A stretch of DNA of 64,000 nt from Deltaproteobacteria bacterium. Lineage in GTDB: Bacteria; Myxococcota_A; Polyangia; HGW-17. The position numbers and the translations under genes are program-made. The stretch is from NCBI GenBank assembly GCA_016937155.1, contig JAFGWM010000027.1:1-64000 (forward strand). Reading direction: 5' to 3'. The notes beneath the pieces were generated by a model. It saw only the letters and a list, made by a program, of their open reading frames with translations. It ran no database searches and was not told the DNA's origin. Shown in pieces: positions 1 through 64,000 of the stretch. Numbering within the stretch: the stretch's first letter is position 1; each line of letters starts with the position of its first letter.

Positions 1-86
1 AAGGCAAACGGAACTAATTTTTCAAAACGCAACCCTGGGAGGGAGGAAAAATATGGGAAATGGTGAAACCTAACCCGGGTGGGTGG

Positions 87-1526
87 TTAAAAACGATATT
101 CAAGACCGAGGGAAAAAATGTAGCTGGCTGAGTTTTTGAACATTGAGAGGATGTGGGCTCCAAAATTGATGTTTATAAAGAGGGAGTTGGGACCACTGTT
201 TCCAAAAATCAGTATTCGATCTCCAGCTTTTATTGTGAAAGATAAAAATTCGTCTGTGGTATCATCAAATTGGCTGGAAGAATCATTGATGTTTTTTTCC
301 ATGGCAGACAAATCAAGTTCGAAATACGGGAAATGGCTGGAGTACCCCTTTTGACCTTTAAGCCAGAAACCTCTGAACTCACGGGAGGATGCCCTGATTC
401 CCAGCTCAAGACTATTTCCGTCTATGCTGCCCAGCCTGGCAAAAGTTTCCATCATAAACCCGTTGAGTTCAGCTAGTGTATCCCCAGGATTAAGTATAGT
501 TTTCTGGACGCCGGATGAAGAATAAAGACTTCTAAAACTCTGGTATCCTATACCTATTCCAACCTCAAAAATTCCACCTGTAAAAGCCCCATGAATATGA
601 CCATGGTATGAGTCGCCGCCTTTAAAAACATGTGCATCAACTCCAGTCCTGAAACTAAAATATCCACCCGAATCATATCTGTAGCGAAGACTTGTAAATA
701 TACTAAGGTCACCTAAAACAATCCCCGGTCCGATTTCAAAATAGAACTGATTCAGATTCTTCCATCTTCTATTTTCCGGTGGTAGGGTAACTTTTTTATC
801 AGTAATCCTAACAATATCCCCGGGTTTGATATCCTGATTCAAACCAATTTTTACGAATGAAAAACTTTTCCCTATTCTTATAATTTTTAAAACCCCTTCA
901 GACCTGGAAACACTTAAAGTTATAGATTTTCCTGAAATCGGGTCATACTCCTCTTGCTTACGCAGTGCAAATATTTCCACTCTGTCTGTTCCACTGAGTC
1001 CATCTTTTTCTCCTAGGGAAATTTTTGCTTCTCCACCAATGACACTAACAACATTTCCAGATGTTTTTTCAATAGATTTGGTTTTTGATTTCGTTATGTA
1101 TTTTCCGGTGTTCTGAGCGACAAATCCCTTTTCGGTCTCCTTCCATATCGAAGCTTTTACATCGGCTCGTAATATAAAAAGATATGGCTTCAGGTACTGT
1201 ATCCTTGAAATAAAACCTTTTACATTTATCTTTCCGAATGGTTTAAAATAGCCATAATCCTCCTGTTTGAATATTCTCACACCTTCTTCCTTAATAGCTA
1301 CGATTAAAAACTGATTTTCTATACAGACAGCTGTAGGAACCCCCAATAAGTATATTTTTCCTACTGGAGAACCGTTGCCGTTAAAAACGTGTATTGTACT
1401 ACCCAAACACTTAACTGAAAGAGAACCATTCCGGCTTGATGCTTTGCAGTCAATCGATTCTTTTTTATCCGTTCCCCCCTGGACATTCAGAATCAAAATC
1501 ACAACTGAAAATAAAATTGAAGTCAT
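87..1526 (-). CDS. Predicted outer-membrane beta-barrel protein with propeller-like N-terminal part
   Basis: Product of 479 residues. An N-terminal hydrophobic stretch (MTSILFSVVILILNVQGG) looks like a signal peptide. The middle has blocks resembling LVIVD-type propeller strands and a small domain with the pattern GxIVRITD. The last half is rich in alternating aromatic/glycine strands and ends in LGLEYRF, a typical C-terminal barrel strand with final Phe. I chose the ATG at 1526 because GAGGGAAAC lies just before it and the upstream gene stops at 1534; a longer reading to 1604 would overlap that gene by 71 bases. It is a paralogue of the upstream 1534-3108 gene and probably its operon partner. 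The role is unknown; location in the outer membrane is inferred from the C-terminus. Confidence 0.7.
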   Translation of the reverse strand: MTSILFSVVILILNVQGGTDKKESIDCKASSRNGSLSVKCLGSTIHVFNGNGSPVGKIYLLGVPTAVCIENQFLIVAIKEEGVRIFKQEDYGYFKPFGKINVKGFISRIQYLKPYLFILRADVKASIWKETEKGFVAQNTGKYITKSKTKSIEKTSGNVVSVIGGEAKISLGEKDGLSGTDRVEIFALRKQEEYDPISGKSITLSVSRSEGVLKIIRIGKSFSFVKIGLNQDIKPGDIVRITDKKVTLPPENRRWKNLNQFYFEIGPGIVLGDLSIFTSLRYRYDSGGYFSFRTGVDAHVFKGGDSYHGHIHGAFTGGIFEVGIGIGYQSFRSLYSSSGVQKTILNPGDTLAELNGFMMETFARLGSIDGNSLELGIRASSREFRGFWLKGQKGYSSHFPYFELDLSAMEKNINDSSSQFDDTTDEFLSFTIKAGDRILIFGNSGPNSLFININFGAHILSMFKNSASYIFSLGLEYRF

Positions 1527-1533
1527 GTTTCCC

Positions 1534-3108
1534 TCAAAATATATATTCAAATCCCACGCTGAAAGAAGAACCGGCCACTTTATATTTTGAAGTTTCATCA
1601 ACATACGGATTTATTGAGGTATATCCAATTGTTATTGGAATAATAATACTACCTGCTCCCCCCTGTCCTCTCAGAAAAGTTTTAAGCCCTCCAGCAAAAT
1701 TGGTCAGCGTACGACCATCCCCAAGATATCTGAAAAATAAACCGGTTTTTTCTATTAATGGAACAGTTAACTCAAGTCTCAGCATTCCAAACATCGCCCT
1801 GATACTGTTGTCTTTATTATCATCGCTGTACACACCATGAAATTCCCCCTTAAGATTCAAACCATCAATGGAACCAAGTCTTACATATTGAACGATGGTC
1901 ATCCCCTGCCTGTTATGTGCACTTTGTTGACTCATCAGAGGTCTTAAATATCCAGTCCCCATACCAATTGCAAAATAGTCCGAATCATAAAGTAAAACCC
2001 CAAATACATTAAAACCCGTGCTTGAAGAAAATCCATATTCCCTGTTACCAAGATACAACGCCGGAGACAAACCAGCCTTTAAAGTGAGCGGAGAATCCGT
2101 CCTCCATATGACATCAATCAGTGTAATAGCTGAAAAATAGGAATGGTCATCGCTGGAAGATGACCCAAATACAGGAATCAACTCCAATGATGCACTCAGA
2201 CTTGATGGAATTCGTCGAGGAAAATATTTTGAAACAGTTAGCTCCCTTTGTGATGTGAATACGGCATCACCCACCATTGCATATTCACCTTTTCCCAACT
2301 CTAAGACGGCCCGGTTACCTTTTATCTGACTAACCACGGCCACACAGGAAATAACACGATTAGAACTGTCCTGATTAACGCCTGAAAAAATGTTGTTTAT
2401 TTTGCTTCCATGAGTTGATCTCACCTCGACAACATCACCAACTCTAAGAGCCACATTTTTTGAAACTGAAAAAACAACAAAACCTCTTCCGGTAGAAACA
2501 ACAGAGCCTATTTTAGTTCCCGGGTTAAGATTATTTAACTTCTGGCCCTCACCACGCCTGATTATTTCAATCATATCCACTGCACTGCTTTTTCCATCGA
2601 ATGAATATGATTTCAAGTTATAGTCAACAGTTATTGAGATAACTCCATCAGAAGTAATTCTGAAGCCCTTCACTTCTTTTCCAGCATCCAGAACACTTAT
2701 TTTCTTAAAAGGAACATGCTCTACATTTATTATAAAAAGACCATGCTTTCCACACGCACCATAGAATCGGCCATTTTTAACTTTATATTTGTAAGGAACC
2801 GAAGGCAGAGTGAAGCCTTCCGATAAACTGCCTCGTAGTCGAATAGTTCTGCCATCCAGGTAAACACCAGTATTGTCACCATCCACACCGGTAGAAACAC
2901 TGGACTCCTTTTCCCTCGGCTTTGCCTTTTCCTCCATTTTCAGTCCACCAGTTTTATTGCTTTTCTTAATATTTTCTCCAACGGAAGCAGTCTCAGAAAA
3001 AGATTTTTTACCCCCGGTTCTGCAGTTACCTTTACATTTTAATTTCTCATCTGCGGCAGCTGGATCAACCAAAAAAGATAGAATAAAAAAAACGGCAATC
3101 CTATTCAT
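1534..3108 (-). CDS. Predicted outer-membrane beta-barrel protein, paralogue of the next gene
   Basis: Product of 524 residues with a cleavable-looking signal peptide (MNRIAVFFILSFLVDPAAAD). A charged, low-complexity stretch follows (about 20-75). Next come LVIVD-like strands around residues 110-170 (GKHGLFIINVEHV), two short repeats of the type VGDVVEV/VGDAVFT, and a C-terminal barrel ending SFSVGFEYIF. The start is 5 bases after the stop of the HisC-like gene, whose tail supplies the AGGGAGAT ribosome site, so the two are co-transcribed. The same domain order in the gene downstream points to a tandem duplication. No family name can be given with confidence. Confidence 0.72.
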   Translation of the reverse strand: MNRIAVFFILSFLVDPAAADEKLKCKGNCRTGGKKSFSETASVGENIKKSNKTGGLKMEEKAKPREKESSVSTGVDGDNTGVYLDGRTIRLRGSLSEGFTLPSVPYKYKVKNGRFYGACGKHGLFIINVEHVPFKKISVLDAGKEVKGFRITSDGVISITVDYNLKSYSFDGKSSAVDMIEIIRRGEGQKLNNLNPGTKIGSVVSTGRGFVVFSVSKNVALRVGDVVEVRSTHGSKINNIFSGVNQDSSNRVISCVAVVSQIKGNRAVLELGKGEYAMVGDAVFTSQRELTVSKYFPRRIPSSLSASLELIPVFGSSSSDDHSYFSAITLIDVIWRTDSPLTLKAGLSPALYLGNREYGFSSSTGFNVFGVLLYDSDYFAIGMGTGYLRPLMSQQSAHNRQGMTIVQYVRLGSIDGLNLKGEFHGVYSDDNKDNSIRAMFGMLRLELTVPLIEKTGLFFRYLGDGRTLTNFAGGLKTFLRGQGGAGSIIIPITIGYTSINPYVDETSKYKVAGSSFSVGFEYIF

Positions 3109-3113
3109 ATTTT

Positions 3114-4178
3114 CTATCTCCCTGGCATGGATTTCACAGCTTCAATAAAGCGTACATTTACAGCTGGGGATTGAGGTGTAACCCTTAAATGCTTTCCGAA
3201 GGAGGGATGACCACCCACCAGTCTCAGAGCAAAATCTCTGGATTTTAGATACTCAAACATCTGAACAGTTTTATACCCTGCGTTGAAAGGAATGAAGTTT
3301 GTAAATGTCTCATGAGCGGTAATACCTTCAATACTTTCCAGACCTGTAAATATTTTATTTTTTTCCTCTATCGTCTTTTTAACAAGAACCTCAAAAACCT
3401 GACGATTTTTAAGAATTGTGAGCGCAAATGATTGCACCAGAAGACTTGAGTGGAAGGCCGTTCTGGTTTTCATAAGATGAGAAATATTTTGTTCAGAAGA
3501 AATCATATACCCAAACCGCAGCCCGGCACCAGCAAATGCCTTTGAAAATGATCTTACGATAATGAGATTCGGATAATTATCCAGTTCATCAACCAGAGAA
3601 ATTTTACTGAATTCAAAATAAGTTTCATCCAGAAGTACAGGTTTTTCTGTATTTTCTAACACAAATTTTATTTTCTCAATATCAAACAGATTACCTGTAG
3701 GATTATTCGGATTGCACAAAATGCAGAGTTTACAATGTGGATCCTTTGATTTTTCAACATATCTTTCCACATCAAAGTCAAAATTTTCATCAAGATCACA
3801 GTACTGAATATTCAGCCCTATACTTTTAGAATATGTGGAATAATCAAAATAAGACGGATTAAGACTAAGTGCGAAATCATTCTTTTCCTCACGAACAGCA
3901 ACGAATACAAAATAGAGCATTTCATCTGCGCCATTTCCATAAATCAACTGCTTTGGAGAAACATTGCTACCTGCATATTTTGAAAGCATTTCTTTTAGAT
4001 TTAAACTGACATCATCATAATATCTGTTTAGAGACACCTGATCCAGCTCTCTGATGAAAGCTGACCGTAAAAGCTGCCAGGGATTCTCCCAGCTTTCATT
4101 CAAACACATCATATGCTTCAGATGAGGCACATCCAGATCCACCGAATAATCTGATTCTTCCAGGTCTGTTCTAAACAT
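3114..4178 (-). CDS. HisC-like PLP-dependent aminotransferase (histidinol-phosphate aminotransferase family)
   Basis: Product of 354 residues, the usual size for HisC-type fold-type I aminotransferases. Visible landmarks are YGNGADE at 80-86, the phosphate/PLP contact motif NPNNPTG at 156-162, LLDETY with the ring-contacting Asp184, and the Schiff-base lysine K213 in SFSKAFAGAGLRFG. These residues are what the family needs for transamination of an alpha-amino group. A strong GGGAGGGA site sits 6 bases before the ATG. No other histidine-biosynthesis gene lies nearby, and the downstream genes encode envelope barrels, so the true substrate is uncertain: histidinol phosphate, an aromatic amino acid, or threonine phosphate (CobD-like) are all possible. 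Confidence 0.85.
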   Translation of the reverse strand: MFRTDLEESDYSVDLDVPHLKHMMCLNESWENPWQLLRSAFIRELDQVSLNRYYDDVSLNLKEMLSKYAGSNVSPKQLIYGNGADEMLYFVFVAVREEKNDFALSLNPSYFDYSTYSKSIGLNIQYCDLDENFDFDVERYVEKSKDPHCKLCILCNPNNPTGNLFDIEKIKFVLENTEKPVLLDETYFEFSKISLVDELDNYPNLIIVRSFSKAFAGAGLRFGYMISSEQNISHLMKTRTAFHSSLLVQSFALTILKNRQVFEVLVKKTIEEKNKIFTGLESIEGITAHETFTNFIPFNAGYKTVQMFEYLKSRDFALRLVGGHPSFGKHLRVTPQSPAVNVRFIEAVKSMPGR

Positions 4179-4376
4179 CGTAAATCCCTCCCACAGAGAA
4201 CTATTGAAGTCCTGATGTACAACCGATTTCAGGATACTTCCAGAATTTCACAAACAAAAGAATTTATCTTTGTCAAAGATGAACAAAAAAACATTAATTT
4301 ACAATCGGAATAATGTCGAAATTTATTTCCTGTTAATAAAACTGGTGCGTCAACTACACCAGTGCTCTGAAATCTA

Positions 4377-4955
4377 TCAACTATCTGTTTGAAAACATTG
4401 AAATACAGCTTCAAGGAAAGTATACATAATCCTTGCAGTTGCTCCCCATATTTTATTTCCTTCAACGGGATAAATAAGTTCTTCGATTGAAGGTACCTTA
4501 CCCAAATACTCCTGATGCTGCTCCAACAATATGGATAGAGGTACTTCAAGAACTCTGGAAATTTCCGATTTCAGAAAAAAATCTGTTGGTTCCGTCGAGG
4601 AAACACCTAAAAACGAATGGATAAGAACATTTCCAAGTGTTCTGAAAGCACCTATCTTTCCGATCACTTCAATATTTTCCGCCACCAGACCCACTTCCTC
4701 ATCCATTTCCCGGAGAGCAGTTTCAACGTTTGATGCATCAATAGGCTCCCTCCTGCCTCCAGGCAAGGCAATCTGCCCTGACCATGGATATGATGAACTT
4801 TTTCTTTTTTCAACCAGCAAAACTGTTGGGCCACTTTGGTGAATTATGAGGGGCAGAATAACTCCGGCATGATGATAATTATCAGTAGGGTATTCACTCC
4901 ACGGATTATTAAATACAAGGGAATTAAGAAATTCAGGAGTCAGTTTTATTTCCAG
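4377..4955 (-). CDS. Nudix hydrolase, NudL/CoA-pyrophosphatase-like, without a standard start codon
   Basis: The Nudix box is clear: GG-x-RE-x(8)-ALREMDEEVGL, preceded by SGQIALPGG as in the NudL/CoA pyrophosphatase group, which hydrolyses the diphosphate of CoA and its derivatives. The first ordinary in-frame start (TTG, 4820) would cut off the first beta-strand. Family-like sequence continues upstream (AGVILPLIIHQSGPTVLLV) to an in-frame TGA without any ATG, GTG or TTG. The best candidate is CTG at 4955, or ATC at 4958, behind AGGAG at 4970-4966. With CTG the protein is 192 residues, a normal length, and overlaps the lipoprotein gene by 10 bases, suggesting translational coupling. If a non-standard start is not used, the gene may carry a small 5' lesion. 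Confidence 0.75.
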   Translation of the reverse strand: MEIKLTPEFLNSLVFNNPWSEYPTDNYHHAGVILPLIIHQSGPTVLLVEKRKSSSYPWSGQIALPGGRREPIDASNVETALREMDEEVGLVAENIEVIGKIGAFRTLGNVLIHSFLGVSSTEPTDFFLKSEISRVLEVPLSILLEQHQEYLGKVPSIEELIYPVEGNKIWGATARIMYTFLEAVFQCFQTDS

Positions 4956-5326
4956 GATACAATCTCTCCTTTGACAATAAGATGCCTGCGATGGGAAGTT
5001 TCAAGCTTCACATTATACTTGAAGGATTTTACTGCACCGGAAACAAGTTTTTTACCATCACCACCTGGAACAACTTTGAATTTCCGATCGGTGAGTTGAT
5101 GACCACATCGGGTTGTCCATGAAACTTTTATAACAACTTCCCTAAGCTCCTTACCTGAATTGTTGGTTATCTTTCCTGTTAATGTATTTTCTGAAAACTC
5201 CAGTGAATACAGTGATGCCGGAGCATTTTTTTTGCCAGCATTTACACCTGCAGATGTACCACTTGAGTTACTGCCAGCGCAACTGGAAAAAGATAAAATT
5301 ATAAAAAGTAACAGTGCATTCCTCAT
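4946..5326 (-). CDS. Small predicted lipoprotein
   Basis: Product of 126 residues with a lipoprotein signal (ALLLFIILSFSSC, lipid-accepting Cys16). A short Ser/Gly/Asn tether follows, then one beta-rich domain of about 90 residues (SLEFSENTLTGKITNNSGKEL). The pattern of a tissue-like 'NNSGKELREVVIKVSW' strand resembles FxLYD-type lipoprotein domains that carry a single Ig-like sandwich, but the match is only by eye. It lies 9 bases downstream of the TPR-PEGA gene and overlaps the start of the Nudix gene, so it belongs to the kinase operon. The function is unknown. Confidence 0.7.
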   Translation of the reverse strand: MRNALLLFIILSFSSCAGSNSSGTSAGVNAGKKNAPASLYSLEFSENTLTGKITNNSGKELREVVIKVSWTTRCGHQLTDRKFKVVPGGDGKKLVSGAVKSFKYNVKLETSHRRHLIVKGEIVSWK

Positions 5327-5335
5327 AAAACTCTC

Positions 5336-6301
5336 CTAAAATCTGAATCCTGCCATTATTGAGCAGCCATTATGAGTGCACAAAGGCATAAAGGAAGCAG
5401 ATTTTTCATCTGTTTTTTTACCGTTTTTATCCATAAGAACTACAGCAACAGTAATTCCGATGGAAACTACACCTGCTCCCAGAAGAATGTCTGTGGCAAG
5501 AGCATAGTTTTTTCCTGTGGATTTTAAATCTTCCCTATTCATCGGATTCGTTTCTGCTTTGAAATCATCTTCATATCCCAGTGCTGTAACACCGGTATAA
5601 ACAGCCCCAAGTATCAGGACTGCAGATAAGGATGCCCCGGTAATAAATTTCCAACTGGTAAAAACACTCTTCTTCCCTTTTGGGATAATAATCTCATCGG
5701 GTTTGGACTTTCCATCAGGAGATAATGCTTCCAGTTTTATATCCATTGTAACCAGCGCCCCCTGAGTAACCGTCACTTTTTTCTGAATTTCTGAAAATCC
5801 CTTTTTTCTGATTATCACAAGATGCTCTCCCGGAGTAAGATTGATAACTTTGGGAGTAACACCGACCCGTTTTCCACTAAAAGCATCAATAAAAATACTG
5901 GCCCCCCTAGGCTGGGTCACAATACTGAGTCGACCTGAATTACCCGCAGGCAGAGATTTCAGTATTTTATTCATTTCGGATATATGTTTTTCAACTTCAG
6001 ACTTCAGAGCAGTATGAGGAAGTCTGCTTAAAAAGAGTCTGTAGAAAAATATGGACTTTTCATACTGTTTCAATTGACGGTGGCACTGAGCTATATTAAA
6101 TAAAAGCTCCGGTTTGTCACTGAGATCGAATGATGACTTGTAATTTTCCAGAGCCTCTGAAAATTCTCCAACACTGTAGTGTTTTTCTGCTGTCTCATAG
6201 TGAGTTTTCGCCTTTTGCAGGTTTTTAGCATCCACCGGAGTAATAAAAACCATAAAAAACAAAAATTTAATAAACACCGTCTGACTAAATATCTTTCTCA
6301 T
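5336..6301 (-). CDS. Secreted/membrane TPR and PEGA-domain protein
   Basis: Product of 321 residues. A signal-like hydrophobic start (about 8-25) is followed by TPR helices (about 27-115: YETAEKHYSVGEFSEALENY, then PELLFNIAQCHRQLKQYEKS), a PEGA domain (about 125-192; GRLSIVTQPRGASIFIDAF, GVTPKVINLTPGEH), and two hydrophobic helices near 216-241 and 270-290. TPR+PEGA proteins are common partners of Hanks-type kinases in myxobacteria-like genomes; the domains mediate protein contacts and surface presentation. It begins one base after the kinase gene stop, so the two are translationally coupled. The probable role is an envelope component regulated by or sensed with the kinase, which is inference from order only. 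Confidence 0.8.
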   Translation of the reverse strand: MRKIFSQTVFIKFLFFMVFITPVDAKNLQKAKTHYETAEKHYSVGEFSEALENYKSSFDLSDKPELLFNIAQCHRQLKQYEKSIFFYRLFLSRLPHTALKSEVEKHISEMNKILKSLPAGNSGRLSIVTQPRGASIFIDAFSGKRVGVTPKVINLTPGEHLVIIRKKGFSEIQKKVTVTQGALVTMDIKLEALSPDGKSKPDEIIIPKGKKSVFTSWKFITGASLSAVLILGAVYTGVTALGYEDDFKAETNPMNREDLKSTGKNYALATDILLGAGVVSIGITVAVVLMDKNGKKTDEKSASFMPLCTHNGCSIMAGFRF

Positions 6302-6302
6302 A

Positions 6303-7850
6303 TCAGAACATCACCTTTAGTGTATCCTCCCCCACCATGGTTCGGATTTTTTTCTTCATTGACCCTCTCATACCTGAGGAATACTTTCTACCTGAACTAA
6401 CTTTTCGAGGTACAAATTTTACGTCAAGATTTTCACTTACATTAATAATTTTTTCCTGTCCCTTAAAGAGTTTTCCCTGTGGAACAAGTTTTATCAGCGA
6501 ACCTTTTTCAGCATTAAGGTTAAAAGGAGTTTTCTTGAAATAAGGTTCCTTGAACTTTTCAGTAATTTCAACCAGAGTAGGCTTTACAGATGTAATTTTT
6601 ATATGAAAAACAGTGTTTATTTCTTTTTCTTCAGAAACAGTGTTTATTTTAGTACTATCTGAAGTTTTTCCTTGAAGAACCAGATCCTTATCAGATTTTT
6701 TATTACCCTCTGTACTTTTACTTATCTTATTTATCACCTGTTCCTGCTGTGTGGAGGATTTTCCGGATGCCTCATTACCATTTCCCGACAGAAGGGTTTT
6801 CCAAAGTGAAAATACAATAACCACTGTAATTATCAGTCCAAGTGAAATAATCAGTCCTTTATGTGATGATTTTTTATCCTGAGAAGCTACACCCATGGGA
6901 GACTTAATACCAGCAAGTGTTGCATCAAGCCCATGTGCATCTATCCGGGTAAAGGGAATTGCCTTCATATTAACAGGCAGAGCTTCACAGACTTTACTAA
7001 AATCTTCACTGAACTCACCAGCAGTTTTATATCGATCCTCAGGTTTTTTCTCAAGAGCCTTCCCAATAACTGACCAAAGTTCCTGAGGGAACCCTGGCAG
7101 ATAATCCATGATGGGCACAGGGGGCTCGCTGATATGTTTCATAAGCACTTTGGGAACGATATCCCCATCAATGGGAAGCTGGCCTGAAAGCATCTGATAA
7201 ATAATGATAGCCAGTGAATAAATATCACTGGCAGGACCAATAAGATGAATACTCCCAGCCGCCTGCTCAGGACACATATAACTTGGTGTCCCCATAATCA
7301 GACCGGTGGCGGTTTTATGTTTCGCCCCCATATCCGGCTCCATAAGTTTGGCAACCCCAAAATCAAGAATTTTAGCCTGAATAACACCACTATCCACAGT
7401 AATGAAAATATTGTCCGGTTTGAGGTCTCTATGTATAATTCCAACCTCATGAGCAGCATCAAGGGCGCTTGCCATCTGATTCAGGAGGTCCAGAGTATCA
7501 GCTATGCTCATTTCTCCCTGATTCATCATGTAAACTGAAAGATCCACACCTTCAAGATACTCCATTGTAAGATATAGTCTTCCATCAGGAAGTTGACCAA
7601 AGTCAAATACCTGAATAATATTTCGATGACTTATTCTGTTTACAGCTTTTGCCTCTGATAAAAACCTGTCCGCCATTTCAGGGTTTGCACTGAATGATGC
7701 AATGAGTACCTTTATCGCCACTTTTCTGCCAATCTGGGGATGTTCCCCCAGATAAACCTGCCCCATAGCGCCCTCTCCAAGCAGCTCTCTTACTTCATAA
7801 TTTCCTACAGTAGTACCAATTAAAGGATCATTCAGTTCCTGGCCTTCCAA
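6303..7850 (-). CDS. Transmembrane Hanks-type serine/threonine protein kinase
   Basis: The kinase domain carries all key residues: glycine loop GEGAMG (25-30), ATP lysine K47 in VAIKVL, catalytic loop HRDLKPDN (Asp142), DFG (163-165) and the CPEQ activation-segment end (193-196). One transmembrane helix (about 333-351) separates it from a periplasmic tail of about 165 residues ending in a basic PEGA-like stretch. I chose TTG at 7850 because GGAG (7861-7858) stands 7 bases before it; an in-frame TTG at 7871 includes the ribosome site itself. This is the PknB-like layout that couples envelope signals to Ser/Thr phosphorylation. It heads the operon with the TPR-PEGA and lipoprotein genes. Confidence 0.9.
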   Translation of the reverse strand: MEGQELNDPLIGTTVGNYEVRELLGEGAMGQVYLGEHPQIGRKVAIKVLIASFSANPEMADRFLSEAKAVNRISHRNIIQVFDFGQLPDGRLYLTMEYLEGVDLSVYMMNQGEMSIADTLDLLNQMASALDAAHEVGIIHRDLKPDNIFITVDSGVIQAKILDFGVAKLMEPDMGAKHKTATGLIMGTPSYMCPEQAAGSIHLIGPASDIYSLAIIIYQMLSGQLPIDGDIVPKVLMKHISEPPVPIMDYLPGFPQELWSVIGKALEKKPEDRYKTAGEFSEDFSKVCEALPVNMKAIPFTRIDAHGLDATLAGIKSPMGVASQDKKSSHKGLIISLGLIITVVIVFSLWKTLLSGNGNEASGKSSTQQEQVINKISKSTEGNKKSDKDLVLQGKTSDSTKINTVSEEKEINTVFHIKITSVKPTLVEITEKFKEPYFKKTPFNLNAEKGSLIKLVPQGKLFKGQEKIINVSENLDVKFVPRKVSSGRKYSSGMRGSMKKKIRTMVGEDTLKVMF

Positions 7851-7921
7851 CGACGGACTCCTTTTATTCAAGCTGCGGCTGCCTTCAGTGGCAACAATTT
7901 CTTAAATCGGAAACCTCGCAG

Positions 7922-7949
7922 ATTATATTAGAAAAGCCTTGTGAATCAA
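7922..7949 (-). promoter_or_regulatory. Sigma70-type promoter for the kinase operon
   Basis: On the minus strand TTGATT (7949-7944) and TATAAT (7927-7922) are 16 bases apart, a near-consensus pair. Transcription would begin near 7915, about 65 bases before the kinase TTG start. Confidence 0.6.
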
Positions 7950-8073
7950 CCATTAACTTAACCTATTATTTCAGAAAATAAGTTATTTAGCTCTATAGAT
8001 AGCCCATCTGCTTAAATCCTTTTGGTTGACAGGGATGGATAAATTTATTTTTATCAAGTGCGGAGGTATACAC

Positions 8074-8715
8074 ATGAAACGCTATTTTACCTTTTTCTTA
8101 ATCACTTTATTTCTGGTTTCCTGCTCTGGAAAAGAAGACAAAAAAACTGAATCTGAAAAAAATCAGGATAACAAAAAAGTCCATAAATCCACTACCAATA
8201 AAAAGAAAACTGAAAGTGAAGTAAAAAAGAACTCAAATATTAAAAATCAGCCGGATGATATAAAAAAGAAAACAGTTGAGAAGAAAGAGCCAAAATATTT
8301 CTCTTCATCCTTACTGAGTGGAAAAGAAACTGTAAATGATAAACCGGTGAAGCATTATAAAATAAAACTTTCCGGAAAGGATGCAGTGGTCCTAATCAGC
8401 ACCAGTTTTCCTGAGTTAAACTCAATAAAGGGATACACCGGCTCATTTGAAGTTCAGGGAGCTTTTGACAAGGATGGCAACCTGATTGCCGCAGGTTTCG
8501 GAAAGAATGCGGAGACCCCTGAATTTATGGAGAGAATCAAGAAAGAATGGCTTGGTAAACTTGAAAACACATCTGTAAAAAAACCCCTGACAGGTAAAGG
8601 TTCTCTTGACGCATTATCTGAAGCAACCATAAGTACAATGGCTATAAAAAATTCACTTGATGCTATGCGGAAATTATATCTGAAGAATTTTAAATCATCC
8701 AAAACCGGGAAATAA
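8074..8715 (+). CDS. FMN-binding-domain lipoprotein
   Basis: Product of 213 residues. The lipoprotein signal ends at Cys17 (FLITLFLVSC), followed by a very Lys/Glu/Asn-rich tether (18-75). The C-terminal domain follows the FMN_bind pattern of RnfG/NqrC: a strand GAFDKDGNLIAAGFGKNAETPEF, then DALSEATIST (179-188). In this family a Thr in an (S/T)GAT-type motif receives FMN through a phosphodiester made by ApbE; here the motif reads SEAT, with Thr185 as candidate. CGGAGGT directly precedes the chosen ATG; a TTGACA (8026-8031) lies upstream, with a weak -10. It is transcribed toward the redox operon on the other strand, which also has an FMN-binding lipoprotein. Covalent flavin attachment is inferred. 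Confidence 0.72.
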   Translation: MKRYFTFFLITLFLVSCSGKEDKKTESEKNQDNKKVHKSTTNKKKTESEVKKNSNIKNQPDDIKKKTVEKKEPKYFSSSLLSGKETVNDKPVKHYKIKLSGKDAVVLISTSFPELNSIKGYTGSFEVQGAFDKDGNLIAAGFGKNAETPEFMERIKKEWLGKLENTSVKKPLTGKGSLDALSEATISTMAIKNSLDAMRKLYLKNFKSSKTGK

Positions 8716-8731
8716 TCTGATATTCAGAAAA

Positions 8732-9100
8732 TCATTTTACAACTTTAAATTTAAGCTTTGTTCCATGTTTTCCAGATTTTGAACATACTCTCCACATTTC
8801 GATCATCGCCTTGGCATTCAGTATTTTAACTTTAATTTCACTTAAGTATTTACCTTTTCCTTTTTTCTTCCATTTGCTCATTGAAAGTTTTTTTACCCCG
8901 GTAAATTTCAGTTTAATATCATCAGTATCAAGTTCACATGGATGATGTATCCATTTTATGGATGCACTGATCTTTACCGTCTCACCAACCTTCACAGTTG
9001 ATTTCTCCGGTTTAAGTTTCTGAATACATGCATCAGCAGATGGGGAAACAAGCAGAAAAAAAAGTCCAAGCATCGCAGACAAAATATATCCTGATTTCAT
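8732..9100 (-). CDS. Small secreted protein of the redox locus
   Basis: Product of 122 residues with a signal peptide (ILSAMLGLFFLLVSPSADA) cut just before or near Cys25. The mature part is a Lys-rich, beta-looking domain (KSTVKVGETVKISASIKW) with only three cysteines, at about 25, 54 (HHPC) and 107 (WRVCSK). It ends the operon that holds the barrel and ferredoxin genes, 82 bases after the barrel gene. The fold resembles a small Ig-like sandwich, but no family is recognised. A metal or redox role would be a guess; HHPC is a possible ligand site. Confidence 0.65.
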   Translation of the reverse strand: MKSGYILSAMLGLFFLLVSPSADACIQKLKPEKSTVKVGETVKISASIKWIHHPCELDTDDIKLKFTGVKKLSMSKWKKKGKGKYLSEIKVKILNAKAMIEMWRVCSKSGKHGTKLKFKVVK

Positions 9101-9182
9101 AACAAACTCCTTTTAAAGTAAGATAAAAGTCCCTATGCATCCTTGTGTATACACAAAAAAAGAGAAAAAATTCAGAAAATAA

Positions 9183-10487
9183 TTAAAAAACTATTCTGGC
9201 AACAGCTCTAATTCCATGGCTGACAGGCAAATCACCTGCAGCTATGTTGATGCCGGAATAAATGAGTCGTAACTGATATTTGGATTTATTACCTATAAAC
9301 CATGTTACTCCTGCTTCCAGTTCATCATCAACAACTTCACTTAAGACTTTTGCAAGATGATAATGATAGGCAGTATGAAGCCTGAAAGAATGAATTTTAT
9401 ACCTGACAGCAAAACTGTACACATGGCCGTCATAAAGACCGTATCTCTGTCTGGATCCCAGATCAAAGCTCTCAAATATACTGGCGAAATGAAGGTTGTC
9501 CTCAGTCAGAAAACTTCCACTGTACCTGGGATTAAGTACAATATGACCACCAGGGGCATTTATTTTATACTGAAAACCGCCAACCACTCCAAACATTGGT
9601 TTCATACCATCAATTCTGAGAGCACCAATAAGTTCTGTCTCGTAATATAATTTCTCCGTAAAAAACGGCCCTATCGCGTATACACTGAGGAAATCAGTTG
9701 TAAGTTTCTCAGGATATTCCGGGTTGAGTTCAGTCATATCCCGATCCCTTAGGGAGAGTTGAAGAAGGTTCATTACACTGATCTGATGAGGTTTTGCGAA
9801 TTTAAATCTGGCAACTGCCCCTGTGGCAATGTAATCACCATAGTTAGCTGTACACAGCCTTTTCCAGGCGCGTCGATTTTCGTAATACTGTTCATATCCG
9901 CAACCCAGAGTTTCTCTGGCCAGTTCATTCGCAAAAACACCTGAAAATAATTGAAATGATGTTTTAAGGGTTTCACTTTTGTATTCAAGCTTGAATGCAT
10001 CAAAAAAGTTATCAATAAGAGCCTGAGTTCCGTAGGTGAAATTCTGGCGACCCACACTGATTTTAGTGTTCTCACCTTCCCAGCTGCCATACAGTTTTCG
10101 CAACTGGGGTATGAGTTCAAAATCCTTGAAGGTCGGAACTGCCCATGAGTTGCAGTTTTCAACTGATTTCCTCTGTTTCAGTTCACCTTCAAACACAAGG
10201 TTCAGTGAACCACCAAAAGTCTCCTCAATGGTATAGTCAACCACCCCTCTGACGGCTGCGAAACCATTTTTAAGCAGCTCAGCAGAGGAATCAGAAGCTG
10301 TTGCGTCCTTTTCCCAGATAAAATAATTTGCAAGCCTGAGTTCCATCCCCCAGTAGAGTTCCTTTTCCCCAACCTGATGGAGATTTTCATTGAGACGGGA
10401 TGGACAATTCTTGGCGTAAACATTAAATGGAATATTTAAAATGAAAAAACCAAGAAAAGAAACTTTTAGAAATTCAGTTATTTTCAT
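9183..10487 (-). CDS. Predicted outer-membrane porin-like beta-barrel of the redox operon
   Basis: Product of 434 residues with a signal peptide ending IPFNVYA-K. The body has repeated amphipathic strands and the phrase KISVGRQNFTYGTQALIDNFFDAFKLEY, as in 'alginate export' type porins and related 16-18-strand barrels. The C-terminus ends AVARIVF with a final Phe. I chose the ATG at 10487 because GGAGC precedes it and it overlaps the ferredoxin stop by 14 bases; the longer frame to 10532 is mostly ferredoxin-coding DNA. The overlap means the barrel is translated together with the exported ferredoxin, a strong hint that they act together. Few Cys occur and none form a heme motif. Confidence 0.75.
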   Translation of the reverse strand: MKITEFLKVSFLGFFILNIPFNVYAKNCPSRLNENLHQVGEKELYWGMELRLANYFIWEKDATASDSSAELLKNGFAAVRGVVDYTIEETFGGSLNLVFEGELKQRKSVENCNSWAVPTFKDFELIPQLRKLYGSWEGENTKISVGRQNFTYGTQALIDNFFDAFKLEYKSETLKTSFQLFSGVFANELARETLGCGYEQYYENRRAWKRLCTANYGDYIATGAVARFKFAKPHQISVMNLLQLSLRDRDMTELNPEYPEKLTTDFLSVYAIGPFFTEKLYYETELIGALRIDGMKPMFGVVGGFQYKINAPGGHIVLNPRYSGSFLTEDNLHFASIFESFDLGSRQRYGLYDGHVYSFAVRYKIHSFRLHTAYHYHLAKVLSEVVDDELEAGVTWFIGNKSKYQLRLIYSGINIAAGDLPVSHGIRAVARIVF

Positions 10488-10989
10488 GAATAGCTCCAAA
10501 TGGACAGAACTGAAGTTCAACACATTCTCCACAGTGACTGCATTTCAGTTGATTAATACGACTCCGGTTCGGATTTGACTGATAAATAGCCCCTGGCCTC
10601 TCCTCATCAAGACATACGTAATAACATTCAAGACACTGTACACATTTATCCTGATCAATGGCGTAATTGACATTAAAACCATCTGTCCCTTCAGACTCAA
10701 TGACAGATTCATATGAACAGCTCAGTGCACAGGCGGCACAGTGGATACACAGATCCTGATCTATATTTACGGTGTTAGGTTCACCTGAGAGTTCAATAGC
10801 ATTCTTTCCACACTGCGGAAGGCATGTTCCACAGGCAGTACATAGATCTGTTACAATAGAATAGCGGTAAAGTTCCTCACAGTTTTCACTGCACTCCCCA
10901 GAAAGGTTCTCACAGGATGCTGCGAAACCCGCTATCCCCACAGTTGCTACTGTATTTGATATCTTTTTAAAGAATTCCCTTCTGTCCAT
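10474..10989 (-). CDS. Tat-type lipoprotein ferredoxin with four [4Fe-4S] motifs
   Basis: Product of 171 residues. The start DRREFFKK is a twin-arginine signal, followed by a hydrophobic stretch and a lipobox AASC with Cys26. Four cluster motifs follow: C50-C53-C56-C60, C81-C84-C87-C91, C116-C119-C122-C126 and C150-C153-C156-C162 (the last with a longer spacing, followed by Pro). Proteins of this kind carry electrons between membrane or periplasmic partners, as the beta subunits of DMSO-reductase-type enzymes do. No catalytic subunit is beside it; instead an FMN-binding lipoprotein lies 17 bases upstream and a barrel overlaps downstream. Folded export with clusters and lipid anchoring is inferred from the signal. 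Confidence 0.85.
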   Translation of the reverse strand: MDRREFFKKISNTVATVGIAGFAASCENLSGECSENCEELYRYSIVTDLCTACGTCLPQCGKNAIELSGEPNTVNIDQDLCIHCAACALSCSYESVIESEGTDGFNVNYAIDQDKCVQCLECYYVCLDEERPGAIYQSNPNRSRINQLKCSHCGECVELQFCPFGAIHENN

Positions 10990-11006
10990 TTATTTTTCCT
11001 TCGGAT

Positions 11007-11669
11007 TTATTCAGAATCTGCGAACAGAGTCTGGATCAGCAACTGGGTATTTACAACATACTCAAGACAGGTGTAAGTGGTATAGGCAGCATCCGCAACA
11101 ACACTGCCCACATAAGCCTCAAAAGTTGCTCCGGTTAAATCATCAACCATATCCAGTCTGTCATCAAGATTCAGAAGAAGTGATGGCGGATTGGCCATAA
11201 AACCTTTAAGAGCAGTCATATCATCTTCGGTAAAGGGTATGGAATCTGATGTATTATCAGGGATCCCCTTCATAAACGGGGCAGTGGTGCCTTCCTCATG
11301 GAAAATATCAAGAAATTCACCCTGAGAATCAAAAACTATATCAAACTGGATAGCACTGCACTGCTTATCATGGCATCCAACACCGGTTTTAACATGGCGT
11401 ACATACCCCATAACATTTTCAAATTCATCATAAATACAAACAATGGATGCATCCTTCGGCTCAATTATATTCTCCTCAAGACTTTCAGCCGGTACAGGAA
11501 TCTCTTTTTTAAGCTGCATATCGGGAAAATATGAAGAAAAAAGAGCTTTATCATCATCGTCTACACTTACAATTTTCGGTCCTGAACTTGAGGAATCATC
11601 GCACCCCTGAAAGATAAATGCTACAACCAGAACCAGTTGCCATACCGTAAGTCTAAATAAATGCCTCAT
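11007..11669 (-). CDS. FMN-binding-domain lipoprotein of the redox operon
   Basis: Product of 220 residues. The lipobox FQGC gives Cys23, then an acidic tether. The domain has strands CIYDEFENVMGYVRHV and IQFDIVFDSQGEFLDIFHEE, a glycine-turn FMKGIPD, and the flavinylation-type motif DDLTGATFEAY (TGAT 179-182, acceptor Thr182). This is how RnfG/NqrC and other ApbE substrates look. A CHDKQC pair (99, 104) could form a disulfide. ATG at 11669 is favoured by GAGG eight bases upstream and by the signal peptide; the longer frame to 11726 adds an unlikely second hydrophobic stretch. It is the first gene of the ferredoxin/barrel operon. Membrane side depends on Lol sorting and cannot be read here. 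Confidence 0.7.
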   Translation of the reverse strand: MRHLFRLTVWQLVLVVAFIFQGCDDSSSSGPKIVSVDDDDKALFSSYFPDMQLKKEIPVPAESLEENIIEPKDASIVCIYDEFENVMGYVRHVKTGVGCHDKQCSAIQFDIVFDSQGEFLDIFHEEGTTAPFMKGIPDNTSDSIPFTEDDMTALKGFMANPPSLLLNLDDRLDMVDDLTGATFEAYVGSVVADAAYTTYTCLEYVVNTQLLIQTLFADSE

Positions 11670-11698
11670 TTTTGCAGCCTCCATTTGCATCAGAATGC

Positions 11699-11726
11699 AT
11701 ATTAGCATCAAACTTAAAAAGTTCAA
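11699..11726 (-). promoter_or_regulatory. Promoter of the redox operon
   Basis: Minus strand: TTGAAC (11726-11721), 16 bases, TAATAT (11704-11699); start of transcription would be near 11692. A second, weaker pair (TTGCAA/TATCAG, 17-base gap) lies about 55 bases further up, near 11760-11730. Confidence 0.5.
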
Positions 11727-11936
11727 CTGAACTGATAATGGAACGAATATGTTATTGCAAGGTTTTTCTCCAGTAAATATTAATCTTTGGATTTTTTACA
11801 AATTATTTCCTAAACCATGAATTTGTTGTAGAATCCGGTAAATCTAAAACTACTGAATAAGAAACTGATTACTTTTTCAGGGACTTGGATATCAATATTT
11901 TTCGGTGCATCAACTGATGAGGATGTGAGCAAAACC

Positions 11937-12524
11937 ATGGAACAGCACGATAACAACTGGGAGTGCAGAATTTGCGGTTTCACAATTGACGGAGGTAAAC
12001 CCCCTGTGGAATGCCCCTTGTGTAAAGCCCCGGAATCAGATTTTTTCAGAACCATCGCCAAACAGCGAACCACGGTTCAAAGACTGCCTGTGAATAACAA
12101 AAACAGAGAAACCGGCCAATTCAGAGAAACAGATAAAGCTCCTCAGTCTAATATAATTTCAGAGGTGAATCCCGATAATCGTTTTACCAGTGGTATTCCG
12201 CTTTCAAGAACAGCAGTCTCCAACACACAGGATTCCGAACAGACTGATTTTAGTGCATTAAGACGCATAACCACCGACATGCTGATACTGGTTCCTGTAT
12301 TGGAAGCATCAGGATATCCTGAAATTGCAGATTCACTCAAAAAAATCATAACTGAAATTCTTGTGGAAACATACAGGGAAGACAGTAAAAAAACACATAA
12401 ACTATTGAATGCAATATCAACATTCAACAACCGGCATATTTCATCAGGAGATATTGAGAGTAACATTTCCCGGAAACTTAAAGATCTCGAAACATTTCTG
12501 GGTAGAGTAAAATCCATGATCTAG
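11937..12524 (+). CDS. Rubredoxin-like domain protein with helical C-terminus
   Basis: Product of 195 residues from the ATG at 11937 (a GTG at 11925 is in frame but too close to AGGA). The N-terminus is a rubredoxin-type metal knuckle: WECRICGF (Cys10, Cys13) and ECPLCKAPESDFF (Cys26, Cys29), as at the end of rubrerythrins, binding one Fe or Zn. A polar linker (about 40-95) leads to a helical domain (about 100-195) with no recognised family. No signal peptide is seen, so it should be cytoplasmic. It is divergent from the flavin/ferredoxin operon, which gives a redox context; a role in electron transfer or in oxidative stress is possible but unproven. Confidence 0.7.
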   Translation: MEQHDNNWECRICGFTIDGGKPPVECPLCKAPESDFFRTIAKQRTTVQRLPVNNKNRETGQFRETDKAPQSNIISEVNPDNRFTSGIPLSRTAVSNTQDSEQTDFSALRRITTDMLILVPVLEASGYPEIADSLKKIITEILVETYREDSKKTHKLLNAISTFNNRHISSGDIESNISRKLKDLETFLGRVKSMI

Positions 12525-12626
12525 TCTTTTCAGTTCCGGAAGTTCACTGCCTTACCCGTACTCCTCAAACTATTCATAATTCCAATGAAATCATATTTCC
12601 GCAATAAATCAGATGGAATTTGAAGA

Positions 12627-12654
12627 TTGCAGATCTTGGGATATATGCTATAAG
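12627..12654 (+). promoter_or_regulatory. Promoter of the Cys-rich lipoprotein gene
   Basis: TTGCAG (12627-12632), 16 bases, then TGC-TATAAG with an extended -10 (12649-12654). The transcript would start near 12661, with GGAG at 12669 as the ribosome site. Confidence 0.5.
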
Positions 12655-12683
12655 ACAATGAATCCAAATGGAGACAGTTCATT

Positions 12684-14360
12684 ATGAAGACATTATTTAA
12701 ATTTTCGTTCTTGGTTATTTTCTTTGCTTTATCCGGATGTGCCGGTGGGGGAACTTCCACCAACAACACTAATACTGAAACCATCTGTAACGACGGAATG
12801 GACAACGACAGCGACGGTGATACAGATTGCGATGATTCCGACTGCGCTGATGATTCCTATTGTCAGACATCCAATCCGGAGCTCAACTGTACTGACGGTA
12901 TCGATAATGACAGCGATGGCGCAATTGACTGTGCAGATTCCGACTGCGTAAGCTCATCAACTATTTGTGGAGCCGAAATTTGTAATGATGGCTTTGATAA
13001 CGATGGCGATGGGCTTAAGGACTGTGCAGATTCCGACTGTACAGGCAATCCGTTATGTCCAACCGCAGAAATATGCAACAATAACATTGATGATGATTTG
13101 AACAATCTGAAAGACTGTGCGGATCCTGCCTGTGTTGGTTCAACCGGCCCGGGAGGCATCACCTGTGAATCACAGGAAATTACGTGCAATGATAACGGCG
13201 ATAATGACGGCGATGGTCTTGCTGATTGTCAGGATCCGAACTGTTCCACAAGCACCTACTGTGATGGACCTCAGGAAATCTGTGATGATGGGAATGACAA
13301 CGACAGTGACGGTTACGCTGACTGCAGAGATCTCGACTGTAATGGACAGGTAGGCCCTGGCGGTATAGCCTGTCAGAATCCCGAGACAAGCTGTGGAGAT
13401 AGTCAGGATAATGATCAGGACGGATATACCGACTGTGATGATCCCGATTGCTTTGCTGATGAAAACTGTATAGAACCTGAAGACTGCACTGATGGAATTG
13501 ATAATGATGGTGATGGAGCAACCGATTGTGATGATTCTGACTGTAACGGACATACAAACTGCACCACCACATCTGAAAACTGTACTAACGGTGTTGATGA
13601 TGATGGTGATTTGCTTATAGACTGTGCTGATCCAAACTGCGTTGGAAGTCTGGGACCCGGGGGAATTACCTGCCAGACCACCGAAACAAACTGTGTGGAT
13701 GGAGGCGATAACGACGGTGATAACTTAACCGATTGTGATGATCCAAACTGCTCATCAAACAGTGCATGTATAACAGGAACCTGTGATTTTGAAGACATGT
13801 TCTATGACAGTACAAATCCATGCGGCTCATCAGCTGGATGTTTCCTTTCTGATACTTCCACTGATCCCGATACTCTGGAATGTATTGACAGTTCAAACTT
13901 TGGCGGTTCATTTTTCGATAACTGTACATTCACTAACCTTTGCCCCATGGGTTCCATCTGTGCAGGAGACACAACAGCCAGTTACTGTTACCCATTATGT
14001 GATTTTGAAACCTCCCAGACTACATGCCCTACAACTGATTCAGAATGTGTAGGCGGTCTAACTAATTCCGATTTTGAATTATGCCACCAGAGTGATGGCT
14101 GTGACCTGAACCTTCAGGACTGTACTGACAGTGCTGACGCATGTTATCTGGTAGGGGAAAATGATAACACATTCTGTTTCACAGAGGGTACCTTGGGTGC
14201 TGAAGCAGCATGTACTTACCTTAATGACTGTGCAAATGGTTACATATGTACTGGTGTAGGCTGTCTACAGGCATGCAGAATGGATGGAACAGGTATCGCC
14301 TGTACCAGTGGTTCATGTACAGATGTTTCATTTTCTGAAACCTGGGGTGTGTGTTATTAG
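12684..14360 (+). CDS. Cys-rich lipoprotein with ten Asp-rich repeat modules
   Basis: Product of 558 residues. The lipobox ALSGC gives Cys19, then a short Thr/Asn tether. Residues about 30-365 hold ten modules of the form C-x-D-G-x-D-N-D-x-D-G-x(3)-D-C-x-D-x-D-C, about 22 residues each plus spacers of 7-15. The D-x-D-x-D-G core resembles calcium-binding loops of thrombospondin type 3 and related repeats, and the three Cys per module suggest disulfides. The C-terminal part (about 370-558) is another Cys-rich domain that recurs in the 16603 gene. Such modules are common in Myxococcota surface proteins of unknown function. A Ca-stiffened surface rod is plausible, by inference. Confidence 0.8.
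   Translation: MKTLFKFSFLVIFFALSGCAGGGTSTNNTNTETICNDGMDNDSDGDTDCDDSDCADDSYCQTSNPELNCTDGIDNDSDGAIDCADSDCVSSSTICGAEICNDGFDNDGDGLKDCADSDCTGNPLCPTAEICNNNIDDDLNNLKDCADPACVGSTGPGGITCESQEITCNDNGDNDGDGLADCQDPNCSTSTYCDGPQEICDDGNDNDSDGYADCRDLDCNGQVGPGGIACQNPETSCGDSQDNDQDGYTDCDDPDCFADENCIEPEDCTDGIDNDGDGATDCDDSDCNGHTNCTTTSENCTNGVDDDGDLLIDCADPNCVGSLGPGGITCQTTETNCVDGGDNDGDNLTDCDDPNCSSNSACITGTCDFEDMFYDSTNPCGSSAGCFLSDTSTDPDTLECIDSSNFGGSFFDNCTFTNLCPMGSICAGDTTASYCYPLCDFETSQTTCPTTDSECVGGLTNSDFELCHQSDGCDLNLQDCTDSADACYLVGENDNTFCFTEGTLGAEAACTYLNDCANGYICTGVGCLQACRMDGTGIACTSGSCTDVSFSETWGVCY
12786..13770 (+). repeat. Coding repeat region of Asp/Cys modules
   Basis: Ten degenerate direct repeats of about 65 bases, spaced roughly 90-120 bases apart, each containing a GAT/GAC-rich core followed by a GACTGT-type Cys codon. 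They are in phase with the lipoprotein frame and conserve the protein better than the DNA, so they are domain repeats and not a CRISPR array. Confidence 0.8.
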
Positions 14361-14414
14361 CATATCCTGTTCTGATAAATTATTCTTTCCTTATCCATTC
14401 TCTGGAGCCTGATA

Positions 14415-16496
14415 ATGAAAAAAATATTACTGTTTTTAATGATAATTTCCCTTGGTTACTCCTGCGATGATGATTCTTCAGGTGGGGACTCTCCGGTAAT
14501 AATACAGGGACAGGGAACTTTCGAAGCATATGTGGGTGTGCAGTTCTCATCACAGATAATTGCAACGGACGAGGATTCTTCAACACTTTCGTTTTCATTC
14601 GAAAGTGACATCGAAAATATTTCCACCAGAACCCACCCGCCGCAGTTAATCGCAGCCGGGGCTAAAAGTGTATATTTTCAGTGGACCCCTCTGGCCAGTG
14701 ATATTGGAGAGCATCACGTTGATATTATTGTTTCCGATGGAAAAAATCAGGCTATTGCAGCAATGGTTATCAATGTTAAATCCACAACAGGAACAAATGT
14801 TTATCCGGTTTTTATCAATCCTCTGGGCAGCGGAACCACACTGGATCTTTCGTCTTCATCCTGTGTTGATGTGGAAATCGAAGTGGAGGACAGTGATTCC
14901 ACACAAATGGACATTTACATTGAAGATCCGATAATTGAAGGTTACGAACTTCAGCATGACCCGGGAGAATTTACAGCATCCTTTTCTTGGTGCCCCACTG
15001 ATAAGCAGATTAATCAGTCGGATCGTTACACCCTTAATCTGGCTGCAAATGACAGAGAGGATCATATCACCCGAAAAAGATATGTGATAATACTCCGAAG
15101 GGATCTGGAAAATAACTGCCCCGGAGATGCACCAGTTATTTCATTCACGGAACCTGATGCAATGGAAACACTGTCTGATATTACACTCCAGTTTGGCGTC
15201 ACAGATGATCTCGGTGTTGCATCAGCGCCTGTTGTTTATTACAGGACCACGCCTCCTGCTGATACACTCAATCCTGATTTTTCAACCTTTATCCCCATCA
15301 GTGCCTCGAAAATTTCAGGTACTGTGACTGATGGAATCTATACTGTAACCATCCCTAATCCGGTGGTAAATCTGAACCCTGGTGACAAATCCACAATTTA
15401 TTATGCAATTGAAGCTGAAGACAATGATGATGCGGAGGGAAGCTGCGATCACCGTACAACTATGCCACTATCTGGCACTTACAATCTCAACATCACCTAC
15501 CCGGAGGGAACAGTTACAGGTTATCCTATCTGCACACCATGCCAGACGGATAATCAGTGCGGTGGTTCAAATGATGCATGTGTATATCTTAACAGCACCT
15601 ACTACTGCCTGCAGGATTGTCACGATGATCCAGCGGTATGTCCAGAAAATACAACCTGCAGTGATACAGCTTTCAGTGGTACAAGTGGAATTAACCGCAA
15701 ACAGTGTGTACCAGTAACCGGAACCTGTGTGTCATCAAACTGCATTGATGATGATGAGGAAGACAACGACTATCCCAGTGCATTTTTACCGGAAACATCA
15801 TCTGGCCAGATCAATGACCTCATGATGTGCTCTGATCCCGATACAGGCTATGCTGATGAGGACTGGTTCCGTTTTTCACTTGATGAAACCACACTGGGAC
15901 TGTTTGAAATTTTCTTTCAGCACAGCGACGGCGATCTGGATATTTCCCTCAGTGATCTTGACGGAAATGAAATTGGTTACAGTTTCAGTGTGACTGATAA
16001 TGAGTCCATTGTTGAATGTCTTCCTTCTGGTGATTATTTTCTTCAGGTTGTTGGCTGGAATAATAACCTGAATGTTCCATATTCACTGAATGTTGAACTT
16101 CTGTCAGGAGGATGCTGCACTGATGATGATCTGGAATCAAATGACAACTACATGGAAGCTCTGCCTGTAGTATCCGATGACACAATAAGTGGCCTTTCAA
16201 TATGTTCAGGAGATCAGGACTGGTTTTCCATCGACGTGGACGCCGGGCAGACCATCTGGGTTGATATGGTTTTTGAACAGAATAATGACCTTCAAGATCT
16301 TGATGTCTACATAGTGGATACTGACGGAACAACTATTCTCACACCCTGTTGTGATCCTGATAATGGACAGAGTAGTACAAGCAATGAGGAGCTCACCTTC
16401 CAGGCTCCTGAATCCGGGACCTATTATATCTTTGTCGAGGGTTTTGATGATGCTCAGAACACTTATGATGTAGCCTTCTATGTATTTGATCTCTAA
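14415..16496 (+). CDS. Surface lipoprotein with Ig/cadherin-like and two pre-peptidase C-terminal (PPC)-like domains
   Basis: Product of 693 residues. The lipobox GYSC gives Cys17, followed by an Asp/Ser tether. The N-terminal half has cadherin/Ig-like sandwiches (AYVGVQFSSQIIATDEDSS; a second near 130-230; a third near 240-350 with FTEPDAMETLSDITLQFGV). A Cys-rich block (about 370-440: CTPCQTDNQCGGSNDAC) is followed by two PPC-like domains (about 450-560 and 565-693), each starting with a C-C/DDD-LESND segment, then DWFxFSLD and LDISLSD or LDVYIVD, ending in a GxYxLxVxG strand. PPC domains usually aid secretion or substrate binding. No catalytic domain is present, so an adhesive or binding role is likely. 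Confidence 0.78.
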   Translation: MKKILLFLMIISLGYSCDDDSSGGDSPVIIQGQGTFEAYVGVQFSSQIIATDEDSSTLSFSFESDIENISTRTHPPQLIAAGAKSVYFQWTPLASDIGEHHVDIIVSDGKNQAIAAMVINVKSTTGTNVYPVFINPLGSGTTLDLSSSSCVDVEIEVEDSDSTQMDIYIEDPIIEGYELQHDPGEFTASFSWCPTDKQINQSDRYTLNLAANDREDHITRKRYVIILRRDLENNCPGDAPVISFTEPDAMETLSDITLQFGVTDDLGVASAPVVYYRTTPPADTLNPDFSTFIPISASKISGTVTDGIYTVTIPNPVVNLNPGDKSTIYYAIEAEDNDDAEGSCDHRTTMPLSGTYNLNITYPEGTVTGYPICTPCQTDNQCGGSNDACVYLNSTYYCLQDCHDDPAVCPENTTCSDTAFSGTSGINRKQCVPVTGTCVSSNCIDDDEEDNDYPSAFLPETSSGQINDLMMCSDPDTGYADEDWFRFSLDETTLGLFEIFFQHSDGDLDISLSDLDGNEIGYSFSVTDNESIVECLPSGDYFLQVVGWNNNLNVPYSLNVELLSGGCCTDDDLESNDNYMEALPVVSDDTISGLSICSGDQDWFSIDVDAGQTIWVDMVFEQNNDLQDLDVYIVDTDGTTILTPCCDPDNGQSSTSNEELTFQAPESGTYYIFVEGFDDAQNTYDVAFYVFDL

Positions 16497-16536
16497 GTTT
16501 CATTTCATAATTCATGTAATTTACAATTCAAAAAAC

Positions 16537-16564
16537 TTGACTAATCCCTTTCACCTGATATGAG
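16537..16564 (+). promoter_or_regulatory. Promoter of the 16603 lipoprotein gene
   Basis: TTGACT (16537-16542), 16 bases, TATGAG (16559-16564). The predicted first transcribed base is near 16571, exactly where an inverted repeat begins. Confidence 0.45.
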
Positions 16565-16570
16565 AAATAA

Positions 16571-16598
16571 AACCTTCCATGGGGGAAGGTTAAGGAGG
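16571..16598 (+). promoter_or_regulatory. 5'-end mRNA hairpin joined to a strong ribosome site
   Basis: AACCTTCC (16571-16578) and GGAAGGTT (16584-16591) form a perfect 8-bp stem with a 5-base loop. AAGGAGG (16592-16598), a full ribosome-binding site, follows at once, 4 bases before the ATG. If the promoter call is right the stem is the 5' end of the message, as in stabilised ompA-type leaders. A high-output surface lipoprotein is suggested. Confidence 0.55.
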
Positions 16599-16602
16599 AT
16601 CC

Positions 16603-17529
16603 ATGAAAACCTTAAGACTTTTATTTTCCCTTGTTTTTTTACTGAGCGTAGGTGCCATCGCGTGTGATGATGATAGCAGCTCAAATAACGGCACACAGGA
16701 AATCTGTGACAACCATGCAGACGACGATGGCGACAACCTCGTGGACTGTGCTGACCCTGACTGCGTAGGAACAGCAGCATGCGCTAACAACAATACTACA
16801 AATAACACTACAAATAACACCACCAACAACACAACTGTTGAAACCATTTGTAATGACGGTCAGGATAACGACAATGATGGTCAGACCGACTGTTCAGATT
16901 CTGATTGTGCAAACGCAGCAGATTGCAGCACCACAACAACCTGCGACTGGGATCATATTTTCTATGATGTAACTGACGACGGTTGTGATGATGGACAGGT
17001 TTGTGCTCCAGTTATGACCGAATCAAGCACAGATGTTGGATGTGTAGCTGGTACAAACTATGGAACACAGGATTTCTATTCTTCATGTGACGCACTTGGT
17101 CAGTGCCCGGTTGGTTCTGATTGCGTTGGTGACGGCACCACTTTTGAGTGTCTCCCCTTCTGTAGCGCAGATCACACAGATTGTCCCGATGGCGGACTGT
17201 GCAACAGTGGTTTCCAGGGTGTGGATGAATTCAGGCTTTGTACACTGCCCGATACATGTGATCCTGTTGCCAACACAGGTTGTGATGCAGGAGGCTGCTA
17301 TATAGTGGATCAATCTGGTACCACTCAGTGTATCTCTCCTGCGGGAACCGGAGAGCTTGGCTCAAGTTGTACATACCTGAATGACTGTGCCCCCACAACG
17401 CTTTGCGCAGGGGACCCCGGCACATGTATGCAGCTTTGTGACACCAGCAATGATACCTGCCCAGACGGCGAAACCTGCCAGAGTCTTGGTATTGATACAA
17501 TTGGTGTTTGTGCTGCTTCTGCAAAATAA
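16603..17529 (+). CDS. Cys-rich lipoprotein with two Asp-rich modules and an NTT linker
   Basis: Product of 308 residues. A lipoprotein signal ends at GAIAC (Cys21). Two D-x-D-x-D-G modules (about 32-60 and 80-110) are separated by a linker of repeated Asn-Thr-Thr-Asn. The remaining 190 residues form a Cys-rich domain homologous to the end of the 12684 protein: both begin CD(F/W)-x(2)-(M/I)FYD, contain a CP-x-GS-x-C motif and end with SCTYLNDCA and a last Cys-rich turn. The pair therefore share one domain and differ in module number (10 versus 2). The strong leader suggests it is an abundant surface protein. Function is unknown. Confidence 0.8.
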   Translation: MKTLRLLFSLVFLLSVGAIACDDDSSSNNGTQEICDNHADDDGDNLVDCADPDCVGTAACANNNTTNNTTNNTTNNTTVETICNDGQDNDNDGQTDCSDSDCANAADCSTTTTCDWDHIFYDVTDDGCDDGQVCAPVMTESSTDVGCVAGTNYGTQDFYSSCDALGQCPVGSDCVGDGTTFECLPFCSADHTDCPDGGLCNSGFQGVDEFRLCTLPDTCDPVANTGCDAGGCYIVDQSGTTQCISPAGTGELGSSCTYLNDCAPTTLCAGDPGTCMQLCDTSNDTCPDGETCQSLGIDTIGVCAASAK

Positions 17530-17696
17530 TATCTGGATTTCTCTTTCTCCAAATCTGAATTTAGTATTCATCACATCATACACAGTTGGATAAACTAACC
17601 GGTATTTCCATACACTGTGTTTATGAAGGCTATCCGTTATCAGTTATTCTTTCAGCAGAAAATATTCGTAAATATTCCCCGATGATAGCACAAAAC

Positions 17697-17719
17697 ACTC
17701 TCCATCGGAGTATTTTTTT
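17697..17719 (+). terminator. Rho-independent terminator-like hairpin
   Basis: ACTCT/GGAGT stem (17697-17711) around CCATC, followed by ATTTTTTTG. It lies 168 bases after the Cys-rich lipoprotein gene and 50 before the aminotransferase gene, so it probably ends the lipoprotein transcript. The stem is short. Confidence 0.45.
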
Positions 17720-17767
17720 GTTGAATTATTCGTCACTTATTGTACTTCTTTTAAGCGGAGGTGCTTA

Positions 17768-18973
17768 ATGAGAGTTCAGTTAAGTGACAGAGCAGTAAAT
17801 ATTCCATACAGTCCCATTCGCAAGCTGCTACCCTTTGAGGTTGAAGCCACAAAAAGAGGAACAAAAATATATAAATTGAATATCGGTCAGCCTGATATTG
17901 AAACCCCTGCTCCTTTTTTCAAAGCTCTGGGCAATGATCTTCCTGAAGTTCTGGGATATGGACCTTCACAGGGAATTCCAGAATTCAGAAAAGCTGTTTC
18001 TGATTATTACAGATCACTTGATATTCCATTTGAGCCGGATGAAATCATGGCAACCATTGGTGGCAGTGAGGCCCTATTCTTTGCATTTCTTTCCGTCGCA
18101 AATCCCGGCGATGAAATAATTGTTTTTGAACCTTTTTATACCAACTACTCCGGATTTGCAGTTTATGCCGGAATCAATCTGGTTCCATACACACTGAAAC
18201 CTGAAAACGGATTTCATCTTCCTGCGCGTTCGGAAATTGAAAGATTAATAACTCCTTCAACAAAAGCTATTCTAAGCTGCAGTCCAAATAATCCCACAGG
18301 GACTGTTTTTTCAGTTGAAGAAATGCAGATACTTGCTTCAATAGCAAATGATAATAATCTGTTCATTATCAGCGATGAAGTTTACAGAGAGTTTTCCTAT
18401 TCCGGGGAAATTCCCCCAAGCATAATGTCTCAACAATCTGTCTGGGACAGGGCAATAGTCATTGACAGTATTTCAAAAAGATACAGTGCCTGTGGTGCAC
18501 GAATCGGTAACCTTGCAACAAAAAACAAGGATATTTATGATGCAGTTTTAAGATTTGGTCAGGCCCGGCTCTGCCCTGCAACTGCAGAGCAGATGGGGGC
18601 TGTTACACTCTATGAGATGAATCATGAATACTTCGACACCGTAAGGAAGGAATACAGTATTCGCAGAGATGCTATCTATGAAGGTCTCATGAAAATTCCC
18701 AATGTGGTCTGCCAAAAACCAAGTGGTGCATTTTATATTATGGCTCAGCTTCCAATTGATGACGGAGACAGTTTTGCAAAGTGGCTGCTTACGGATTTTT
18801 CATTTGAAGGTGAAACAGTTATGGTTTCTCCAGGTGCCGGTTTTTATGCAACACCGGGAATGGGAAAACAGGAGATTCGCCTAGCCTACGTTCTGGAGGA
18901 GGAAAAATGTACACGGGCGATGGAACTCCTTGCCATAGCTGTTGAAAAATACCGGACTGAGGTAATGAAATGA
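17768..18973 (+). CDS. Class I/II PLP-dependent aminotransferase (aspartate-aminotransferase-like)
   Basis: Product of 401 residues. Fold-type I signatures are present: YGPSQGIPEFRKAVSDYY near 64-81, GGSEAL (98-103), CSPNNPTGTVF (171-181), SDEVY with the PLP-ring Asp (202-206), and SISKRYSACGARIG with the Schiff-base Lys237 and phosphate-binding Arg245. The closest named group is the archaeal/bacterial aspartate or aromatic aminotransferases of subgroup I-gamma. GCGGAGG stands 8 bases upstream. The stop overlaps the pyrE start in ATGATG, so the two are coupled. Aspartate feeds pyrimidine synthesis, which makes a link to pyrE attractive but unproven. Confidence 0.88.
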   Translation: MRVQLSDRAVNIPYSPIRKLLPFEVEATKRGTKIYKLNIGQPDIETPAPFFKALGNDLPEVLGYGPSQGIPEFRKAVSDYYRSLDIPFEPDEIMATIGGSEALFFAFLSVANPGDEIIVFEPFYTNYSGFAVYAGINLVPYTLKPENGFHLPARSEIERLITPSTKAILSCSPNNPTGTVFSVEEMQILASIANDNNLFIISDEVYREFSYSGEIPPSIMSQQSVWDRAIVIDSISKRYSACGARIGNLATKNKDIYDAVLRFGQARLCPATAEQMGAVTLYEMNHEYFDTVRKEYSIRRDAIYEGLMKIPNVVCQKPSGAFYIMAQLPIDDGDSFAKWLLTDFSFEGETVMVSPGAGFYATPGMGKQEIRLAYVLEEEKCTRAMELLAIAVEKYRTEVMK

Positions 18974-19533
18974 TGTACGGCAATGAAAGGGATATCCTTC
19001 TCAGGCTGCTTGTTGAACTCAGTTATGTGGAAGGAGAAGTCCTTCTGGCTTCTGGAAAGAAAAGTACATTTTACGTTGATTGCAGAAAAACAGCTCTAAC
19101 CTCTGAAGGACATTACCTGATTGGAAAAATCATGCTTTCTCTGATCAGGGAACATTTTCCGGAGGCTGAAGCTGTGGGTGGGGTGGCACTGGGAGGCTGT
19201 TCTTTGGCAAGTTCAGTATCTCTTATCAGCCATATTGATTTATATCCCCTTGATGCTTTTTATCTTCGCAAGGAGGCAAAAAGCCATGGAATGGGAAAAA
19301 TTCTGGAGGGAAATATTCCTCCAGGCACAAAATGTGTACTGGTGGAGGATGTCGTAACAAGTGGTGCAAGTACCCTTGATGCAATACAAAAAGCTGAAAA
19401 TGAAGGTATTGAAGTTATTGGAGTTGTAGTTCTTGTTGACCGAGAAGAACAACATGGTATGGCAAAGATAGCCCAAAAAGTTCCTGTAATTCAGGTGTTT
19501 AAAAAATCTGATATACTGGCGGCAATAAAATGA
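18970..19533 (+). CDS. pyrE: Orotate phosphoribosyltransferase
   Basis: Product of 187 residues, a normal length. The PRPP loop reads VLVEDVVTSGAST (123-135), with the two acidic residues and the TSG turn. The upstream YLRKEAKSHGMGK (98-110) carries the lysines that contact PRPP, and VGGVALGGCSLA (69-80) is the usual glycine-rich segment. The enzyme joins orotate and PRPP to orotidine 5'-monophosphate in de novo pyrimidine synthesis in the cytoplasm. Its ATG overlaps the aminotransferase stop by 4 bases. Other phosphoribosyltransferases share the loop, so the orotate assignment rests on overall layout. Confidence 0.85.
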   Translation: MMYGNERDILLRLLVELSYVEGEVLLASGKKSTFYVDCRKTALTSEGHYLIGKIMLSLIREHFPEAEAVGGVALGGCSLASSVSLISHIDLYPLDAFYLRKEAKSHGMGKILEGNIPPGTKCVLVEDVVTSGASTLDAIQKAENEGIEVIGVVVLVDREEQHGMAKIAQKVPVIQVFKKSDILAAIK

Positions 19534-20219
19534 AACTGATTTCATCTCTGATAATAGTCACCGGGCTACTCATTTCATGCACAACAGAAAAGACACTTGT
19601 TAATATAAGTCATGCTCTTGTTCATATTAATCCCGGTGATTATCCCAAAGTTCTTAAACGCTGGACAAGAAAAACCACTATCATCAGAAAATTTGATACA
19701 ACCCTTGATGTTGAAGCAACCCTTCTCTCCTGGGAGTTCCGATGGGGGTATACTGTTAAATATTCCCGTGATTTCAACCTTTCCGAAACTGAAAAGAAGA
19801 ATCTCTGGTCTCTCCAGCAAAGCGAGCTGGAATCCGGAATCGAGTTTGTTTTAGTGGTTGCAACTACTGTTTCAGCATGGAATGATCTTGAGAAAGGAAC
19901 TCCAAAGTTAGCAGGGCCTGGGAAAAAAGCCAAAGGTTCCCATTGGAGAATCAGCCTCAGAGTTGATAAAAGTCATGATGAAATCCTTCCTGAATATGTA
20001 AAAGTAATAGACCCAGTTACTCAGATACACACAAATATGTTTCCATCTATAGGCCATTTTCACAGACTGTATCTGGTAAGGTTTCCAGCTAAATCAGGAA
20101 ACAAAAAAGTACTCCCTGACAATGCAAAACTTATCCAGTTGAAATTTACCGGACCACTGGGAAAAACCAGTCTGAAGTGGTATACAACAAACACTCAAAT
20201 TCAGTCTTCTCAGGAATAA
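19530..20219 (+). CDS. Predicted lipoprotein of unknown function
   Basis: Product of 229 residues, with a lipoprotein signal ISSLIIVTGLLISC (Cys17). The mature part is beta-rich (EFRWGYTVKYSRDF, FVLVVATTVSAWND) with a conserved-looking LEKGTPKLAGPGKK block, but no domain is recognised. It overlaps the pyrE stop by 4 bases and is followed after one base by the next lipoprotein gene, so four genes run as one transcript from 17768. Why envelope lipoproteins follow pyrE is not clear from sequence. Confidence 0.75.
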   Translation: MKLISSLIIVTGLLISCTTEKTLVNISHALVHINPGDYPKVLKRWTRKTTIIRKFDTTLDVEATLLSWEFRWGYTVKYSRDFNLSETEKKNLWSLQQSELESGIEFVLVVATTVSAWNDLEKGTPKLAGPGKKAKGSHWRISLRVDKSHDEILPEYVKVIDPVTQIHTNMFPSIGHFHRLYLVRFPAKSGNKKVLPDNAKLIQLKFTGPLGKTSLKWYTTNTQIQSSQE

Positions 20220-20220
20220 A

Positions 20221-21042
20221 ATGAAAAAAATCATAATACTGTTCTCGTTATTTTTCACTGTATCTAATATCTCATGCTCAGAAAAAAAATCCGTAACAGA
20301 AAAATCGCCTGCACCATCTCAATTCAATTTTACAACTACAACTCAGGAGAACCTTTCACTGGTTATTGAAAATGTTGGAGATGTTACTGTAAAGAGCAGT
20401 ATTCCCGGAAAAGCAGTTGTCACAGTGGAAAAAGTTGCTGTTTCTCATTCCCGGAAAAAAGCAGCTGAACTCCTTGACAAAATAATTTCAACCCCGGAGA
20501 AGACCAGGGAAGGAATCATTAAATACAGACCAAAGTTCCCTGAAATTTCCTCATCTGAAAAGGTAACTACAAATGCATCTTTCCTGGTTCCTCTTAATCG
20601 CAGCATTCCTGTCAATGTAGCAATGGCAAAGGGAAAACTCACTGTGAGAGGTATTATCGGCACTTTAAGTGCGGTTTTGACAAAAGACTCTTCAGCTGAA
20701 ATCAATTCCTTTTCAGGCTCTATCGAACTATCCTGCCAAAATGGAAATGTATTCGCAGGAAATAAAATATCATCTGGAAAAATATCCACGCTGAAAGGAA
20801 ATATCACCCTCAAGCTCAGGGAGAAAAGTCTTAAAGGGGATATCGAGCTTAAAAGCACCACTGGAGACATCTCACTGCAGCTACTTAACAATCCGGAGTA
20901 TTCAATAGAGATAAATTCCAAGGCTAAAATAGTAAACAAATCAAGTACGATAAAATTGCCCAATGGCAGGAAATCCGGAAATAAATTCTTCCTGAAGGTA
21001 ACAACATCCGGAACAGTAACCATAATGCCTGACCTGTGGTAG
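20221..21042 (+). CDS. Lipoprotein with DUF4097-like beta-helix domain
   Basis: Product of 273 residues. The lipoprotein signal ends NISC (Cys19). The mature part is a run of short strands (NVGDVTVKS, KGKLTVRGIIGTLSA, NSFSGSIELSCQNGNV, STLKGNITLKL, STTGDISLQLL) with G-x-(I/V)-x-(L/V) periodicity, the hallmark of DUF4097/DUF2807 right-handed parallel beta-helix proteins. Family members are often extracytoplasmic; their role is mostly unknown. It starts one base after its neighbour and ends 8 bases before the next ATG, so it belongs to the pyrE-lipoprotein operon. Confidence 0.78.
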   Translation: MKKIIILFSLFFTVSNISCSEKKSVTEKSPAPSQFNFTTTTQENLSLVIENVGDVTVKSSIPGKAVVTVEKVAVSHSRKKAAELLDKIISTPEKTREGIIKYRPKFPEISSSEKVTTNASFLVPLNRSIPVNVAMAKGKLTVRGIIGTLSAVLTKDSSAEINSFSGSIELSCQNGNVFAGNKISSGKISTLKGNITLKLREKSLKGDIELKSTTGDISLQLLNNPEYSIEINSKAKIVNKSSTIKLPNGRKSGNKFFLKVTTSGTVTIMPDLW

Positions 21043-21050
21043 TCTCAAAA

Positions 21051-21956
21051 ATGCGCAAATCATTTCTTCAGGTAGGCAAAACAAGGTTCGCGTTTATAAC
21101 CACCTGTTATAACTCAAAACCAACTGCTAACTCGGGAATTTCTTCCAGCACCATGGATTCCGGCTCCAAAGACTTCTCAAAATCCATTCCACTGTTCTTT
21201 TTACACGGGTTTCCAACCACCAGTGCTTTGTGGAGCAGTGTTATAAGCGAGCTGGAAAATGATTTTCCATGTGTTGCACTTGATATTCCCGGATTCGGAG
21301 ATACAACAATCCCCCTTGACATGGAACGGGATATAGAAAGTAATTCTGAAGCAATACACAGATTTGCATCCGCCCTTTCCCTTGAAACAGCCCATATCGT
21401 AGCACATGGAAGCGGCTGCGCAAATGCTCTGGCTCTGGCTCTTCAGAGACCCGGATTTGTGAAATCACTCTTTCTGATTAATCCACAGTTTGGTGACAAT
21501 CTTCCCGGTCTTTTCATGAGATCCATTAAAATTATCGCAAAAAATAATTTTTCCTGGAATCTGGCCTTTAAAACAAAAAGCATCTATTTCCTTCTGGAAA
21601 AGGGACTCAGAAAAACAATGGTGAGAAATGAATTGTCTGATCAGATTATGCAGGAATTTTTAAGACCGCTGAAAAATTCACCAAGTGCAAGACTGAGATT
21701 TCAAAAATTTCTTAATGATTTTAATCCCCGTCTCACATCAACCCTTACAGGCCATCTTAAGAAGATTAAAATTCCTGTGACAATAGTATCAGGTGAAAAT
21801 GATAAAATATCCACTTCTGAATGGGGAAGTAATTTTTCAAAAAAATTCACTAACGCCAGGCATCATATTATTGAAAACACAGGAAATGTTCTGCCCCTGG
21901 AATCTCCATTGCAACTATCAGATATCATTTTGCAATCAATGGATTCAGTTTTCTAG
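21051..21956 (+). CDS. Alpha/beta-hydrolase fold protein with a degenerate catalytic triad
   Basis: Product of 301 residues from ATG 21051 (GTG 21036 is an alternative, overlapping the upstream stop). The fold is clear: FLHGFPTTSALWSSVI, VALDIPGFGDT, and the elbow IVAHGSGCANALALAL. In family members the elbow is G-H-S-x-G; here it is A118-H-G-S-G, so the nucleophile position (120) is Gly and a Ser follows one place later. The acid Asp251 (SGENDKIS) is present, but the usual His is Asn279 (ENTGNVLPLESP). The protein is therefore probably not a normal serine hydrolase. It may be a binding or structural protein, or use a shifted Ser121; no signal peptide is seen. Confidence 0.75.
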   Translation: MRKSFLQVGKTRFAFITTCYNSKPTANSGISSSTMDSGSKDFSKSIPLFFLHGFPTTSALWSSVISELENDFPCVALDIPGFGDTTIPLDMERDIESNSEAIHRFASALSLETAHIVAHGSGCANALALALQRPGFVKSLFLINPQFGDNLPGLFMRSIKIIAKNNFSWNLAFKTKSIYFLLEKGLRKTMVRNELSDQIMQEFLRPLKNSPSARLRFQKFLNDFNPRLTSTLTGHLKKIKIPVTIVSGENDKISTSEWGSNFSKKFTNARHHIIENTGNVLPLESPLQLSDIILQSMDSVF

Positions 21957-21976
21957 ATTTTTTCAGATTCTTTATT

Positions 21977-23095
21977 CTATTTATCTTCGTATTCAAAGGA
22001 GATTGGAGCATCCTCTGTACTAAGATTCTCCCATGAGGACTCATCTCCACTGAGGCTGCCTCTGAAGAATCCTACAAGTTCCCCAGCAACAAATTTTCTC
22101 ATGAGAGAGTGATCACCTTCTCCTGAAACGCAGGTACTGCAGATTGTGCAGCTCTCAAGATCATCAAGCATATCAAGATGCCCGTATTCAAGTGCGAGCA
22201 CATGAAATGCAACTGATGCACTCGCTTCATAAAACTGTACATGATTATCGCCTTCAGGAGCACACGCACTAGAAAACATGTTCACTGACTCAGTACTGAG
22301 TTCAGCACCAATGACAAGGGATGGAAAATCAAAATCAAATGGACCGTCCACAACCCTTTCTTCACCGCCAAGGGGTCCGCCTGTGCCATCCACCGGATCA
22401 ATTCCAGCAACAGCCTGAGCACAATCAGGACAATCGCTGAGAAGCAGCCAGGTAACTTTTCCTCCCCTGCTGTGTCCTGCAATACCCAAAAGCTCAGTTG
22501 ATACATCACATGACGTGATATCCTGAAGGTTTTCCACAATCCAGTCTCTGAATTCACCAGCTGTAATCGCTTCTTCAGCAGCATTTGGTTTTCCCAATGG
22601 ATTACTGTCAGCACTATACATCTGTGGAGCGACCACTGCGAATCCATGGGAGGCTATATGTGTAAGTATCCCGGAAAACCATGTGGCATCAAGTAAAAAA
22701 CCATGCTGAAAAATAACAGTGGGATAAATCCCACCGTCTGATGGAACATACAGAGTGAAATCTACGGGACTGCCTGTAACTTCAGCAGTAAAACTTTCCA
22801 CAGTTACAGTGAGCTCTCCTTCATTCCAGATATCCGAATCCGAAACATAAACACCACTGGTTGTGTTGTTGGTGGTATTATTAGTTGTGTTATTGGTCAT
22901 ATTGTTTGTGGTGTTATTTGTAGTATTGTTAGTCTGGTTGTTTATAGCATTATTTGATGAGTTGTTAGTGGAAGTGTTATTATTGGTTGAATTATTCATG
23001 TTATTGATGTTGCAGTCAGAACAGGTCTCGGTGTCATCACATGCAGTCAGGCTAAGTGAAAAAAACAGTCCCAACAGAAAAAATAATCGGTACAT
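21977..23095 (-). CDS. Chlorophyllase-like alpha/beta-hydrolase lipoprotein
   Basis: Product of 372 residues. The lipobox LTAC gives Cys19. An Asn/Thr/Ser linker with repeated NNTT follows to about 80. The hydrolase domain has VIFQHGFLLD (127-136), the nucleophile elbow GHSRGG (207-212, Ser209), and GIDPVDG (231-237), a combination typical of chlorophyllase-type and PET-hydrolase-like esterases, and a GHLDML segment for the His. Six Cys in the C-terminal third probably form disulfides. A GAGGAGG site precedes the ATG. It is a convergent neighbour of the degenerate hydrolase (20 bases between stops). An ester is the likely substrate; chlorophyll is not implied. Confidence 0.83.
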   Translation of the reverse strand: MYRLFFLLGLFFSLSLTACDDTETCSDCNINNMNNSTNNNTSTNNSSNNAINNQTNNTTNNTTNNMTNNTTNNTTNNTTSGVYVSDSDIWNEGELTVTVESFTAEVTGSPVDFTLYVPSDGGIYPTVIFQHGFLLDATWFSGILTHIASHGFAVVAPQMYSADSNPLGKPNAAEEAITAGEFRDWIVENLQDITSCDVSTELLGIAGHSRGGKVTWLLLSDCPDCAQAVAGIDPVDGTGGPLGGEERVVDGPFDFDFPSLVIGAELSTESVNMFSSACAPEGDNHVQFYEASASVAFHVLALEYGHLDMLDDLESCTICSTCVSGEGDHSLMRKFVAGELVGFFRGSLSGDESSWENLSTEDAPISFEYEDK

Positions 23096-23182
23096 AGCTT
23101 CCTCCTCAGGTTTTTAAGCAGTGGAAGAAATATACCTTCTATTTATTACTTTTCAAATAATTTTTTACAGATAGTATTAATG

Positions 23183-25171
23183 TCAGAATTTTTTCGCTGT
23201 GGTCCCTTTTACTGCCTTGAATGGCTCAACATGCCCACCGATATGTTTTGCAAGGAATTCTTCAGATCTGGCTATGAAATCCATCCTGTTGGATTCTCTT
23301 CTGAACCCGTGGCCTTCATCTGAATATACTATATAAAGAACCTCATTACCTGATTTTCTCACAGCCTTAACAATCTGATCACTTTCAGAAATCTTAACTC
23401 TCGGGTCATTGGCACCCTGAAAGACCGCAAGTGGCCTTACAATTTTATGAGCACTGTACAAAGGACTGCGTTCCCTTATCATTGCTGCATCCTTGGTAAG
23501 ATCTCCCACTCTGGTTGAAAAAACTGCCATCATGGGTTTCCAGTAGGGAGGAATTGTCTTTAAAAGTGTCTCAATAGAGGATGGACCTACAATATCAACG
23601 CCTGCAGCATACAGTTCAGGAGTGAATGCCATTCCTGCAAGAACTGCATATCCGCCATAGGAACCACCCATTATTGCAACCCTTTTGGCATCAACATCAG
23701 CCTTATTAATGGCCCATTTTACAGCATCAGTAAGATCATGCTGCATTTTTCTTCCCCATTCCTTGTTTCCCGCATTCAGAAATGCCTTTCCAAATCCTGT
23801 GCTTCCACGAAAATTTACCTGAAGGACAACATATCCCCTATTAGCAAGCCACTGAACCATGGGATCATATGACCAGCTGTCGCGATGCCACGGACCACCG
23901 TGAACCAGAAGTACCATAGGTAATTTTCCACTTGTTTTCCCCGTTGGAACTGTAAGATATGAAACAAGTTCAAGACCATCTCTGGATTTAATGCTAACGG
24001 GATTCATCGGGCTTAACTTGTATTTGGAAAGTTCCATTCTTGTTTCCACTAAGAGCGTGAAATTATCGGCCTTTCTGTCATAGAGATAATACTTGACGGG
24101 AGATACAGGACCGGCAGTTGCCACAATCCATCTGGAATTGTCATGGCTGCGATTGATGATTCCGTATCTGAGATTTCCGGCAATATTCCTGATAGCTTCA
24201 ATATCCTTTCCGAATGAACTGTCCACAACCACCAGTTCCTTTTTGAAGTACTCAAACTCAACGGCTTCCACATGATTGTCATCGGGATTCAAAATAACTC
24301 CACTAAGGTCAGCCTTTTTACTTTTGAAAATATCTGTGATTTTGCGTGTTTTCAAATCCATCGAATAAAGTCGCGATTTATCTGAGCCTTTATTTCCCAT
24401 CACAAGAAGGGATTTCCCATCCTTTGAAAAAGCCAGTGGGCCACCACTCTCCAGATAGTCCCAGGTGCGATATGTTTTCCATGGAGATTTAACACTGTTT
24501 CTCACTAGCAGACTTTTTTTTGCATCCTTGTCCATTGCTATGGCAGCTCTGATTTTCAGATTATAATCAGCTACCCAGCCAAGAATATTTCCAGGATTTT
24601 TTGTATCCAGTTTTATTTTTCCTGTTTTAAGATCAAGCATGTAAACATCAAAAACTTTATTATCCCTCATGTTCAGAGAAATCAGCATCTTCCCCGGAAT
24701 ATGCTTTCTCATGGCGATAACGCCAGCTCTCACGCCCTTTTCCGGGGTCAGAAGCTTTTCCTTAAGTGTTTCCAGATCAACCTGGTACAGCCTGTAATTT
24801 TCATTTCCGTCCTTGTCCTGAAGATAAAACATGGATTTTGAATCATGGTTCCAGAAATAGGCTGTAATTCCCCTGTGTGTATCAGCAGTTACTGCTTTTT
24901 CATCATCCTTACCCAGTGTTTTAACATGGATATTTTTCACTCCATTCAGCGGAGCAATGTAGGCCAGAAGTCTACCATCGGGTGAAATCTGGAGACCGCT
25001 CTTCTTTGCATTTCCGAAAAGGAGTTTTCTCGGTATAAGAACATGCTTTTCAATTGCTTTTTGGGGTTCATGAATTTTCGCTTTCTTTTTTACAGTTGTT
25101 TTTTCCTGCTCTTTTTTACACCCGGAAAAAACAAAACTCAGAATAATTAACAGCACTACAGAATTTCTCAT
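23183..25171 (-). CDS. S9-family serine peptidase (acylaminoacyl/prolyl-oligopeptidase-like), lipoprotein
   Basis: Product of 662 residues. The lipobox VFSGC (Cys17 or 18) is preceded by a hydrophobic stretch and a strong AGGAGGTGAG site, which fixes the ATG at 25171 over the 25231 frame. The first 400 residues form WD40/propeller blades (ISPDGRLLAYIAPLNGVKNI; AFSKDGKSLLVMGNK), and the C-terminal domain carries GGSYGG (Ser504), GANDPRV (Asp589) and DEGHGF (His621), the S9 triad with the usual spacing. Such enzymes cleave short peptides or acylated N-termini outside the cytoplasm. No operon partner is close. Confidence 0.9.
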   Translation of the reverse strand: MRNSVVLLIILSFVFSGCKKEQEKTTVKKKAKIHEPQKAIEKHVLIPRKLLFGNAKKSGLQISPDGRLLAYIAPLNGVKNIHVKTLGKDDEKAVTADTHRGITAYFWNHDSKSMFYLQDKDGNENYRLYQVDLETLKEKLLTPEKGVRAGVIAMRKHIPGKMLISLNMRDNKVFDVYMLDLKTGKIKLDTKNPGNILGWVADYNLKIRAAIAMDKDAKKSLLVRNSVKSPWKTYRTWDYLESGGPLAFSKDGKSLLVMGNKGSDKSRLYSMDLKTRKITDIFKSKKADLSGVILNPDDNHVEAVEFEYFKKELVVVDSSFGKDIEAIRNIAGNLRYGIINRSHDNSRWIVATAGPVSPVKYYLYDRKADNFTLLVETRMELSKYKLSPMNPVSIKSRDGLELVSYLTVPTGKTSGKLPMVLLVHGGPWHRDSWSYDPMVQWLANRGYVVLQVNFRGSTGFGKAFLNAGNKEWGRKMQHDLTDAVKWAINKADVDAKRVAIMGGSYGGYAVLAGMAFTPELYAAGVDIVGPSSIETLLKTIPPYWKPMMAVFSTRVGDLTKDAAMIRERSPLYSAHKIVRPLAVFQGANDPRVKISESDQIVKAVRKSGNEVLYIVYSDEGHGFRRESNRMDFIARSEEFLAKHIGGHVEPFKAVKGTTAKKF

Positions 25172-25484
25172 ACTCACCTCCTGGAAGTGTTTGATGGAAG
25201 TCGCCTTCCAGATAAAATGTGAAAAAAACAACCGGAGTAGTCCGATCTATATTCCGCCATTTTAACAATGAAAAACAACATCATTATTTAATTGGATTAT
25301 AAAGTAAACTTATAATTATATATTTTCAACCATGAATATAACATTTCAGTTAAAAAAATGTGCCTAGTGAAATTGCACAGGTGAAATTTCGTGGGATTAT
25401 CCTCTTATCACAAGGATTCCAAGATCTTATCAACTGAGTGTTTATGATCACATGGATTCAAACAAGTTAACTTTTTGGGGAATT
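25172..25484. other. Intergenic AT-rich stretch upstream of the S9 peptidase gene
   Basis: About 310 bases without a gene. It holds the peptidase ribosome site and long A/T runs. Two nearby copies each of GTGAAATT (near 25368-25392) and TCTTATCA (near 25402-25430) are seen, without clear promoter spacing. I see no RNA gene. Confidence 0.5.
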
Positions 25485-26405
25485 TCAGTAGGTTTTTACG
25501 GAATCAGCTTTTCTGTCTCTTAAGGCTTTCATTCTTGCAACAACTTCCTCAGGACAGTGTTTTTCCATTTCGGATAGTATTTCATCCATTTCAGCTACAT
25601 CAACTTTAATTCTTCCGGCAACCGCTTTATACGCATTGGAAAACTTCTCATAAAAGTCCTGAAGCTGGTCGCCTTTTCTTAATGGCCATATAGGACCATA
25701 AGTGGCATTCTCCATCTTTTTCAGATAGAGGGTAACCTTGAAAAGTGGCCCCGCAACCTTGTGGGTGAGTACAATTGTGTAAAGGAAGATGATAATAATA
25801 AAAATTGCAGAAAATATTATTACACCGATGAAAATTCTCTGATTATTACTCTTGCGGACTTTGGAGGCTTTTGCCTTGTCACTCTGCAGCTTACCAAGAG
25901 CCTGTTTCAGTTGTTTTTCCTTCTGGGTGATACCCTTGTTTATTTCCTTTTTGAGACTTTCCTTGTTTGCAGCTATTTTCTTTTCCATCTCCTTGATGGC
26001 TTTGGCATCATCCTGCTTCATTTTCTTAAGATTTTCCTCAGCCATAGCCTTGAGATCTTCAACAGTCATCATCAGTTGGAGTATTTCTGTTGCAACCTTC
26101 GTCTTATTCTTGAAGATGGTTTTGGTTTCACCACTCTGGGAAGTGAAAACACTTTCGGTTTTGTCCGAAGCTTCCTTGAAAACCTTAAGTGTTTCACCGG
26201 ACTGAGTCTTAAAAATAGAAATATTTTCATTTGCCTGCTTTTCCTGAAGCTCAGTGGACTCACTGACCTGCCTGAACATGAGATATCCCAGCAGGGATGT
26301 CAGTAAAAGAGCAATGGCAACCATTATTAAAGCGTAGGTCAACTGAAACTTCTTATCCAGAAGATAGTTTTTCAGATGTCTTTTGGGTTTTGCGGGAGCG
26401 TTCAT
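25485..26405 (-). CDS. Two-helix membrane protein with periplasmic coiled coil and HAMP-like region
   Basis: Product of 306 residues. Two transmembrane helices (about 21-44 and 190-213) bracket a Lys/Glu-rich coiled coil of about 145 residues. After the second helix comes LTHKVAGPLFKVTLYLKKM (213-231) with GPIWPLRKGDQLQDF, the HAMP-type linker usually found in chemoreceptors and kinases, and then a short helix to residue 306. No kinase or methyl-accepting domain follows, so it could be an adaptor or sensor working with a partner. The gene stops 80 bases before no neighbour on the same strand; the HEAT-repeat gene lies 24 bases upstream, so the two are an operon. Confidence 0.75.
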   Translation of the reverse strand: MNAPAKPKRHLKNYLLDKKFQLTYALIMVAIALLLTSLLGYLMFRQVSESTELQEKQANENISIFKTQSGETLKVFKEASDKTESVFTSQSGETKTIFKNKTKVATEILQLMMTVEDLKAMAEENLKKMKQDDAKAIKEMEKKIAANKESLKKEINKGITQKEKQLKQALGKLQSDKAKASKVRKSNNQRIFIGVIIFSAIFIIIIFLYTIVLTHKVAGPLFKVTLYLKKMENATYGPIWPLRKGDQLQDFYEKFSNAYKAVAGRIKVDVAEMDEILSEMEKHCPEEVVARMKALRDRKADSVKTY

Positions 26406-26429
26406 ATATTGTCCTCCGTATATCTGATA

Positions 26430-27221
26430 TTACATGTTGTTTGCCAGAAACCGCTTTACGTTCGGCACCACAGCAGGAATAGTTGCTTCGTAACACTGTC
26501 TTATGGTTGCCTCGTTCAGATCCCCGGAAAGTGATGCACCGGCACTGGTCATCATTTTTATGGCTTTTCTGGGGAAAGTAGTAACAAAAACCTTTAACTG
26601 GCAGGATAATTCTCCACCACCATGACTTAGTATTAAAGTTCCATCAAGCATATAGCCCTTAAGTCTCTTTTTCTTAAGGTCTTTTTTCGACGGCACCTTA
26701 CACTTGGGCCAATATGGAGTCACATAACTTACTCTTGAAAAAGACCCGGAAAGCATATCTCTCATGGATGAGAGAATCCTAGCCTTCCCGCTTTTGTAAC
26801 CGGTAAGGCCGAAGGGACCGATGTTTAAATAAATTTTCTTACCCTTGAAATTGACAGGTGGGCAGTTGTTTTCAAGCAGTTTCAATGCCTGCTTTGCCAT
26901 TTTCCTGACATAACTTTTGTCTTTTTTAGAGGCTTTCTTCAGGGAAGGAATAGCTTTGTTGTTTCCAAGTTTTCCAAGGGATAACGCCGCTGTACCCCTC
27001 ACCGTGGGATGCTTATCATGATTCAGAGAATATAATAGTGCACTGAAAGCTTTCCCCACACCCTTGTGACGCGATAGAAGCATTGCCGCAGTAACTCTGA
27101 CCTTGTAATTATCACTGGTTCGCAGCGTTTTTATAAGAACATCCACACTGTCAGCTCTGGCATTGGTGGTTATGAATGAAGATAAAACGATTGAAGTTAT
27201 TATTATAATAAATATTCTCAT
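26430..27221 (-). CDS. Secreted HEAT-repeat protein
   Basis: Product of 263 residues with a signal peptide (IIIITSIVLSSFITTNARA). Residues about 25-120 form two to three HEAT/PBS-lyase-type repeats (NYKVRVTAAMLLSRHKGVG; KHPTVRGTAALSLGKLGNN; SYVRKMAKQALKLL). The C-terminal domain (about 125-263) is basic and beta-rich, with LNIGPFGLTGYKSGKA and LDGTLILSHGGGELSC, and resembles nothing I can name. Its gene is directly upstream of the HAMP-like membrane protein gene. An interaction scaffold in the periplasm is likely. Confidence 0.75.
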   Translation of the reverse strand: MRIFIIIITSIVLSSFITTNARADSVDVLIKTLRTSDNYKVRVTAAMLLSRHKGVGKAFSALLYSLNHDKHPTVRGTAALSLGKLGNNKAIPSLKKASKKDKSYVRKMAKQALKLLENNCPPVNFKGKKIYLNIGPFGLTGYKSGKARILSSMRDMLSGSFSRVSYVTPYWPKCKVPSKKDLKKKRLKGYMLDGTLILSHGGGELSCQLKVFVTTFPRKAIKMMTSAGASLSGDLNEATIRQCYEATIPAVVPNVKRFLANNM

Positions 27222-27520
27222 TGAGCCGCCCTCGCCGGATAATTAACCGACGAAAAAAATCAGGATTCATTCAATGATAGTATCCCATGTTGAATATCGT
27301 CCCTAATTATAGGTTTCTAAAACTCCCTTGCCAAGTGTTTTGTTAATTTAAATCCCATAATCAGAAGGAAAAGCTTTTTGCTGTTTACCACCAGTGACAA
27401 ATGTTTTACCTTTGCCCACTGGAACCTGATTGGAATGCGATGGCTATTGTACCCTGCAGCATTCCAAAATGGCATTATCAGAATAGTGCCCGTATGTTCC
27501 GGATATTTCAGGAAAATGAT

Positions 27521-29032
27521 ATGAAGAAGAAAAGAAATATTAAAGTCACCGACAGGGAAAAAATTCCTTTTCCCTCAGGGGCATTTTCAGTTTTGGGTGC
27601 CTTTATAATTATTGTGGCTATAGCAGGTATTCTCCCTGACAGCATGAATCTGTTTCCTTCAGTTAAGGGTTTTATCAGAAAACTCAAATCGTCAGACGGG
27701 ATCTCGACATACTCGAAACTTCCTCCGGACCATAAAAAAGTGGTTTCTGAAATTGACGATATTGAAAAAAATCTGAAGGAGGAAATCGATTCAACTGAAA
27801 ATAACCCCGTAGGCAATAAGGATCCTTTGCCGAAACGCAATCTCGAAAATATTCCTTCAGGGACGCTTAAAAAGAGTGTTGCCCTCGATTATCTGGAAAT
27901 ACCCTGCACCAGGGGCGGAGCCGGTTGTGAATTATGGGGTCTTGATAACTTCTTTAAAAGTCTGTCGAATACCAGAAAAAAAGGAAAATCCATCATCACA
28001 TGGTATGGGGATTCAATCACAAGTAATGACAAAATAATTTCCGAAGTAAGAAGACGCTTTCAGAAGCATTTCGGTGATGGTGGCCCCGGATTCATGTTCA
28101 TGAAAAACTTATGGCTCTGGCAGACTCATTCCCAGATGCTGTTCAAATGGGGACGCTGGGTGTCACATGATATTCTGAAGGGTAAACTTAAACACCGCAG
28201 ATACGGCCTGGGTGGCATACTTGTGGAGAAAATCGGTCCCGGAGGCTATACAGAATTTTACCCAAGGAGCACGTATGAAACACCCTTTGCCTCAATCAGT
28301 GTTCATTATGTAACCAATAAGGAGGGTGGAAATTTTGAAATCAAATCCGGTGATAAAATATTAAAAACAGTAAATACCAGAAGTGATACAAGAAAAGATT
28401 CCTATGTCACAGCAGATGGTTTTTCCAGCACAAACCTCAGAGTTGAAACAACAGGTGGAGGTATCGTACAGATTGGCGGTGTGGTAATTGAGTCCGCATT
28501 ACCGGGAGTTGAAGTGGACACAATAAGTCTCACGGGAGGAAGATTTGTCCATTTTAAACCAATGAAACGTGAAAGTCTGCTATCCAATCTTCGCTGGAGA
28601 GGTACAAATCTTGTAGTCTTCCAGTTCGGGCTGAATGAAAGTGATACCGGAATAGAGGATGATTATGCAGCATCAGTGGAATCCCTTCTACGGGATGTGA
28701 GAAAAAGTTCCGACTCCTTATCCTGTATTGTTATCGGCCCCACTGACAAGGTTAAAAAGGTGTATGGTGAATATCAGACGAAAAAAATTATTCACCGAAT
28801 CATACGAGAGCAGAAAAAAGCTGCATTCAGGGCAGGATGCGCATATTTCAATGCATGGAAAGCAATGGGTGGCAATGCATCAATTGTGAAGTGGTATCAT
28901 TCCACTCCGCGTCTGGCAAATGGTGATCTGACACATATTTCAGACAGTGGAGGCAATCTGATGGGTAGTCTTATCTACCGTGAATTGCTCAAGGCCTACA
29001 GTGCATACCTTAAGGAAAGGAGAACACGCTGA
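27521..29032 (+). CDS. Membrane-anchored SGNH/GDSL-type hydrolase
   Basis: Product of 503 residues from ATG 27521 (AGGA nearby; a frame opening at 27401 has no signal). A single transmembrane helix (about 20-40) anchors a periplasmic part with a polar stalk (60-120). The GDSL-type block is TWYGDSITSND (Ser165), the mid block LVVFQFGLNESDTG, and the end GDLTHISDSGG gives Asp469 and His472 as in D-x-x-H. The domain removes or transfers O-acyl groups. The gene overlaps by one base an MBOAT acyltransferase; such pairs O-acetylate secreted polysaccharides or cell-wall glycans. Substrate unknown here. Confidence 0.82.
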   Translation: MKKKRNIKVTDREKIPFPSGAFSVLGAFIIIVAIAGILPDSMNLFPSVKGFIRKLKSSDGISTYSKLPPDHKKVVSEIDDIEKNLKEEIDSTENNPVGNKDPLPKRNLENIPSGTLKKSVALDYLEIPCTRGGAGCELWGLDNFFKSLSNTRKKGKSIITWYGDSITSNDKIISEVRRRFQKHFGDGGPGFMFMKNLWLWQTHSQMLFKWGRWVSHDILKGKLKHRRYGLGGILVEKIGPGGYTEFYPRSTYETPFASISVHYVTNKEGGNFEIKSGDKILKTVNTRSDTRKDSYVTADGFSSTNLRVETTGGGIVQIGGVVIESALPGVEVDTISLTGGRFVHFKPMKRESLLSNLRWRGTNLVVFQFGLNESDTGIEDDYAASVESLLRDVRKSSDSLSCIVIGPTDKVKKVYGEYQTKKIIHRIIREQKKAAFRAGCAYFNAWKAMGGNASIVKWYHSTPRLANGDLTHISDSGGNLMGSLIYRELLKAYSAYLKERRTR

Positions 29033-30450
29033 TGTTATTCAACAGTATCTCCTTTATAATATTTTTCTTTGTGGTTTTCTCAGTATCCTGGCTTGCGGCA
29101 AACAGACGTTCACTGAAACATCTCCTGTTATTCCTGTCATCACTTTTTTTCTATGGTATGTGGAATCCCTGGTATCTGCCCCTTATCCTTTTCACTACTT
29201 GGATTTCCTGGGAAAGTGCCCGAATACTTCACAGAAAAACCCTGGCTTCAAAAAGAAAGTTCTGGCTGGGAGTCAGTGTTGTTTCATCCCTTGGTGTACT
29301 GGGTGTATTCAAGTATGCCCTTTTTGCGAAGAGTTCCATGGAGCTTTTATTAGGATATGCCGGAATTTCCATACCTGAGATTGCTTTTCTGAATAAAATC
29401 GTTCTCCCGGTGGGTATCTCTTTTTATACTTTCCAGACAATGAGTTATACCATTGATGTCTACAGAGGTTCCCTGAAACCTGAACCATCACTTTTGAACT
29501 ACTCTCTTTATGTGAGTTTCTTTCCTCAACTGGTGGCTGGACCAATTGTCAGAGCATCTGATTTTCTGCCCCAGCTGCATAAATCAACCCACTTATCCGA
29601 TGAGAACTTCTCCCGTGGTGTGTTTCTTGTTATGGCAGGTCTGTTTAAAAAGGTCGTAATAGCTGACTTTATTGCAATAAATCTGGTGGATCGGGTATTT
29701 CTTTCACCTGACATGATGTCCTCGGTTGAAGTTTTAATGGGTATATATGGCTATACAGCACAGATTTACTGTGATTTTTCCGGTTACAGTGATGTGGCAA
29801 TCGGAAGTGCACTTTTGCTGGGGTTCAAACTTGGTGAAAACTTCAATCAGCCATTTCGCAGCGCATCCCTTAGTGAATTCTGGAAAAGATGGCATATCAG
29901 CCTCAGTTCATGGCTCCGAGATTATCTTTACATACCCCTTGGTGGTTCCCGCACAAAAACTGTAACCGGAACTCAGATTAATCTTATGATTACAATGCTT
30001 CTCGGTGGATTATGGCACGGAAGCGCATGGAAATTTGTTTTCTGGGGAGCACTTCATGGAGCGGGTCTTGTACTTTTCAGAATAACAGGCTTCAACAGAC
30101 TGATTAAGCGTAACGCCGGCTGGAGGATTCTGGGGACCATCATAACCTTAAACTTTGTTGTGTTCGCATTTTTATTTTTCAGGGCATCAAGTTTTTCAAA
30201 TGCACTGCATGTACTTTCAAGAATCAAGGCCTTTACACTGACCACGGCGAATCTTCCCTGGAAAGTCTCCCTCCTGATTTTTACAGCTTATTTTATTAAC
30301 TTTATTCCTGTTTCATTTGGTGAAACCGCAACCTTTATCTTCCAGAAACGCCACACCCTGATTAAGATTGCAGTTCTTGTTTTATTTGCCTTCCTTATCC
30401 AGAAAGTATCCACTGCAGAAACTGCCCCGTTTATTTATTTCCGGTTTTAG
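29032..30450 (+). CDS. MBOAT-family O-acyltransferase (AlgI/DltB-like)
   Basis: Product of 472 residues with about ten transmembrane helices. The MBOAT signature is present: QTMSYTIDVYRG near 140-150, FFPQLVAGPIVRASDFLPQL near 165-185, FWKRWHISLSSWLRDYLYIPLGG near 285-307, and GGLWHGSAWKFVFWGALHGAGL near 325-348 with the catalytic-type His. These proteins transfer acyl groups across the membrane to extracellular glycans, teichoic acid or alginate. It begins one base after the upstream stop, so both products should be made together. The acyl donor and acceptor cannot be read from sequence. Confidence 0.88.
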   Translation: MLFNSISFIIFFFVVFSVSWLAANRRSLKHLLLFLSSLFFYGMWNPWYLPLILFTTWISWESARILHRKTLASKRKFWLGVSVVSSLGVLGVFKYALFAKSSMELLLGYAGISIPEIAFLNKIVLPVGISFYTFQTMSYTIDVYRGSLKPEPSLLNYSLYVSFFPQLVAGPIVRASDFLPQLHKSTHLSDENFSRGVFLVMAGLFKKVVIADFIAINLVDRVFLSPDMMSSVEVLMGIYGYTAQIYCDFSGYSDVAIGSALLLGFKLGENFNQPFRSASLSEFWKRWHISLSSWLRDYLYIPLGGSRTKTVTGTQINLMITMLLGGLWHGSAWKFVFWGALHGAGLVLFRITGFNRLIKRNAGWRILGTIITLNFVVFAFLFFRASSFSNALHVLSRIKAFTLTTANLPWKVSLLIFTAYFINFIPVSFGETATFIFQKRHTLIKIAVLVLFAFLIQKVSTAETAPFIYFRF

Positions 30451-30497
30451 GAAGAGGAATTTTCAGTTAGACATTTATGATTTAACAGATGTCTGCC

Positions 30498-31412
30498 TCA
30501 GCGGTAGAATTTTTTATCACTGATTCCCATCCTTGTAAAAACAGCCAAAAGCAGATCATTCATTATAATTATCAGTTTGTCGATTTTTGTACTGGAATCT
30601 GCTGCACATCTGAATCCGAAATGATGATACGGATTAGAATTTCTGGTATTCTGGGAACGTCTGTAGCTGCTGTAATTGTGACTTGCTCCCCAGTACCATG
30701 AACCTCCCTTTACAACCTTCTCATGTCCGCTGCATCGTTTACGGCCTTCACAGGGACCCTTTGGATTAATCCCCCTGCAGTTTCTTCCACACTGTCTGTA
30801 ATTAACTGCGTACCAGTCATGAACATACTCATCAGCATTTCCAATCATATCGTAAAGACCGAATCTTCCCGGAGCTTTACTGCCCACATCCCAGGTAACC
30901 CCTTTTCCCGGTTTGAATCCTTTGCGACCACATCCCCTACCCCTTGCATCCATAATTACAGCGTGTTTGCAGCTTACAGGATCATTGCCCCACGGATAGA
31001 TATCTCCATCATATCCCCTCGCTGCAAGTTCCCACTCAGCTTCTGTGGGGAGTCTTTTACCATGAGCTCTGCAGTATATATTTGCCGCATTCCAGCTCAA
31101 TCCAACCTTTGGCTGCTTCGGACCGCTGTATCCCTTGTACCATGTTTTCTGATACGGGCATTTTTTTGCAGCCACACAGCTATCATAGGCCTGCGCTGTA
31201 ACTTCAGTGGTATCCATAAAAAATGTATCAACATACACCATGTGGGATGGTTTCTGGTTTCGGTTTTTATGATCACTTCCCATTGTGAAGAAACCACCGC
31301 GAACACATTTCATGTCCGAAGGAATATTTCCACATGGTTTTGGAAGTCTTACATCACATCTGGAAAAGACAAAGGCACTGGCAAGGACCAGTGGATAAAC
31401 ATACATATACAT
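30498..31412 (-). CDS. Lipoprotein with formylglycine-generating-enzyme (SUMF1) fold
   Basis: Product of 304 residues. A lipoprotein-like signal (YPLVLASAFVFSRC) is preceded by AGGAG seven bases from the ATG at 31412. The rest is a SUMF1/FGE-sulfatase fold: GGFFTMGSD, VYVDTFFMDTTEVT, RLPTEAEWELAARG, GLYDMIGNADEYVHDW, and the end KGGSWYWGASHNYSSYRRSQ ... FGFRC. True formylglycine-generating enzymes carry catalytic Cys residues in the GGS-x(n)-C region; here that position is Trp/Tyr, so it is likely a binding or structural homologue. Extra Cys pairs (CGRNCRG, CEGRKRC) are unusual. The neighbour MBOAT gene ends 47 bases away. Confidence 0.83.
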   Translation of the reverse strand: MYMYVYPLVLASAFVFSRCDVRLPKPCGNIPSDMKCVRGGFFTMGSDHKNRNQKPSHMVYVDTFFMDTTEVTAQAYDSCVAAKKCPYQKTWYKGYSGPKQPKVGLSWNAANIYCRAHGKRLPTEAEWELAARGYDGDIYPWGNDPVSCKHAVIMDARGRGCGRKGFKPGKGVTWDVGSKAPGRFGLYDMIGNADEYVHDWYAVNYRQCGRNCRGINPKGPCEGRKRCSGHEKVVKGGSWYWGASHNYSSYRRSQNTRNSNPYHHFGFRCAADSSTKIDKLIIIMNDLLLAVFTRMGISDKKFYR

Positions 31413-31615
31413 TTTATGCTCCTGACAGGTGTCATACACCTGATGCACAAAGAACTACTAGAAAAACAAAAATAGTTAAACACTTTTTCCTGGCACTTTT
31501 TTCTTCGGTATTCAGATCTCAACTACAGGAGGAAATTTCTCATAATTTTCGTCGATTTTTTTGACATAATTCCACATGAGGTGTTAATAAGGATATCGCA
31601 AAATGGAGGAAATAA

Positions 31616-32521
31616 ATGATAATTTCTCAACTGGCACTTATAATTGACAATGACGAAAGATATGCCGATGATTTTTCAGGAATTTTAGGGTCCTGGGTTA
31701 GATATCTGGAAAAAAACAGCATAAATTATGTGGTTGCATATCCCGACAGCGAACTTATACCCGCTCTGCTGGATATAAGAGTTGATGCGGTTTTGCTTCT
31801 TATGAATGAAACATCAATGGCCAGTGGAAAAATTCAGGGACTCCTTGAAATCATGGACATTCCATGTCTTACTCCTGTGACAGGAGCTTCAAACTGGCTC
31901 TCATCGCGAGTCAATCTGAAGGATTTCCTCGGTGTGAATAATCTCAGTCATCTTCCTTCAGTAACTGTTTCCCATGGAGATTCTCTTCCTGAGAACATGA
32001 TTCCCTGCATTGTAAAACCGGAATATGGAAGCCTTGAAAAGGGTGTTACCCGTGTCGAAAAAAGTTCTGAATTATCCATGGCTGTTGAGGAAGCCCTTAA
32101 ATGGTCATCCAGAGCTGTTATTGAACGTTTTGAAGCTGGAACAACAGTCACTTGTGGAATCTATAACGGTGAAGTTCTCGGAATAGCTGAAATAACACCA
32201 ACTGATGAAGGAACCAGACTCACCATTCCGCCTGAAATGAATCTTTCGCGAATAAGTTCCCTCAAGGCAACCGCCGCAGGGCTTGTGAACCGCGCCCAGG
32301 TAAAGGGAATGGTTACAGTTGACTTTATCTGTACACCAGACGGAAGAGATTTTGTCATTGATCTTAACTCCTTTCCGATTCTCGATGCATCAGGTGTTTT
32401 CAGCAGAATTGCACTCAGTGCCGGAATAAGACATGAAGACCTGTTAGCAACGGTTCTGAGCTCCGGTCAGTCAACTGCACGCAGAAGTTCTGTTCAGAGC
32501 CTGCCTGATATCACCTTTTAA
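31616..32521 (+). CDS. D-alanine-D-alanine-ligase-like ATP-grasp protein
   Basis: Product of 301 residues, the usual Ddl length. ATP-grasp features: IVKPEYGSLEKGVTRV (about 136-151), VIERFEAGTTVTCGIYNGEVLG (metal/ATP strand), a substrate-loop-like segment, and VDFICTPDGRDFVIDLNSFP. In normal Ddl the last motif reads E-x-N-T-x-P-G-(M/F); here it is DLNSFPILDASGVF, so the loop that holds D-Ala is altered. The next gene (7 bases on) carries a cell-wall glycosyltransferase domain, so a peptidoglycan-related substrate is plausible; another D-amino or hydroxy acid is possible. GGAGG precedes the ATG. Confidence 0.82.
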   Translation: MIISQLALIIDNDERYADDFSGILGSWVRYLEKNSINYVVAYPDSELIPALLDIRVDAVLLLMNETSMASGKIQGLLEIMDIPCLTPVTGASNWLSSRVNLKDFLGVNNLSHLPSVTVSHGDSLPENMIPCIVKPEYGSLEKGVTRVEKSSELSMAVEEALKWSSRAVIERFEAGTTVTCGIYNGEVLGIAEITPTDEGTRLTIPPEMNLSRISSLKATAAGLVNRAQVKGMVTVDFICTPDGRDFVIDLNSFPILDASGVFSRIALSAGIRHEDLLATVLSSGQSTARRSSVQSLPDITF

Positions 32522-32527
32522 GGTTCC

Positions 32528-34501
32528 ATGCGAACTCTGCTGCTTTTGCTTATGCTTCCATCCGTCTGGGGTGGAATGTATTTTTTCAATTCCTGGTTTG
32601 AACACAGCCTGGCATCGCGACTTTCCAGAGATATTTCCAAAAAAATATTCCGCACCGGAAATGGAACCATAACCCCGGAAATTGAGATTTTCCTTGGGGG
32701 AAGAATGGAAGTGAGGAATCTGGGTGTTCGATTAGGGCGCTTTGATGCATTTTTACCACGTGCACAAATCAGACCCACCTGGATTAATCTTTTTAATTCC
32801 CGTTCCATTTTAAATGCCCATCTGTATGAGCCCGTTATGAAAGTGGACTTCGCTTACTTCAGTGGCCCTTCAATGGCGTCCCGCTCCAGCAGAAATGCCC
32901 TTAAGTTTTTGTTAAGCAAAATATCCATCCATTACCACAATGGTAATATTTCCATAAAACGCGGTGGTCATGAATTTCACCTGCTTTCATTCAATGGAAG
33001 AAGCGACCTGCATGGGAATCTGTTTCTGGATGTACCCGCTGTGAAATATCTGGGAAAACGCGGTGCATGGGCAGGGAAAAAACTGAAAGCTGAAATAAGA
33101 GGAACAAGCCTTGAAAAGTTGAAAATTGACTATCTGGCAGTCTACACGCCGTCTGGAGATAATTATAATTTTTCCGGACAGATTGAAAAACTCACCAGTG
33201 ATGTTTTTTCCTATTCCCTTGAATGTTTCCGCCAGGATGAATACTTTAAAATGAAAGGTGCAGGAAGCATCTGGGGAAAACGTTTTAATATGGATATAGA
33301 GGGTGTTTCATCCATGAAGTACATGGAAAAATATTTCCGGATACTTGCGCCGTCTCTGGATATTCCGCCATTTTTAACAGGGCAACTGAAGGGCAAAGCT
33401 GAGATAAAATACCGCAGGGGAATTGAGTCCATCAGGGGCAGCGTGAAACTCCCCAGACTTGTTACTGTTCCCGGTCCACTGGCCAAAAACCGCATTGTCT
33501 GGCCGGAAATAGATGCGGTATTCAGTATGAAACATAAAAACGGTGAAAAAAAGGGTACATTAAAGATTAAAACCGGAGAAATCAATTCCATGGTAAGTGC
33601 CACCCAAAAAAGCAGCGGGTTATGGATGGTGAAAGCTCAGGTGAATGAAACATCCTGTGAAAACTTAATATCATGGATTCCACAGGGCTTTATGCCAGTT
33701 CTTGGTGGTCTCAGACTCAGCGGAGAAACCGGCTACACAGGAGGGTTTTCCCTGGATATGAAAAACCCTGAAGGATTTAACGCGTCCGGCCGTTTCACAG
33801 GCAATTGCAATATTGAAAAGTACCCGAAAAATGCCGATGTCCGGATGCTTAAGAATCCGGTTAAAGTTATTCTCAGGGATGATTTCGGCAGAGAGATTCC
33901 AAGAATTCTGGGGCCCGATGATCCATCATTCACTCCCCTCAGAAAAGTTCCGTCACATCTTTTCGGCTCATATATAGTCCTTGAAGACAGGCGTTTTATG
34001 ACTCACAGCGGCTTTGACTGGCCTCTTATTGTGAAAGCTGTGGGTTACAACATTGCCAGAAGGCAGTTCAGAAAAGGCGCATCCAGTATTTCCCAGCAGC
34101 TTGTAAAAAATCTTTACCTGACGGGAGACCGGACTGTATCCCGAAAATTTGAGGAAAGCATCATCACCTGGATGCTTGAAAAAAACATAAGTAAGAAGCG
34201 TATTTTTGAATTATATCTTAATGTTCTGGAAATGGGACCAAATATTAGGGGTATCAGGGATGGATCAATGGTTTATTTTTCCCGTGAGCCGTCTAATCTT
34301 GCTCCCCGAATGAGTGTGCATCTGGCAAGTATCACACCGGCACCTAGATATTACTGGAAAAAATTCCGAAAAACCGCTGTACCAGATGAATGGACAAAAA
34401 TTCTGAGGAAAAACCTTTATAAGCTGTACAAACTTGGTTCCATCAAGAGATCTGAATTTGAGGAAGAAATAAAAAGAGAACTCATTATTTCCGATTATTA
34501 G
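32528..34501 (+). CDS. AsmA-like long N-terminus fused to a GT51 transglycosylase domain
   Basis: Product of 657 residues. A membrane-anchor helix (about 3-21) is followed by some 440 residues of beta-rich, repetitive strands resembling AsmA/TamB-type lipid-transfer proteins (ITPEIEIFLGGRMEVRNLGV; GSIWGKRFNMDIEGVSS; NASGRFTGNCN). The C-terminal about 190 residues are a peptidoglycan glycosyltransferase: EDRRFMTHSGFD (Glu486), KGASSISQQLVKNLYLT, and ELYLNVLEMGPNIRGI. This is a monofunctional GT51; no transpeptidase domain is present. The fusion is unusual: ordinary monofunctional MtgA is a short membrane-anchored domain. It probably polymerises glycan from lipid II at the cytoplasmic membrane. 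Confidence 0.8.
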   Translation: MRTLLLLLMLPSVWGGMYFFNSWFEHSLASRLSRDISKKIFRTGNGTITPEIEIFLGGRMEVRNLGVRLGRFDAFLPRAQIRPTWINLFNSRSILNAHLYEPVMKVDFAYFSGPSMASRSSRNALKFLLSKISIHYHNGNISIKRGGHEFHLLSFNGRSDLHGNLFLDVPAVKYLGKRGAWAGKKLKAEIRGTSLEKLKIDYLAVYTPSGDNYNFSGQIEKLTSDVFSYSLECFRQDEYFKMKGAGSIWGKRFNMDIEGVSSMKYMEKYFRILAPSLDIPPFLTGQLKGKAEIKYRRGIESIRGSVKLPRLVTVPGPLAKNRIVWPEIDAVFSMKHKNGEKKGTLKIKTGEINSMVSATQKSSGLWMVKAQVNETSCENLISWIPQGFMPVLGGLRLSGETGYTGGFSLDMKNPEGFNASGRFTGNCNIEKYPKNADVRMLKNPVKVILRDDFGREIPRILGPDDPSFTPLRKVPSHLFGSYIVLEDRRFMTHSGFDWPLIVKAVGYNIARRQFRKGASSISQQLVKNLYLTGDRTVSRKFEESIITWMLEKNISKKRIFELYLNVLEMGPNIRGIRDGSMVYFSREPSNLAPRMSVHLASITPAPRYYWKKFRKTAVPDEWTKILRKNLYKLYKLGSIKRSEFEEEIKRELIISDY

Positions 34502-34514
34502 GAACTTTTTAGCG

Positions 34515-34543
34515 TTGAATCAGCATGATAAATATGCTAATCA
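34515..34543 (+). promoter_or_regulatory. Promoter of tRNA-Leu
   Basis: TTGAAT (34515-34520), 17 bases, TAATCA (34538-34543); the tRNA 5' end is 14 bases downstream. Confidence 0.5.
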
Positions 34544-34557
34544 TCTGAGCTGAGAGC

Positions 34558-34638
<81 letters not shown>

Positions 34639-34800
34639 CAATATCCCTTAAAATCCTGTTGTACCTGAAGCCCTATCCGGTTATCTTCCTTACTCTGAGG
34701 ATATGGCAGGATTTTCTGATTGCTCATTTTCTGAAAATACTTTTCATACTTCCTGATAATTATACTTTTGCAGAAATCTGCATGAAAACCGGTCAGTGAT

Positions 34801-35994
34801 ATGGATTTTTTAACAAGCCTTCTTGGGATTCTGGTCTTTATTGGAATTGCATGGCTCTTATCGGAGCATAAAAAGAATATTCGATGGAAAACGGTCCTTT
34901 ATGGTTTGCTTACCCAGTTTGTGTTCGCATTATTCATTCTGAAAACTGGCCCCGGGAAATATGTTTTTGCATCCATGAAGGATGGAGTAAACACATTGAT
35001 GAAATTCACTGCCGCAGGAAGTGAGTTTGTTTTCGGGGATCTTATGAAAACCGGATTCAGTTTTGCCCTTTTGGTACTGCCAACTATAATTTTCTTCTCA
35101 TCCCTTTTTGCAGTTCTTTATTATTTCAGAGTGCTGCAGTTATTCGTCAGGATTTTCACTGTATTACTTTCGAAAATTCTCGGAACAAGTGGAGCTGAAT
35201 CTCTCAGTGCCGCAGCAAATATATTCATGGGACAGACCGAAGCGCCACTGATGGTAAAACCATATGTTGAAAAAATGACCCGCAGTGAACTGATGACACT
35301 GATGACAGGGGGCATGGCAACAGTCTCCGGTGGTGTTCTGGCAGCCTATGTGGGAATGGGTGTTGACGCCGGTCATCTGATTGCTGCTTCTGTCATGAGT
35401 GCCCCTGCTGCAATCATTTTTGCGAAAATAATTGTTCCCGAAACCGAAACACCCCTCACGGTAAATGTCACAAACATTGAAATTGAGATCACGGATCAAA
35501 ACCCCCTTGATGCAGCAGCAAGGGGAGCACATGAGGGTATGTTTCTTGCTCTGAATGTCGCTGCAATGCTTATAGCCTTCATTGCATTTGTAGCAATGTT
35601 CAATTATTTTCTCGCCCTTGCGGGTACATCCATGGAACAGATTCTTGGTTTCATTATGCGGCCATTTGCCTTTCTCATGGGTGTTCCATGGGAAGAAGCC
35701 GGAAAAGTGGGAACACTTCTGGGTGAAAAAACAGTTCTTAACGAGTTTGTAGCCTATAAGCATCTGGGAGAACTAAGTGCCTCAAATACACCTCTGAGTT
35801 CAAAATCAACTGTCATTGCAACATATGCACTGTGCGGGTTTGCCAACTTTGCATCAATTGCCATTCAACTGGGTGGAATCAGTGGAATTGCCCCATCACG
35901 CAGAGGCGAAATAGCATCTCTTGGACTCAAGGCAATGATTGCAGGAACATTCGCCTCATTCATCACCGCAAACATAGCCGCGTTGCTACTATAA
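34801..35994 (+). CDS. Concentrative nucleoside transporter (CNT/NupC family)
   Basis: Product of 397 residues with about ten hydrophobic segments. The family signature GAESLSAAANIFMGQTEAPL (about 139-158) is intact, together with MTGGMATVSGGVLAAYVGMGVD and the C-terminal ALCGFANFASIAIQLGGISG. CNT proteins import nucleosides by cotransport with Na+ or H+ through the cytoplasmic membrane. No SD is strong before the ATG. Length and topology are normal. It is a lone gene 163 bases after tRNA-Leu. Confidence 0.92.
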   Translation: MDFLTSLLGILVFIGIAWLLSEHKKNIRWKTVLYGLLTQFVFALFILKTGPGKYVFASMKDGVNTLMKFTAAGSEFVFGDLMKTGFSFALLVLPTIIFFSSLFAVLYYFRVLQLFVRIFTVLLSKILGTSGAESLSAAANIFMGQTEAPLMVKPYVEKMTRSELMTLMTGGMATVSGGVLAAYVGMGVDAGHLIAASVMSAPAAIIFAKIIVPETETPLTVNVTNIEIEITDQNPLDAAARGAHEGMFLALNVAAMLIAFIAFVAMFNYFLALAGTSMEQILGFIMRPFAFLMGVPWEEAGKVGTLLGEKTVLNEFVAYKHLGELSASNTPLSSKSTVIATYALCGFANFASIAIQLGGISGIAPSRRGEIASLGLKAMIAGTFASFITANIAALLL

Positions 35995-36063
35995 CCCCAA
36001 ATTTACCTCAATAAACTGAAAAGGGCTCCCTCACCTTAGATTAATCACATCTTAACTCCCTTT

Positions 36064-36243
36064 CTATATCTCTTCGTCAAACCAGTCGGTGTCTATTTTC
36101 TTTACGGGGTAAACGGCGACGGTTGAGACACCGAGGTTGTATTCAATCATGAGGTCGCAAAGTTCACGTCCATCAATGAGAACAATCCGTGTATCAATCT
36201 AAGAAACATAGTTTCTGATTTCCTGATAATCTGGAATCGACAT
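36064..36243 (-). pseudogene. Relic of an Mrr-type restriction endonuclease with internal deletion
   Basis: The start is ATG at 36243 reading MSIPDYQEI, as at the N-terminus of Mrr-like proteins (IPDYQ). After an in-frame stop the same frame continues as RIVLIDGRELCDLMIEYNLG, a C-terminal signature of Mrr catalytic domains, ending VKKIDTDWFDEEI and a stop. The middle of about 250 residues is missing, so the N- and C-terminal ends have been joined by deletion. Mrr enzymes cut methylated DNA. The relic supports a past defence locus near tRNA-Leu and the Rpn gene. Confidence 0.65.
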
Positions 36244-36278
36244 GGATTACTCCTTAACGCGAATATTGAAAAATGAAA

Positions 36279-36506
36279 TTATGCAATTTCGACGAAAACA
36301 CCATGGCCGAGGATTGTCAATGTATAAAGAGGGAATGAAGTTGAAGGTGAGTAAAGAAATAATTCACCGCGGGGATACCCACCATTATCAGACTCTTCAC
36401 CAACATCAACTATGCCATTTCCACAGGTATTTAGCTCTTCAGTAGAATCATCACACCCAAAAGTATATACAGCACCAATCAATAATAAATATTTACAGGT
36501 TTTAAT
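36279..36506 (-). pseudogene. Relic of a Cys-rich lipoprotein gene
   Basis: Reading ATT AAA ACC TGT onward gives IKTCKYLLLIGAVYTFGC, a lipoprotein signal, then DDS and CGNGIVDVGEESDNG, the DUF4215-like motif CGNGxxDxGEECD with its last Cys lost. The tail is out of frame or random. The usual ATG is ATT (36504-36506), with AAAGG just upstream, so the start codon itself may have mutated. Probably a decayed member of the lipoprotein group in this window. Confidence 0.5.
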
Positions 36507-36615
36507 TAATAATATCCTTTATTTTATGGAATTTAGTATTTCAGCTAAAAGGCGTCCCTATACCCTGAATTTGTATATCCTGGGAAACCATCTAATGTCA
36601 TGCCACTGATATATA

Positions 36616-36700
36616 ACCTGCCGGTTTCCCGGTTTCGCGGTTTCCTGTGTCCTGTTTTTCTGTTTTCCTGTTTCCTGATCTCTCTGTTTCCTGTTTCACG
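36616..36700. repeat. Degenerate TTTCCTG-type short repeats
   Basis: About ten variants of GGTTTCC/GTTTTCCTG follow one another. In one frame they would read as an ETGNRK-like peptide, a low-complexity shadow. It directly precedes the palindrome at 36710. Confidence 0.6.
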
Positions 36701-36725
36701 CCTTTGCGGGCACGGCAGGCCGTGC
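36701..36725. repeat. Short palindromic repeat beside the Rpn gene
   Basis: CCTTTGCGGGCA (36701-36712) leads into GCACGGC-AG-GCCGTGC (36710-36725), a perfect 7-bp inverted repeat. The same 12-mer occurs at 37908-37919, next to another stem (GGGCAA/TTGCCC), on the far side of the Rpn gene. Resembles dispersed REP-like elements. Confidence 0.55.
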
Positions 36726-36788
36726 ACATACGAAATCCTGTACCATCACCCATGATTCCGGTTTCCCTGGCTCCCTGTTTTATCATTA

Positions 36789-37793
36789 TTATTTCAGTGT
36801 TTTTATGATCTCTTCTGATAATCCTGTAAGTTCGATTATATCTTCAATACTGAAACCTTTACCAAGAAGGTTTTTCGCAATATTTACTGCTCCCTTCTCC
36901 ATTCCCCTCTCCATTCCGGCTCTCATCCCTTCATTACGACCCTTCTCCATTCCCCTCTCCATTCCGGCTCTCATCCCTTCATTACGACCCTTCTCCATTC
37001 CCTTCTCCATTCCTTCCTTTAGACCTTCCTCTATCCCTTTCTCAAAACCCCTCTCGAACCCCTCTTCCTTCATGTAATCCATTTGATTTTTCGTATCACG
37101 GTACGCCTTCAGCGAGCGTATGTACCACAGTCTCTCATCTGCATTCATATTGGCTAAATCTGCTTCATCAAGGAACTTCATGAATATCTCCTCAGTGTAG
37201 CCTTCTGGCACTCCATTTAATTTAGCCAGATTTTTCAGAAGATAAAGCCATTTTTCCCGATGGGACTTCAACTCACTTGTCTCGTATTCTATTTTTGGTA
37301 TCTCAAGATATATGTAATTCAGAACGTGACTGAATTCCTTTTTGCTTTTTGTAGTATGCAGTTTTACACAGGTGATAACATCATCCTCAGCTATTTCTTC
37401 CGGTAGTAAAAAATTCAGAATACTTATGACATAAACTGCTTTCAGTGAATAATTCCAGTCTCCTCTGTGTGACTGTTCCTGAACTGCATGCATTGAGTAA
37501 TATATCGATCTTTCAACATATTTCTGTTGTTTTGTGTTTTGAAGTTCTACTATTATTCTGCTTCCGTCTGAAGTCGTGCAGTAAAGATCAAATACTGCTT
37601 TTCGATCTGATTTGGATTCCCCCAGTTGTTCAGTATTTAGATATTCCAGATCGGTGATTGTGTTTTCGTATCCTTCAAGGATTGCATTCAGAAAATCAAT
37701 AAGTATCTCTCTGGAAGGGGGTCCGAAAAGTTTCTTGAAACTGAAATCCGTAAAAAAGTTAATGTATTTTCCTTCAATTATTTCCTGACCCAT
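36789..37793 (-). CDS. Rpn-family PD-(D/E)XK nuclease, transposase-like
   Basis: Product of 334 residues. The start KYINFFTDFSFKKLFG is the typical N-terminus of Rpn/YhgA-type recombination-promoting nucleases. The catalytic pattern appears as FDLYCTT...IIVELQ (Asp, then E-x-Q), about residues 68-84. The end is a Met/Glu/Lys/Gly-rich repeat (EKGRNEGMRAGMERGM twice) and a helical tail GFSIEDIIELTGLSEEIIKTL. The family moves or promotes recombination, often in many copies. A decayed homologue is at 61.8-62.3 kb. Both copies lie just 3' of tRNA genes. The repeat length may vary between strains. Confidence 0.85.
   Translation of the reverse strand: MGQEIIEGKYINFFTDFSFKKLFGPPSREILIDFLNAILEGYENTITDLEYLNTEQLGESKSDRKAVFDLYCTTSDGSRIIVELQNTKQQKYVERSIYYSMHAVQEQSHRGDWNYSLKAVYVISILNFLLPEEIAEDDVITCVKLHTTKSKKEFSHVLNYIYLEIPKIEYETSELKSHREKWLYLLKNLAKLNGVPEGYTEEIFMKFLDEADLANMNADERLWYIRSLKAYRDTKNQMDYMKEEGFERGFEKGIEEGLKEGMEKGMEKGRNEGMRAGMERGMEKGRNEGMRAGMERGMEKGAVNIAKNLLGKGFSIEDIIELTGLSEEIIKTLK
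36901..36996 (-). repeat. 48-bp tandem repeat inside the Rpn gene
   Basis: Two identical 48-base units (36901-36948, 36949-36996), plus a partial third, encode the residues EKGRNEGMRAGMERGM. The unit is a multiple of 3, so expansion or loss keeps the frame. Confidence 0.85.
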
Positions 37794-37889
37794 ATTCAGA
37801 TTTCTCCTTTTGTTAAAACTTAAAAAGTATGCTGAATATGTTTTCGCCGAATTTCACAAAATGTTTCACTTTTCCAGATTTTTTCTTTC

Positions 37890-37945
37890 CCCCGGTTTCC
37901 TCTCGCACCTTTGCGGGCAAATGCAATATTGCCCCAACGGGATGC
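37890..37945. repeat. Second copy of the flanking short repeat
   Basis: CCGGTTTCCT, then CCTTTGCGGGCA (37908-37919) and GGGCAA-ATGCAATA-TTGCCC, in the same orientation as the copy at 36701. The two flank the Rpn gene about 1.2 kb apart, as short direct repeats. Confidence 0.5.
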
Positions 37946-37980
37946 CGGGTTTGCTGGTGTTTTGGGGGGATTTTTGGGAA

Positions 37981-38015
37981 AAAAAAAGCTCCATGTACTG
38001 GACATGGAACTTTTA
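37981..38015 (-). terminator. Terminator for tRNA-Met (probably two-way)
   Basis: The stem AGCTCCATGT/ACATGGAACT around ACTGG (one wobble) sits between A-tracts: the minus strand reads a stem, then nine T, and the plus strand ends in CTTTT. It lies 40 bases past the tRNA-Met 3' end. Confidence 0.65.
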
Positions 38016-38053
38016 TCAGTTCTTTTTACTGTCATTTTTGACAGAAAAAGAGA

Positions 38054-38130
38054 TGGTGGCGATGCAGAGACTTGAACTCCGGACACAACGGATATGAGCC
38101 GTTTGCTCTGACCTGCTGAGCTACATCGCC
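38054..38130 (-). tRNA. tRNA-Met (anticodon CAT)
   Basis: Acceptor GGCGATG pairs with CATCGCC; anticodon stem-loop AACGG-CTCATAT-CCGTT. ACCA is encoded at the 3' end. It lacks the three G:C pairs of initiator tRNA, so it is elongator Met; a lysidine-modified tRNA-Ile2 would have the same anticodon and cannot be excluded. Confidence 0.88.
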
Positions 38131-38144
38131 CCAAGCGAATATGG

Positions 38145-38172
38145 TTTATAAAGAATTGAATTATTTTGTCAA
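38145..38172 (-). promoter_or_regulatory. Promoter of tRNA-Met
   Basis: Minus strand: TTGACA (38172-38167), 16 bases, TATAAA (38150-38145); the tRNA begins 14 bases downstream. A near-perfect sigma70 pair. Confidence 0.7.
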
Positions 38173-38329
38173 GTATTTTTATTTCAATTTTTAAAGGGAT
38201 TCAGAATAATTGATATTCAATGATATTTTTCAATCCGAATTATTTAATGCCAGTATTTCATGTACATAATTTTTCATATATATATATATTACCTGTGCCT
38301 TCAGGATTTCAGACAGGAGTTACGAATAA

Positions 38330-39103
38330 ATGCATGCTAATATTTTTGAACAGATTGCAGATGGAATTAAAGACCATGAAACCTTTGTAGTTGCCACTGT
38401 AGTTGGAACAACAGGATCCAGCCCTGCTAAAACATCATTCAGACTGATGGTCAAATCAGATGGAACTTCCCATGGAACCGTGGGGGGTGGAGCTCTGGAA
38501 AACGAAGTCATTAAAAAAGCCATGACCATAATGGGGCAGGAAAGCAGCTTTATTGAAAGTTTCAGTCTTGAAAGTGATCTTCACATGGCCTGTGGAGGAA
38601 ATGTCACCGTTCTGCTGGAAAGTTTTTCACCTAGCGTACTGCATATCTTCGGCGCCGGTCACGTGTGTCAGGCACTTATAAGAGTTGTTCAGAATGCCGG
38701 TTTTACCGTAATTGTATATGATGACAGAGAAGAATTCCGTTATATCGGGGAAAAATTCAATGTTAAATTTGTCCATGGAGACATGGCAACATCCGCATCG
38801 AGAATCAAGGGTGGCAAAAACGCATATGCTCTGGTGACGACTTATGATCATCTCCACGATGAAGCAGTTGGTATGGCTCTGGTGGACAAAGATCTTGGTT
38901 TTCTGGGAATAATTGGCAGTTCAAGGAAATCAGTAAAATACAGGAATAATTTTCTTCAGGCTGGTGTGGCAAAGGAAAAGGTTGATTCAATAATATGCCC
39001 TGTGGGCCTTCCCATAGGAGGATCAACACCGGGAGAAATCGCTGTTTCCATTGCAAGCCAGTTGATAGCTGTAAGATCAGGTAAAATCAGCAATTTTAAA
39101 TAA
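38330..39103 (+). CDS. XdhC/CoxI-family protein for molybdenum-enzyme maturation
   Basis: Product of 257 residues. The N-terminal XdhC part has VVGTTGSSPAKTSFRLMV and GTVGGGALENEV; the C-terminal Rossmann part has LHIFGAGHVCQALIRVV and GFLGIIGSSRKSVKYR, then ICPVGLPIGGSTPGEIAVSI. XdhC proteins bind molybdenum cofactor and help insert the sulfurated form into xanthine-dehydrogenase-type enzymes. AGGAG precedes the ATG. The MocA-like gene starts one base after the stop, a usual partner. No molybdenum hydroxylase gene is seen within the window. Confidence 0.88.
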   Translation: MHANIFEQIADGIKDHETFVVATVVGTTGSSPAKTSFRLMVKSDGTSHGTVGGGALENEVIKKAMTIMGQESSFIESFSLESDLHMACGGNVTVLLESFSPSVLHIFGAGHVCQALIRVVQNAGFTVIVYDDREEFRYIGEKFNVKFVHGDMATSASRIKGGKNAYALVTTYDHLHDEAVGMALVDKDLGFLGIIGSSRKSVKYRNNFLQAGVAKEKVDSIICPVGLPIGGSTPGEIAVSIASQLIAVRSGKISNFK

Positions 39104-39104
39104 A

Positions 39105-39680
39105 ATGAAACTCTGCGCAATTGTTACAGCAGCCGGTCAGGGAAAAAGATACGGGGGTCCCAAAGTATTCGGGATAAGAGACGGAGCAGTTTTTCACGAA
39201 ATTATCGCCGATAAACTTCAAAGTCACGACATCGACACTGTCTGGGTTGTTTCAGGGGAAAATATTTCTAATGAACTGAAAAAATTCCCTGTTCATCAAT
39301 CGGATATTTTTGCATATAACACAAATCCATCTTCAGATATGTTTGCAAGTATACTGGCTGCCACACAGTTTGTATCAGCTCACTACACCCATATCATGCT
39401 GTGGCCTGTTGATTTTCCCGATGTCACCGAGGAAAGTATAAATAAGATTATAGCCAGCTTTACATCTGAAAAAAATCATTATGATGTAATTAAACCCTTT
39501 TGTGATAATAAAGGCGGACACCCTGTTATCTTTTCAAAGAGAGCATTCACTCTGGCAGTTTCCACAAACTCCGGTGGAGGACTGAGAGATTATTTTCGCA
39601 ATTCGCGCCCCATTACAATTGCTGTACAAACCAAATCTGATGTTCTGAGAAACATTAATTTCAAAACCAGAGAAAAATAA
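39105..39680 (+). CDS. MocA-like nucleotidyltransferase (molybdenum cofactor)
   Basis: Product of 191 residues with the MobA-like start VTAAGQGKRYGGPKVF (7-22), MLWPVDFPDVTEESI (about 95-110, catalytic Asp) and GGHPVIFSKRAF. MocA transfers CMP to molybdopterin; MobA transfers GMP. The pairing with xdhC favours MocA, the cytidylyltransferase used for xanthine-dehydrogenase-family enzymes. The loop differs from the classic LAAGxSxRMG, so activity may vary. Convergent with the membrane protein gene 9 bases away. Confidence 0.78.
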   Translation: MKLCAIVTAAGQGKRYGGPKVFGIRDGAVFHEIIADKLQSHDIDTVWVVSGENISNELKKFPVHQSDIFAYNTNPSSDMFASILAATQFVSAHYTHIMLWPVDFPDVTEESINKIIASFTSEKNHYDVIKPFCDNKGGHPVIFSKRAFTLAVSTNSGGGLRDYFRNSRPITIAVQTKSDVLRNINFKTREK

Positions 39681-39688
39681 TTGTTTTC

Positions 39689-40738
39689 TCATGATACCGA
39701 ACGATAAACAGCCTTAACTTCAGTAATATACTGGCTTTTCAGTTTTTCGTTTTTTTCTTCCAGAAGCATGATTTTTTTATCAATATCCACCATAATGTGA
39801 TCCATGCGTCTTGAAGCTGTGAGGTACACAGGAACCGCTGCCACAATGCTCAAAACCGCAAGGGCTACAATGGCTCGAAAAAGTGAAACGTACTGAAAAT
39901 CACGAAAGGTTATGGGGATAAAAAACAGTGTCAGAAAAGCAATGAGAATTATAAATCCCGAAAGTTTTTCCCTTCTTAAAAAATCTCCGGTAAGTGCCCG
40001 CTTTTTAAAGAGATAGTTATCACGCTTTTTTGCATTATCAGTGAGTTTTTCCTTCAGGTTTACCTCAGCAGGAAGACTTCCGACACCATAGATCGTCTGG
40101 TGATCGTCAAAATACAGGGAATATGTTTTACCCTCATACCCAAAAACCACATTTTTAAGTTCAAGTTGAATGGAAACTTTTTTTGATTCAACATCTATAA
40201 TTTCATCAAGAATTTCAAGTTCAGGCTGACGATGGCAGTTTAATGCAACTTTTTCAAATAACTTCTTTTTTGAGGCATCAGTAATGGCTTTTTCTCCTTG
40301 TTCATCAAGAACTGATTCATCATACTCATCATCAGTAATATAACTCTGAAAATTCTCAAAAACAGTAACAGGAGGCTTTGAAGTGTTTAGAGGATGAAGA
40401 AAGGAAACTGCCTCTATGGTATATCTGCTTTCTCTTGTATAAGTATCCTCAAATTCAGTATTTTTTCGCAAAAGTGCTTCACATGCACCTCCAGAATCCC
40501 TGTATTCAAGCGTCTCGTACTCAAATCCTTCCCTGAACTGGGTGGTTTTTTCACATCTCGATACATCCGCTGTAAGTTTAACACCTGCAGTTTTTATAAC
40601 CTCGTGTGAAACACTTTCAACAGTGCAGTTTTTTATAAAATCAGTTGAAACCGGGGTAAGATTCTCCAGTGCATCCCTGATAAAAAACTCTAAAATCAAA
40701 TGGTTTTCAGAACTGGAAAGAACACCCGAGGACTTCAT
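39689..40738 (-). CDS. Predicted two-helix membrane protein of unknown function
   Basis: Product of 349 residues without a signal peptide. Residues 1-260 are acidic, mixed alpha/beta and probably soluble. Two transmembrane helices (about 270-290 and 295-315) follow, then a coiled-coil-like tail (DIDKKIMLLEEKNEKLKSQY). No known family is recognised. GGAG precedes the ATG. It lies 67 bases downstream of the giant 2338-residue protein, so it is possibly in one operon with it. Confidence 0.72.
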   Translation of the reverse strand: MKSSGVLSSSENHLILEFFIRDALENLTPVSTDFIKNCTVESVSHEVIKTAGVKLTADVSRCEKTTQFREGFEYETLEYRDSGGACEALLRKNTEFEDTYTRESRYTIEAVSFLHPLNTSKPPVTVFENFQSYITDDEYDESVLDEQGEKAITDASKKKLFEKVALNCHRQPELEILDEIIDVESKKVSIQLELKNVVFGYEGKTYSLYFDDHQTIYGVGSLPAEVNLKEKLTDNAKKRDNYLFKKRALTGDFLRREKLSGFIILIAFLTLFFIPITFRDFQYVSLFRAIVALAVLSIVAAVPVYLTASRRMDHIMVDIDKKIMLLEEKNEKLKSQYITEVKAVYRSVS

Positions 40739-40805
40739 CCATATATCTCCATTGCCAGAGGCAGCAGTGAATATAAAGGATTGATAATCTTATCCACAGC
40801 ATGTC

Positions 40806-43800
40806 TCAGTTATTAACCACAAGTCTGTACATTCTGGAGGATTTCAGGAAATTATGAAATCTTTCGTCCAGAATCATGTTATATACATCCTTAATCACTG
40901 ATTCACGCCGGTCAACTACTTCAGTGCACACCAGAAAACCAATACGGTTCACCATGCACTGGCGGACTTTATTTATTCCACCCGCATGAATTCTCCAGTT
41001 GGAAAGAGTTTCAGCTAAAACAGTCTTCAAATGACTGCCTCCTGTTTCAAGTGCTCTGCTGGCGGTCAGTTGCATCGAGGGAGAAGCACTGCCCCCCTCA
41101 CTTGCATCACTTTCAGGAAATAATAATCCTAAAACTGCGGAGAAAAGACCTGATATCTCTTCATCGGACATACCATCAAAACGGTCGAAACCAAGAATAT
41201 GAACAAAAAGATGTCCCGCAACAGCACCACTTAAAGCATGGGGAGTCAGTTGAGAGTAGAGATATGATGGCACGTAAACTGTAAAAGCATCATGTCCTGT
41301 GATTACAAATCTGTCAGTTTTTGAACTAAACAAAGTGCAATCAAGGCCTGTGGTGTTTCTGATTATCTGACTGAGGGGAATTTCCTCTATGATTTCAGGT
41401 GTCAGATAACTGAGTTGTGGAAAATACTTAAGGACTGAATAAAATCCCTGACTATCCTTGGCAGGATAAAGCATTCCGGGAAATTCTCCCGTTGTAAGAG
41501 CCCTAAAATCAAAACCCGAAAACACCGGTGGAGAACTATTGGTTAATGTATTCTCAAGGTTCTTCAGATATTCCAGAGAATCATCCATATGAAGGGTTTT
41601 CAGGACAAGTTCAGTTGCTTCCAGAAGAGATTTGCCGACTTTTAAATCATCACTGTGGTATTTGCCCAGCATTGACTTCAGATGAAGCCTGAGAAAAACC
41701 TCATCATGGTCTCTGCGGGTGAAATCAATAAAGGATTGAATCAACTGTGCATCTTCAGGATTAATATCCAGCATTGCGATGTAATACCTGCGCGCCAGAT
41801 GCATATCCTTAAGATAGTTTTCAGATGTCAGAGCAGCATTTTTCAGTACTTCAGTTGTAAAAAACTTATTGTATTCAATCTTTAGTGCCTTATCAAAACA
41901 CTTTATTGCTTTTTCCGGGTTTGATGAACCAGACTTTTCACCTGAAAGTCTGAGGGCAAATATATTTTCACTCCAGACCTTTAGAGCTTTGTCAAGGATC
42001 TCATCAACTGCCGGGCTTTTCTCAATCCCTGTATCAACGGGATTGAGAGCTGAAAGATATAACAGCATGGATACTTCAACAGGATACCTGAGAGCATCCA
42101 CTGTGTTCATATCTGATTTCAGGCCACACACCACCTTTATCATTGAATTCAGAAGTGCTGCTTGAGAGGATATTTTCTCCAGATCCGAAGACGTAATCAC
42201 TTCTATAAACTTCAGACCGTCACCCTTTTTACCGTGTGAAACCGCAATATTCCACTCAAGTATCCGTCGATGGTATTCATCAGTCTCCCCGGGAAAGCGG
42301 TATTCCATAATCTCCACAGTGTCCTCATCGCATTTTTTCATGGAATACATCGCCCTTTTAAAGGCTGTTTCATCAGATGGATTTTGTCTGATAAGACTGG
42401 TGAATATTTCTCCAGCGGTTTTGTAATCACCACTTTTAAGAAGCAAAATCCCATAAATATGCTTAACAGTTTCAGCATCATAGCGATCATTAAACCAGCT
42501 TTCCGGATACTTACCGCTTACCCTTCCAGCCAGAATTTCAGTCAGTTCAGTTAGCTTTTTATTACGACACAGATGACAGCACAGACTGTACAGAGAGGAC
42601 GCATGATGTTTACCAAGAGGCAACAATACATCACTCAAATCGTCTGTGGTATCAGTCTTCTTTGCAACACTGTATTCTGCTGCAAACTGATTATGCCATC
42701 TGGAAAAGTCCGGATTCTCCTGAAGGTACTCAAGTAAAACACCGGAATTAAGCGGTGGAGTTGTTGATAAAAACGCGAAAATCCCGGTGAAGAAATCCTT
42801 TTTTAAATCCGGAAAGGGAACTTCAGTATTAGGCCAGGCTTTTTTATCTCTGAATTTGATTCGCTCCATTTCTTTTCTGAATGACTGCCTGTTTTTATCA
42901 CTCTGAATCCTGGCAATTGCCTTCTCAAGGTGCTTTTTTAAAAGAGAACTGCTGCTGCTGGAGAAAATCATCTCAAAGCTGTATTCCTCACCTGAATATT
43001 TTCTCTCTGTGGCATCGTCCGGAAGACTCAGTACAAATGAATCCAGCCATCGACTGAAATGAAGTGATAACGGACTCTTTTCCTTTCTTAAATAGTCAAT
43101 CACCCGCTCTATCTTCTGATTTCTGAAAAGATCATCCCTTAAGATACGTGAATTCCTCCTTAATACATCGGGGATATCCATAAAACGCCCCAGACTTATG
43201 GAGGCACTGTAAAACATGATATCGGCGAATTCGCCCCTGACATAAGTGGTATCAGCAGACAGTATTTCCTCCGATTTTCCTCCTCTCAGAGCCTGTCTGA
43301 AACGGGAAATTTCAACTGTTTTTTCCGGTATGAACTGGTAATACATCGAAGGATCCCTTCTCATCAGTTCATTTCTCCACATTCCGAAAAGAGCCCCCAG
43401 ATATCCATGTTCACTGTCTGAATTACCACAGTATTCAAGCAGCGAATTATCATCACTGCTGAAAAACCATCGAATGAATGGAGCGCTTCCATTTCCTGAA
43501 CTTCCTGGAAATACAATTTGTGTAAGAACATCACATGAGTCACCGAGGGAGGGATTTTTTTCGGTAAAGGAAATAATATCTGCAGGATTCCTGAAATGAT
43601 GCTCTCCTATGGTTGCTTCAGAAACATCCATGTTATCAAATGATTTTGAAATTGCAGATATCGACTCAAGAACCCCATAGAGGTCATGGGGTATAAAATC
43701 AACTCCGGTGGAAATATCCATTGACCTGAGAGCGCTTGCATCCTTCAGGAAATCATCCAGTATAAAGAGAAATGAATAATCATCATCAAAAGTTTCTTCA

Positions 43801-46800
43801 TCACCTGAAATATTATTCATCCACTTCAGAAGTCCTGTACTGTCACATGCACTCCTTATCAACTGAAGTTTCCGGCGAGTTTCAGTATCAGAGCGCTGCT
43901 GCTGCATTCTCGCGGCGAGATCCACAAAGGGGTAAAGATCCCTCGAATCCGGAACCTGAGGCAGTGAGTCTGTATTCCCTCTGATGGAATCCATTAAGTG
44001 TATTAAACTATTCAACTCATCTGAATCAGTACTGATTTTAGAGAATTTCCCCCTCCCTGAAAATGCATCAAGCCACAATGTACAGAAATCATCTGAATCA
44101 CCTGAGAACTCACCATCATCAGTAAATCTGATACCTAGCGAAATTGAATCATCTGCAGAAATATTATCCAGTTCACTCCACTGCCTGTTTTTTCGGAAAA
44201 TATGATGCTTATAGTTTATCGTGAAGCGTCCAAAATCAACTGATTCAAAAATAGCCGCTGCATTGCAGTTGGTATATTCGCTGTAAAAGTAAGCGAGATA
44301 ACAGTCTCCAGCTGAATCTTCAGATATCAGTTGATTGCATAGTTTTGAGTGTTCTGATACCGCAGCATACCAGTCAGTGAGGAAAACACCCTCTGAAAGC
44401 TCCTCAGACAGTTGTGAAGCTCTTCCGGTTACAAGTTTCCAGAAAACACTGAGAGTTCTGAATGCAGCTGTCTGGTCGTGGGGTTTTAAAGTAAATGCAT
44501 CATCGCATAGAACATCACTTCCCAGATGCAGACCACAACTGAGAGAAAGAAGTCTCGTTACTATATCCGAATCACCATCACATCCCCCGATTAGAGTTGA
44601 AACCTTCTCATACTCACCTGCTGCAAGAAGCATTGTAAGAACATAAGTTTTTGGCACATGAGAATTTTCAAGCGCTCTGTTGCATTCAGAGATGAGTTTT
44701 TCAGTAATATCCATAGCTATCCCAAGGGGGGGAATCAGCACATTGATGTTCGTAGTCAACGGTTCATGTTCAGAGAAAAAGGAAAATGGAGGTTCAGTTG
44801 GAGGATTTTCACTCATATACGCGATTGTTTCAGGGGGTAAAAGATCCTTCAGGAGAGTCAATCCCTCTTCGCTTTCACTCTTTTTCAGTATTTCAATAAG
44901 CCAGGAAGTTACAGCTTCATTATTCATGTAAAGACTTACATTTATTGCACCGATCAGAGCAGAAATCTCATCCTTAAAATCAGCGTAAATATACCAGAAG
45001 GCTTTCAGACTTGTGTAGTGGTCTCCACTTTCAAATGCCATATTTGCGGTTTTGTACAGATGCTCCTTCCTAGGTTCATCATTATTGCTCAGCGTGTCAC
45101 ACTGTATCGCGCTTCCCAGATATTCCAGAGATGGGCTTGAAATATATTCATTTAACCGCTCCACAAAGAACGCCCCTTCAGGGGTGATTAATTTCATATT
45201 CTGTCGCCGAAAATCCCAGGCCTGCTGAAGATTTCCGGATAATTCCAGTTCTATTGCCCTTAATTCCACACCATCAATGAGAGGATTCCTCTCATCCCCG
45301 GTGAGCGCCTGAGCCCATAACGAAGACATCCGGTGAGGATAAAGAATTGAATACAGAAGTTCACTCTCATGCGATAGCGAAACTGAATTTCCGAACATGC
45401 CGGTGAAAGCTCTGTACTCTGTACTCAGATCGATTCCCGTAGTGCTGATATCCAAACACCTGACCCACAGGGAATAATTTTCTTTTTCAATGGCTCTCAA
45501 TCTTACCGCATTCAGGATCAGTCTGTGGTATTCATCATCTGAAAATGGATTTTCACTGCTGTAAAATTCAGGATTCTCAAAATATCTATGGAGTAATATT
45601 TCTGCTTTCTGCCAGTCACAAAAAGAAGGAGATTTGATTTTTTCCTGATTTCCCGTGAGAAATCCACTGAGCCACAGAAGACTGCGAGCAACACTGTAAT
45701 CAGGAGAACTGTCATATATATCCTGACACCACTCAACAAATCCTTCAGGTATATACTCCACATTCTGGAATAGATATCTCAGAGCGTTCACCGTACCCAT
45801 AAGAAACTGATTATGATGAAAATACCTGGAATTTTCATATGTTCTGCTTTTATATTCAGAAAAGCCCAGAGAGACCGGGGCAAGTACACTCTGAAACCAT
45901 CGGGATACTCCTGATTCAAGGGAATCAAGGAGATAATAACTGTCGGGATCCCTCAAAACCTTTTCAACTGCATCAGTTTCATTACTCTGAAACTCGTCCA
46001 GAATGGATACTATTGATTCCTCATCAGATTCATATACTCTTTTGTATTCCAGTTTGATTTTATGTATCAGTTCAAAATGGCTGAAGTTTTCACATAACAT
46101 TCCCGCTTCAGTCAGTTTTCCGTTTTGAAGAAGTTTCCTGATGGTGAAAGCAGCAATAAATGGTTGTTGCTCAGTTCCCCCATTGCTTTCCAGAAGGTTC
46201 ATCCATACTTCATCTGCCGGTTCAAATTTGGATAAAGTGCAGATACACGCTCCCAGAAAAAGTTCCTCTCTATCCAGTTCGCATTTACTCATGGTTGAGA
46301 CGAAAAGTGATGCGGCCTCTGTGTATCTTCCCACGGAAACAAGCATTTTCATGGTGGTTTCCAGTACCAAAGCTCTTTCTCGATCGTCATCAAGGGTATC
46401 CATTATGGCACTGTAGGGAGCATCAATGGATTTATTCAGTATATGCATCCACCAGGACAGATAAACTGATTCAATTTCAGATTCAGTGTAATCAGGAGTA
46501 TATGAAATTCCGTTCCATCCTAACGCCTGTATTTCATACAGTTTTTCCACATACTCAAGAAATGCTGATTCTTTTTTTCCAAATTTATTCAGATGAATTC
46601 CGTTTCTGCTCATTTCGGATGCCAGAATTGAAACTTCCGGATATTCCCTGTATACATCATCGATATTTTCCGGAATTTCTCCACTGCTCATCATAGCCAG
46701 TGGAGTTGAAAACAGATCCACAGACTGAATCCCTTTAACATACTTCCTTTCCTGAAAAGCCTTTCTCATAAGCAGAGAATTCACGATAACTGATTCTGAT

Positions 46801-47822
46801 TTATCAACTGCAAGTTCTCTGAGTTCTGAAATTCCATAATCTGAATTATCTGCATCATTCCGGAGCGCATCATATTCAAGCAGCAGAGCATCCATAAGTT
46901 CACTGTCAGGCTCATCCTTAAGGTGCACTGCAAGATGCTTCAACAAAAGTGATGAGTCAGCTGAATATCTGGATACAAACAATGAAAGCTCACGAGCAAG
47001 AAACTGTAAATCCTCCGGTGGATTGTTCATTTCTGATATTTCGTCAAGAATTTCAGAATACTGCCCCAGCATGAAACCGTATCCTGCTTTCTGAAGTCTG
47101 CAGAAATATTCACCAGAAGAATCCTCCAGTTGGGGAATTATATCTGTAAGAATTTTTCGGATCTCAGATGGTCTGTTTTCACCCATAGTATGTAAAAGCC
47201 CCAGATAATATTCAAGGGAGGGTGATTTTTCACATGCATTTCTCAGGGATGTCTCGGTACTGCCTCCGGTGATAATATCAAGCCACGATTTCAGGTATAA
47301 AAGAACACCTGAAAAGGAACTGTTTTCAGATCTTTTCACAAGAGAATCGATAAGGACCGATGCTTCAATAAAATTTCGCTGTCTGATTTCAAGCCAGAAA
47401 ACCTGAAACAGTATGTATACAGGATATTCTTCAGACGAAATTTCCGATAGTGGCTTCTTTAATAAGACATAGGCGTCCCTCAGGGCACCAGTGGCAAGCT
47501 CCTGAAGACCCCTGAAGAAATAAGCCAGTGCCCTGTCCTTTTCACTGATTTCAGCGTCAGAAAGTACTTTGTCATAATATTTTTTAAGATGACTGGTGTT
47601 CCCTTGTCGTGAATAAAAATCGGTAAATCCATCAAGTTCGGATTCAGGAGGTAGAGATATTATAGTATCTATATGTGGCACCTCACTAATTTCATCTGAA
47701 AATCCCGATAAAAAGGATATCTTCTGTTGGGTATCCAGTGATAGGTAACCATCCAGAAGTTCAAAAAGTTCATAGCGTGATCCACATTTTTTATTGAAAA
47801 ATTTATATCCGGTATCTGCCAT
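40806..47822 (-). CDS. Giant helical-repeat protein with a degenerate M48-peptidase-like C-terminus
   Basis: Product of 2338 residues, mostly TPR-like helical hairpins (EKDRALAYFFRGLQELATG; SGDYKTAGEIFTSLIRQNPSDETA; EKAIKCFDKALKIEYNKF). No signal peptide or membrane segment is seen. Around residues 2175-2220, VYVPSYLYSQL and ALSGAVAGHLFVHILG follow the layout of M48/Ste24-type peptidases, where a strand is followed by the zinc motif HExxH. Here the motif is H2204-L-F-V-H2208: both His are kept but the catalytic Glu is Leu. It may be an inactive, substrate-binding or scaffold form. Such large TPR proteins are typical of Myxococcota; function unknown. A weak ribosome site AGGAT precedes the ATG. 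Confidence 0.82.
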   Translation of the reverse strand: MADTGYKFFNKKCGSRYELFELLDGYLSLDTQQKISFLSGFSDEISEVPHIDTIISLPPESELDGFTDFYSRQGNTSHLKKYYDKVLSDAEISEKDRALAYFFRGLQELATGALRDAYVLLKKPLSEISSEEYPVYILFQVFWLEIRQRNFIEASVLIDSLVKRSENSSFSGVLLYLKSWLDIITGGSTETSLRNACEKSPSLEYYLGLLHTMGENRPSEIRKILTDIIPQLEDSSGEYFCRLQKAGYGFMLGQYSEILDEISEMNNPPEDLQFLARELSLFVSRYSADSSLLLKHLAVHLKDEPDSELMDALLLEYDALRNDADNSDYGISELRELAVDKSESVIVNSLLMRKAFQERKYVKGIQSVDLFSTPLAMMSSGEIPENIDDVYREYPEVSILASEMSRNGIHLNKFGKKESAFLEYVEKLYEIQALGWNGISYTPDYTESEIESVYLSWWMHILNKSIDAPYSAIMDTLDDDRERALVLETTMKMLVSVGRYTEAASLFVSTMSKCELDREELFLGACICTLSKFEPADEVWMNLLESNGGTEQQPFIAAFTIRKLLQNGKLTEAGMLCENFSHFELIHKIKLEYKRVYESDEESIVSILDEFQSNETDAVEKVLRDPDSYYLLDSLESGVSRWFQSVLAPVSLGFSEYKSRTYENSRYFHHNQFLMGTVNALRYLFQNVEYIPEGFVEWCQDIYDSSPDYSVARSLLWLSGFLTGNQEKIKSPSFCDWQKAEILLHRYFENPEFYSSENPFSDDEYHRLILNAVRLRAIEKENYSLWVRCLDISTTGIDLSTEYRAFTGMFGNSVSLSHESELLYSILYPHRMSSLWAQALTGDERNPLIDGVELRAIELELSGNLQQAWDFRRQNMKLITPEGAFFVERLNEYISSPSLEYLGSAIQCDTLSNNDEPRKEHLYKTANMAFESGDHYTSLKAFWYIYADFKDEISALIGAINVSLYMNNEAVTSWLIEILKKSESEEGLTLLKDLLPPETIAYMSENPPTEPPFSFFSEHEPLTTNINVLIPPLGIAMDITEKLISECNRALENSHVPKTYVLTMLLAAGEYEKVSTLIGGCDGDSDIVTRLLSLSCGLHLGSDVLCDDAFTLKPHDQTAAFRTLSVFWKLVTGRASQLSEELSEGVFLTDWYAAVSEHSKLCNQLISEDSAGDCYLAYFYSEYTNCNAAAIFESVDFGRFTINYKHHIFRKNRQWSELDNISADDSISLGIRFTDDGEFSGDSDDFCTLWLDAFSGRGKFSKISTDSDELNSLIHLMDSIRGNTDSLPQVPDSRDLYPFVDLAARMQQQRSDTETRRKLQLIRSACDSTGLLKWMNNISGDEETFDDDYSFLFILDDFLKDASALRSMDISTGVDFIPHDLYGVLESISAISKSFDNMDVSEATIGEHHFRNPADIISFTEKNPSLGDSCDVLTQIVFPGSSGNGSAPFIRWFFSSDDNSLLEYCGNSDSEHGYLGALFGMWRNELMRRDPSMYYQFIPEKTVEISRFRQALRGGKSEEILSADTTYVRGEFADIMFYSASISLGRFMDIPDVLRRNSRILRDDLFRNQKIERVIDYLRKEKSPLSLHFSRWLDSFVLSLPDDATERKYSGEEYSFEMIFSSSSSSLLKKHLEKAIARIQSDKNRQSFRKEMERIKFRDKKAWPNTEVPFPDLKKDFFTGIFAFLSTTPPLNSGVLLEYLQENPDFSRWHNQFAAEYSVAKKTDTTDDLSDVLLPLGKHHASSLYSLCCHLCRNKKLTELTEILAGRVSGKYPESWFNDRYDAETVKHIYGILLLKSGDYKTAGEIFTSLIRQNPSDETAFKRAMYSMKKCDEDTVEIMEYRFPGETDEYHRRILEWNIAVSHGKKGDGLKFIEVITSSDLEKISSQAALLNSMIKVVCGLKSDMNTVDALRYPVEVSMLLYLSALNPVDTGIEKSPAVDEILDKALKVWSENIFALRLSGEKSGSSNPEKAIKCFDKALKIEYNKFFTTEVLKNAALTSENYLKDMHLARRYYIAMLDINPEDAQLIQSFIDFTRRDHDEVFLRLHLKSMLGKYHSDDLKVGKSLLEATELVLKTLHMDDSLEYLKNLENTLTNSSPPVFSGFDFRALTTGEFPGMLYPAKDSQGFYSVLKYFPQLSYLTPEIIEEIPLSQIIRNTTGLDCTLFSSKTDRFVITGHDAFTVYVPSYLYSQLTPHALSGAVAGHLFVHILGFDRFDGMSDEEISGLFSAVLGLLFPESDASEGGSASPSMQLTASRALETGGSHLKTVLAETLSNWRIHAGGINKVRQCMVNRIGFLVCTEVVDRRESVIKDVYNMILDERFHNFLKSSRMYRLVVNN

Positions 47823-48105
47823 AACTATCCTGCCACATTTCAGGACCCCTAATTTCTACCACAGGGTCTTAAAACAGTTTATTCAGATTTCTCTAAATTA
47901 TTACCGACTTATTTAATATCAGAACAGTTACATTTATTCAAATTTACGATGCTTTTATTAAATCAGGTTTATCCAGATTCGTAATATAAACTCACAAAAC
48001 TGAAGATACTAAATTCACCACATAAAACAGACCATCAGACATTATCGTTTTCATTGACAACATTATCCCCTTATAATACATGAATATGCTGGAGAATTTT
48101 TTCTT

Positions 48106-48657
48106 ATGAGCCTTGCATACAGGGATGTATCCCACAGTGAACTGAAAGAAGTGGTGGTATCAGGAAATACAACTGAATTGAATATCCTTCTGAAGAGGCT
48201 GGTTATTGCTGATGAATCCAGCTTCAGATGGATTAAATCTGATGTACGCTTATTCATTCTGGGAACCAGCCATGCCGCAGTACTGGATTTTCCCAATGGA
48301 ATATCAGTGGCTCATATTGTCAGTTGCAGCGATATTGAATCCTCAGGAACTTCACTTTCAGTTTCAGACTGTGGCAAGGAACTGATCTTGGATGATATAT
48401 TGTCAGAATATTCAGACAGTTTTCCTCATTTCTCCCTTAACTGCACCAGCACCATTGAAAAACTGGAAAACTCCAGACTGTATAATACTTCGCTTCCTCC
48501 GGCAGTACTCACTTATACATACCCAGGCCCCGGGAAACCTTCTACAACTATTTATATAAAGAAACCTGAAACGGGACTGGAGATAACCGGTGTTCATACC
48601 TACCCTGCTGAAAACGTCAGTGTTCATTCCGAACTCATACTGAAAATTACAGGCTGA
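48106..48657 (+). CDS. DUF2617-like protein
   Basis: Product of 183 residues with no signal. The strand VRLFILGTSHAAVLDF matches the LGASH motif of DUF2617, and the end has FP-like YTYPGPGKPSTT and GVHTYPAENVSVHSELIL, resembling the WHTYP...V-x-T stretch of that family. DUF2617 proteins are of unknown role. The gene ends 11 bases inside the convergent CHAP gene. The assignment was made by eye only. Confidence 0.6.
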   Translation: MSLAYRDVSHSELKEVVVSGNTTELNILLKRLVIADESSFRWIKSDVRLFILGTSHAAVLDFPNGISVAHIVSCSDIESSGTSLSVSDCGKELILDDILSEYSDSFPHFSLNCTSTIEKLENSRLYNTSLPPAVLTYTYPGPGKPSTTIYIKKPETGLEITGVHTYPAENVSVHSELILKITG

Positions 48658-50068
48658 TTCTTTTCCTTATGCTCCTTCTCAGGAAATAGCCCAGGCCAAG
48701 TAAAAGAAAAACAACTGAAAAAGGTGATGATTTTCCGGAATAGTGTGTGCAACTACATCCAGAGGCATCTGAATCATCTGAAAAACCGGCATCGTCCGAT
48801 GTATCATTTTCGGGGCCGGCATCACTATTTTCAACACACACACCATCTGAACACACCTGCAGTCCCGGACAGTATTCAGGAGTGCCGTATTCCAGACATG
48901 AATCCTGATCAAAATTCCCACAGTACTGCAGACCCACGTTGGAGAAACAGGAATATCCCTCTGATGAGCACTCATCAACACAGCTTTCAGTATTAAACTG
49001 GCATACGCCATCTATGCAGATATCCTCGTTTGAACAGAATTCCACAGTTGACCACTCAAGACAGTCATCCCCATCATAGTTTCCACATGTCCGGAAACCT
49101 GTATCCCCTTCGCAGACAACTTCACCAACTGAACATTCATCACTGCACTCCACTACAGTGGAAAGAGAAACTGCATCATACATAAGAACTCTTCTAAGAT
49201 CATATTCCTCTCCGGTGTTATCATTCAGCCTCAGGTTCTGAATTGTACCGACATCAAGCCAGAAGCTACCAAGTGAAACCCATTCATTTTCATGCTGGCT
49301 CTGATCCACAGCAATGTCAGTCTCTCCATTTGAGTGGGTTACTGTGTATACACTCTGAACTGTTAGTGCATTTTCAGATGATGGAATAAAAACACTAATT
49401 TCATAATTACCGGCTTCCACAACATTGAAACGCCAGCTTCCCCAGCTGTCAGGGCCGGCATCGTCCGTTGCATAGGTATAATAACTGTGACCATCTGTGC
49501 CGGAAGTGTCGTCCCACCAGTACTGTCCATGATGTTCAAAACAATCGGAAAGATCATCTATCACTGCTCCCGAATGATTTATCTCCACTGTACATTCAGG
49601 TGGAACAACACCACCAAGGGGAATTATAAAACCCGCATCAAAATAGGAAGAGTCATAGGTCCATGTTCTCACCCCGGCCGCACATGTACTGCAGCAGTTT
49701 TCCTCCTCAACTGTGATCTGGGTTCCTGAAACATCTATCACAAAGGCCACATGACCATAAGTACCCAAAGTACGGGCTGCGATGGAACCAACAACCGGAT
49801 AATCGAGAACTTCGTAGTTTGCATTTGCCTGGGCATACTGAGCCCATGTATTGGCATTTCCCCATCCGGGAAGCGCCATTTCCCAGTTACAGCATGCGCT
49901 GTGCCATGCATACCATGTACAGTTTCCGCCATTGTCACAGCATGGATAAGGGTTGGAAGCACCACAGGGGCATGTATCTTCAACTCCTCCACAGCTATAA
50001 ACAGCTTTTGAAACGGAAGGGAAAACAGTTATCGTGAGCGCCATGAGAAGGAGTGGAAATAATTTCAT
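48647..50068 (-). CDS. Secreted CHAP-domain protein with golvesin-like domain and MYXO-CTERM-like tail
   Basis: Product of 473 residues. A signal peptide (LLLMALTITVFPSVSKA) precedes a CHAP amidase/endopeptidase domain: GGNCTWYAW with catalytic Cys50 and YGHVAFV with His106, as in peptidoglycan hydrolases. Residues about 155-305 form a golvesin/Xly-like sandwich (DDSGTDGHSYYTYATDD...LNDNTGEEYDLRRVLMYDAVSL). Two Cys-rich blocks follow. The end is G-CSC-(x)-hydrophobic helix-FLRRSIRKR, a MYXO-CTERM-like sorting signal (Cys438/440), which is removed by a myxosortase in Myxococcota. The protein is probably a surface-retained wall-degrading enzyme. Confidence 0.82.
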   Translation of the reverse strand: MKLFPLLLMALTITVFPSVSKAVYSCGGVEDTCPCGASNPYPCCDNGGNCTWYAWHSACCNWEMALPGWGNANTWAQYAQANANYEVLDYPVVGSIAARTLGTYGHVAFVIDVSGTQITVEEENCCSTCAAGVRTWTYDSSYFDAGFIIPLGGVVPPECTVEINHSGAVIDDLSDCFEHHGQYWWDDTSGTDGHSYYTYATDDAGPDSWGSWRFNVVEAGNYEISVFIPSSENALTVQSVYTVTHSNGETDIAVDQSQHENEWVSLGSFWLDVGTIQNLRLNDNTGEEYDLRRVLMYDAVSLSTVVECSDECSVGEVVCEGDTGFRTCGNYDGDDCLEWSTVEFCSNEDICIDGVCQFNTESCVDECSSEGYSCFSNVGLQYCGNFDQDSCLEYGTPEYCPGLQVCSDGVCVENSDAGPENDTSDDAGFSDDSDASGCSCTHYSGKSSPFSVVFLLLGLGYFLRRSIRKRISL

Positions 50069-50223
50069 TGGGTAAATCCTCAGAGTAATAGGGTTCTTCC
50101 TGAATTTTAGTTGAAATTTTCGCTGTATTCAACATATACTTTTGCTATGTATTCACACTATATAACATTAACGTGCAGGAATACACATTTAACAGTTTCT
50201 CAGACTTTTCCCGGGGTGATATC

Positions 50224-52116
50224 ATGAAAAACCATACATTATTTTTTGTCATTCTTTTGGGATCAAGCGGCTGTTACAAAAAAAATACCACCGAAACAAG
50301 ATATGCACCACTTCCTGCGACAATCAGAATAGAATCATTAAAAACCGCAGGAAAACCCTCATCTGCAGCTTTGTATCATCAGTATTTCAATTCCCTCCCG
50401 GGTGCAGCTGTTCCCTCATCACTGGCCAGTCTCATAATGGAGGGTTCATCATCCATCAGACCTCAGCAAAATGATTTAATAGAATATCTGCCGGGGATAC
50501 TTAATAGAACAAGCATCTCAGAAAGCTGGAGAATTGAATTTCCCCGGGCTGTTTCTGTACCGGTCATCTTTGAATATATGCTGTACACCACTTCGGATGG
50601 AACTCTTTACGCCATTGATTATATTGACCGAAAAATTGTCTTCAGAATGAATATCTCCGGATGCGGTTCATGCCGCGTAACAGGTGGTAAAACACTGAAA
50701 CTGATGTCACGAGACAAAACTCAGAAGGAAATAATCTGGAAAACACTGGATCCATTCAGTGGTAGGGAAGTTCCTTCTCCGGCAATATCCATCCCCCTGA
50801 AATGGGGTGAGTATGAAATCAGACAGCAGAAAATCCCGAAGCAGGGATGTGAGGTGATGGTTGCACTGAAGGGGAAAAAAATATGGACCCATCGCTCCAC
50901 AAGCTGCAACTGGCAACTGACAAATCATTCGGTAATCTTTATTGAAAACGAAAAAATATTATCCAGATCAATCCACAATGAAACAGAAATTATCGGGATA
51001 CCTAAAAAATCTGAGTCCACAGTTTTTGTGGCTGGAGGACATCTTTGGGTGTCAGAAAAAGATAAAATAAGCATTCTGAATACTAAAACTCTTGCTCAAA
51101 AAAGTGTTAGTCCACTAAAAGGCATGAAAAATCTTCGTTCTGTTGAATATACAGGAAAAAATGTATTCATTTTTCAGGGGGAGAAAGTTACTTCTGTTGG
51201 AATTTTAAATCCGGATGGTCTGAAAATTATTAAAGTATCACATTTTGCTGTCAGGCGTTTTTTCCGCCTTGATGGAAAGCTTATGGGAATATCTTCAGGG
51301 GGGCTGGTTTCATTTTCAGAAACAGGGGCAGTATCCCATTTCAGGCTCGATGAAAATGCAGTTGTACTGCCGGCAGCAGGGTATGCAGCGGTGGGGATTT
51401 CTGATTTCATATTTCTCATTGATAAAAACTTCAGTATTCTCCTTGCCCGAAGAGTTAAAACCGGAAATATCATCAAACTGGCAGCTGAACGACAGTTGAT
51501 ATATGCATTCACTGATAATGGAATTGATATTTTCGATGTTTCAAGAGGGAAAAACATTTTTCACAGCAATCGCAAAAATGGATTTACTCACATGTTCCAT
51601 ATTTTTCACGGAAGGCTTTTTGGGAAAAAACAAAATACGCTGGAAATATTTCAAACGGTTGATTTCAGACAAATCCAGACCCTGCATCTGAAAAATCATG
51701 CAATCATAAAAAAAACAACTGAGCTTAAAGACTCGGTGATGGGAAAAAATGCAGTACTGCGTGCACACCAACTGTTTCCACATGACTCATTTGAAAAACT
51801 TTTCGGGAAATCAGAATTTGGTATTTTCATAAGAAACTCTGGTTCTATGGCACCAGAAAAATGTATCCAGGAAGCTGAGGGATATTACGGAATCCTCACA
51901 GCACTGGAAAAAATATCTGAAAAATGCTCCCTAAAGAAGGATGTTTCATCTGAACTTAAAAAGGCCATTCACACTTATCGATGGAAAATGTACAAAAAAT
52001 CAGGAGTTAAAAACCACAGTCAAAAAAAAATCAGTTCTGATATCACCGAATTAAGGAAACATCTTGAGTCTCTAAACCAGAGATTTAAAATTAAACTCCC
52101 CATCCCTCAGGATTAA
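50224..52116 (+). CDS. Lipoprotein with beta-propeller-like repeats
   Basis: Product of 630 residues. The lipobox GSSGC follows MKNHTLFFVILL; GGGGTG precedes the ATG at 50224, which I prefer over the frame from 50173. The body has blades resembling PQQ-type strands: LYTTSDGTLYAIDYIDRKIVFRMNI; GKLMGISSGGLVSFSETGAV; IYAFTDNGIDIFDVSRGKNIF. The C-terminal 90 residues are helical and Lys-rich. It is divergent from the CHAP gene. Role unknown; propellers of this sort often bind partners in the envelope. Confidence 0.72.
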   Translation: MKNHTLFFVILLGSSGCYKKNTTETRYAPLPATIRIESLKTAGKPSSAALYHQYFNSLPGAAVPSSLASLIMEGSSSIRPQQNDLIEYLPGILNRTSISESWRIEFPRAVSVPVIFEYMLYTTSDGTLYAIDYIDRKIVFRMNISGCGSCRVTGGKTLKLMSRDKTQKEIIWKTLDPFSGREVPSPAISIPLKWGEYEIRQQKIPKQGCEVMVALKGKKIWTHRSTSCNWQLTNHSVIFIENEKILSRSIHNETEIIGIPKKSESTVFVAGGHLWVSEKDKISILNTKTLAQKSVSPLKGMKNLRSVEYTGKNVFIFQGEKVTSVGILNPDGLKIIKVSHFAVRRFFRLDGKLMGISSGGLVSFSETGAVSHFRLDENAVVLPAAGYAAVGISDFIFLIDKNFSILLARRVKTGNIIKLAAERQLIYAFTDNGIDIFDVSRGKNIFHSNRKNGFTHMFHIFHGRLFGKKQNTLEIFQTVDFRQIQTLHLKNHAIIKKTTELKDSVMGKNAVLRAHQLFPHDSFEKLFGKSEFGIFIRNSGSMAPEKCIQEAEGYYGILTALEKISEKCSLKKDVSSELKKAIHTYRWKMYKKSGVKNHSQKKISSDITELRKHLESLNQRFKIKLPIPQD

Positions 52117-52257
52117 TAAAAAAAACATGCCCCGTAACACTGAACTCTTTTCAATCATTGTGATATCTACCCTTTACAACTGGAGATAAAAATACTAAAG
52201 GAGTTAGCATCTGAAATTTTTCAGGTAACTGCCGGAGAATCCGGAAAAGGAGTATTC

Positions 52258-52740
52258 ATGATAATCGAAAAAGACAGAGTCGTTGAAATGCACTACACAC
52301 TTACTGATAAAAGCGGTGAAGTGCTGGATAGCAGCCGGGATGATGAGCCTTTGGCGTTTCTTTGTGGCTATTCCAATATTATCCCCGGACTTGAAAAAGC
52401 TCTGGAGGGACTTAAAAAAGGTGATAAGAAAGTTGTCAGTGTTGAAGCAAAAGATGCTTATGGTGACTATGATGAAACACTCTCACAAACCGTAGAACGT
52501 AAAATAATAGATGATGACGTTGAACTTGAAACCGGTATGGTACTTTATCTTATGGCTCCCCACGGACCTGAGCAGGTTGTGGTGAAATCCTTTGATGCTG
52601 ATACAGTAACCCTCGACCTGAATCATCCCCTCGCTGGTATGGATCTCGAATTTGACGTGGAAATAATGAACGTTCGTGAAGGAACTCAAGAAGAACTCCT
52701 CCATGGTCATGTTCACTCCGGGGATCATCATCACCACTGA
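52258..52740 (+). CDS. slyD: FKBP-type peptidyl-prolyl cis-trans isomerase, SlyD-type
   Basis: Product of 160 residues. The FKBP part (about 1-70 and 120-145) has VVEMHYTLTDKSGEVLDSS and IIPGLEKALEGLKKGDKK; the inserted IF chaperone domain lies between (about 72-120). The end is His-rich (HGHVHSGDHHHH), the metal-binding tail by which SlyD supplies nickel or other metals. It speeds Pro isomerisation and acts as a chaperone in the cytoplasm. AAGGAG precedes the ATG. The tail is shorter than in E. coli SlyD. Confidence 0.93.
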   Translation: MIIEKDRVVEMHYTLTDKSGEVLDSSRDDEPLAFLCGYSNIIPGLEKALEGLKKGDKKVVSVEAKDAYGDYDETLSQTVERKIIDDDVELETGMVLYLMAPHGPEQVVVKSFDADTVTLDLNHPLAGMDLEFDVEIMNVREGTQEELLHGHVHSGDHHHH

Positions 52741-52779
52741 TTATTTTAAGATCCCGATATTTAACTTTATCCCCACTTA

Positions 52780-52803
52780 TTGTTTTAACTTTACTTAAAA
52801 CAA
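52780..52803. terminator. AT-rich hairpin between convergent slyD and propeller genes
   Basis: TTGTTTTAA (52780-52788) and TTAAAACAA (52795-52803) make a 9-bp stem with a 6-base loop, in the 68-base gap between the two stops. The stem lacks G:C pairs, so termination is uncertain. Confidence 0.4.
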
Positions 52804-52808
52804 CTTAT

Positions 52809-54725
52809 TCAGATTGAGACAAGTTCCTCAAGGGAGCATATTGTACCCGTCCAGTTGGATTTTCCCTTTACAACATTTTTCAGCCATGGAAATGCTCTTG
52901 TAAGTTTATTCAGGTCTTTTCTGACTGCAGCAGGAGCCTCATCCCATAGCCGCCTTACTGTTTTTGTATATTCTTCAGGAGAGTAACCGGATCTTAAAAT
53001 CATAACAAGATCCATAAAGAGGGAGAGTTCATTTTTTCCTGGCATTTTTTCAAGTGGGCATTCCACCACCAGAATTTCATCAATATCATCTGAAGGGAAC
53101 ACATCTTTCAAGACGGTGTTATCAAGTTGATGCCACGAAACACTGTCACTTTTCCTGTGTAAATAACCCTGACGGGAAGGAATGAATGTTCCGTGGGAAT
53201 CATGTCGATAATCAAGTATTTCTCCTGCAGGAGAAACTTCCATAATCCGGTGATTTCCTGTGATAATGACATTTCCCGTTATGGTACTGGCCATCTCACG
53301 TGCTTTTACCAGCAGATAGTAGTCACTTCGAACAAATTCCTTGATAAATGAAATCCTTCTGCCGTTTCCCCATAAAACTGCCAGCTCATCGTCATTCAGC
53401 CATTCAATGCATTTTATATCCTGAAATGCAAAAACTTCTGTATTTTCAGCATAATCCGTTATCAGAAGAGTATTATCACTGAATGAAACCGCCGCCATTT
53501 TGGAATTTACCCTCAGATGATTTACGTCTCCTGGTATTTTCATGGAATCGGTAACCATCATTACAGGTTTTTCCGAGCCCCATAAAAAACGACCTTTTTG
53601 CAGCAGATAATTACCCTTACGTTCCACCAGCCAACTGAAGGTTTCCAGAGTTTTGTCTGTTGTCCATGGTTGTGGAAATGGGCCTATTGTAACCTTTGAA
53701 AGATCACCGGGATCAAGAATTACAAAATTGGTGGCTTCATTAAGATTGAAATGTGGCTGAATTATAATCCGTCCATCAGAAGTCCTTGCTGTACTTCTGG
53801 CTCTGGGCCACGAAGCAACTTTTTTGTTCTGTGGCATTATAATCAGATTGTCATCCACACTTATGAGTTCATGCTCTCCAACTACTGTTCCCCACTGAGC
53901 ACCAGGCCCAAGATAACTTGTTTCTATGGCTTCATATTTCAAATCTTCAGTTGCCGGCTTGATGTGTGACCAGTTACCTTCAGAATCCAGAAGCAAACGC
54001 CCTTCCCTAAGGGCAATCTGAACGTCACTTGCAAAATGAGCCCATGGAATGTCCTCTGGAAAAACCTTTACAGTCATCATACTGAGAAGACTGCGGTAGA
54101 CCGGACACATTAATACATCCTCATTACTGACGATATCTGCAATAAATAGCCTCAAAAGAGCGCCATCCGGTATTTCTTCCGCAATATCAATTAAATTACC
54201 GTTCTCATCTCTGTATATGTATGAAAGTATATCTGCAGGTTTTTTTATAAGTGAAAAAATTGGAAACGGACTGAAGGGACACTCGGATTTTTCATTACAG
54301 GGACTCTGATTTTCAGTCATAAGCCGGACAAAGCAATTGTATGGTCCGGAAGTTGAATCAAACTCTTTTCCAGAATTAATCTTAAGATTAGTCTCTTTCC
54401 ATTTCAGGGTTTTATCATATTTTTTAAGCTTTGATCTGACATCATCCATAGAATACAGTGGAATGGAATGAATAACTTCCTCCCCAAGCTCACGATAGGA
54501 ATATCCCTCTTCCCCTTCAAACTCAGCTAGGACTTTTTCAAAAGCTCTGCTTCTTGACCATCCCAGAGTCAGATAAAACATAGGAGCACTGTCACCAGGT
54601 TTCCGGGAACACTGACCACAGAAAGTATCAACTTCAAGTGACAGGCACCAGGGGCATATTTTTAGCAATAGAAAGTCTCCTGACTTCGGGAAATAAATTT
54701 CAGGCATTCTATGGCCAAATGTCAC
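52809..54725 (-). CDS. Zinc-ribbon/propeller-like protein of unknown function
   Basis: Product of 638 residues without a signal. An N-terminal knuckle (CPWC at 24-27, CGQC at 36-39) may bind Zn. The remainder shows propeller-like strands: NLIIMPQNKKVASWPRARST, ILDPGDLSKVTIGPFPQPW, VNSKMAAVSFSDNTLLITD, GNVIITGNHRIMEVSPAGEIL. The final 100 residues are helical. It follows the PEP-binding-domain gene by 88 bases on the same strand, so they may share a transcript. It resembles bulky helper proteins of uncertain systems, but I cannot name a family. Confidence 0.72.
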   Translation of the reverse strand: MTFGHRMPEIYFPKSGDFLLLKICPWCLSLEVDTFCGQCSRKPGDSAPMFYLTLGWSRSRAFEKVLAEFEGEEGYSYRELGEEVIHSIPLYSMDDVRSKLKKYDKTLKWKETNLKINSGKEFDSTSGPYNCFVRLMTENQSPCNEKSECPFSPFPIFSLIKKPADILSYIYRDENGNLIDIAEEIPDGALLRLFIADIVSNEDVLMCPVYRSLLSMMTVKVFPEDIPWAHFASDVQIALREGRLLLDSEGNWSHIKPATEDLKYEAIETSYLGPGAQWGTVVGEHELISVDDNLIIMPQNKKVASWPRARSTARTSDGRIIIQPHFNLNEATNFVILDPGDLSKVTIGPFPQPWTTDKTLETFSWLVERKGNYLLQKGRFLWGSEKPVMMVTDSMKIPGDVNHLRVNSKMAAVSFSDNTLLITDYAENTEVFAFQDIKCIEWLNDDELAVLWGNGRRISFIKEFVRSDYYLLVKAREMASTITGNVIITGNHRIMEVSPAGEILDYRHDSHGTFIPSRQGYLHRKSDSVSWHQLDNTVLKDVFPSDDIDEILVVECPLEKMPGKNELSLFMDLVMILRSGYSPEEYTKTVRRLWDEAPAAVRKDLNKLTRAFPWLKNVVKGKSNWTGTICSLEELVSI

Positions 54726-54813
54726 AGAGTGGAAACTGTCTCATAAAACAGCCCTGCCCTCCCGATAAACGCAAAAGAGAATATTCTAAAAAGTGTTTTT
54801 CTGCAACCCCGGT

Positions 54814-57156
54814 TTAGCTCTCTACAATGATGCCCAAAGCGATATTTTCATCGCTGTTCATAATTACCTGAGCCTTGCTCCCCGGAAAGACAGTTCCGAC
54901 ATCAACTACACTTACAACATGTGAATATTCCCTGTATCTTGGTAGAACCGTGGAAAGCGAATTATTGTCAAAACATAGTTTTCTGTTGAAGCAGTTTCCT
55001 TCATCATCAGGATAAATTGGAAGATATCTGATATTGCTTTCAACCAGATCCTGAAAAAAATGAGTCCCGAAACTTAAGTCAGGAACGTAATCGCCTTTTT
55101 TCTCTGCCACCTCAATGAGCATAAGAGTATTACTTATATCACTGTATGTAACCGGCACACCAAGTTTTATATCTCCACGGCTACCCCATCTTCCAGGACC
55201 CATTAGTATAAAACTTCTTGGTGGTAGAGTATCATTGAGAACTGATATAACTTCACCAATTTTCTGCATGCTTTCAATGTCCGGAAGATTCCCGTACTCC
55301 TGTGCATCCACATAAACCAGATACCTGATATCATTCACAAAACCTGGTGTAATATACTTATCCGTCCGGAAGAATACTGATTCCTCAGGCAGATTAAGAG
55401 GAATACTTATATTCTGCTCCTCATCCCAACTTCCCTGAGGACGACACTGCAGTATATAAATGTTTTCACCATCAGAAGCGAATTCCACATCCACAGGAGC
55501 ATCAAAAGCCTTTGCTAGTACATTTAAGATAGTGTTCATCTGCTTCATAAAGTGAGTATTTTCAGTAAGGCCTTGGAACGTAATAACCATTTCTGAGCTG
55601 GCAGGATCCCACAACGCACTCATCGGAGGTTTAAGATGACCTCCGGTGTCTATACTGACTACATTCTCAAGCCCCTTTATTCCATCGCCATACTGTTTAA
55701 ACAGAGACTCCATCTCCACTGACTCAAAGGAACCTGTCTCAAGGTTCAGTACATCAATATATTTCTGTGAATATTTAACCTGATCCATATATGTCTGATT
55801 CACACGCAGACCTGGTTTTCCTGGACTTCCCAGAAAAGGATAATCTGAAGTCAGACGGTCAACAGCTCTGGTCCCTAATCCGGCCACCAGCCTTACCATT
55901 CCATCTTTTCTATCAATTCGCGGAGTCCATCGGAATTCATTTAGACTGAAAGCTACACCGGCAAAAGTCGGGAAAAAGTACTTCCCTATTTTGTGGCCAA
56001 TAACTTCCTGCACAAGAATCCCCATCTGCTCTGAAAAATCCAGAAGTCTTTTTCGTTTTCTGTATTCAATCGGATCAGGACCGAAAACACTTGCCATTAT
56101 TTCAGATACCGCATCAAGCAAAGCACCAAGACGCTTTTCAAAACTGCCGGTATTGGGCAGAAACAGACTTTTATACTTCCCTGCGAAAGTAGCCTCAAAA
56201 CTATCCTCTAAAAGACTTGAGCTGCGACATATAATTGGACGCTCCCCAATTTCCTCAAGCATGAAAGTCAACTGCTCAATGATCTCTCCGGGGAAAAAGC
56301 TGTTCTTAAACATCTGTTTTAGAATAGGATAGCCGGCTCTTATCTGCTCTGTATCCATATATTTCAGCCCGGTGATTTCCTCTAGGGCATTGTAATGAAT
56401 GAAGTCCATAGTGGTGTCTGAAGCAATAAACCAGCTTTGAGGAAACTGAACATTTGAAAGTTCCGGATAATTTCTCTTCACATTTTTCAGTACTCTGTGA
56501 GCAAGTACAACCCCGGCACTTTTTCCTCCCAGCCTTCCATTACCCTTACCTGGGCCAATCACCTTCTTTGAAATCCCGTGAAAATCCCTGACAGTAATAT
56601 AATGCTTGGCTATGTTTATATAGGGAAGATGTGAAGAAAGAAATCTTCGGATAAGGGAAACCCTTATATTCATAAAATCATTGGGAGACATATGAAGTTC
56701 ATGTCTTGGAATAGTGAAAAAACGACTCAGAGCATCCTTAACTTCAGCTAAAGAGACATTTGAATTTTCCATTGTAATCGAAAGAAACCGGCTTCTCTCC
56801 TGAGAAAGCCAGATTGTCATGAGCCGTGTTATTTCCGAATTGGGTAAATTTTCCCCGGCAACATGAAAAACTCTATCCAGAATTGAACGAAGCCGACTTC
56901 TTTCAATTTTGGGAAACGGAATATTTGCATATAATCTTGAGGCATTTGAATCTTCTGTAGGCTCAAGCTCAGCCATTAAATCCAGAACTTCTGTAACATT
57001 ATTTCGATAAAGATGAATAAACATCCTTCTGATAATCCGGTTCAGAAGAACTAGATCGAATTTCTCAAGCATATCAAGGATTACACGCCATTCCGGCTTC
57101 AGATTTCTTGAGCTTCCATCAGCATTCTGGCGGGAAAGTATCTTATCAATTTCCAT
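54814..57156 (-). CDS. PEP/pyruvate-binding (PEP-synthase-type ATP-binding) domain protein
   Basis: Product of 780 residues. After a helical N-terminal half (1-215), GNGRLGGKSAGVVLAHRVL starts a PPDK_N-type ATP-binding domain, with PIICRSSSLLEDSFEATFAGKYKS (catalytic Arg region) and VEFASDGENIYILQCRPQ at its end. In PEP synthase and pyruvate phosphate dikinase this domain phosphorylates a central His domain; neither that His domain nor the PEP-utilising barrel follows. It is therefore a partial, single-domain member, perhaps a phosphotransferase or rifampin-phosphotransferase-like enzyme. The C-terminal 180 residues (ILMGPGRWGSRGDIKLGVPVTYSDI) are conserved-looking but unassigned. Confidence 0.8.
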   Translation of the reverse strand: MEIDKILSRQNADGSSRNLKPEWRVILDMLEKFDLVLLNRIIRRMFIHLYRNNVTEVLDLMAELEPTEDSNASRLYANIPFPKIERSRLRSILDRVFHVAGENLPNSEITRLMTIWLSQERSRFLSITMENSNVSLAEVKDALSRFFTIPRHELHMSPNDFMNIRVSLIRRFLSSHLPYINIAKHYITVRDFHGISKKVIGPGKGNGRLGGKSAGVVLAHRVLKNVKRNYPELSNVQFPQSWFIASDTTMDFIHYNALEEITGLKYMDTEQIRAGYPILKQMFKNSFFPGEIIEQLTFMLEEIGERPIICRSSSLLEDSFEATFAGKYKSLFLPNTGSFEKRLGALLDAVSEIMASVFGPDPIEYRKRKRLLDFSEQMGILVQEVIGHKIGKYFFPTFAGVAFSLNEFRWTPRIDRKDGMVRLVAGLGTRAVDRLTSDYPFLGSPGKPGLRVNQTYMDQVKYSQKYIDVLNLETGSFESVEMESLFKQYGDGIKGLENVVSIDTGGHLKPPMSALWDPASSEMVITFQGLTENTHFMKQMNTILNVLAKAFDAPVDVEFASDGENIYILQCRPQGSWDEEQNISIPLNLPEESVFFRTDKYITPGFVNDIRYLVYVDAQEYGNLPDIESMQKIGEVISVLNDTLPPRSFILMGPGRWGSRGDIKLGVPVTYSDISNTLMLIEVAEKKGDYVPDLSFGTHFFQDLVESNIRYLPIYPDDEGNCFNRKLCFDNNSLSTVLPRYREYSHVVSVVDVGTVFPGSKAQVIMNSDENIALGIIVES

Positions 57157-57274
57157 TTTCTGCCTCTTTTTCCAGATTAATGTACCCGAAAATGAGAAAA
57201 TAATCCCCAGAAAAAATGAAAATTTTTCTATTTTTGTTCAGATTTTATAAAAATACGGGGAGTTTTTACTCGAA

Positions 57275-58558
57275 TTAAACCCAGCCTCTGTTTTTGCTGG
57301 CTTCAGCTACTCTTGATATGGAGATCATATATGCAGCATCTCTCATGAAAAGATTTTTGCGTTTTGAAAGATCGTAAACGGCGGTGAATGCTTTTGTCAT
57401 TGCATCATCAAGTTTTGAGAGAACTTCTTCCTTGCTCCAGAAATAGTTCATATTACCCTGAACTTGCTCGAAATAACTGCATGTAACGCCACCGGCATTT
57501 GCCAGAAAATCAGGAATTACAAAAATTCCTCTTTCATGAATAACTTTGTCAGCTTCAGGAGTTGTCGGTCCATTTGCACCCTCAGCTATGAGTTTAACCC
57601 TCTTAGAAATACTGTTCACATTTTCACCGTGAATCTGGTTTTCAAGGGCTGCGGGAACAAGTATGTCTACATCCTGAATAAGCCAGTCGTTACCATCAGA
57701 AACTTTATATCCCAATTCAACAGCTTTGGCTTTATTGATTCCACCAAATTTATCTGTAATTTTCAGGAGTTCCTGCAAGTTAATCCCGGATTCTTTAATA
57801 AATGAATAGGATTTCTGATCAGCCTGATCCCAACAACTTACGCATACCGCTTTACCACCATACTGCTGGAAAAGGTCGATGGCATACTGACTTACGTTTC
57901 CAAAGCCCTGGAAAGATGCTGTTGTAGTTTTAATATCGATGCCCATAGCTTTCAGAGCTTCTCTCACTGTGTACATTACACCATACCCGGTGGCTTCTGT
58001 TCTGCCAAGGCTTCCGCCCATACCAACCGGTTTCCCTGTAATAACGCCGGGGAATTTTCCGCCCATGATTTTTTCGTATTCATCCATCATCCAGACCATA
58101 TGCTGGGGATTTGTCATTACATCCGGAGCCGGGACATCAACCAAAGGACCAATATCTTTTGCAATTGCCCGAATAAAACCTCTACAGATCTGTTCCTGCT
58201 CACGATTTGAAAGATTGTGGGGATCACAAATAACCCCGCCCTTTCCTCCACCGAGAGGAATGTCTACCACTGCACATTTCCATGTCATCCACGTGGAAAG
58301 TGCACGAACTGTATCAACAGTCTCCTGAGGATGAAATCTTATTCCACCCTTATGGGGACCCCGAGCACTGTTGTGCTGGATTCTAAAACCCTGAAACACC
58401 TGAGTGGTACCATCATCCATCTTTACAGGGATGGAAAAATGCATTTCCTTCTGAGGATTTCTCAGGAACTGACGAGTGCCCTGATCAAGACTCAGTTTTT
58501 CAGCTATCTCGTCAAACTGTTGTTGTGCCATTTTAAAGGGATTGAATTTTTTATCCAT
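57275..58558 (-). CDS. Glutamate dehydrogenase (Glu/Leu/Phe/Val dehydrogenase family)
   Basis: Product of 427 residues, normal for the hexameric 48-kDa class. QHNSARGPHKGGIRFHP (61-77, Lys70), WMTWKCAVVDIPLGGGKGGV (90-109; Lys94 and catalytic Lys106), and the dinucleotide-fold FQGFGNVSQYA are intact. It interconverts glutamate with 2-oxoglutarate plus ammonia, using NAD(H) or NADP(H). GGAGG lies 8 bases before ATG 58558; the longer frame to 58636 has no support. NADP or NAD use cannot be read. Confidence 0.93.
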   Translation of the reverse strand: MDKKFNPFKMAQQQFDEIAEKLSLDQGTRQFLRNPQKEMHFSIPVKMDDGTTQVFQGFRIQHNSARGPHKGGIRFHPQETVDTVRALSTWMTWKCAVVDIPLGGGKGGVICDPHNLSNREQEQICRGFIRAIAKDIGPLVDVPAPDVMTNPQHMVWMMDEYEKIMGGKFPGVITGKPVGMGGSLGRTEATGYGVMYTVREALKAMGIDIKTTTASFQGFGNVSQYAIDLFQQYGGKAVCVSCWDQADQKSYSFIKESGINLQELLKITDKFGGINKAKAVELGYKVSDGNDWLIQDVDILVPAALENQIHGENVNSISKRVKLIAEGANGPTTPEADKVIHERGIFVIPDFLANAGGVTCSYFEQVQGNMNYFWSKEEVLSKLDDAMTKAFTAVYDLSKRKNLFMRDAAYMISISRVAEASKNRGWV

Positions 58559-58586
58559 TAGCGTAACCTCCGTTTCAGCTAATTTC

Positions 58587-58615
58587 GTATTAGAATATTG
58601 AAATAAGAAATGCAA
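58587..58615 (-). promoter_or_regulatory. Promoter of the glutamate dehydrogenase gene
   Basis: Minus strand: TTGCAT (58615-58610), 17 bases, TAATAC (58592-58587). Start of transcription near 58580, 20 bases before the ATG. Confidence 0.55.
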
Positions 58616-58947
58616 GCACGAAGTGATAAATTTCACGGTAAAATAATTTATATATATATTTCAATATGTTACCTGCTGTTTTTTATTTATTTTTACGACT
58701 TTTTTTTCATAAAATAAAAAAAAATATTCAGATTTATTCTCACCTCTCAAATTAGTGATCTGCAAAGATAAATTTGCTGTAACAATCCATGCTTGGCCTG
58801 AAAATAAAAGTTGCTTATTTTTCAAATACTTTCCAGTCTCATGGTCATTATTTCATTCAAACTGGATTTTCTGAAAATTTCCTGAAAATAATTAGATCTG
58901 GAATTTGTGCCAAACCAATCTATAATGTTTATCGCAGGAGAAAAAAC
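58616..58947. other. AT-rich divergent intergenic region
   Basis: About 330 bases with long A/T tracts and alternating TATATA. TATAAT (58921-58926) is a perfect -10 for the plus-strand gene, with a weak -35. No other gene or RNA is apparent; a plus-strand frame opening at 58789 lacks a signal peptide and is not used. Confidence 0.45.
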
Positions 58948-61503
58948 ATGCACGTTTTACACGCCCAAATATTATCAATTTTTATACTTTTGCTGGCATC
59001 ATGCTCCGGAGAAGCTGGAAATTATAATACAGATGGTTCCCTCCCTGATGGAGATACCGATAATATTGAATGCCCTCAGGAGAATGTCTGTGGCATGGAA
59101 TGCTGCAGTGAAAATCAGGAATGTGTAAACGGAACATACTGTGATGAAATCTGTGAAACAGAAAGATGCAGGGGTATCTGTTGCGGTGATGGGGAAGAAT
59201 GTGTAAATGAAATGGAATGTCTCCCTGTATGTGACACAGTCAGATGCGGTGACAACCTGAGAATATGCTGCAATGATGGGGAAATCTGTCTTGATGGTGT
59301 TCAGTGTGCATCAGACTGTGCTCAGGATGAAGCACTCTGTGGTGAAAATCTTGATATTTGCTGCAATTCCGGTGAAGTTTGCCTCAGAAATGAATGTGTA
59401 ATTCCCGGTAGCAACTGCACTGATAACTTCGACTGCCCCGATGACACCTGGTACTGTGAAGAATATCTTGGAAAATGCCTCCCGCTGGGAGATGAAGAAA
59501 TCTGTCAGGGTGAAGCTGAATTCAATGAAATCCAGCCGGTTCTGGAATGGTACTGGCCGGGAGTGACGTACGGCAGCAGTAATTATCGGTGGATAATTGC
59601 AGCTCCGGCAGTTGGAGATGTAAATGGAGACGGTATTCCCGATATCGTTGTTCCGGCATATGCAAATACAGCAATCTCCGATACTTTGCTCGTTGTTCTT
59701 GACGGAAGAGGCGATGGTGCAGGAAACGGTCTGGTTCTATTTACTATACCAAGTGCAGATGATCCTTCTGCTCCAAGACCTTATGCTCAGGCTACAGTGG
59801 CACTGGCTAACTTTGATGATGATCCCGGTCTTGAAATTGTTTACAACACAATAGGCGGCGGTTTACGAATAGCTGATAATGACGGCATCGGAACTGTCTG
59901 CGACAGTGTTCAGTATCCCGGATGTACAGGAGAACGGCATAGCGGATATTCCAACGTTGTTGTTGAAGGTGGACCGGTAGTTACAGACTTCGATCATGAT
60001 GGAATGCCTGATGTTGTCTTGAGGTGTCACGCAATGAACGGACGCAACATTTCAGACGCTGCTCTTGATTTCGCGAATGTTTCCGGATGTGCTGTTGACA
60101 CTGTTGTCGCAGATTTAAATCTGGATGGTAACTATGAAATGATTGATGGCAACCACGCCATCACTGTTGATCCTGCAACCCCTGGTGGAAGTAACATGTG
60201 GGATGGAACTACTGCAGTTACAGCAGGATATGTGGCTGTAGCTGATCTTTTTCCTGATACTCCAGCTCCTGAAGTCATTAACATACGCACCGTGGTTACT
60301 ATCAGAGACGGAATTACCGGAGAAATTCTTGTGGGAGCCGGTGGTTCCATTGTTAATCAGGCAATTCCGATTCCCGGTTCAGGACTTGGTGGAGCACCTA
60401 CAGTAGCTGATTTTGACGGAGACGGTCTCCCGGAATTCAGTACCGCAGGAACTGCAGCATATGTAGTATACGATCCCGATTGCTGGGAACCGGCATTGAG
60501 AGCCGGTGGTCTTTGTGCAAGTAACCGCACTGATTTTATTTTGTGGTCAACGGCAACTCAGGACATCTCTTCATCAAGAACAGGGTCTAGTGTATTTGAC
60601 TTTCAGGGAGATGGCCCTGCAGAAGTTTTATATAACGATGAGTGTTTCCTTCATATTTTCGATGGAACAGATGGAAGTGAAGTTGTTCAGCCGGTTATTC
60701 CAAGTTCTTCAAGAACAGGAAGTGAATATCCCCTTGTTGCAGATGTTGATGGCGACGGCAATGCGGAAATGGTTGTGATCAGCAATGGTGATCAGGCTAT
60801 AAGTCGTGATCACTGTGATGTATCATGGAAAGCAGCGGAAGTCGACATCAACTACCTGTGTGAATTCACCACTTGCACTTCCGGTGCTGCATGTCCTGAT
60901 GGAGTAACCTGCCCTGACGGCTATATGTGTGACTCATCACTGGTTTGTCAGCGTCCCGGTGGGTTTACAGGAATCAGAATATTTGGGGATGCCTATGACA
61001 GATGGGTTCGCACCAGACCTGTATGGAATCAGTTTTCATATCATGTGACTAATTTTGAAAAGGATTTTGGTTTCTGGAGTGTTCCGGACTGGGAATATCC
61101 AAACTGGACAGATTACAACAACTACCGACAGAATGTTCAGGGTGGAGTTCTATTTCCCGTTCCTGACCTCACTGCCGAACTTACATCCACCCCTATCTGC
61201 CCCGATGAAGTTCGTCTTCTCGCTACAGTTAGAAATGCTGGCAGCGCAGGAGCTGCTCCTGGTATAAACGTTGATTTTTATCGTACTGATGTCGATCCTC
61301 CTGAGTTTATTGAAAGAATAACTACTCAGACAACAATACTCACTGGAGGGTTTGAAAGAATTCTGGCGGTTTATACCGGTGTACAGAATGATGTTGATAT
61401 GACTTTCAGTGTTGTGATTGATAATGATGAAATTGTGGAAGAATGCATGACCTCCAACAACATAGCTGACAGTGAAACAGTAAGATGTGTGGGTATTGAA
61501 TAA
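58948..61503 (+). CDS. FG-GAP/VCBS-repeat lipoprotein with CARDB-like C-terminus
   Basis: Product of 851 residues. AGGAG precedes ATG 58948; the lipobox LLASC gives the lipid Cys. Cys-rich EGF-like modules follow (about 40-170: CGMECCSENQECVNGTYC and variants). The middle has FG-GAP-type blades, each with a D-x-D-x-D-G loop: VGDVNGDGIPDIVV, VTDFDHDGMPDVV, VADFDGDGLPEF, VADVDGDGNAEMVV. The last 110 residues look like a CARDB adhesion domain (PDLTAELTSTPICPDEVRLLATVRNAGSAG). Such proteins are secreted surface binders in Myxococcota; the loops probably hold calcium. Confidence 0.85.
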   Translation: MHVLHAQILSIFILLLASCSGEAGNYNTDGSLPDGDTDNIECPQENVCGMECCSENQECVNGTYCDEICETERCRGICCGDGEECVNEMECLPVCDTVRCGDNLRICCNDGEICLDGVQCASDCAQDEALCGENLDICCNSGEVCLRNECVIPGSNCTDNFDCPDDTWYCEEYLGKCLPLGDEEICQGEAEFNEIQPVLEWYWPGVTYGSSNYRWIIAAPAVGDVNGDGIPDIVVPAYANTAISDTLLVVLDGRGDGAGNGLVLFTIPSADDPSAPRPYAQATVALANFDDDPGLEIVYNTIGGGLRIADNDGIGTVCDSVQYPGCTGERHSGYSNVVVEGGPVVTDFDHDGMPDVVLRCHAMNGRNISDAALDFANVSGCAVDTVVADLNLDGNYEMIDGNHAITVDPATPGGSNMWDGTTAVTAGYVAVADLFPDTPAPEVINIRTVVTIRDGITGEILVGAGGSIVNQAIPIPGSGLGGAPTVADFDGDGLPEFSTAGTAAYVVYDPDCWEPALRAGGLCASNRTDFILWSTATQDISSSRTGSSVFDFQGDGPAEVLYNDECFLHIFDGTDGSEVVQPVIPSSSRTGSEYPLVADVDGDGNAEMVVISNGDQAISRDHCDVSWKAAEVDINYLCEFTTCTSGAACPDGVTCPDGYMCDSSLVCQRPGGFTGIRIFGDAYDRWVRTRPVWNQFSYHVTNFEKDFGFWSVPDWEYPNWTDYNNYRQNVQGGVLFPVPDLTAELTSTPICPDEVRLLATVRNAGSAGAAPGINVDFYRTDVDPPEFIERITTQTTILTGGFERILAVYTGVQNDVDMTFSVVIDNDEIVEECMTSNNIADSETVRCVGIE

Positions 61504-61593
61504 CGGAATTTGTTTTCCTTTTTTTCATCACACCTGAATTTCATCAGTATTTCCAAGTATGTTACAACTAATTTGTGTTTTCCAAGAAAATTC

Positions 61594-61622
61594 TTGACAG
61601 AATATACTTGTTGAAGTATTTA
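61594..61622 (+). promoter_or_regulatory. Promoter of the tRNA-Pro/tRNA-Arg pair
   Basis: TTGACA (61594-61599), exactly 17 bases, TATTTA (61617-61622); tRNA-Pro begins 15 bases downstream. A strong sigma70-type pair. Confidence 0.72.
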
Positions 61623-61637
61623 GGTGTTCAGCTGACT

Positions 61638-61711
61638 GCGGGGCGTAGCGCAGTCTGGTAGCGCGCCTGCTTTGGGAGCAGGATGCCGGGGGTTCAAATC
61701 CCTCCGCCCCG
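61638..61711 (+). tRNA. tRNA-Pro (anticodon TGG)
   Basis: Acceptor CGGGGCG pairs with CGCCCCG; anticodon stem-loop CCTGC-TTTGGGA-GCAGG gives TGG. CCA is not encoded. Confidence 0.92.
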
Positions 61712-61725
61712 ACAGCAATCTTTTG

Positions 61726-61803
61726 AGCGCCTGTAGCTCAGTAGGACAGAGCAGTGGCCTTCTAAGCCATTGGTCACAGGTTCGAATCCTGTCAGGCGTG
61801 CCA
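61726..61803 (+). tRNA. tRNA-Arg (anticodon TCT)
   Basis: Acceptor GCGCCTG/CAGGCGT, anticodon loop CTTCTAA flanked by GTGGC/GCCAT gives TCT. CCA is encoded. Only 14 bases separate it from tRNA-Pro, so they form one transcript. Confidence 0.9.
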
Positions 61804-61831
61804 ATCTTTTCAATACAAAAAACCACCAACT

Positions 61832-62320
61832 TACTCCATTCGATCCTCTTTCCCCTCTTTTATCCCATCAGCAGTCCCTTCCGTAAATCCCTCTTCTCAT
61901 ATTGTTTTCATTATGTATTTCAACTGATTTTTCATATCACGATATTCCTTCAACGACCGGATGTAATACAGCCTCTCATCTTCATTGATGTTGGGGCGAA
62001 ACCACCCTTCTTCAAGGAACTTCATATTTCCTCAGTATAACCCTCAGGCACTCCATTTAATTTAGCCAGATTTTCAGAAGAAAGCGATTTCACCCGATGG
62101 GATTTCAACTCACTTGTATGATATTTAAATTCTGGCAGATCTAAGTATGTATAATTCAGTACATCACTAAATACCTTTTTACTTTTCGAGGTGGTGAGCT
62201 TTACATAAGTTCTCACCCCAGCCTGGGATATTTATTTCGGCAGTAAAAAGTTCAGCATATTGATGACATAGCATTCAGTGAATAATCCCACTCTCCCTTA
62301 ATAGACTGGATACAAATTTT
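61832..62320 (-). pseudogene. Decayed Rpn-family nuclease gene
   Basis: Pieces of the minus strand match the intact Rpn gene at 36.8 kb in order: GEWDYSLNA (near 62300), KLTTSKSKKVFSDVLNYTYLDLPEFKYHTSELKSH, NLAKLNGVPEGYTEEI (ending 62022), and, in a shifted frame, MKFLEEG and DERLYYIRSLKEYRDMKNQ (62018-61920). At least one frameshift at EEI/MKFL, a stop before the catalytic part and a lost N-terminus show it is dead. It lies directly 3' of tRNA-Arg. Confidence 0.75.
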
Positions 62321-62439
62321 CCATTTTTTAACAAAGCAGAAATACCATGATCATGGTATTTACAATCAACATCTGTAAAGTAAAATAACATAAATATAAG
62401 TATGCAATTTAACACTTAAAACTTAAGGCGTTTATAAAA

Positions 62440-63165
62440 ATGAAATATAAATCCATACTTTTCTCCGTATTTGCGGTCTTTGCCTTTATTTCATGTGACG
62501 ATGATTCAAACAAAGCTGGATATGAAATCTGTAATAATGAAATTGATGACGATGAGAACGGATTGACAGACTGCAACGATCCAGTGTGCACGTTAAATCC
62601 ACTATGCATGAGTAGCACTTTTTGTGGTGATGGTTCCTGCAACGGTTCTGAAAATTCGACAAGTTGCCCGGATGACTGCGGAACCAATTGCGGTGATGGG
62701 GTCTGCAATGGTTCTGAAAACACTACTAATTGTATAGATGACTGTGGAACCAATTGTGGTGATGGGGTCTGCAACGGTTCTGAAAACACTACTAATTGTA
62801 TAGATGACTGCGGAACCAATTGCGGTGATGGGGTCTGCAACGGTTTTGAAGGAGCCGGGTTTTGCTACTTAGATTGTGGTTACTGTGGTGATGGAATTTG
62901 TACTCGAAATTGGCAGGATTATGAATACATTGAAGAGGATTACATAAACTGCCCTGCGGATTGTCCCGCTACTTGCGGAGATGACAGATGCAGCGATCAA
63001 TATGGGGAAACAGGTGATAACTGTAGTGACGATTGTTGGAAATGTGGGATCCCTGATCAAACATACATTGTTGCTTTTCCCTGCGATAATGGACATGAAA
63101 TAAATTCTATTTGTGTTGATGATGGGGATTGTGACTGTAGTGATTGCAGCGATGAACAAAAATAA
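62440..63165 (+). CDS. Cys-rich lipoprotein with tandem CGDGxCNGxE repeats
   Basis: Product of 241 residues. The lipoprotein signal ends FISC (Cys19). One Asp-rich module (ICNNEIDDDENGLTDCNDPVC) is followed by five modules of the type CGDGVCNGSEN-x(4)-C-x(2)-DC. The last 60 residues keep the Cys spacing with more variation. The modules are stabilised by disulfides and probably bind calcium; they occur in many Myxococcota surface proteins. The next gene starts 16 bases downstream, with GGAG between. Confidence 0.75.
   Translation: MKYKSILFSVFAVFAFISCDDDSNKAGYEICNNEIDDDENGLTDCNDPVCTLNPLCMSSTFCGDGSCNGSENSTSCPDDCGTNCGDGVCNGSENTTNCIDDCGTNCGDGVCNGSENTTNCIDDCGTNCGDGVCNGFEGAGFCYLDCGYCGDGICTRNWQDYEYIEEDYINCPADCPATCGDDRCSDQYGETGDNCSDDCWKCGIPDQTYIVAFPCDNGHEINSICVDDGDCDCSDCSDEQK
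62689..62852 (+). repeat. 66-bp coding tandem repeat
   Basis: Units starting at 62689, 62755 and 62821 (the third partial) are nearly identical in DNA as well as protein, each 22 codons. This implies recent duplication or copy correction; copy number may differ between strains. Confidence 0.8.
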
Positions 63166-63181
63166 TATAAGGAGAAACATC

Positions 63182-63867
63182 ATGACTCGACCATATAATA
63201 TCATATTATTACTAGTTTTTTTAACATTTACAATGGGTGTTGATGACTGCGAACCTGAAACAGAGAATAATGACATGTATTGTGAAGATCACTCGGAAAT
63301 GTGGTCTTCAGGTCCATGCTCTATTCGTTATGAAGCATGCGCAGGTCCTATTATTAATAATTTCCATCATGTAATCTGGTATTTGGGATATGAAAAAGTT
63401 GAATGCTACAACTATTCTGAAAATTATGAGGATGGAACTCTAGGATATTGTTATGACACTAATCCCCCTTATTTTTTGGGTGATTTCTTTTTGGTTGAAT
63501 ATTGCTCAGATGATGTAAACACAAACAATACAACCAATAATACAACCAATAATACAACAGACTCATGCACAAACGGTATGTGCAATATGACCTGGACTTT
63601 CAAGGATAACTGCAATGACAACACAGGACCGGAAATTGAACTCTATGATGTAACTGCTGGCGGTTACTGGGGAACTTATTTCCTGCAATATTACAATACT
63701 CCTTTAAATGTAAACATTTCCTGCGATGAAGGGCACAAAATTTGTTATGGAGCATGCAATCAGGACTTTATTGGGGGGTTGGTGAAGACCTTGAACACGA
63801 CTGTGATAACTGTTGCTACACCTGCAGTGCAACAACTGTAGGGTTTACTTTATCCTGTAATAAATAA
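63182..63867 (+). CDS. Cys-rich secreted protein, probably frameshifted near its end
   Basis: The ATG at 63182 (GGAG nine bases upstream) opens a signal-like start (IILLLVFLTFTMG). The body has many Cys and an NNTTNNTTNNTT linker (63518-63560). As it stands the frame ends at 63841 with a Cys-free tail (KTLNTTVITVATPAVQQL). After a run of six G (63773-63778) the +1-inserted frame instead reads GEDLEHDCDNCCYTCSATTV and continues to a stop at 63867 (SCNK), restoring the Cys pattern. A missing G, either real or a sequencing error, is the simplest explanation. Function unknown; it probably works with the preceding lipoprotein. Confidence 0.68.
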
Positions 63868-64000
63868 ATTAGGTATTTTTTTATAAACAAAACGGCAAAC
63901 TTGTATTTCTATTAGGATATTCAGAGGTTCCCAGCTAGAGAAAATTGATCAAAATTTAATGAAATAAATCTGGTATGAAAAATATTTTCTAAGAGATATA

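Follow-up and report, generated by a model that had tools for sequence, protein, structure and literature searches.

Within the 64,000-nucleotide stretch of DNA analysed here (the window), which comes from an uncultured family related to the myxobacteria, lies a minus-strand operon of three genes, encoding a lipoprotein predicted to carry flavin on what is probably a new domain type (FMN2), a Tat-exported lipoprotein ferredoxin (Fd) and an outer-membrane beta-barrel. Taken as a whole, the set is best explained, tentatively, as an electron-transfer module that works outside the cytoplasm on a substrate admitted by the pore; ferric iron would be the most plausible candidate for it. Most described routes of electron transport in the Gram-negative envelope use c-type cytochromes or FMN_bind/NapH proteins. 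Searches of the open-access literature (on Tat ferredoxins, FMN lipoproteins and the outer membrane, and on extracellular electron transfer in Myxococcota) found no account of the set, and the initial annotation remarked that no operon of exactly this make-up was known to have been described; description elsewhere is possible.

Layout and conservation of the locus

The features of the locus, in order of position within the window, are as follows:

8074–8715, plus strand: FMN1, an FMN_bind lipoprotein with motif DALSEAT, convergent with S122
8732–9100, minus strand: S122, a small exported Cys/His protein co-occurring with the barrel across the phylum
9183–10487, minus strand: outer-membrane beta-barrel with a predicted 18 strands, of AlgE/OprD-type fold and without a Pfam match
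10474–10989, minus strand: Fd, a Tat-exported lipoprotein with four 4-Cys (Fer4) motifs
11007–11669, minus strand: FMN2, first gene of the operon, a lipoprotein (lipobox FQGC) with motif DDLTGAT, of no recognised domain family
11699–11726, minus strand: putative promoter for the operon, of sigma-70 type (TTGAAC-16-TAATAT), read by eye
11925–12524, plus strand: rubredoxin-like gene, divergent from the operon, lacking an export signal

The initial annotation placed its genes correctly to within the choice of start codon, and had staked its reading on FMN2, Fd and the barrel being kept together in relatives. They are: their order is identical in all eight genomes of one Myxococcota family (f1), with the qualification that one contig begins inside Fd and leaves FMN2 out of view, while the flanking genes vary. 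All three products bear export signals. A similar promoter, TTGAAT-16-TACATT, stands upstream of the operon in the sister species (again read by eye, the comparison being of two sequences only), which was also the sole match in a scan of genome contigs; a search for plasmid-borne relatives of FMN2 found none.

Two of the flanking genes had been drawn into the initial picture. The divergent rubredoxin-like gene is present as described (RUBY_RBDX, 1.9e-10), and was rejected as part of the system, being a neighbour of the set in the sister species alone and lacking an export signal. FMN1, which accompanies the set only in genera g1 (that of the window) and g4, matches the Pfam FMN_bind family (PF04205; E 4.6e-7, 30.8 bits against a cut-off of 22) and is a paralogue of the FMN_bind domain in NosR-like fusions found elsewhere in the family genomes. 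Its motif D-A-L-S-E-A-T, however, has Glu in place of the conserved Gly and so departs from the seven-residue motif recognised by the flavin transferase ApbE, D-x-x-[S/T]-G-A-[S/T] (PMC12052999).

FMN2, a candidate flavin carrier

That motif is matched exactly by DDLTGAT in FMN2, an exported protein. Its specificity can be judged from a collection of 1,934 ORFs (some 368,000 residues), in which it occurs 17 times, in every case within either an FMN_bind or an FMN2-family protein and never off-target; shuffled FMN2 sequences carry it with p = 0.0014. It is intact in FMN2 of genera g1, g2 and g4 and in a distant homologue (L050) with a TlpA/ResA-like thioredoxin domain as fusion partner. Genus g3 has STAT or TTAT, TAT replacing GAT, and the motif is lost in another homologue (L049), from a different Myxococcota genome, which has ApbE directly downstream and a hexaheme protein upstream; flavin would thus not be universal in the family. 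There is also a conserved CxxxxC (C99, C104).

It would be natural to take FMN2 for an ordinary FMN_bind (PF04205) protein, but every comparison made on this point was without a significant match: no Pfam or NCBIfam model matched, PF04205 giving nothing at E<=1, an HMM built in-house from 12 known FMN_bind domains did not detect it (E about 30), alignment to FMN_bind by hhalign gave 15% and was not significant, nothing significant appeared among PDB sequences, and the AlphaFold model (pLDDT 80) had a best Foldseek E of 0.25, with NqrC in third place at 0.42, too weak to use. FMN2 is therefore best described as a putative substrate of ApbE with what is probably a new type of domain and, to judge from its sequence, as a likely FMN carrier. 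The description of two lipoproteins with FMN_bind-type motifs accordingly divides between them, the exact motif (TGAT) belonging to FMN2 and the detectable FMN_bind domain to FMN1, where the motif (SEAT) is degenerate.

The initial annotation had suggested looking for ApbE nearby, and it is not there; the host genome has a single copy away from the operon, and it is in another Myxococcota genome that ApbE adjoins the distant FMN2 homologue just mentioned.

The ferredoxin and the barrel

For Fd the initial description (four cluster motifs, twin-arginine and lipobox signals) was confirmed in full. The signals are an RR-x-F Tat motif and the lipobox AASC; the cluster motifs, at residues 50, 81, 116 and 150, are four complete CxxCxxCx(3-5)C sequences, as in the sequence definition of a bacterial-type polyferredoxin, and all 16 of their cysteines are invariant across eight genomes. 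The closest solved structures are the polyferredoxins MvhB and FwdF.

The barrel gene starts (ATG at 10487) within the end of Fd (stop at 10474–10476), giving the 14-base overlap originally reported. Its product matched nothing in Pfam or NCBIfam, the alginate export and OprD families included, and carries no flavinylation motif; identification as a DUF3570 protein was discarded for want of a match to PF12094 or any other Pfam family. In the AlphaFold model (18 strands, pLDDT 72) the best Foldseek match is the alginate exporter AlgE (4afk, 4.1e-13), a likeness at the level of fold (12% identity) in a fold common to OprD-type porins. As modelled, then, the barrel is an 18-strand pore of AlgE/OprD type and not an MtrB-like conduit, which would have 26 strands (PMC7198977). 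Its cysteines come and go in two pairs, C28 and C196 being present together in 10 of 10 sequences and C112 and C212 gained or lost as a pair, a pattern that favours structural disulfides over redox or metal sites.

S122 and the partners of the pore across the phylum

S122, which matched no known family in our searches, has four invariant residues (Cys25, His52, Cys55 and Cys106), with the mature N-terminus at or near Cys25. It was overlooked in the initial annotation, though it is the barrel's constant partner. Among 379 genomes of the phylum the barrel occurs in five and S122 in the same five plus one more, where it lies beside a probable divergent barrel (Fisher p 9e-11 for co-occurrence, uncorrected for phylogeny); barrel and S122 lie apart from each other, at different loci, in genomes G007 and G194.

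In four lineages the neighbours of the barrel or of S122 include iron-sulfur proteins, namely the Tat ferredoxin in family f1 and NapH-like PF12801 proteins in G194, G273 and G336. Two of the three NapH-type lineages also have a diheme cytochrome lipoprotein with the pore or S122, and in one lineage the barrel adjoins the diheme cytochrome gene directly. No homologue of Fd was found in the NapH-type clusters, so the equivalence of the modules is drawn from position. The window locus has no PF12801 protein, and hence not the arrangement that marks a NapH-like flavinylation system (PF12801 beside an FMN_bind or ApbE gene); PF12801 genes are present elsewhere in the host genome. The claim that the system works without cytochromes holds for the window locus, there being no CxxCH gene in the operon set and no credible one in the 64,000 nucleotides, but in related versions of the module the diheme cytochrome is present instead.

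A link to iron comes from G194, where the NapH, S122 and cytochrome genes are contiguous with genes for FeoB (NCBIfam feoB, 1.8e-80) and for a DtxR-C/FeoA protein. It is a link in one genome; no iron genes stand beside the set at the G273, G336 or f1 loci. The class search centred on G194 covered one genome and added nothing further.

Possible function and alternatives

What the sequences themselves show are the genes, their export signals, the cluster and ApbE motifs, the fold class of the barrel, and the conservation and co-occurrence of the parts; flavinylation, cluster content, the direction in which electrons flow and the nature of the substrate are inferred. On the reading we favour, the one ApbE of the genome would attach FMN to a threonine of FMN2, which would be supplied with electrons by a membrane complex whose genes lie outside the locus (the host genome encodes Rnf, a pair of Nqr-type complexes and a NosR-like FMN_bind/iron-sulfur protein). 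From FMN2 the electrons would pass along up to four [4Fe-4S] clusters in Fd to an acceptor admitted by the AlgE-type pore, with S122 handling this acceptor on the periplasmic side; most plausibly it would be ferric iron, or another metal, reduced for import. Elsewhere in the Myxococcota the same pore and S122 would be served by the NapH-like membrane iron-sulfur protein, joined in two of three lineages by the diheme cytochrome lipoprotein. This exchange of the flavin part for heme or membrane iron-sulfur parts points to an undescribed envelope electron-handling system, possibly for iron uptake.

Electrons might instead leave the cell, FMN2 and Fd handing them on into or through the barrel, for an acceptor outside, in a cytochrome-free, flavin/iron-sulfur analogue of the porin-cytochrome conduits. 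Export signals on all three products, the conserved operon, and the linkage of barrel to redox proteins in four lineages (in one, directly to the diheme cytochrome gene) are all compatible with such extracellular electron transfer, which is nevertheless decidedly unlikely given a barrel of 18 AlgE/OprD-type strands rather than the 26 of MtrB (PMC7198977), cysteines paired as in structural disulfides (C28/C196, C112/C212), and an operon that encodes no surface-exposed redox protein. It is on this point that the initial annotation parts from the results: a locus extracytoplasmic by its signals, with a real and specific flavin motif and a conserved gene set, has stood up, while a route to or across the outer membrane has not, and passage of electrons through the barrel is unsupported. 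Very unlikely, too, is the more specific arrangement in which Fd docks inside or beneath the 18-strand barrel and, together with flavinylated FMN2 as a new domain, moves electrons to the outer membrane or across it with no cytochrome; if true, this would parallel the porin-cytochrome conduit with iron-sulfur and flavin carriers.

The CxxxxC of FMN2, the thioredoxin fusion of its L050 homologue and the conserved cysteines of S122 and the barrel would suit a periplasmic reducing system, in which FMN2 and Fd reduce envelope disulfides or peroxides and the barrel is the physiological target or a solute channel. We consider this unlikely, since thioredoxin, DsbD and peroxidase are absent from all the barrel/S122 clusters examined and the genome with the thioredoxin fusion has no detected barrel. 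It is highly doubtful that the barrel moves carbohydrate or polymer in or out, as AlgE does, with the redox genes mere neighbours: AlgE is indeed its top structural match, but at the level of a fold shared with OprD-type porins, and iron-sulfur linkage in four lineages and a gene order fixed in eight genomes speak against this reading, as does the fact that no polysaccharide genes were noticed at these loci.

Comparison with known systems

Three of the closest parallels to the module favoured here lie among the flavinylated systems surveyed by Meheust et al. (2021, PMC8238504). The NapH-like systems share an FMN carrier and a Fer4-type protein outside the cytoplasm, exchange of flavin for cytochrome and dependence on ApbE, and NapH-like PF12801 proteins recur in relatives of the pore/S122 module. 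At the window locus, in contrast, a Tat lipoprotein ferredoxin is found with no NapH-like membrane protein, FMN2 is not detectably FMN_bind, and the core includes an AlgE-type barrel and S122, which the survey text consulted does not describe. The DUF3570/DsbD system likewise combines an ApbE substrate with a functionally uncharacterised envelope protein and a small secreted Cys protein (DUF4266), and a link to iron has been proposed for it through VIT1 (PMC8238504); the present barrel differs in not being DUF3570 and lacking a flavinylation motif, and DsbD, thioredoxin and DUF4266 are missing from the set. With the P19/FTR1 iron assimilation clusters that contain FMN_bind or thioredoxin proteins (PMC8238504) there is in common the idea of periplasmic redox proteins serving ferrous iron import, and an iron transporter, FeoB, that neighbours the NapH, S122 and cytochrome genes of one relative (L079); here, however, there are an outer-membrane pore and a Tat ferredoxin, and P19 (PF10634) and FTR1 (PF03239) had no match in the proteins scanned, whether from the window or from the relative clusters.

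MtrAB conduits (PMC7198977) resemble the module in that an outer-membrane barrel is genetically tied to periplasmic electron carriers, and differ in strand number, in their multiheme cytochrome and in the carrier inside the barrel, of which there is no sign here. ExtI of Geobacter (PMC5877670) is a porin-like protein of ordinary size encoded among redox genes and required for full metalloid reduction, a conduit role not having been demonstrated; its cluster, compared by description, is rich in cytochromes and has no flavin or ferredoxin lipoprotein. In flavin-based extracellular electron transfer of the Listeria type (FmnB/PplA; PMC9973259), a flavinylated lipoprotein again acts as extracytoplasmic carrier with no cytochromes, but in a Gram-positive setting, with NADH dehydrogenase and quinone genes in the cluster and neither ferredoxin nor barrel.

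What sets the present module apart from these is the pairing of a probable new ApbE-substrate domain and a four-motif Tat ferredoxin lipoprotein with an outer-membrane pore. As its relatives swap carriers around the same pore and S122, it offers a direct test case for the exchange of flavin, heme and iron-sulfur parts within one system and for metal reduction and import in uncultured Myxococcota, together with hints of function for three unannotated protein families (FMN2, the barrel and S122).

Organisation and conservation of the locus

The locus lies in a draft Myxococcota genome of 4.1 Mb, the closest copy found being in the MAG Old_saline.mb.39 (JAHJMN010000069.1). Three consecutive minus-strand genes, spanning 11669 to 9183, are followed by two further genes of interest.

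Features of the locus (window coordinates)
11669–11007, minus: FMN2, candidate flavin lipoprotein
10989–10474, minus: Fd, Tat ferredoxin lipoprotein, 17-base gap after FMN2
10487–9183, minus: outer-membrane β-barrel, ATG 14 bases inside Fd
9100–8732, minus: S122, exported Cys/His protein of 122 aa, downstream of the barrel
8074–8715, plus: FMN1, FMN_bind lipoprotein, convergent to S122

The overlap of barrel start and ferredoxin stop is thus as the initial annotation had described it. Ribosome-binding-like sequences (GGAGG/AGGA/GGAG, read by eye) precede the starts of FMN2, Fd and the barrel, and a promoter-like TTGAAC-16-TAATAT at 11726–11699 is matched by one in the sister species. A perfect 14-base palindrome, TTGTGTATACACAA (9143–9156), lies in the gap from the barrel stop to the S122 start; no copy of it was seen in the sister species. 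Elsewhere in the window, 12684–14360 (without a Pfam family) and 16603–17529 encode lipoproteins with tandem D-x-D-G-D-x-x-D-C-x-D-x-D-C repeats, homologues of which adjoin the locus in two of the other extracted loci (L018 and L021).

Among the genomes sampled (193 of the class and 379 of the phylum, many of them fragmented), the barrel was found in 8/8 of the source GTDB family, spread over four genera (g1–g4, g1 being that of the window), and in 0/185 others of the class. FMN2, Fd and barrel are adjacent and in the same order in all seven family genomes whose contig covers them; in the eighth (G084) the contig begins inside Fd. The flanks differ: in g1 they hold rubredoxin-like and S122 genes and in g4 S122 and FMN1, g2 has unrelated genes there, and upstream of the set in g3 is a Nuo-like membrane complex with rubrerythrin. 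Given this constant order and these differing flanks, the conserved unit is the three genes FMN2-Fd-barrel, so that the conservation on which the original proposal depended does exist. In one g3 genome (G043, L024 3700–14800) a Nuo/Mrp-type membrane complex that includes an NfnB/GltD-like subunit and rubrerythrin immediately precedes the set, all on the same strand.

Candidate flavin lipoproteins and ApbE

The two lipoproteins noted initially for FMN_bind-type motifs are opposite cases. FMN1 scores 30.8 bits with PF04205, whose cut-off is 22, and so is a genuine FMN_bind protein; it shares 27–34% identity with that domain in the NosR-like FMN_bind/Fer4_5 fusions elsewhere in the family genomes. 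Its motif, however, is DALSEAT, with EAT also found in its g4 relatives. FMN2 has DDLTGAT, an exact fit to the seven-residue ApbE motif (as defined in PMC12052999), but was not recognised by family models, a fold search or the FMN_bind profile. The motif is highly specific, occurring 17 times in 1,934 ORFs and only in FMN_bind proteins and FMN2 members. It is intact in FMN2 of g1, g2 and g4 and in a distant homologue (L050, DGTSGAT), and altered in g3 (STAT/TTAT) and in another distant homologue (L049). We infer that most of the family probably flavinylates FMN2, in an as yet uncatalogued domain.

An ApbE gene near the set, which had been suggested as a check, was not found: the genome's single ApbE is unlinked to the locus. 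ApbE was detected in 5/8 family genomes, the other three being 70–77% complete. The source genome has this one detectable ApbE to serve an Rnf operon and two different Nqr-like operons (contigs C76, C33 and C34; L025–L027). The L049 homologue (G415) has THGTAPT where the motif is expected, and lies in an apparent minus-strand operon (5753–9045) between a preceding six-CxxCH (hexaheme) protein and, directly after it, ApbE (PF02424, 2e-47). In L050 (G397, 6820–8925) a single open frame of 701 aa, with a lipobox, joins an FMN2-like domain to a TlpA/ResA-like thioredoxin domain; this arrangement is not known to have been described.

Ferredoxin and barrel

The ferredoxin signals and cluster motifs noted initially are conserved: RR-x-F and a lipobox-like Cys in 7/7 copies with an intact N-terminus, and 16 cluster Cys in 8/8. 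The nearest solved relatives are the methanogen polyferredoxins MvhB and FwdF, and the protein is most naturally read as a periplasmic ferredoxin held by a lipid anchor, with four motifs and predicted clusters.

The barrel, without a Pfam or NCBIfam match, ends in Phe. Its AlphaFold model (pLDDT 72; structure models were built on 9–10 sequences) has 18 strands, its turns being short on the periplasmic side and its loops long on the outer one; Foldseek returned AlgE (4.1e-13) followed by OprD/Occ-type porins. Four Cys are invariant within the family; in distant copies C28 and C196 persist while C112 and C212 go missing together, as two disulfides would be expected to do.

Pore and S122 across the phylum

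Searching the 379 phylum genomes with a barrel profile added two further Myxococcota families, represented by G194 (6e-33) and G273 (5e-14); an S122 profile found all the barrel genomes and G336, where a gene two away from S122 is probably a divergent barrel (hhalign P 0.001, probability only 20%). S122 was found in 7/8 family genomes (the eighth being 70% complete) and in 5/5 barrel genomes of the phylum set. The latter co-occurrence (Fisher p 9e-11) needs discounting, as shared ancestry reduces it to three to four independent lineages, and it was counted with an S122 profile built partly from barrel-adjacent copies. It is not just adjacency, since in G007 and G194 barrel and S122 are at different loci.

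A NapH-type (PF12801) iron-sulfur protein adjoins the barrel (L044) and also S122 (L079) in G194, lies beside both in a divergent array in G273 (L045), and stands between them in G336 (L080). The G194 and G273 NapH proteins are 45% identical, and the diheme cytochrome lipoproteins of these two genomes 41%. In G194 (L079 6924–12377) FeoB and a DtxR-C/FeoA fusion come next on the strand that carries NapH-like, S122 and diheme cytochrome genes, and the whole may be a redox-assisted ferrous iron uptake operon. On contig C55 of the source genome (L082 6966–8320), the gene for a NapH-like mini-protein of 172 aa has immediately after it what is, read by eye, a probable DtxR-type regulator; PF12801 proteins of similar size occur in several family genomes.

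Proposed function and relation to described systems

The simplest reading is a modular envelope redox system in which pore and S122 form the constant pair. The carriers would vary by lineage: NapH-like protein with or without diheme cytochrome elsewhere, and flavin lipoprotein with Tat ferredoxin in this family. That an electron-transfer module is tied to pore and S122 seems likely. Three features may point to a metal as the substrate: the barrel is of the channel type, S122 keeps an invariant set of three Cys and one His, and one lineage has FeoB and DtxR/FeoA alongside. Ferric iron, taken in after reduction, would be the simplest candidate; support for this step is modest and weaker than for the module itself. 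The initial annotation had envisaged a route of electrons perhaps to the outer membrane; flow through the barrel to the cell exterior is possible, but we do not favour it.

The FMN2-Fd-barrel set is not described in those portions of the texts of PMC8238504 and PMC10979944 that were available, though PMC8238504 may tabulate an instance without discussing it. Among flavinylated systems PMC8238504 describes NapH-like, MsrQ-like, PepSY, DsbD/DUF3570 and Nqr/Rnf-like classes, together with P19-linked iron systems.
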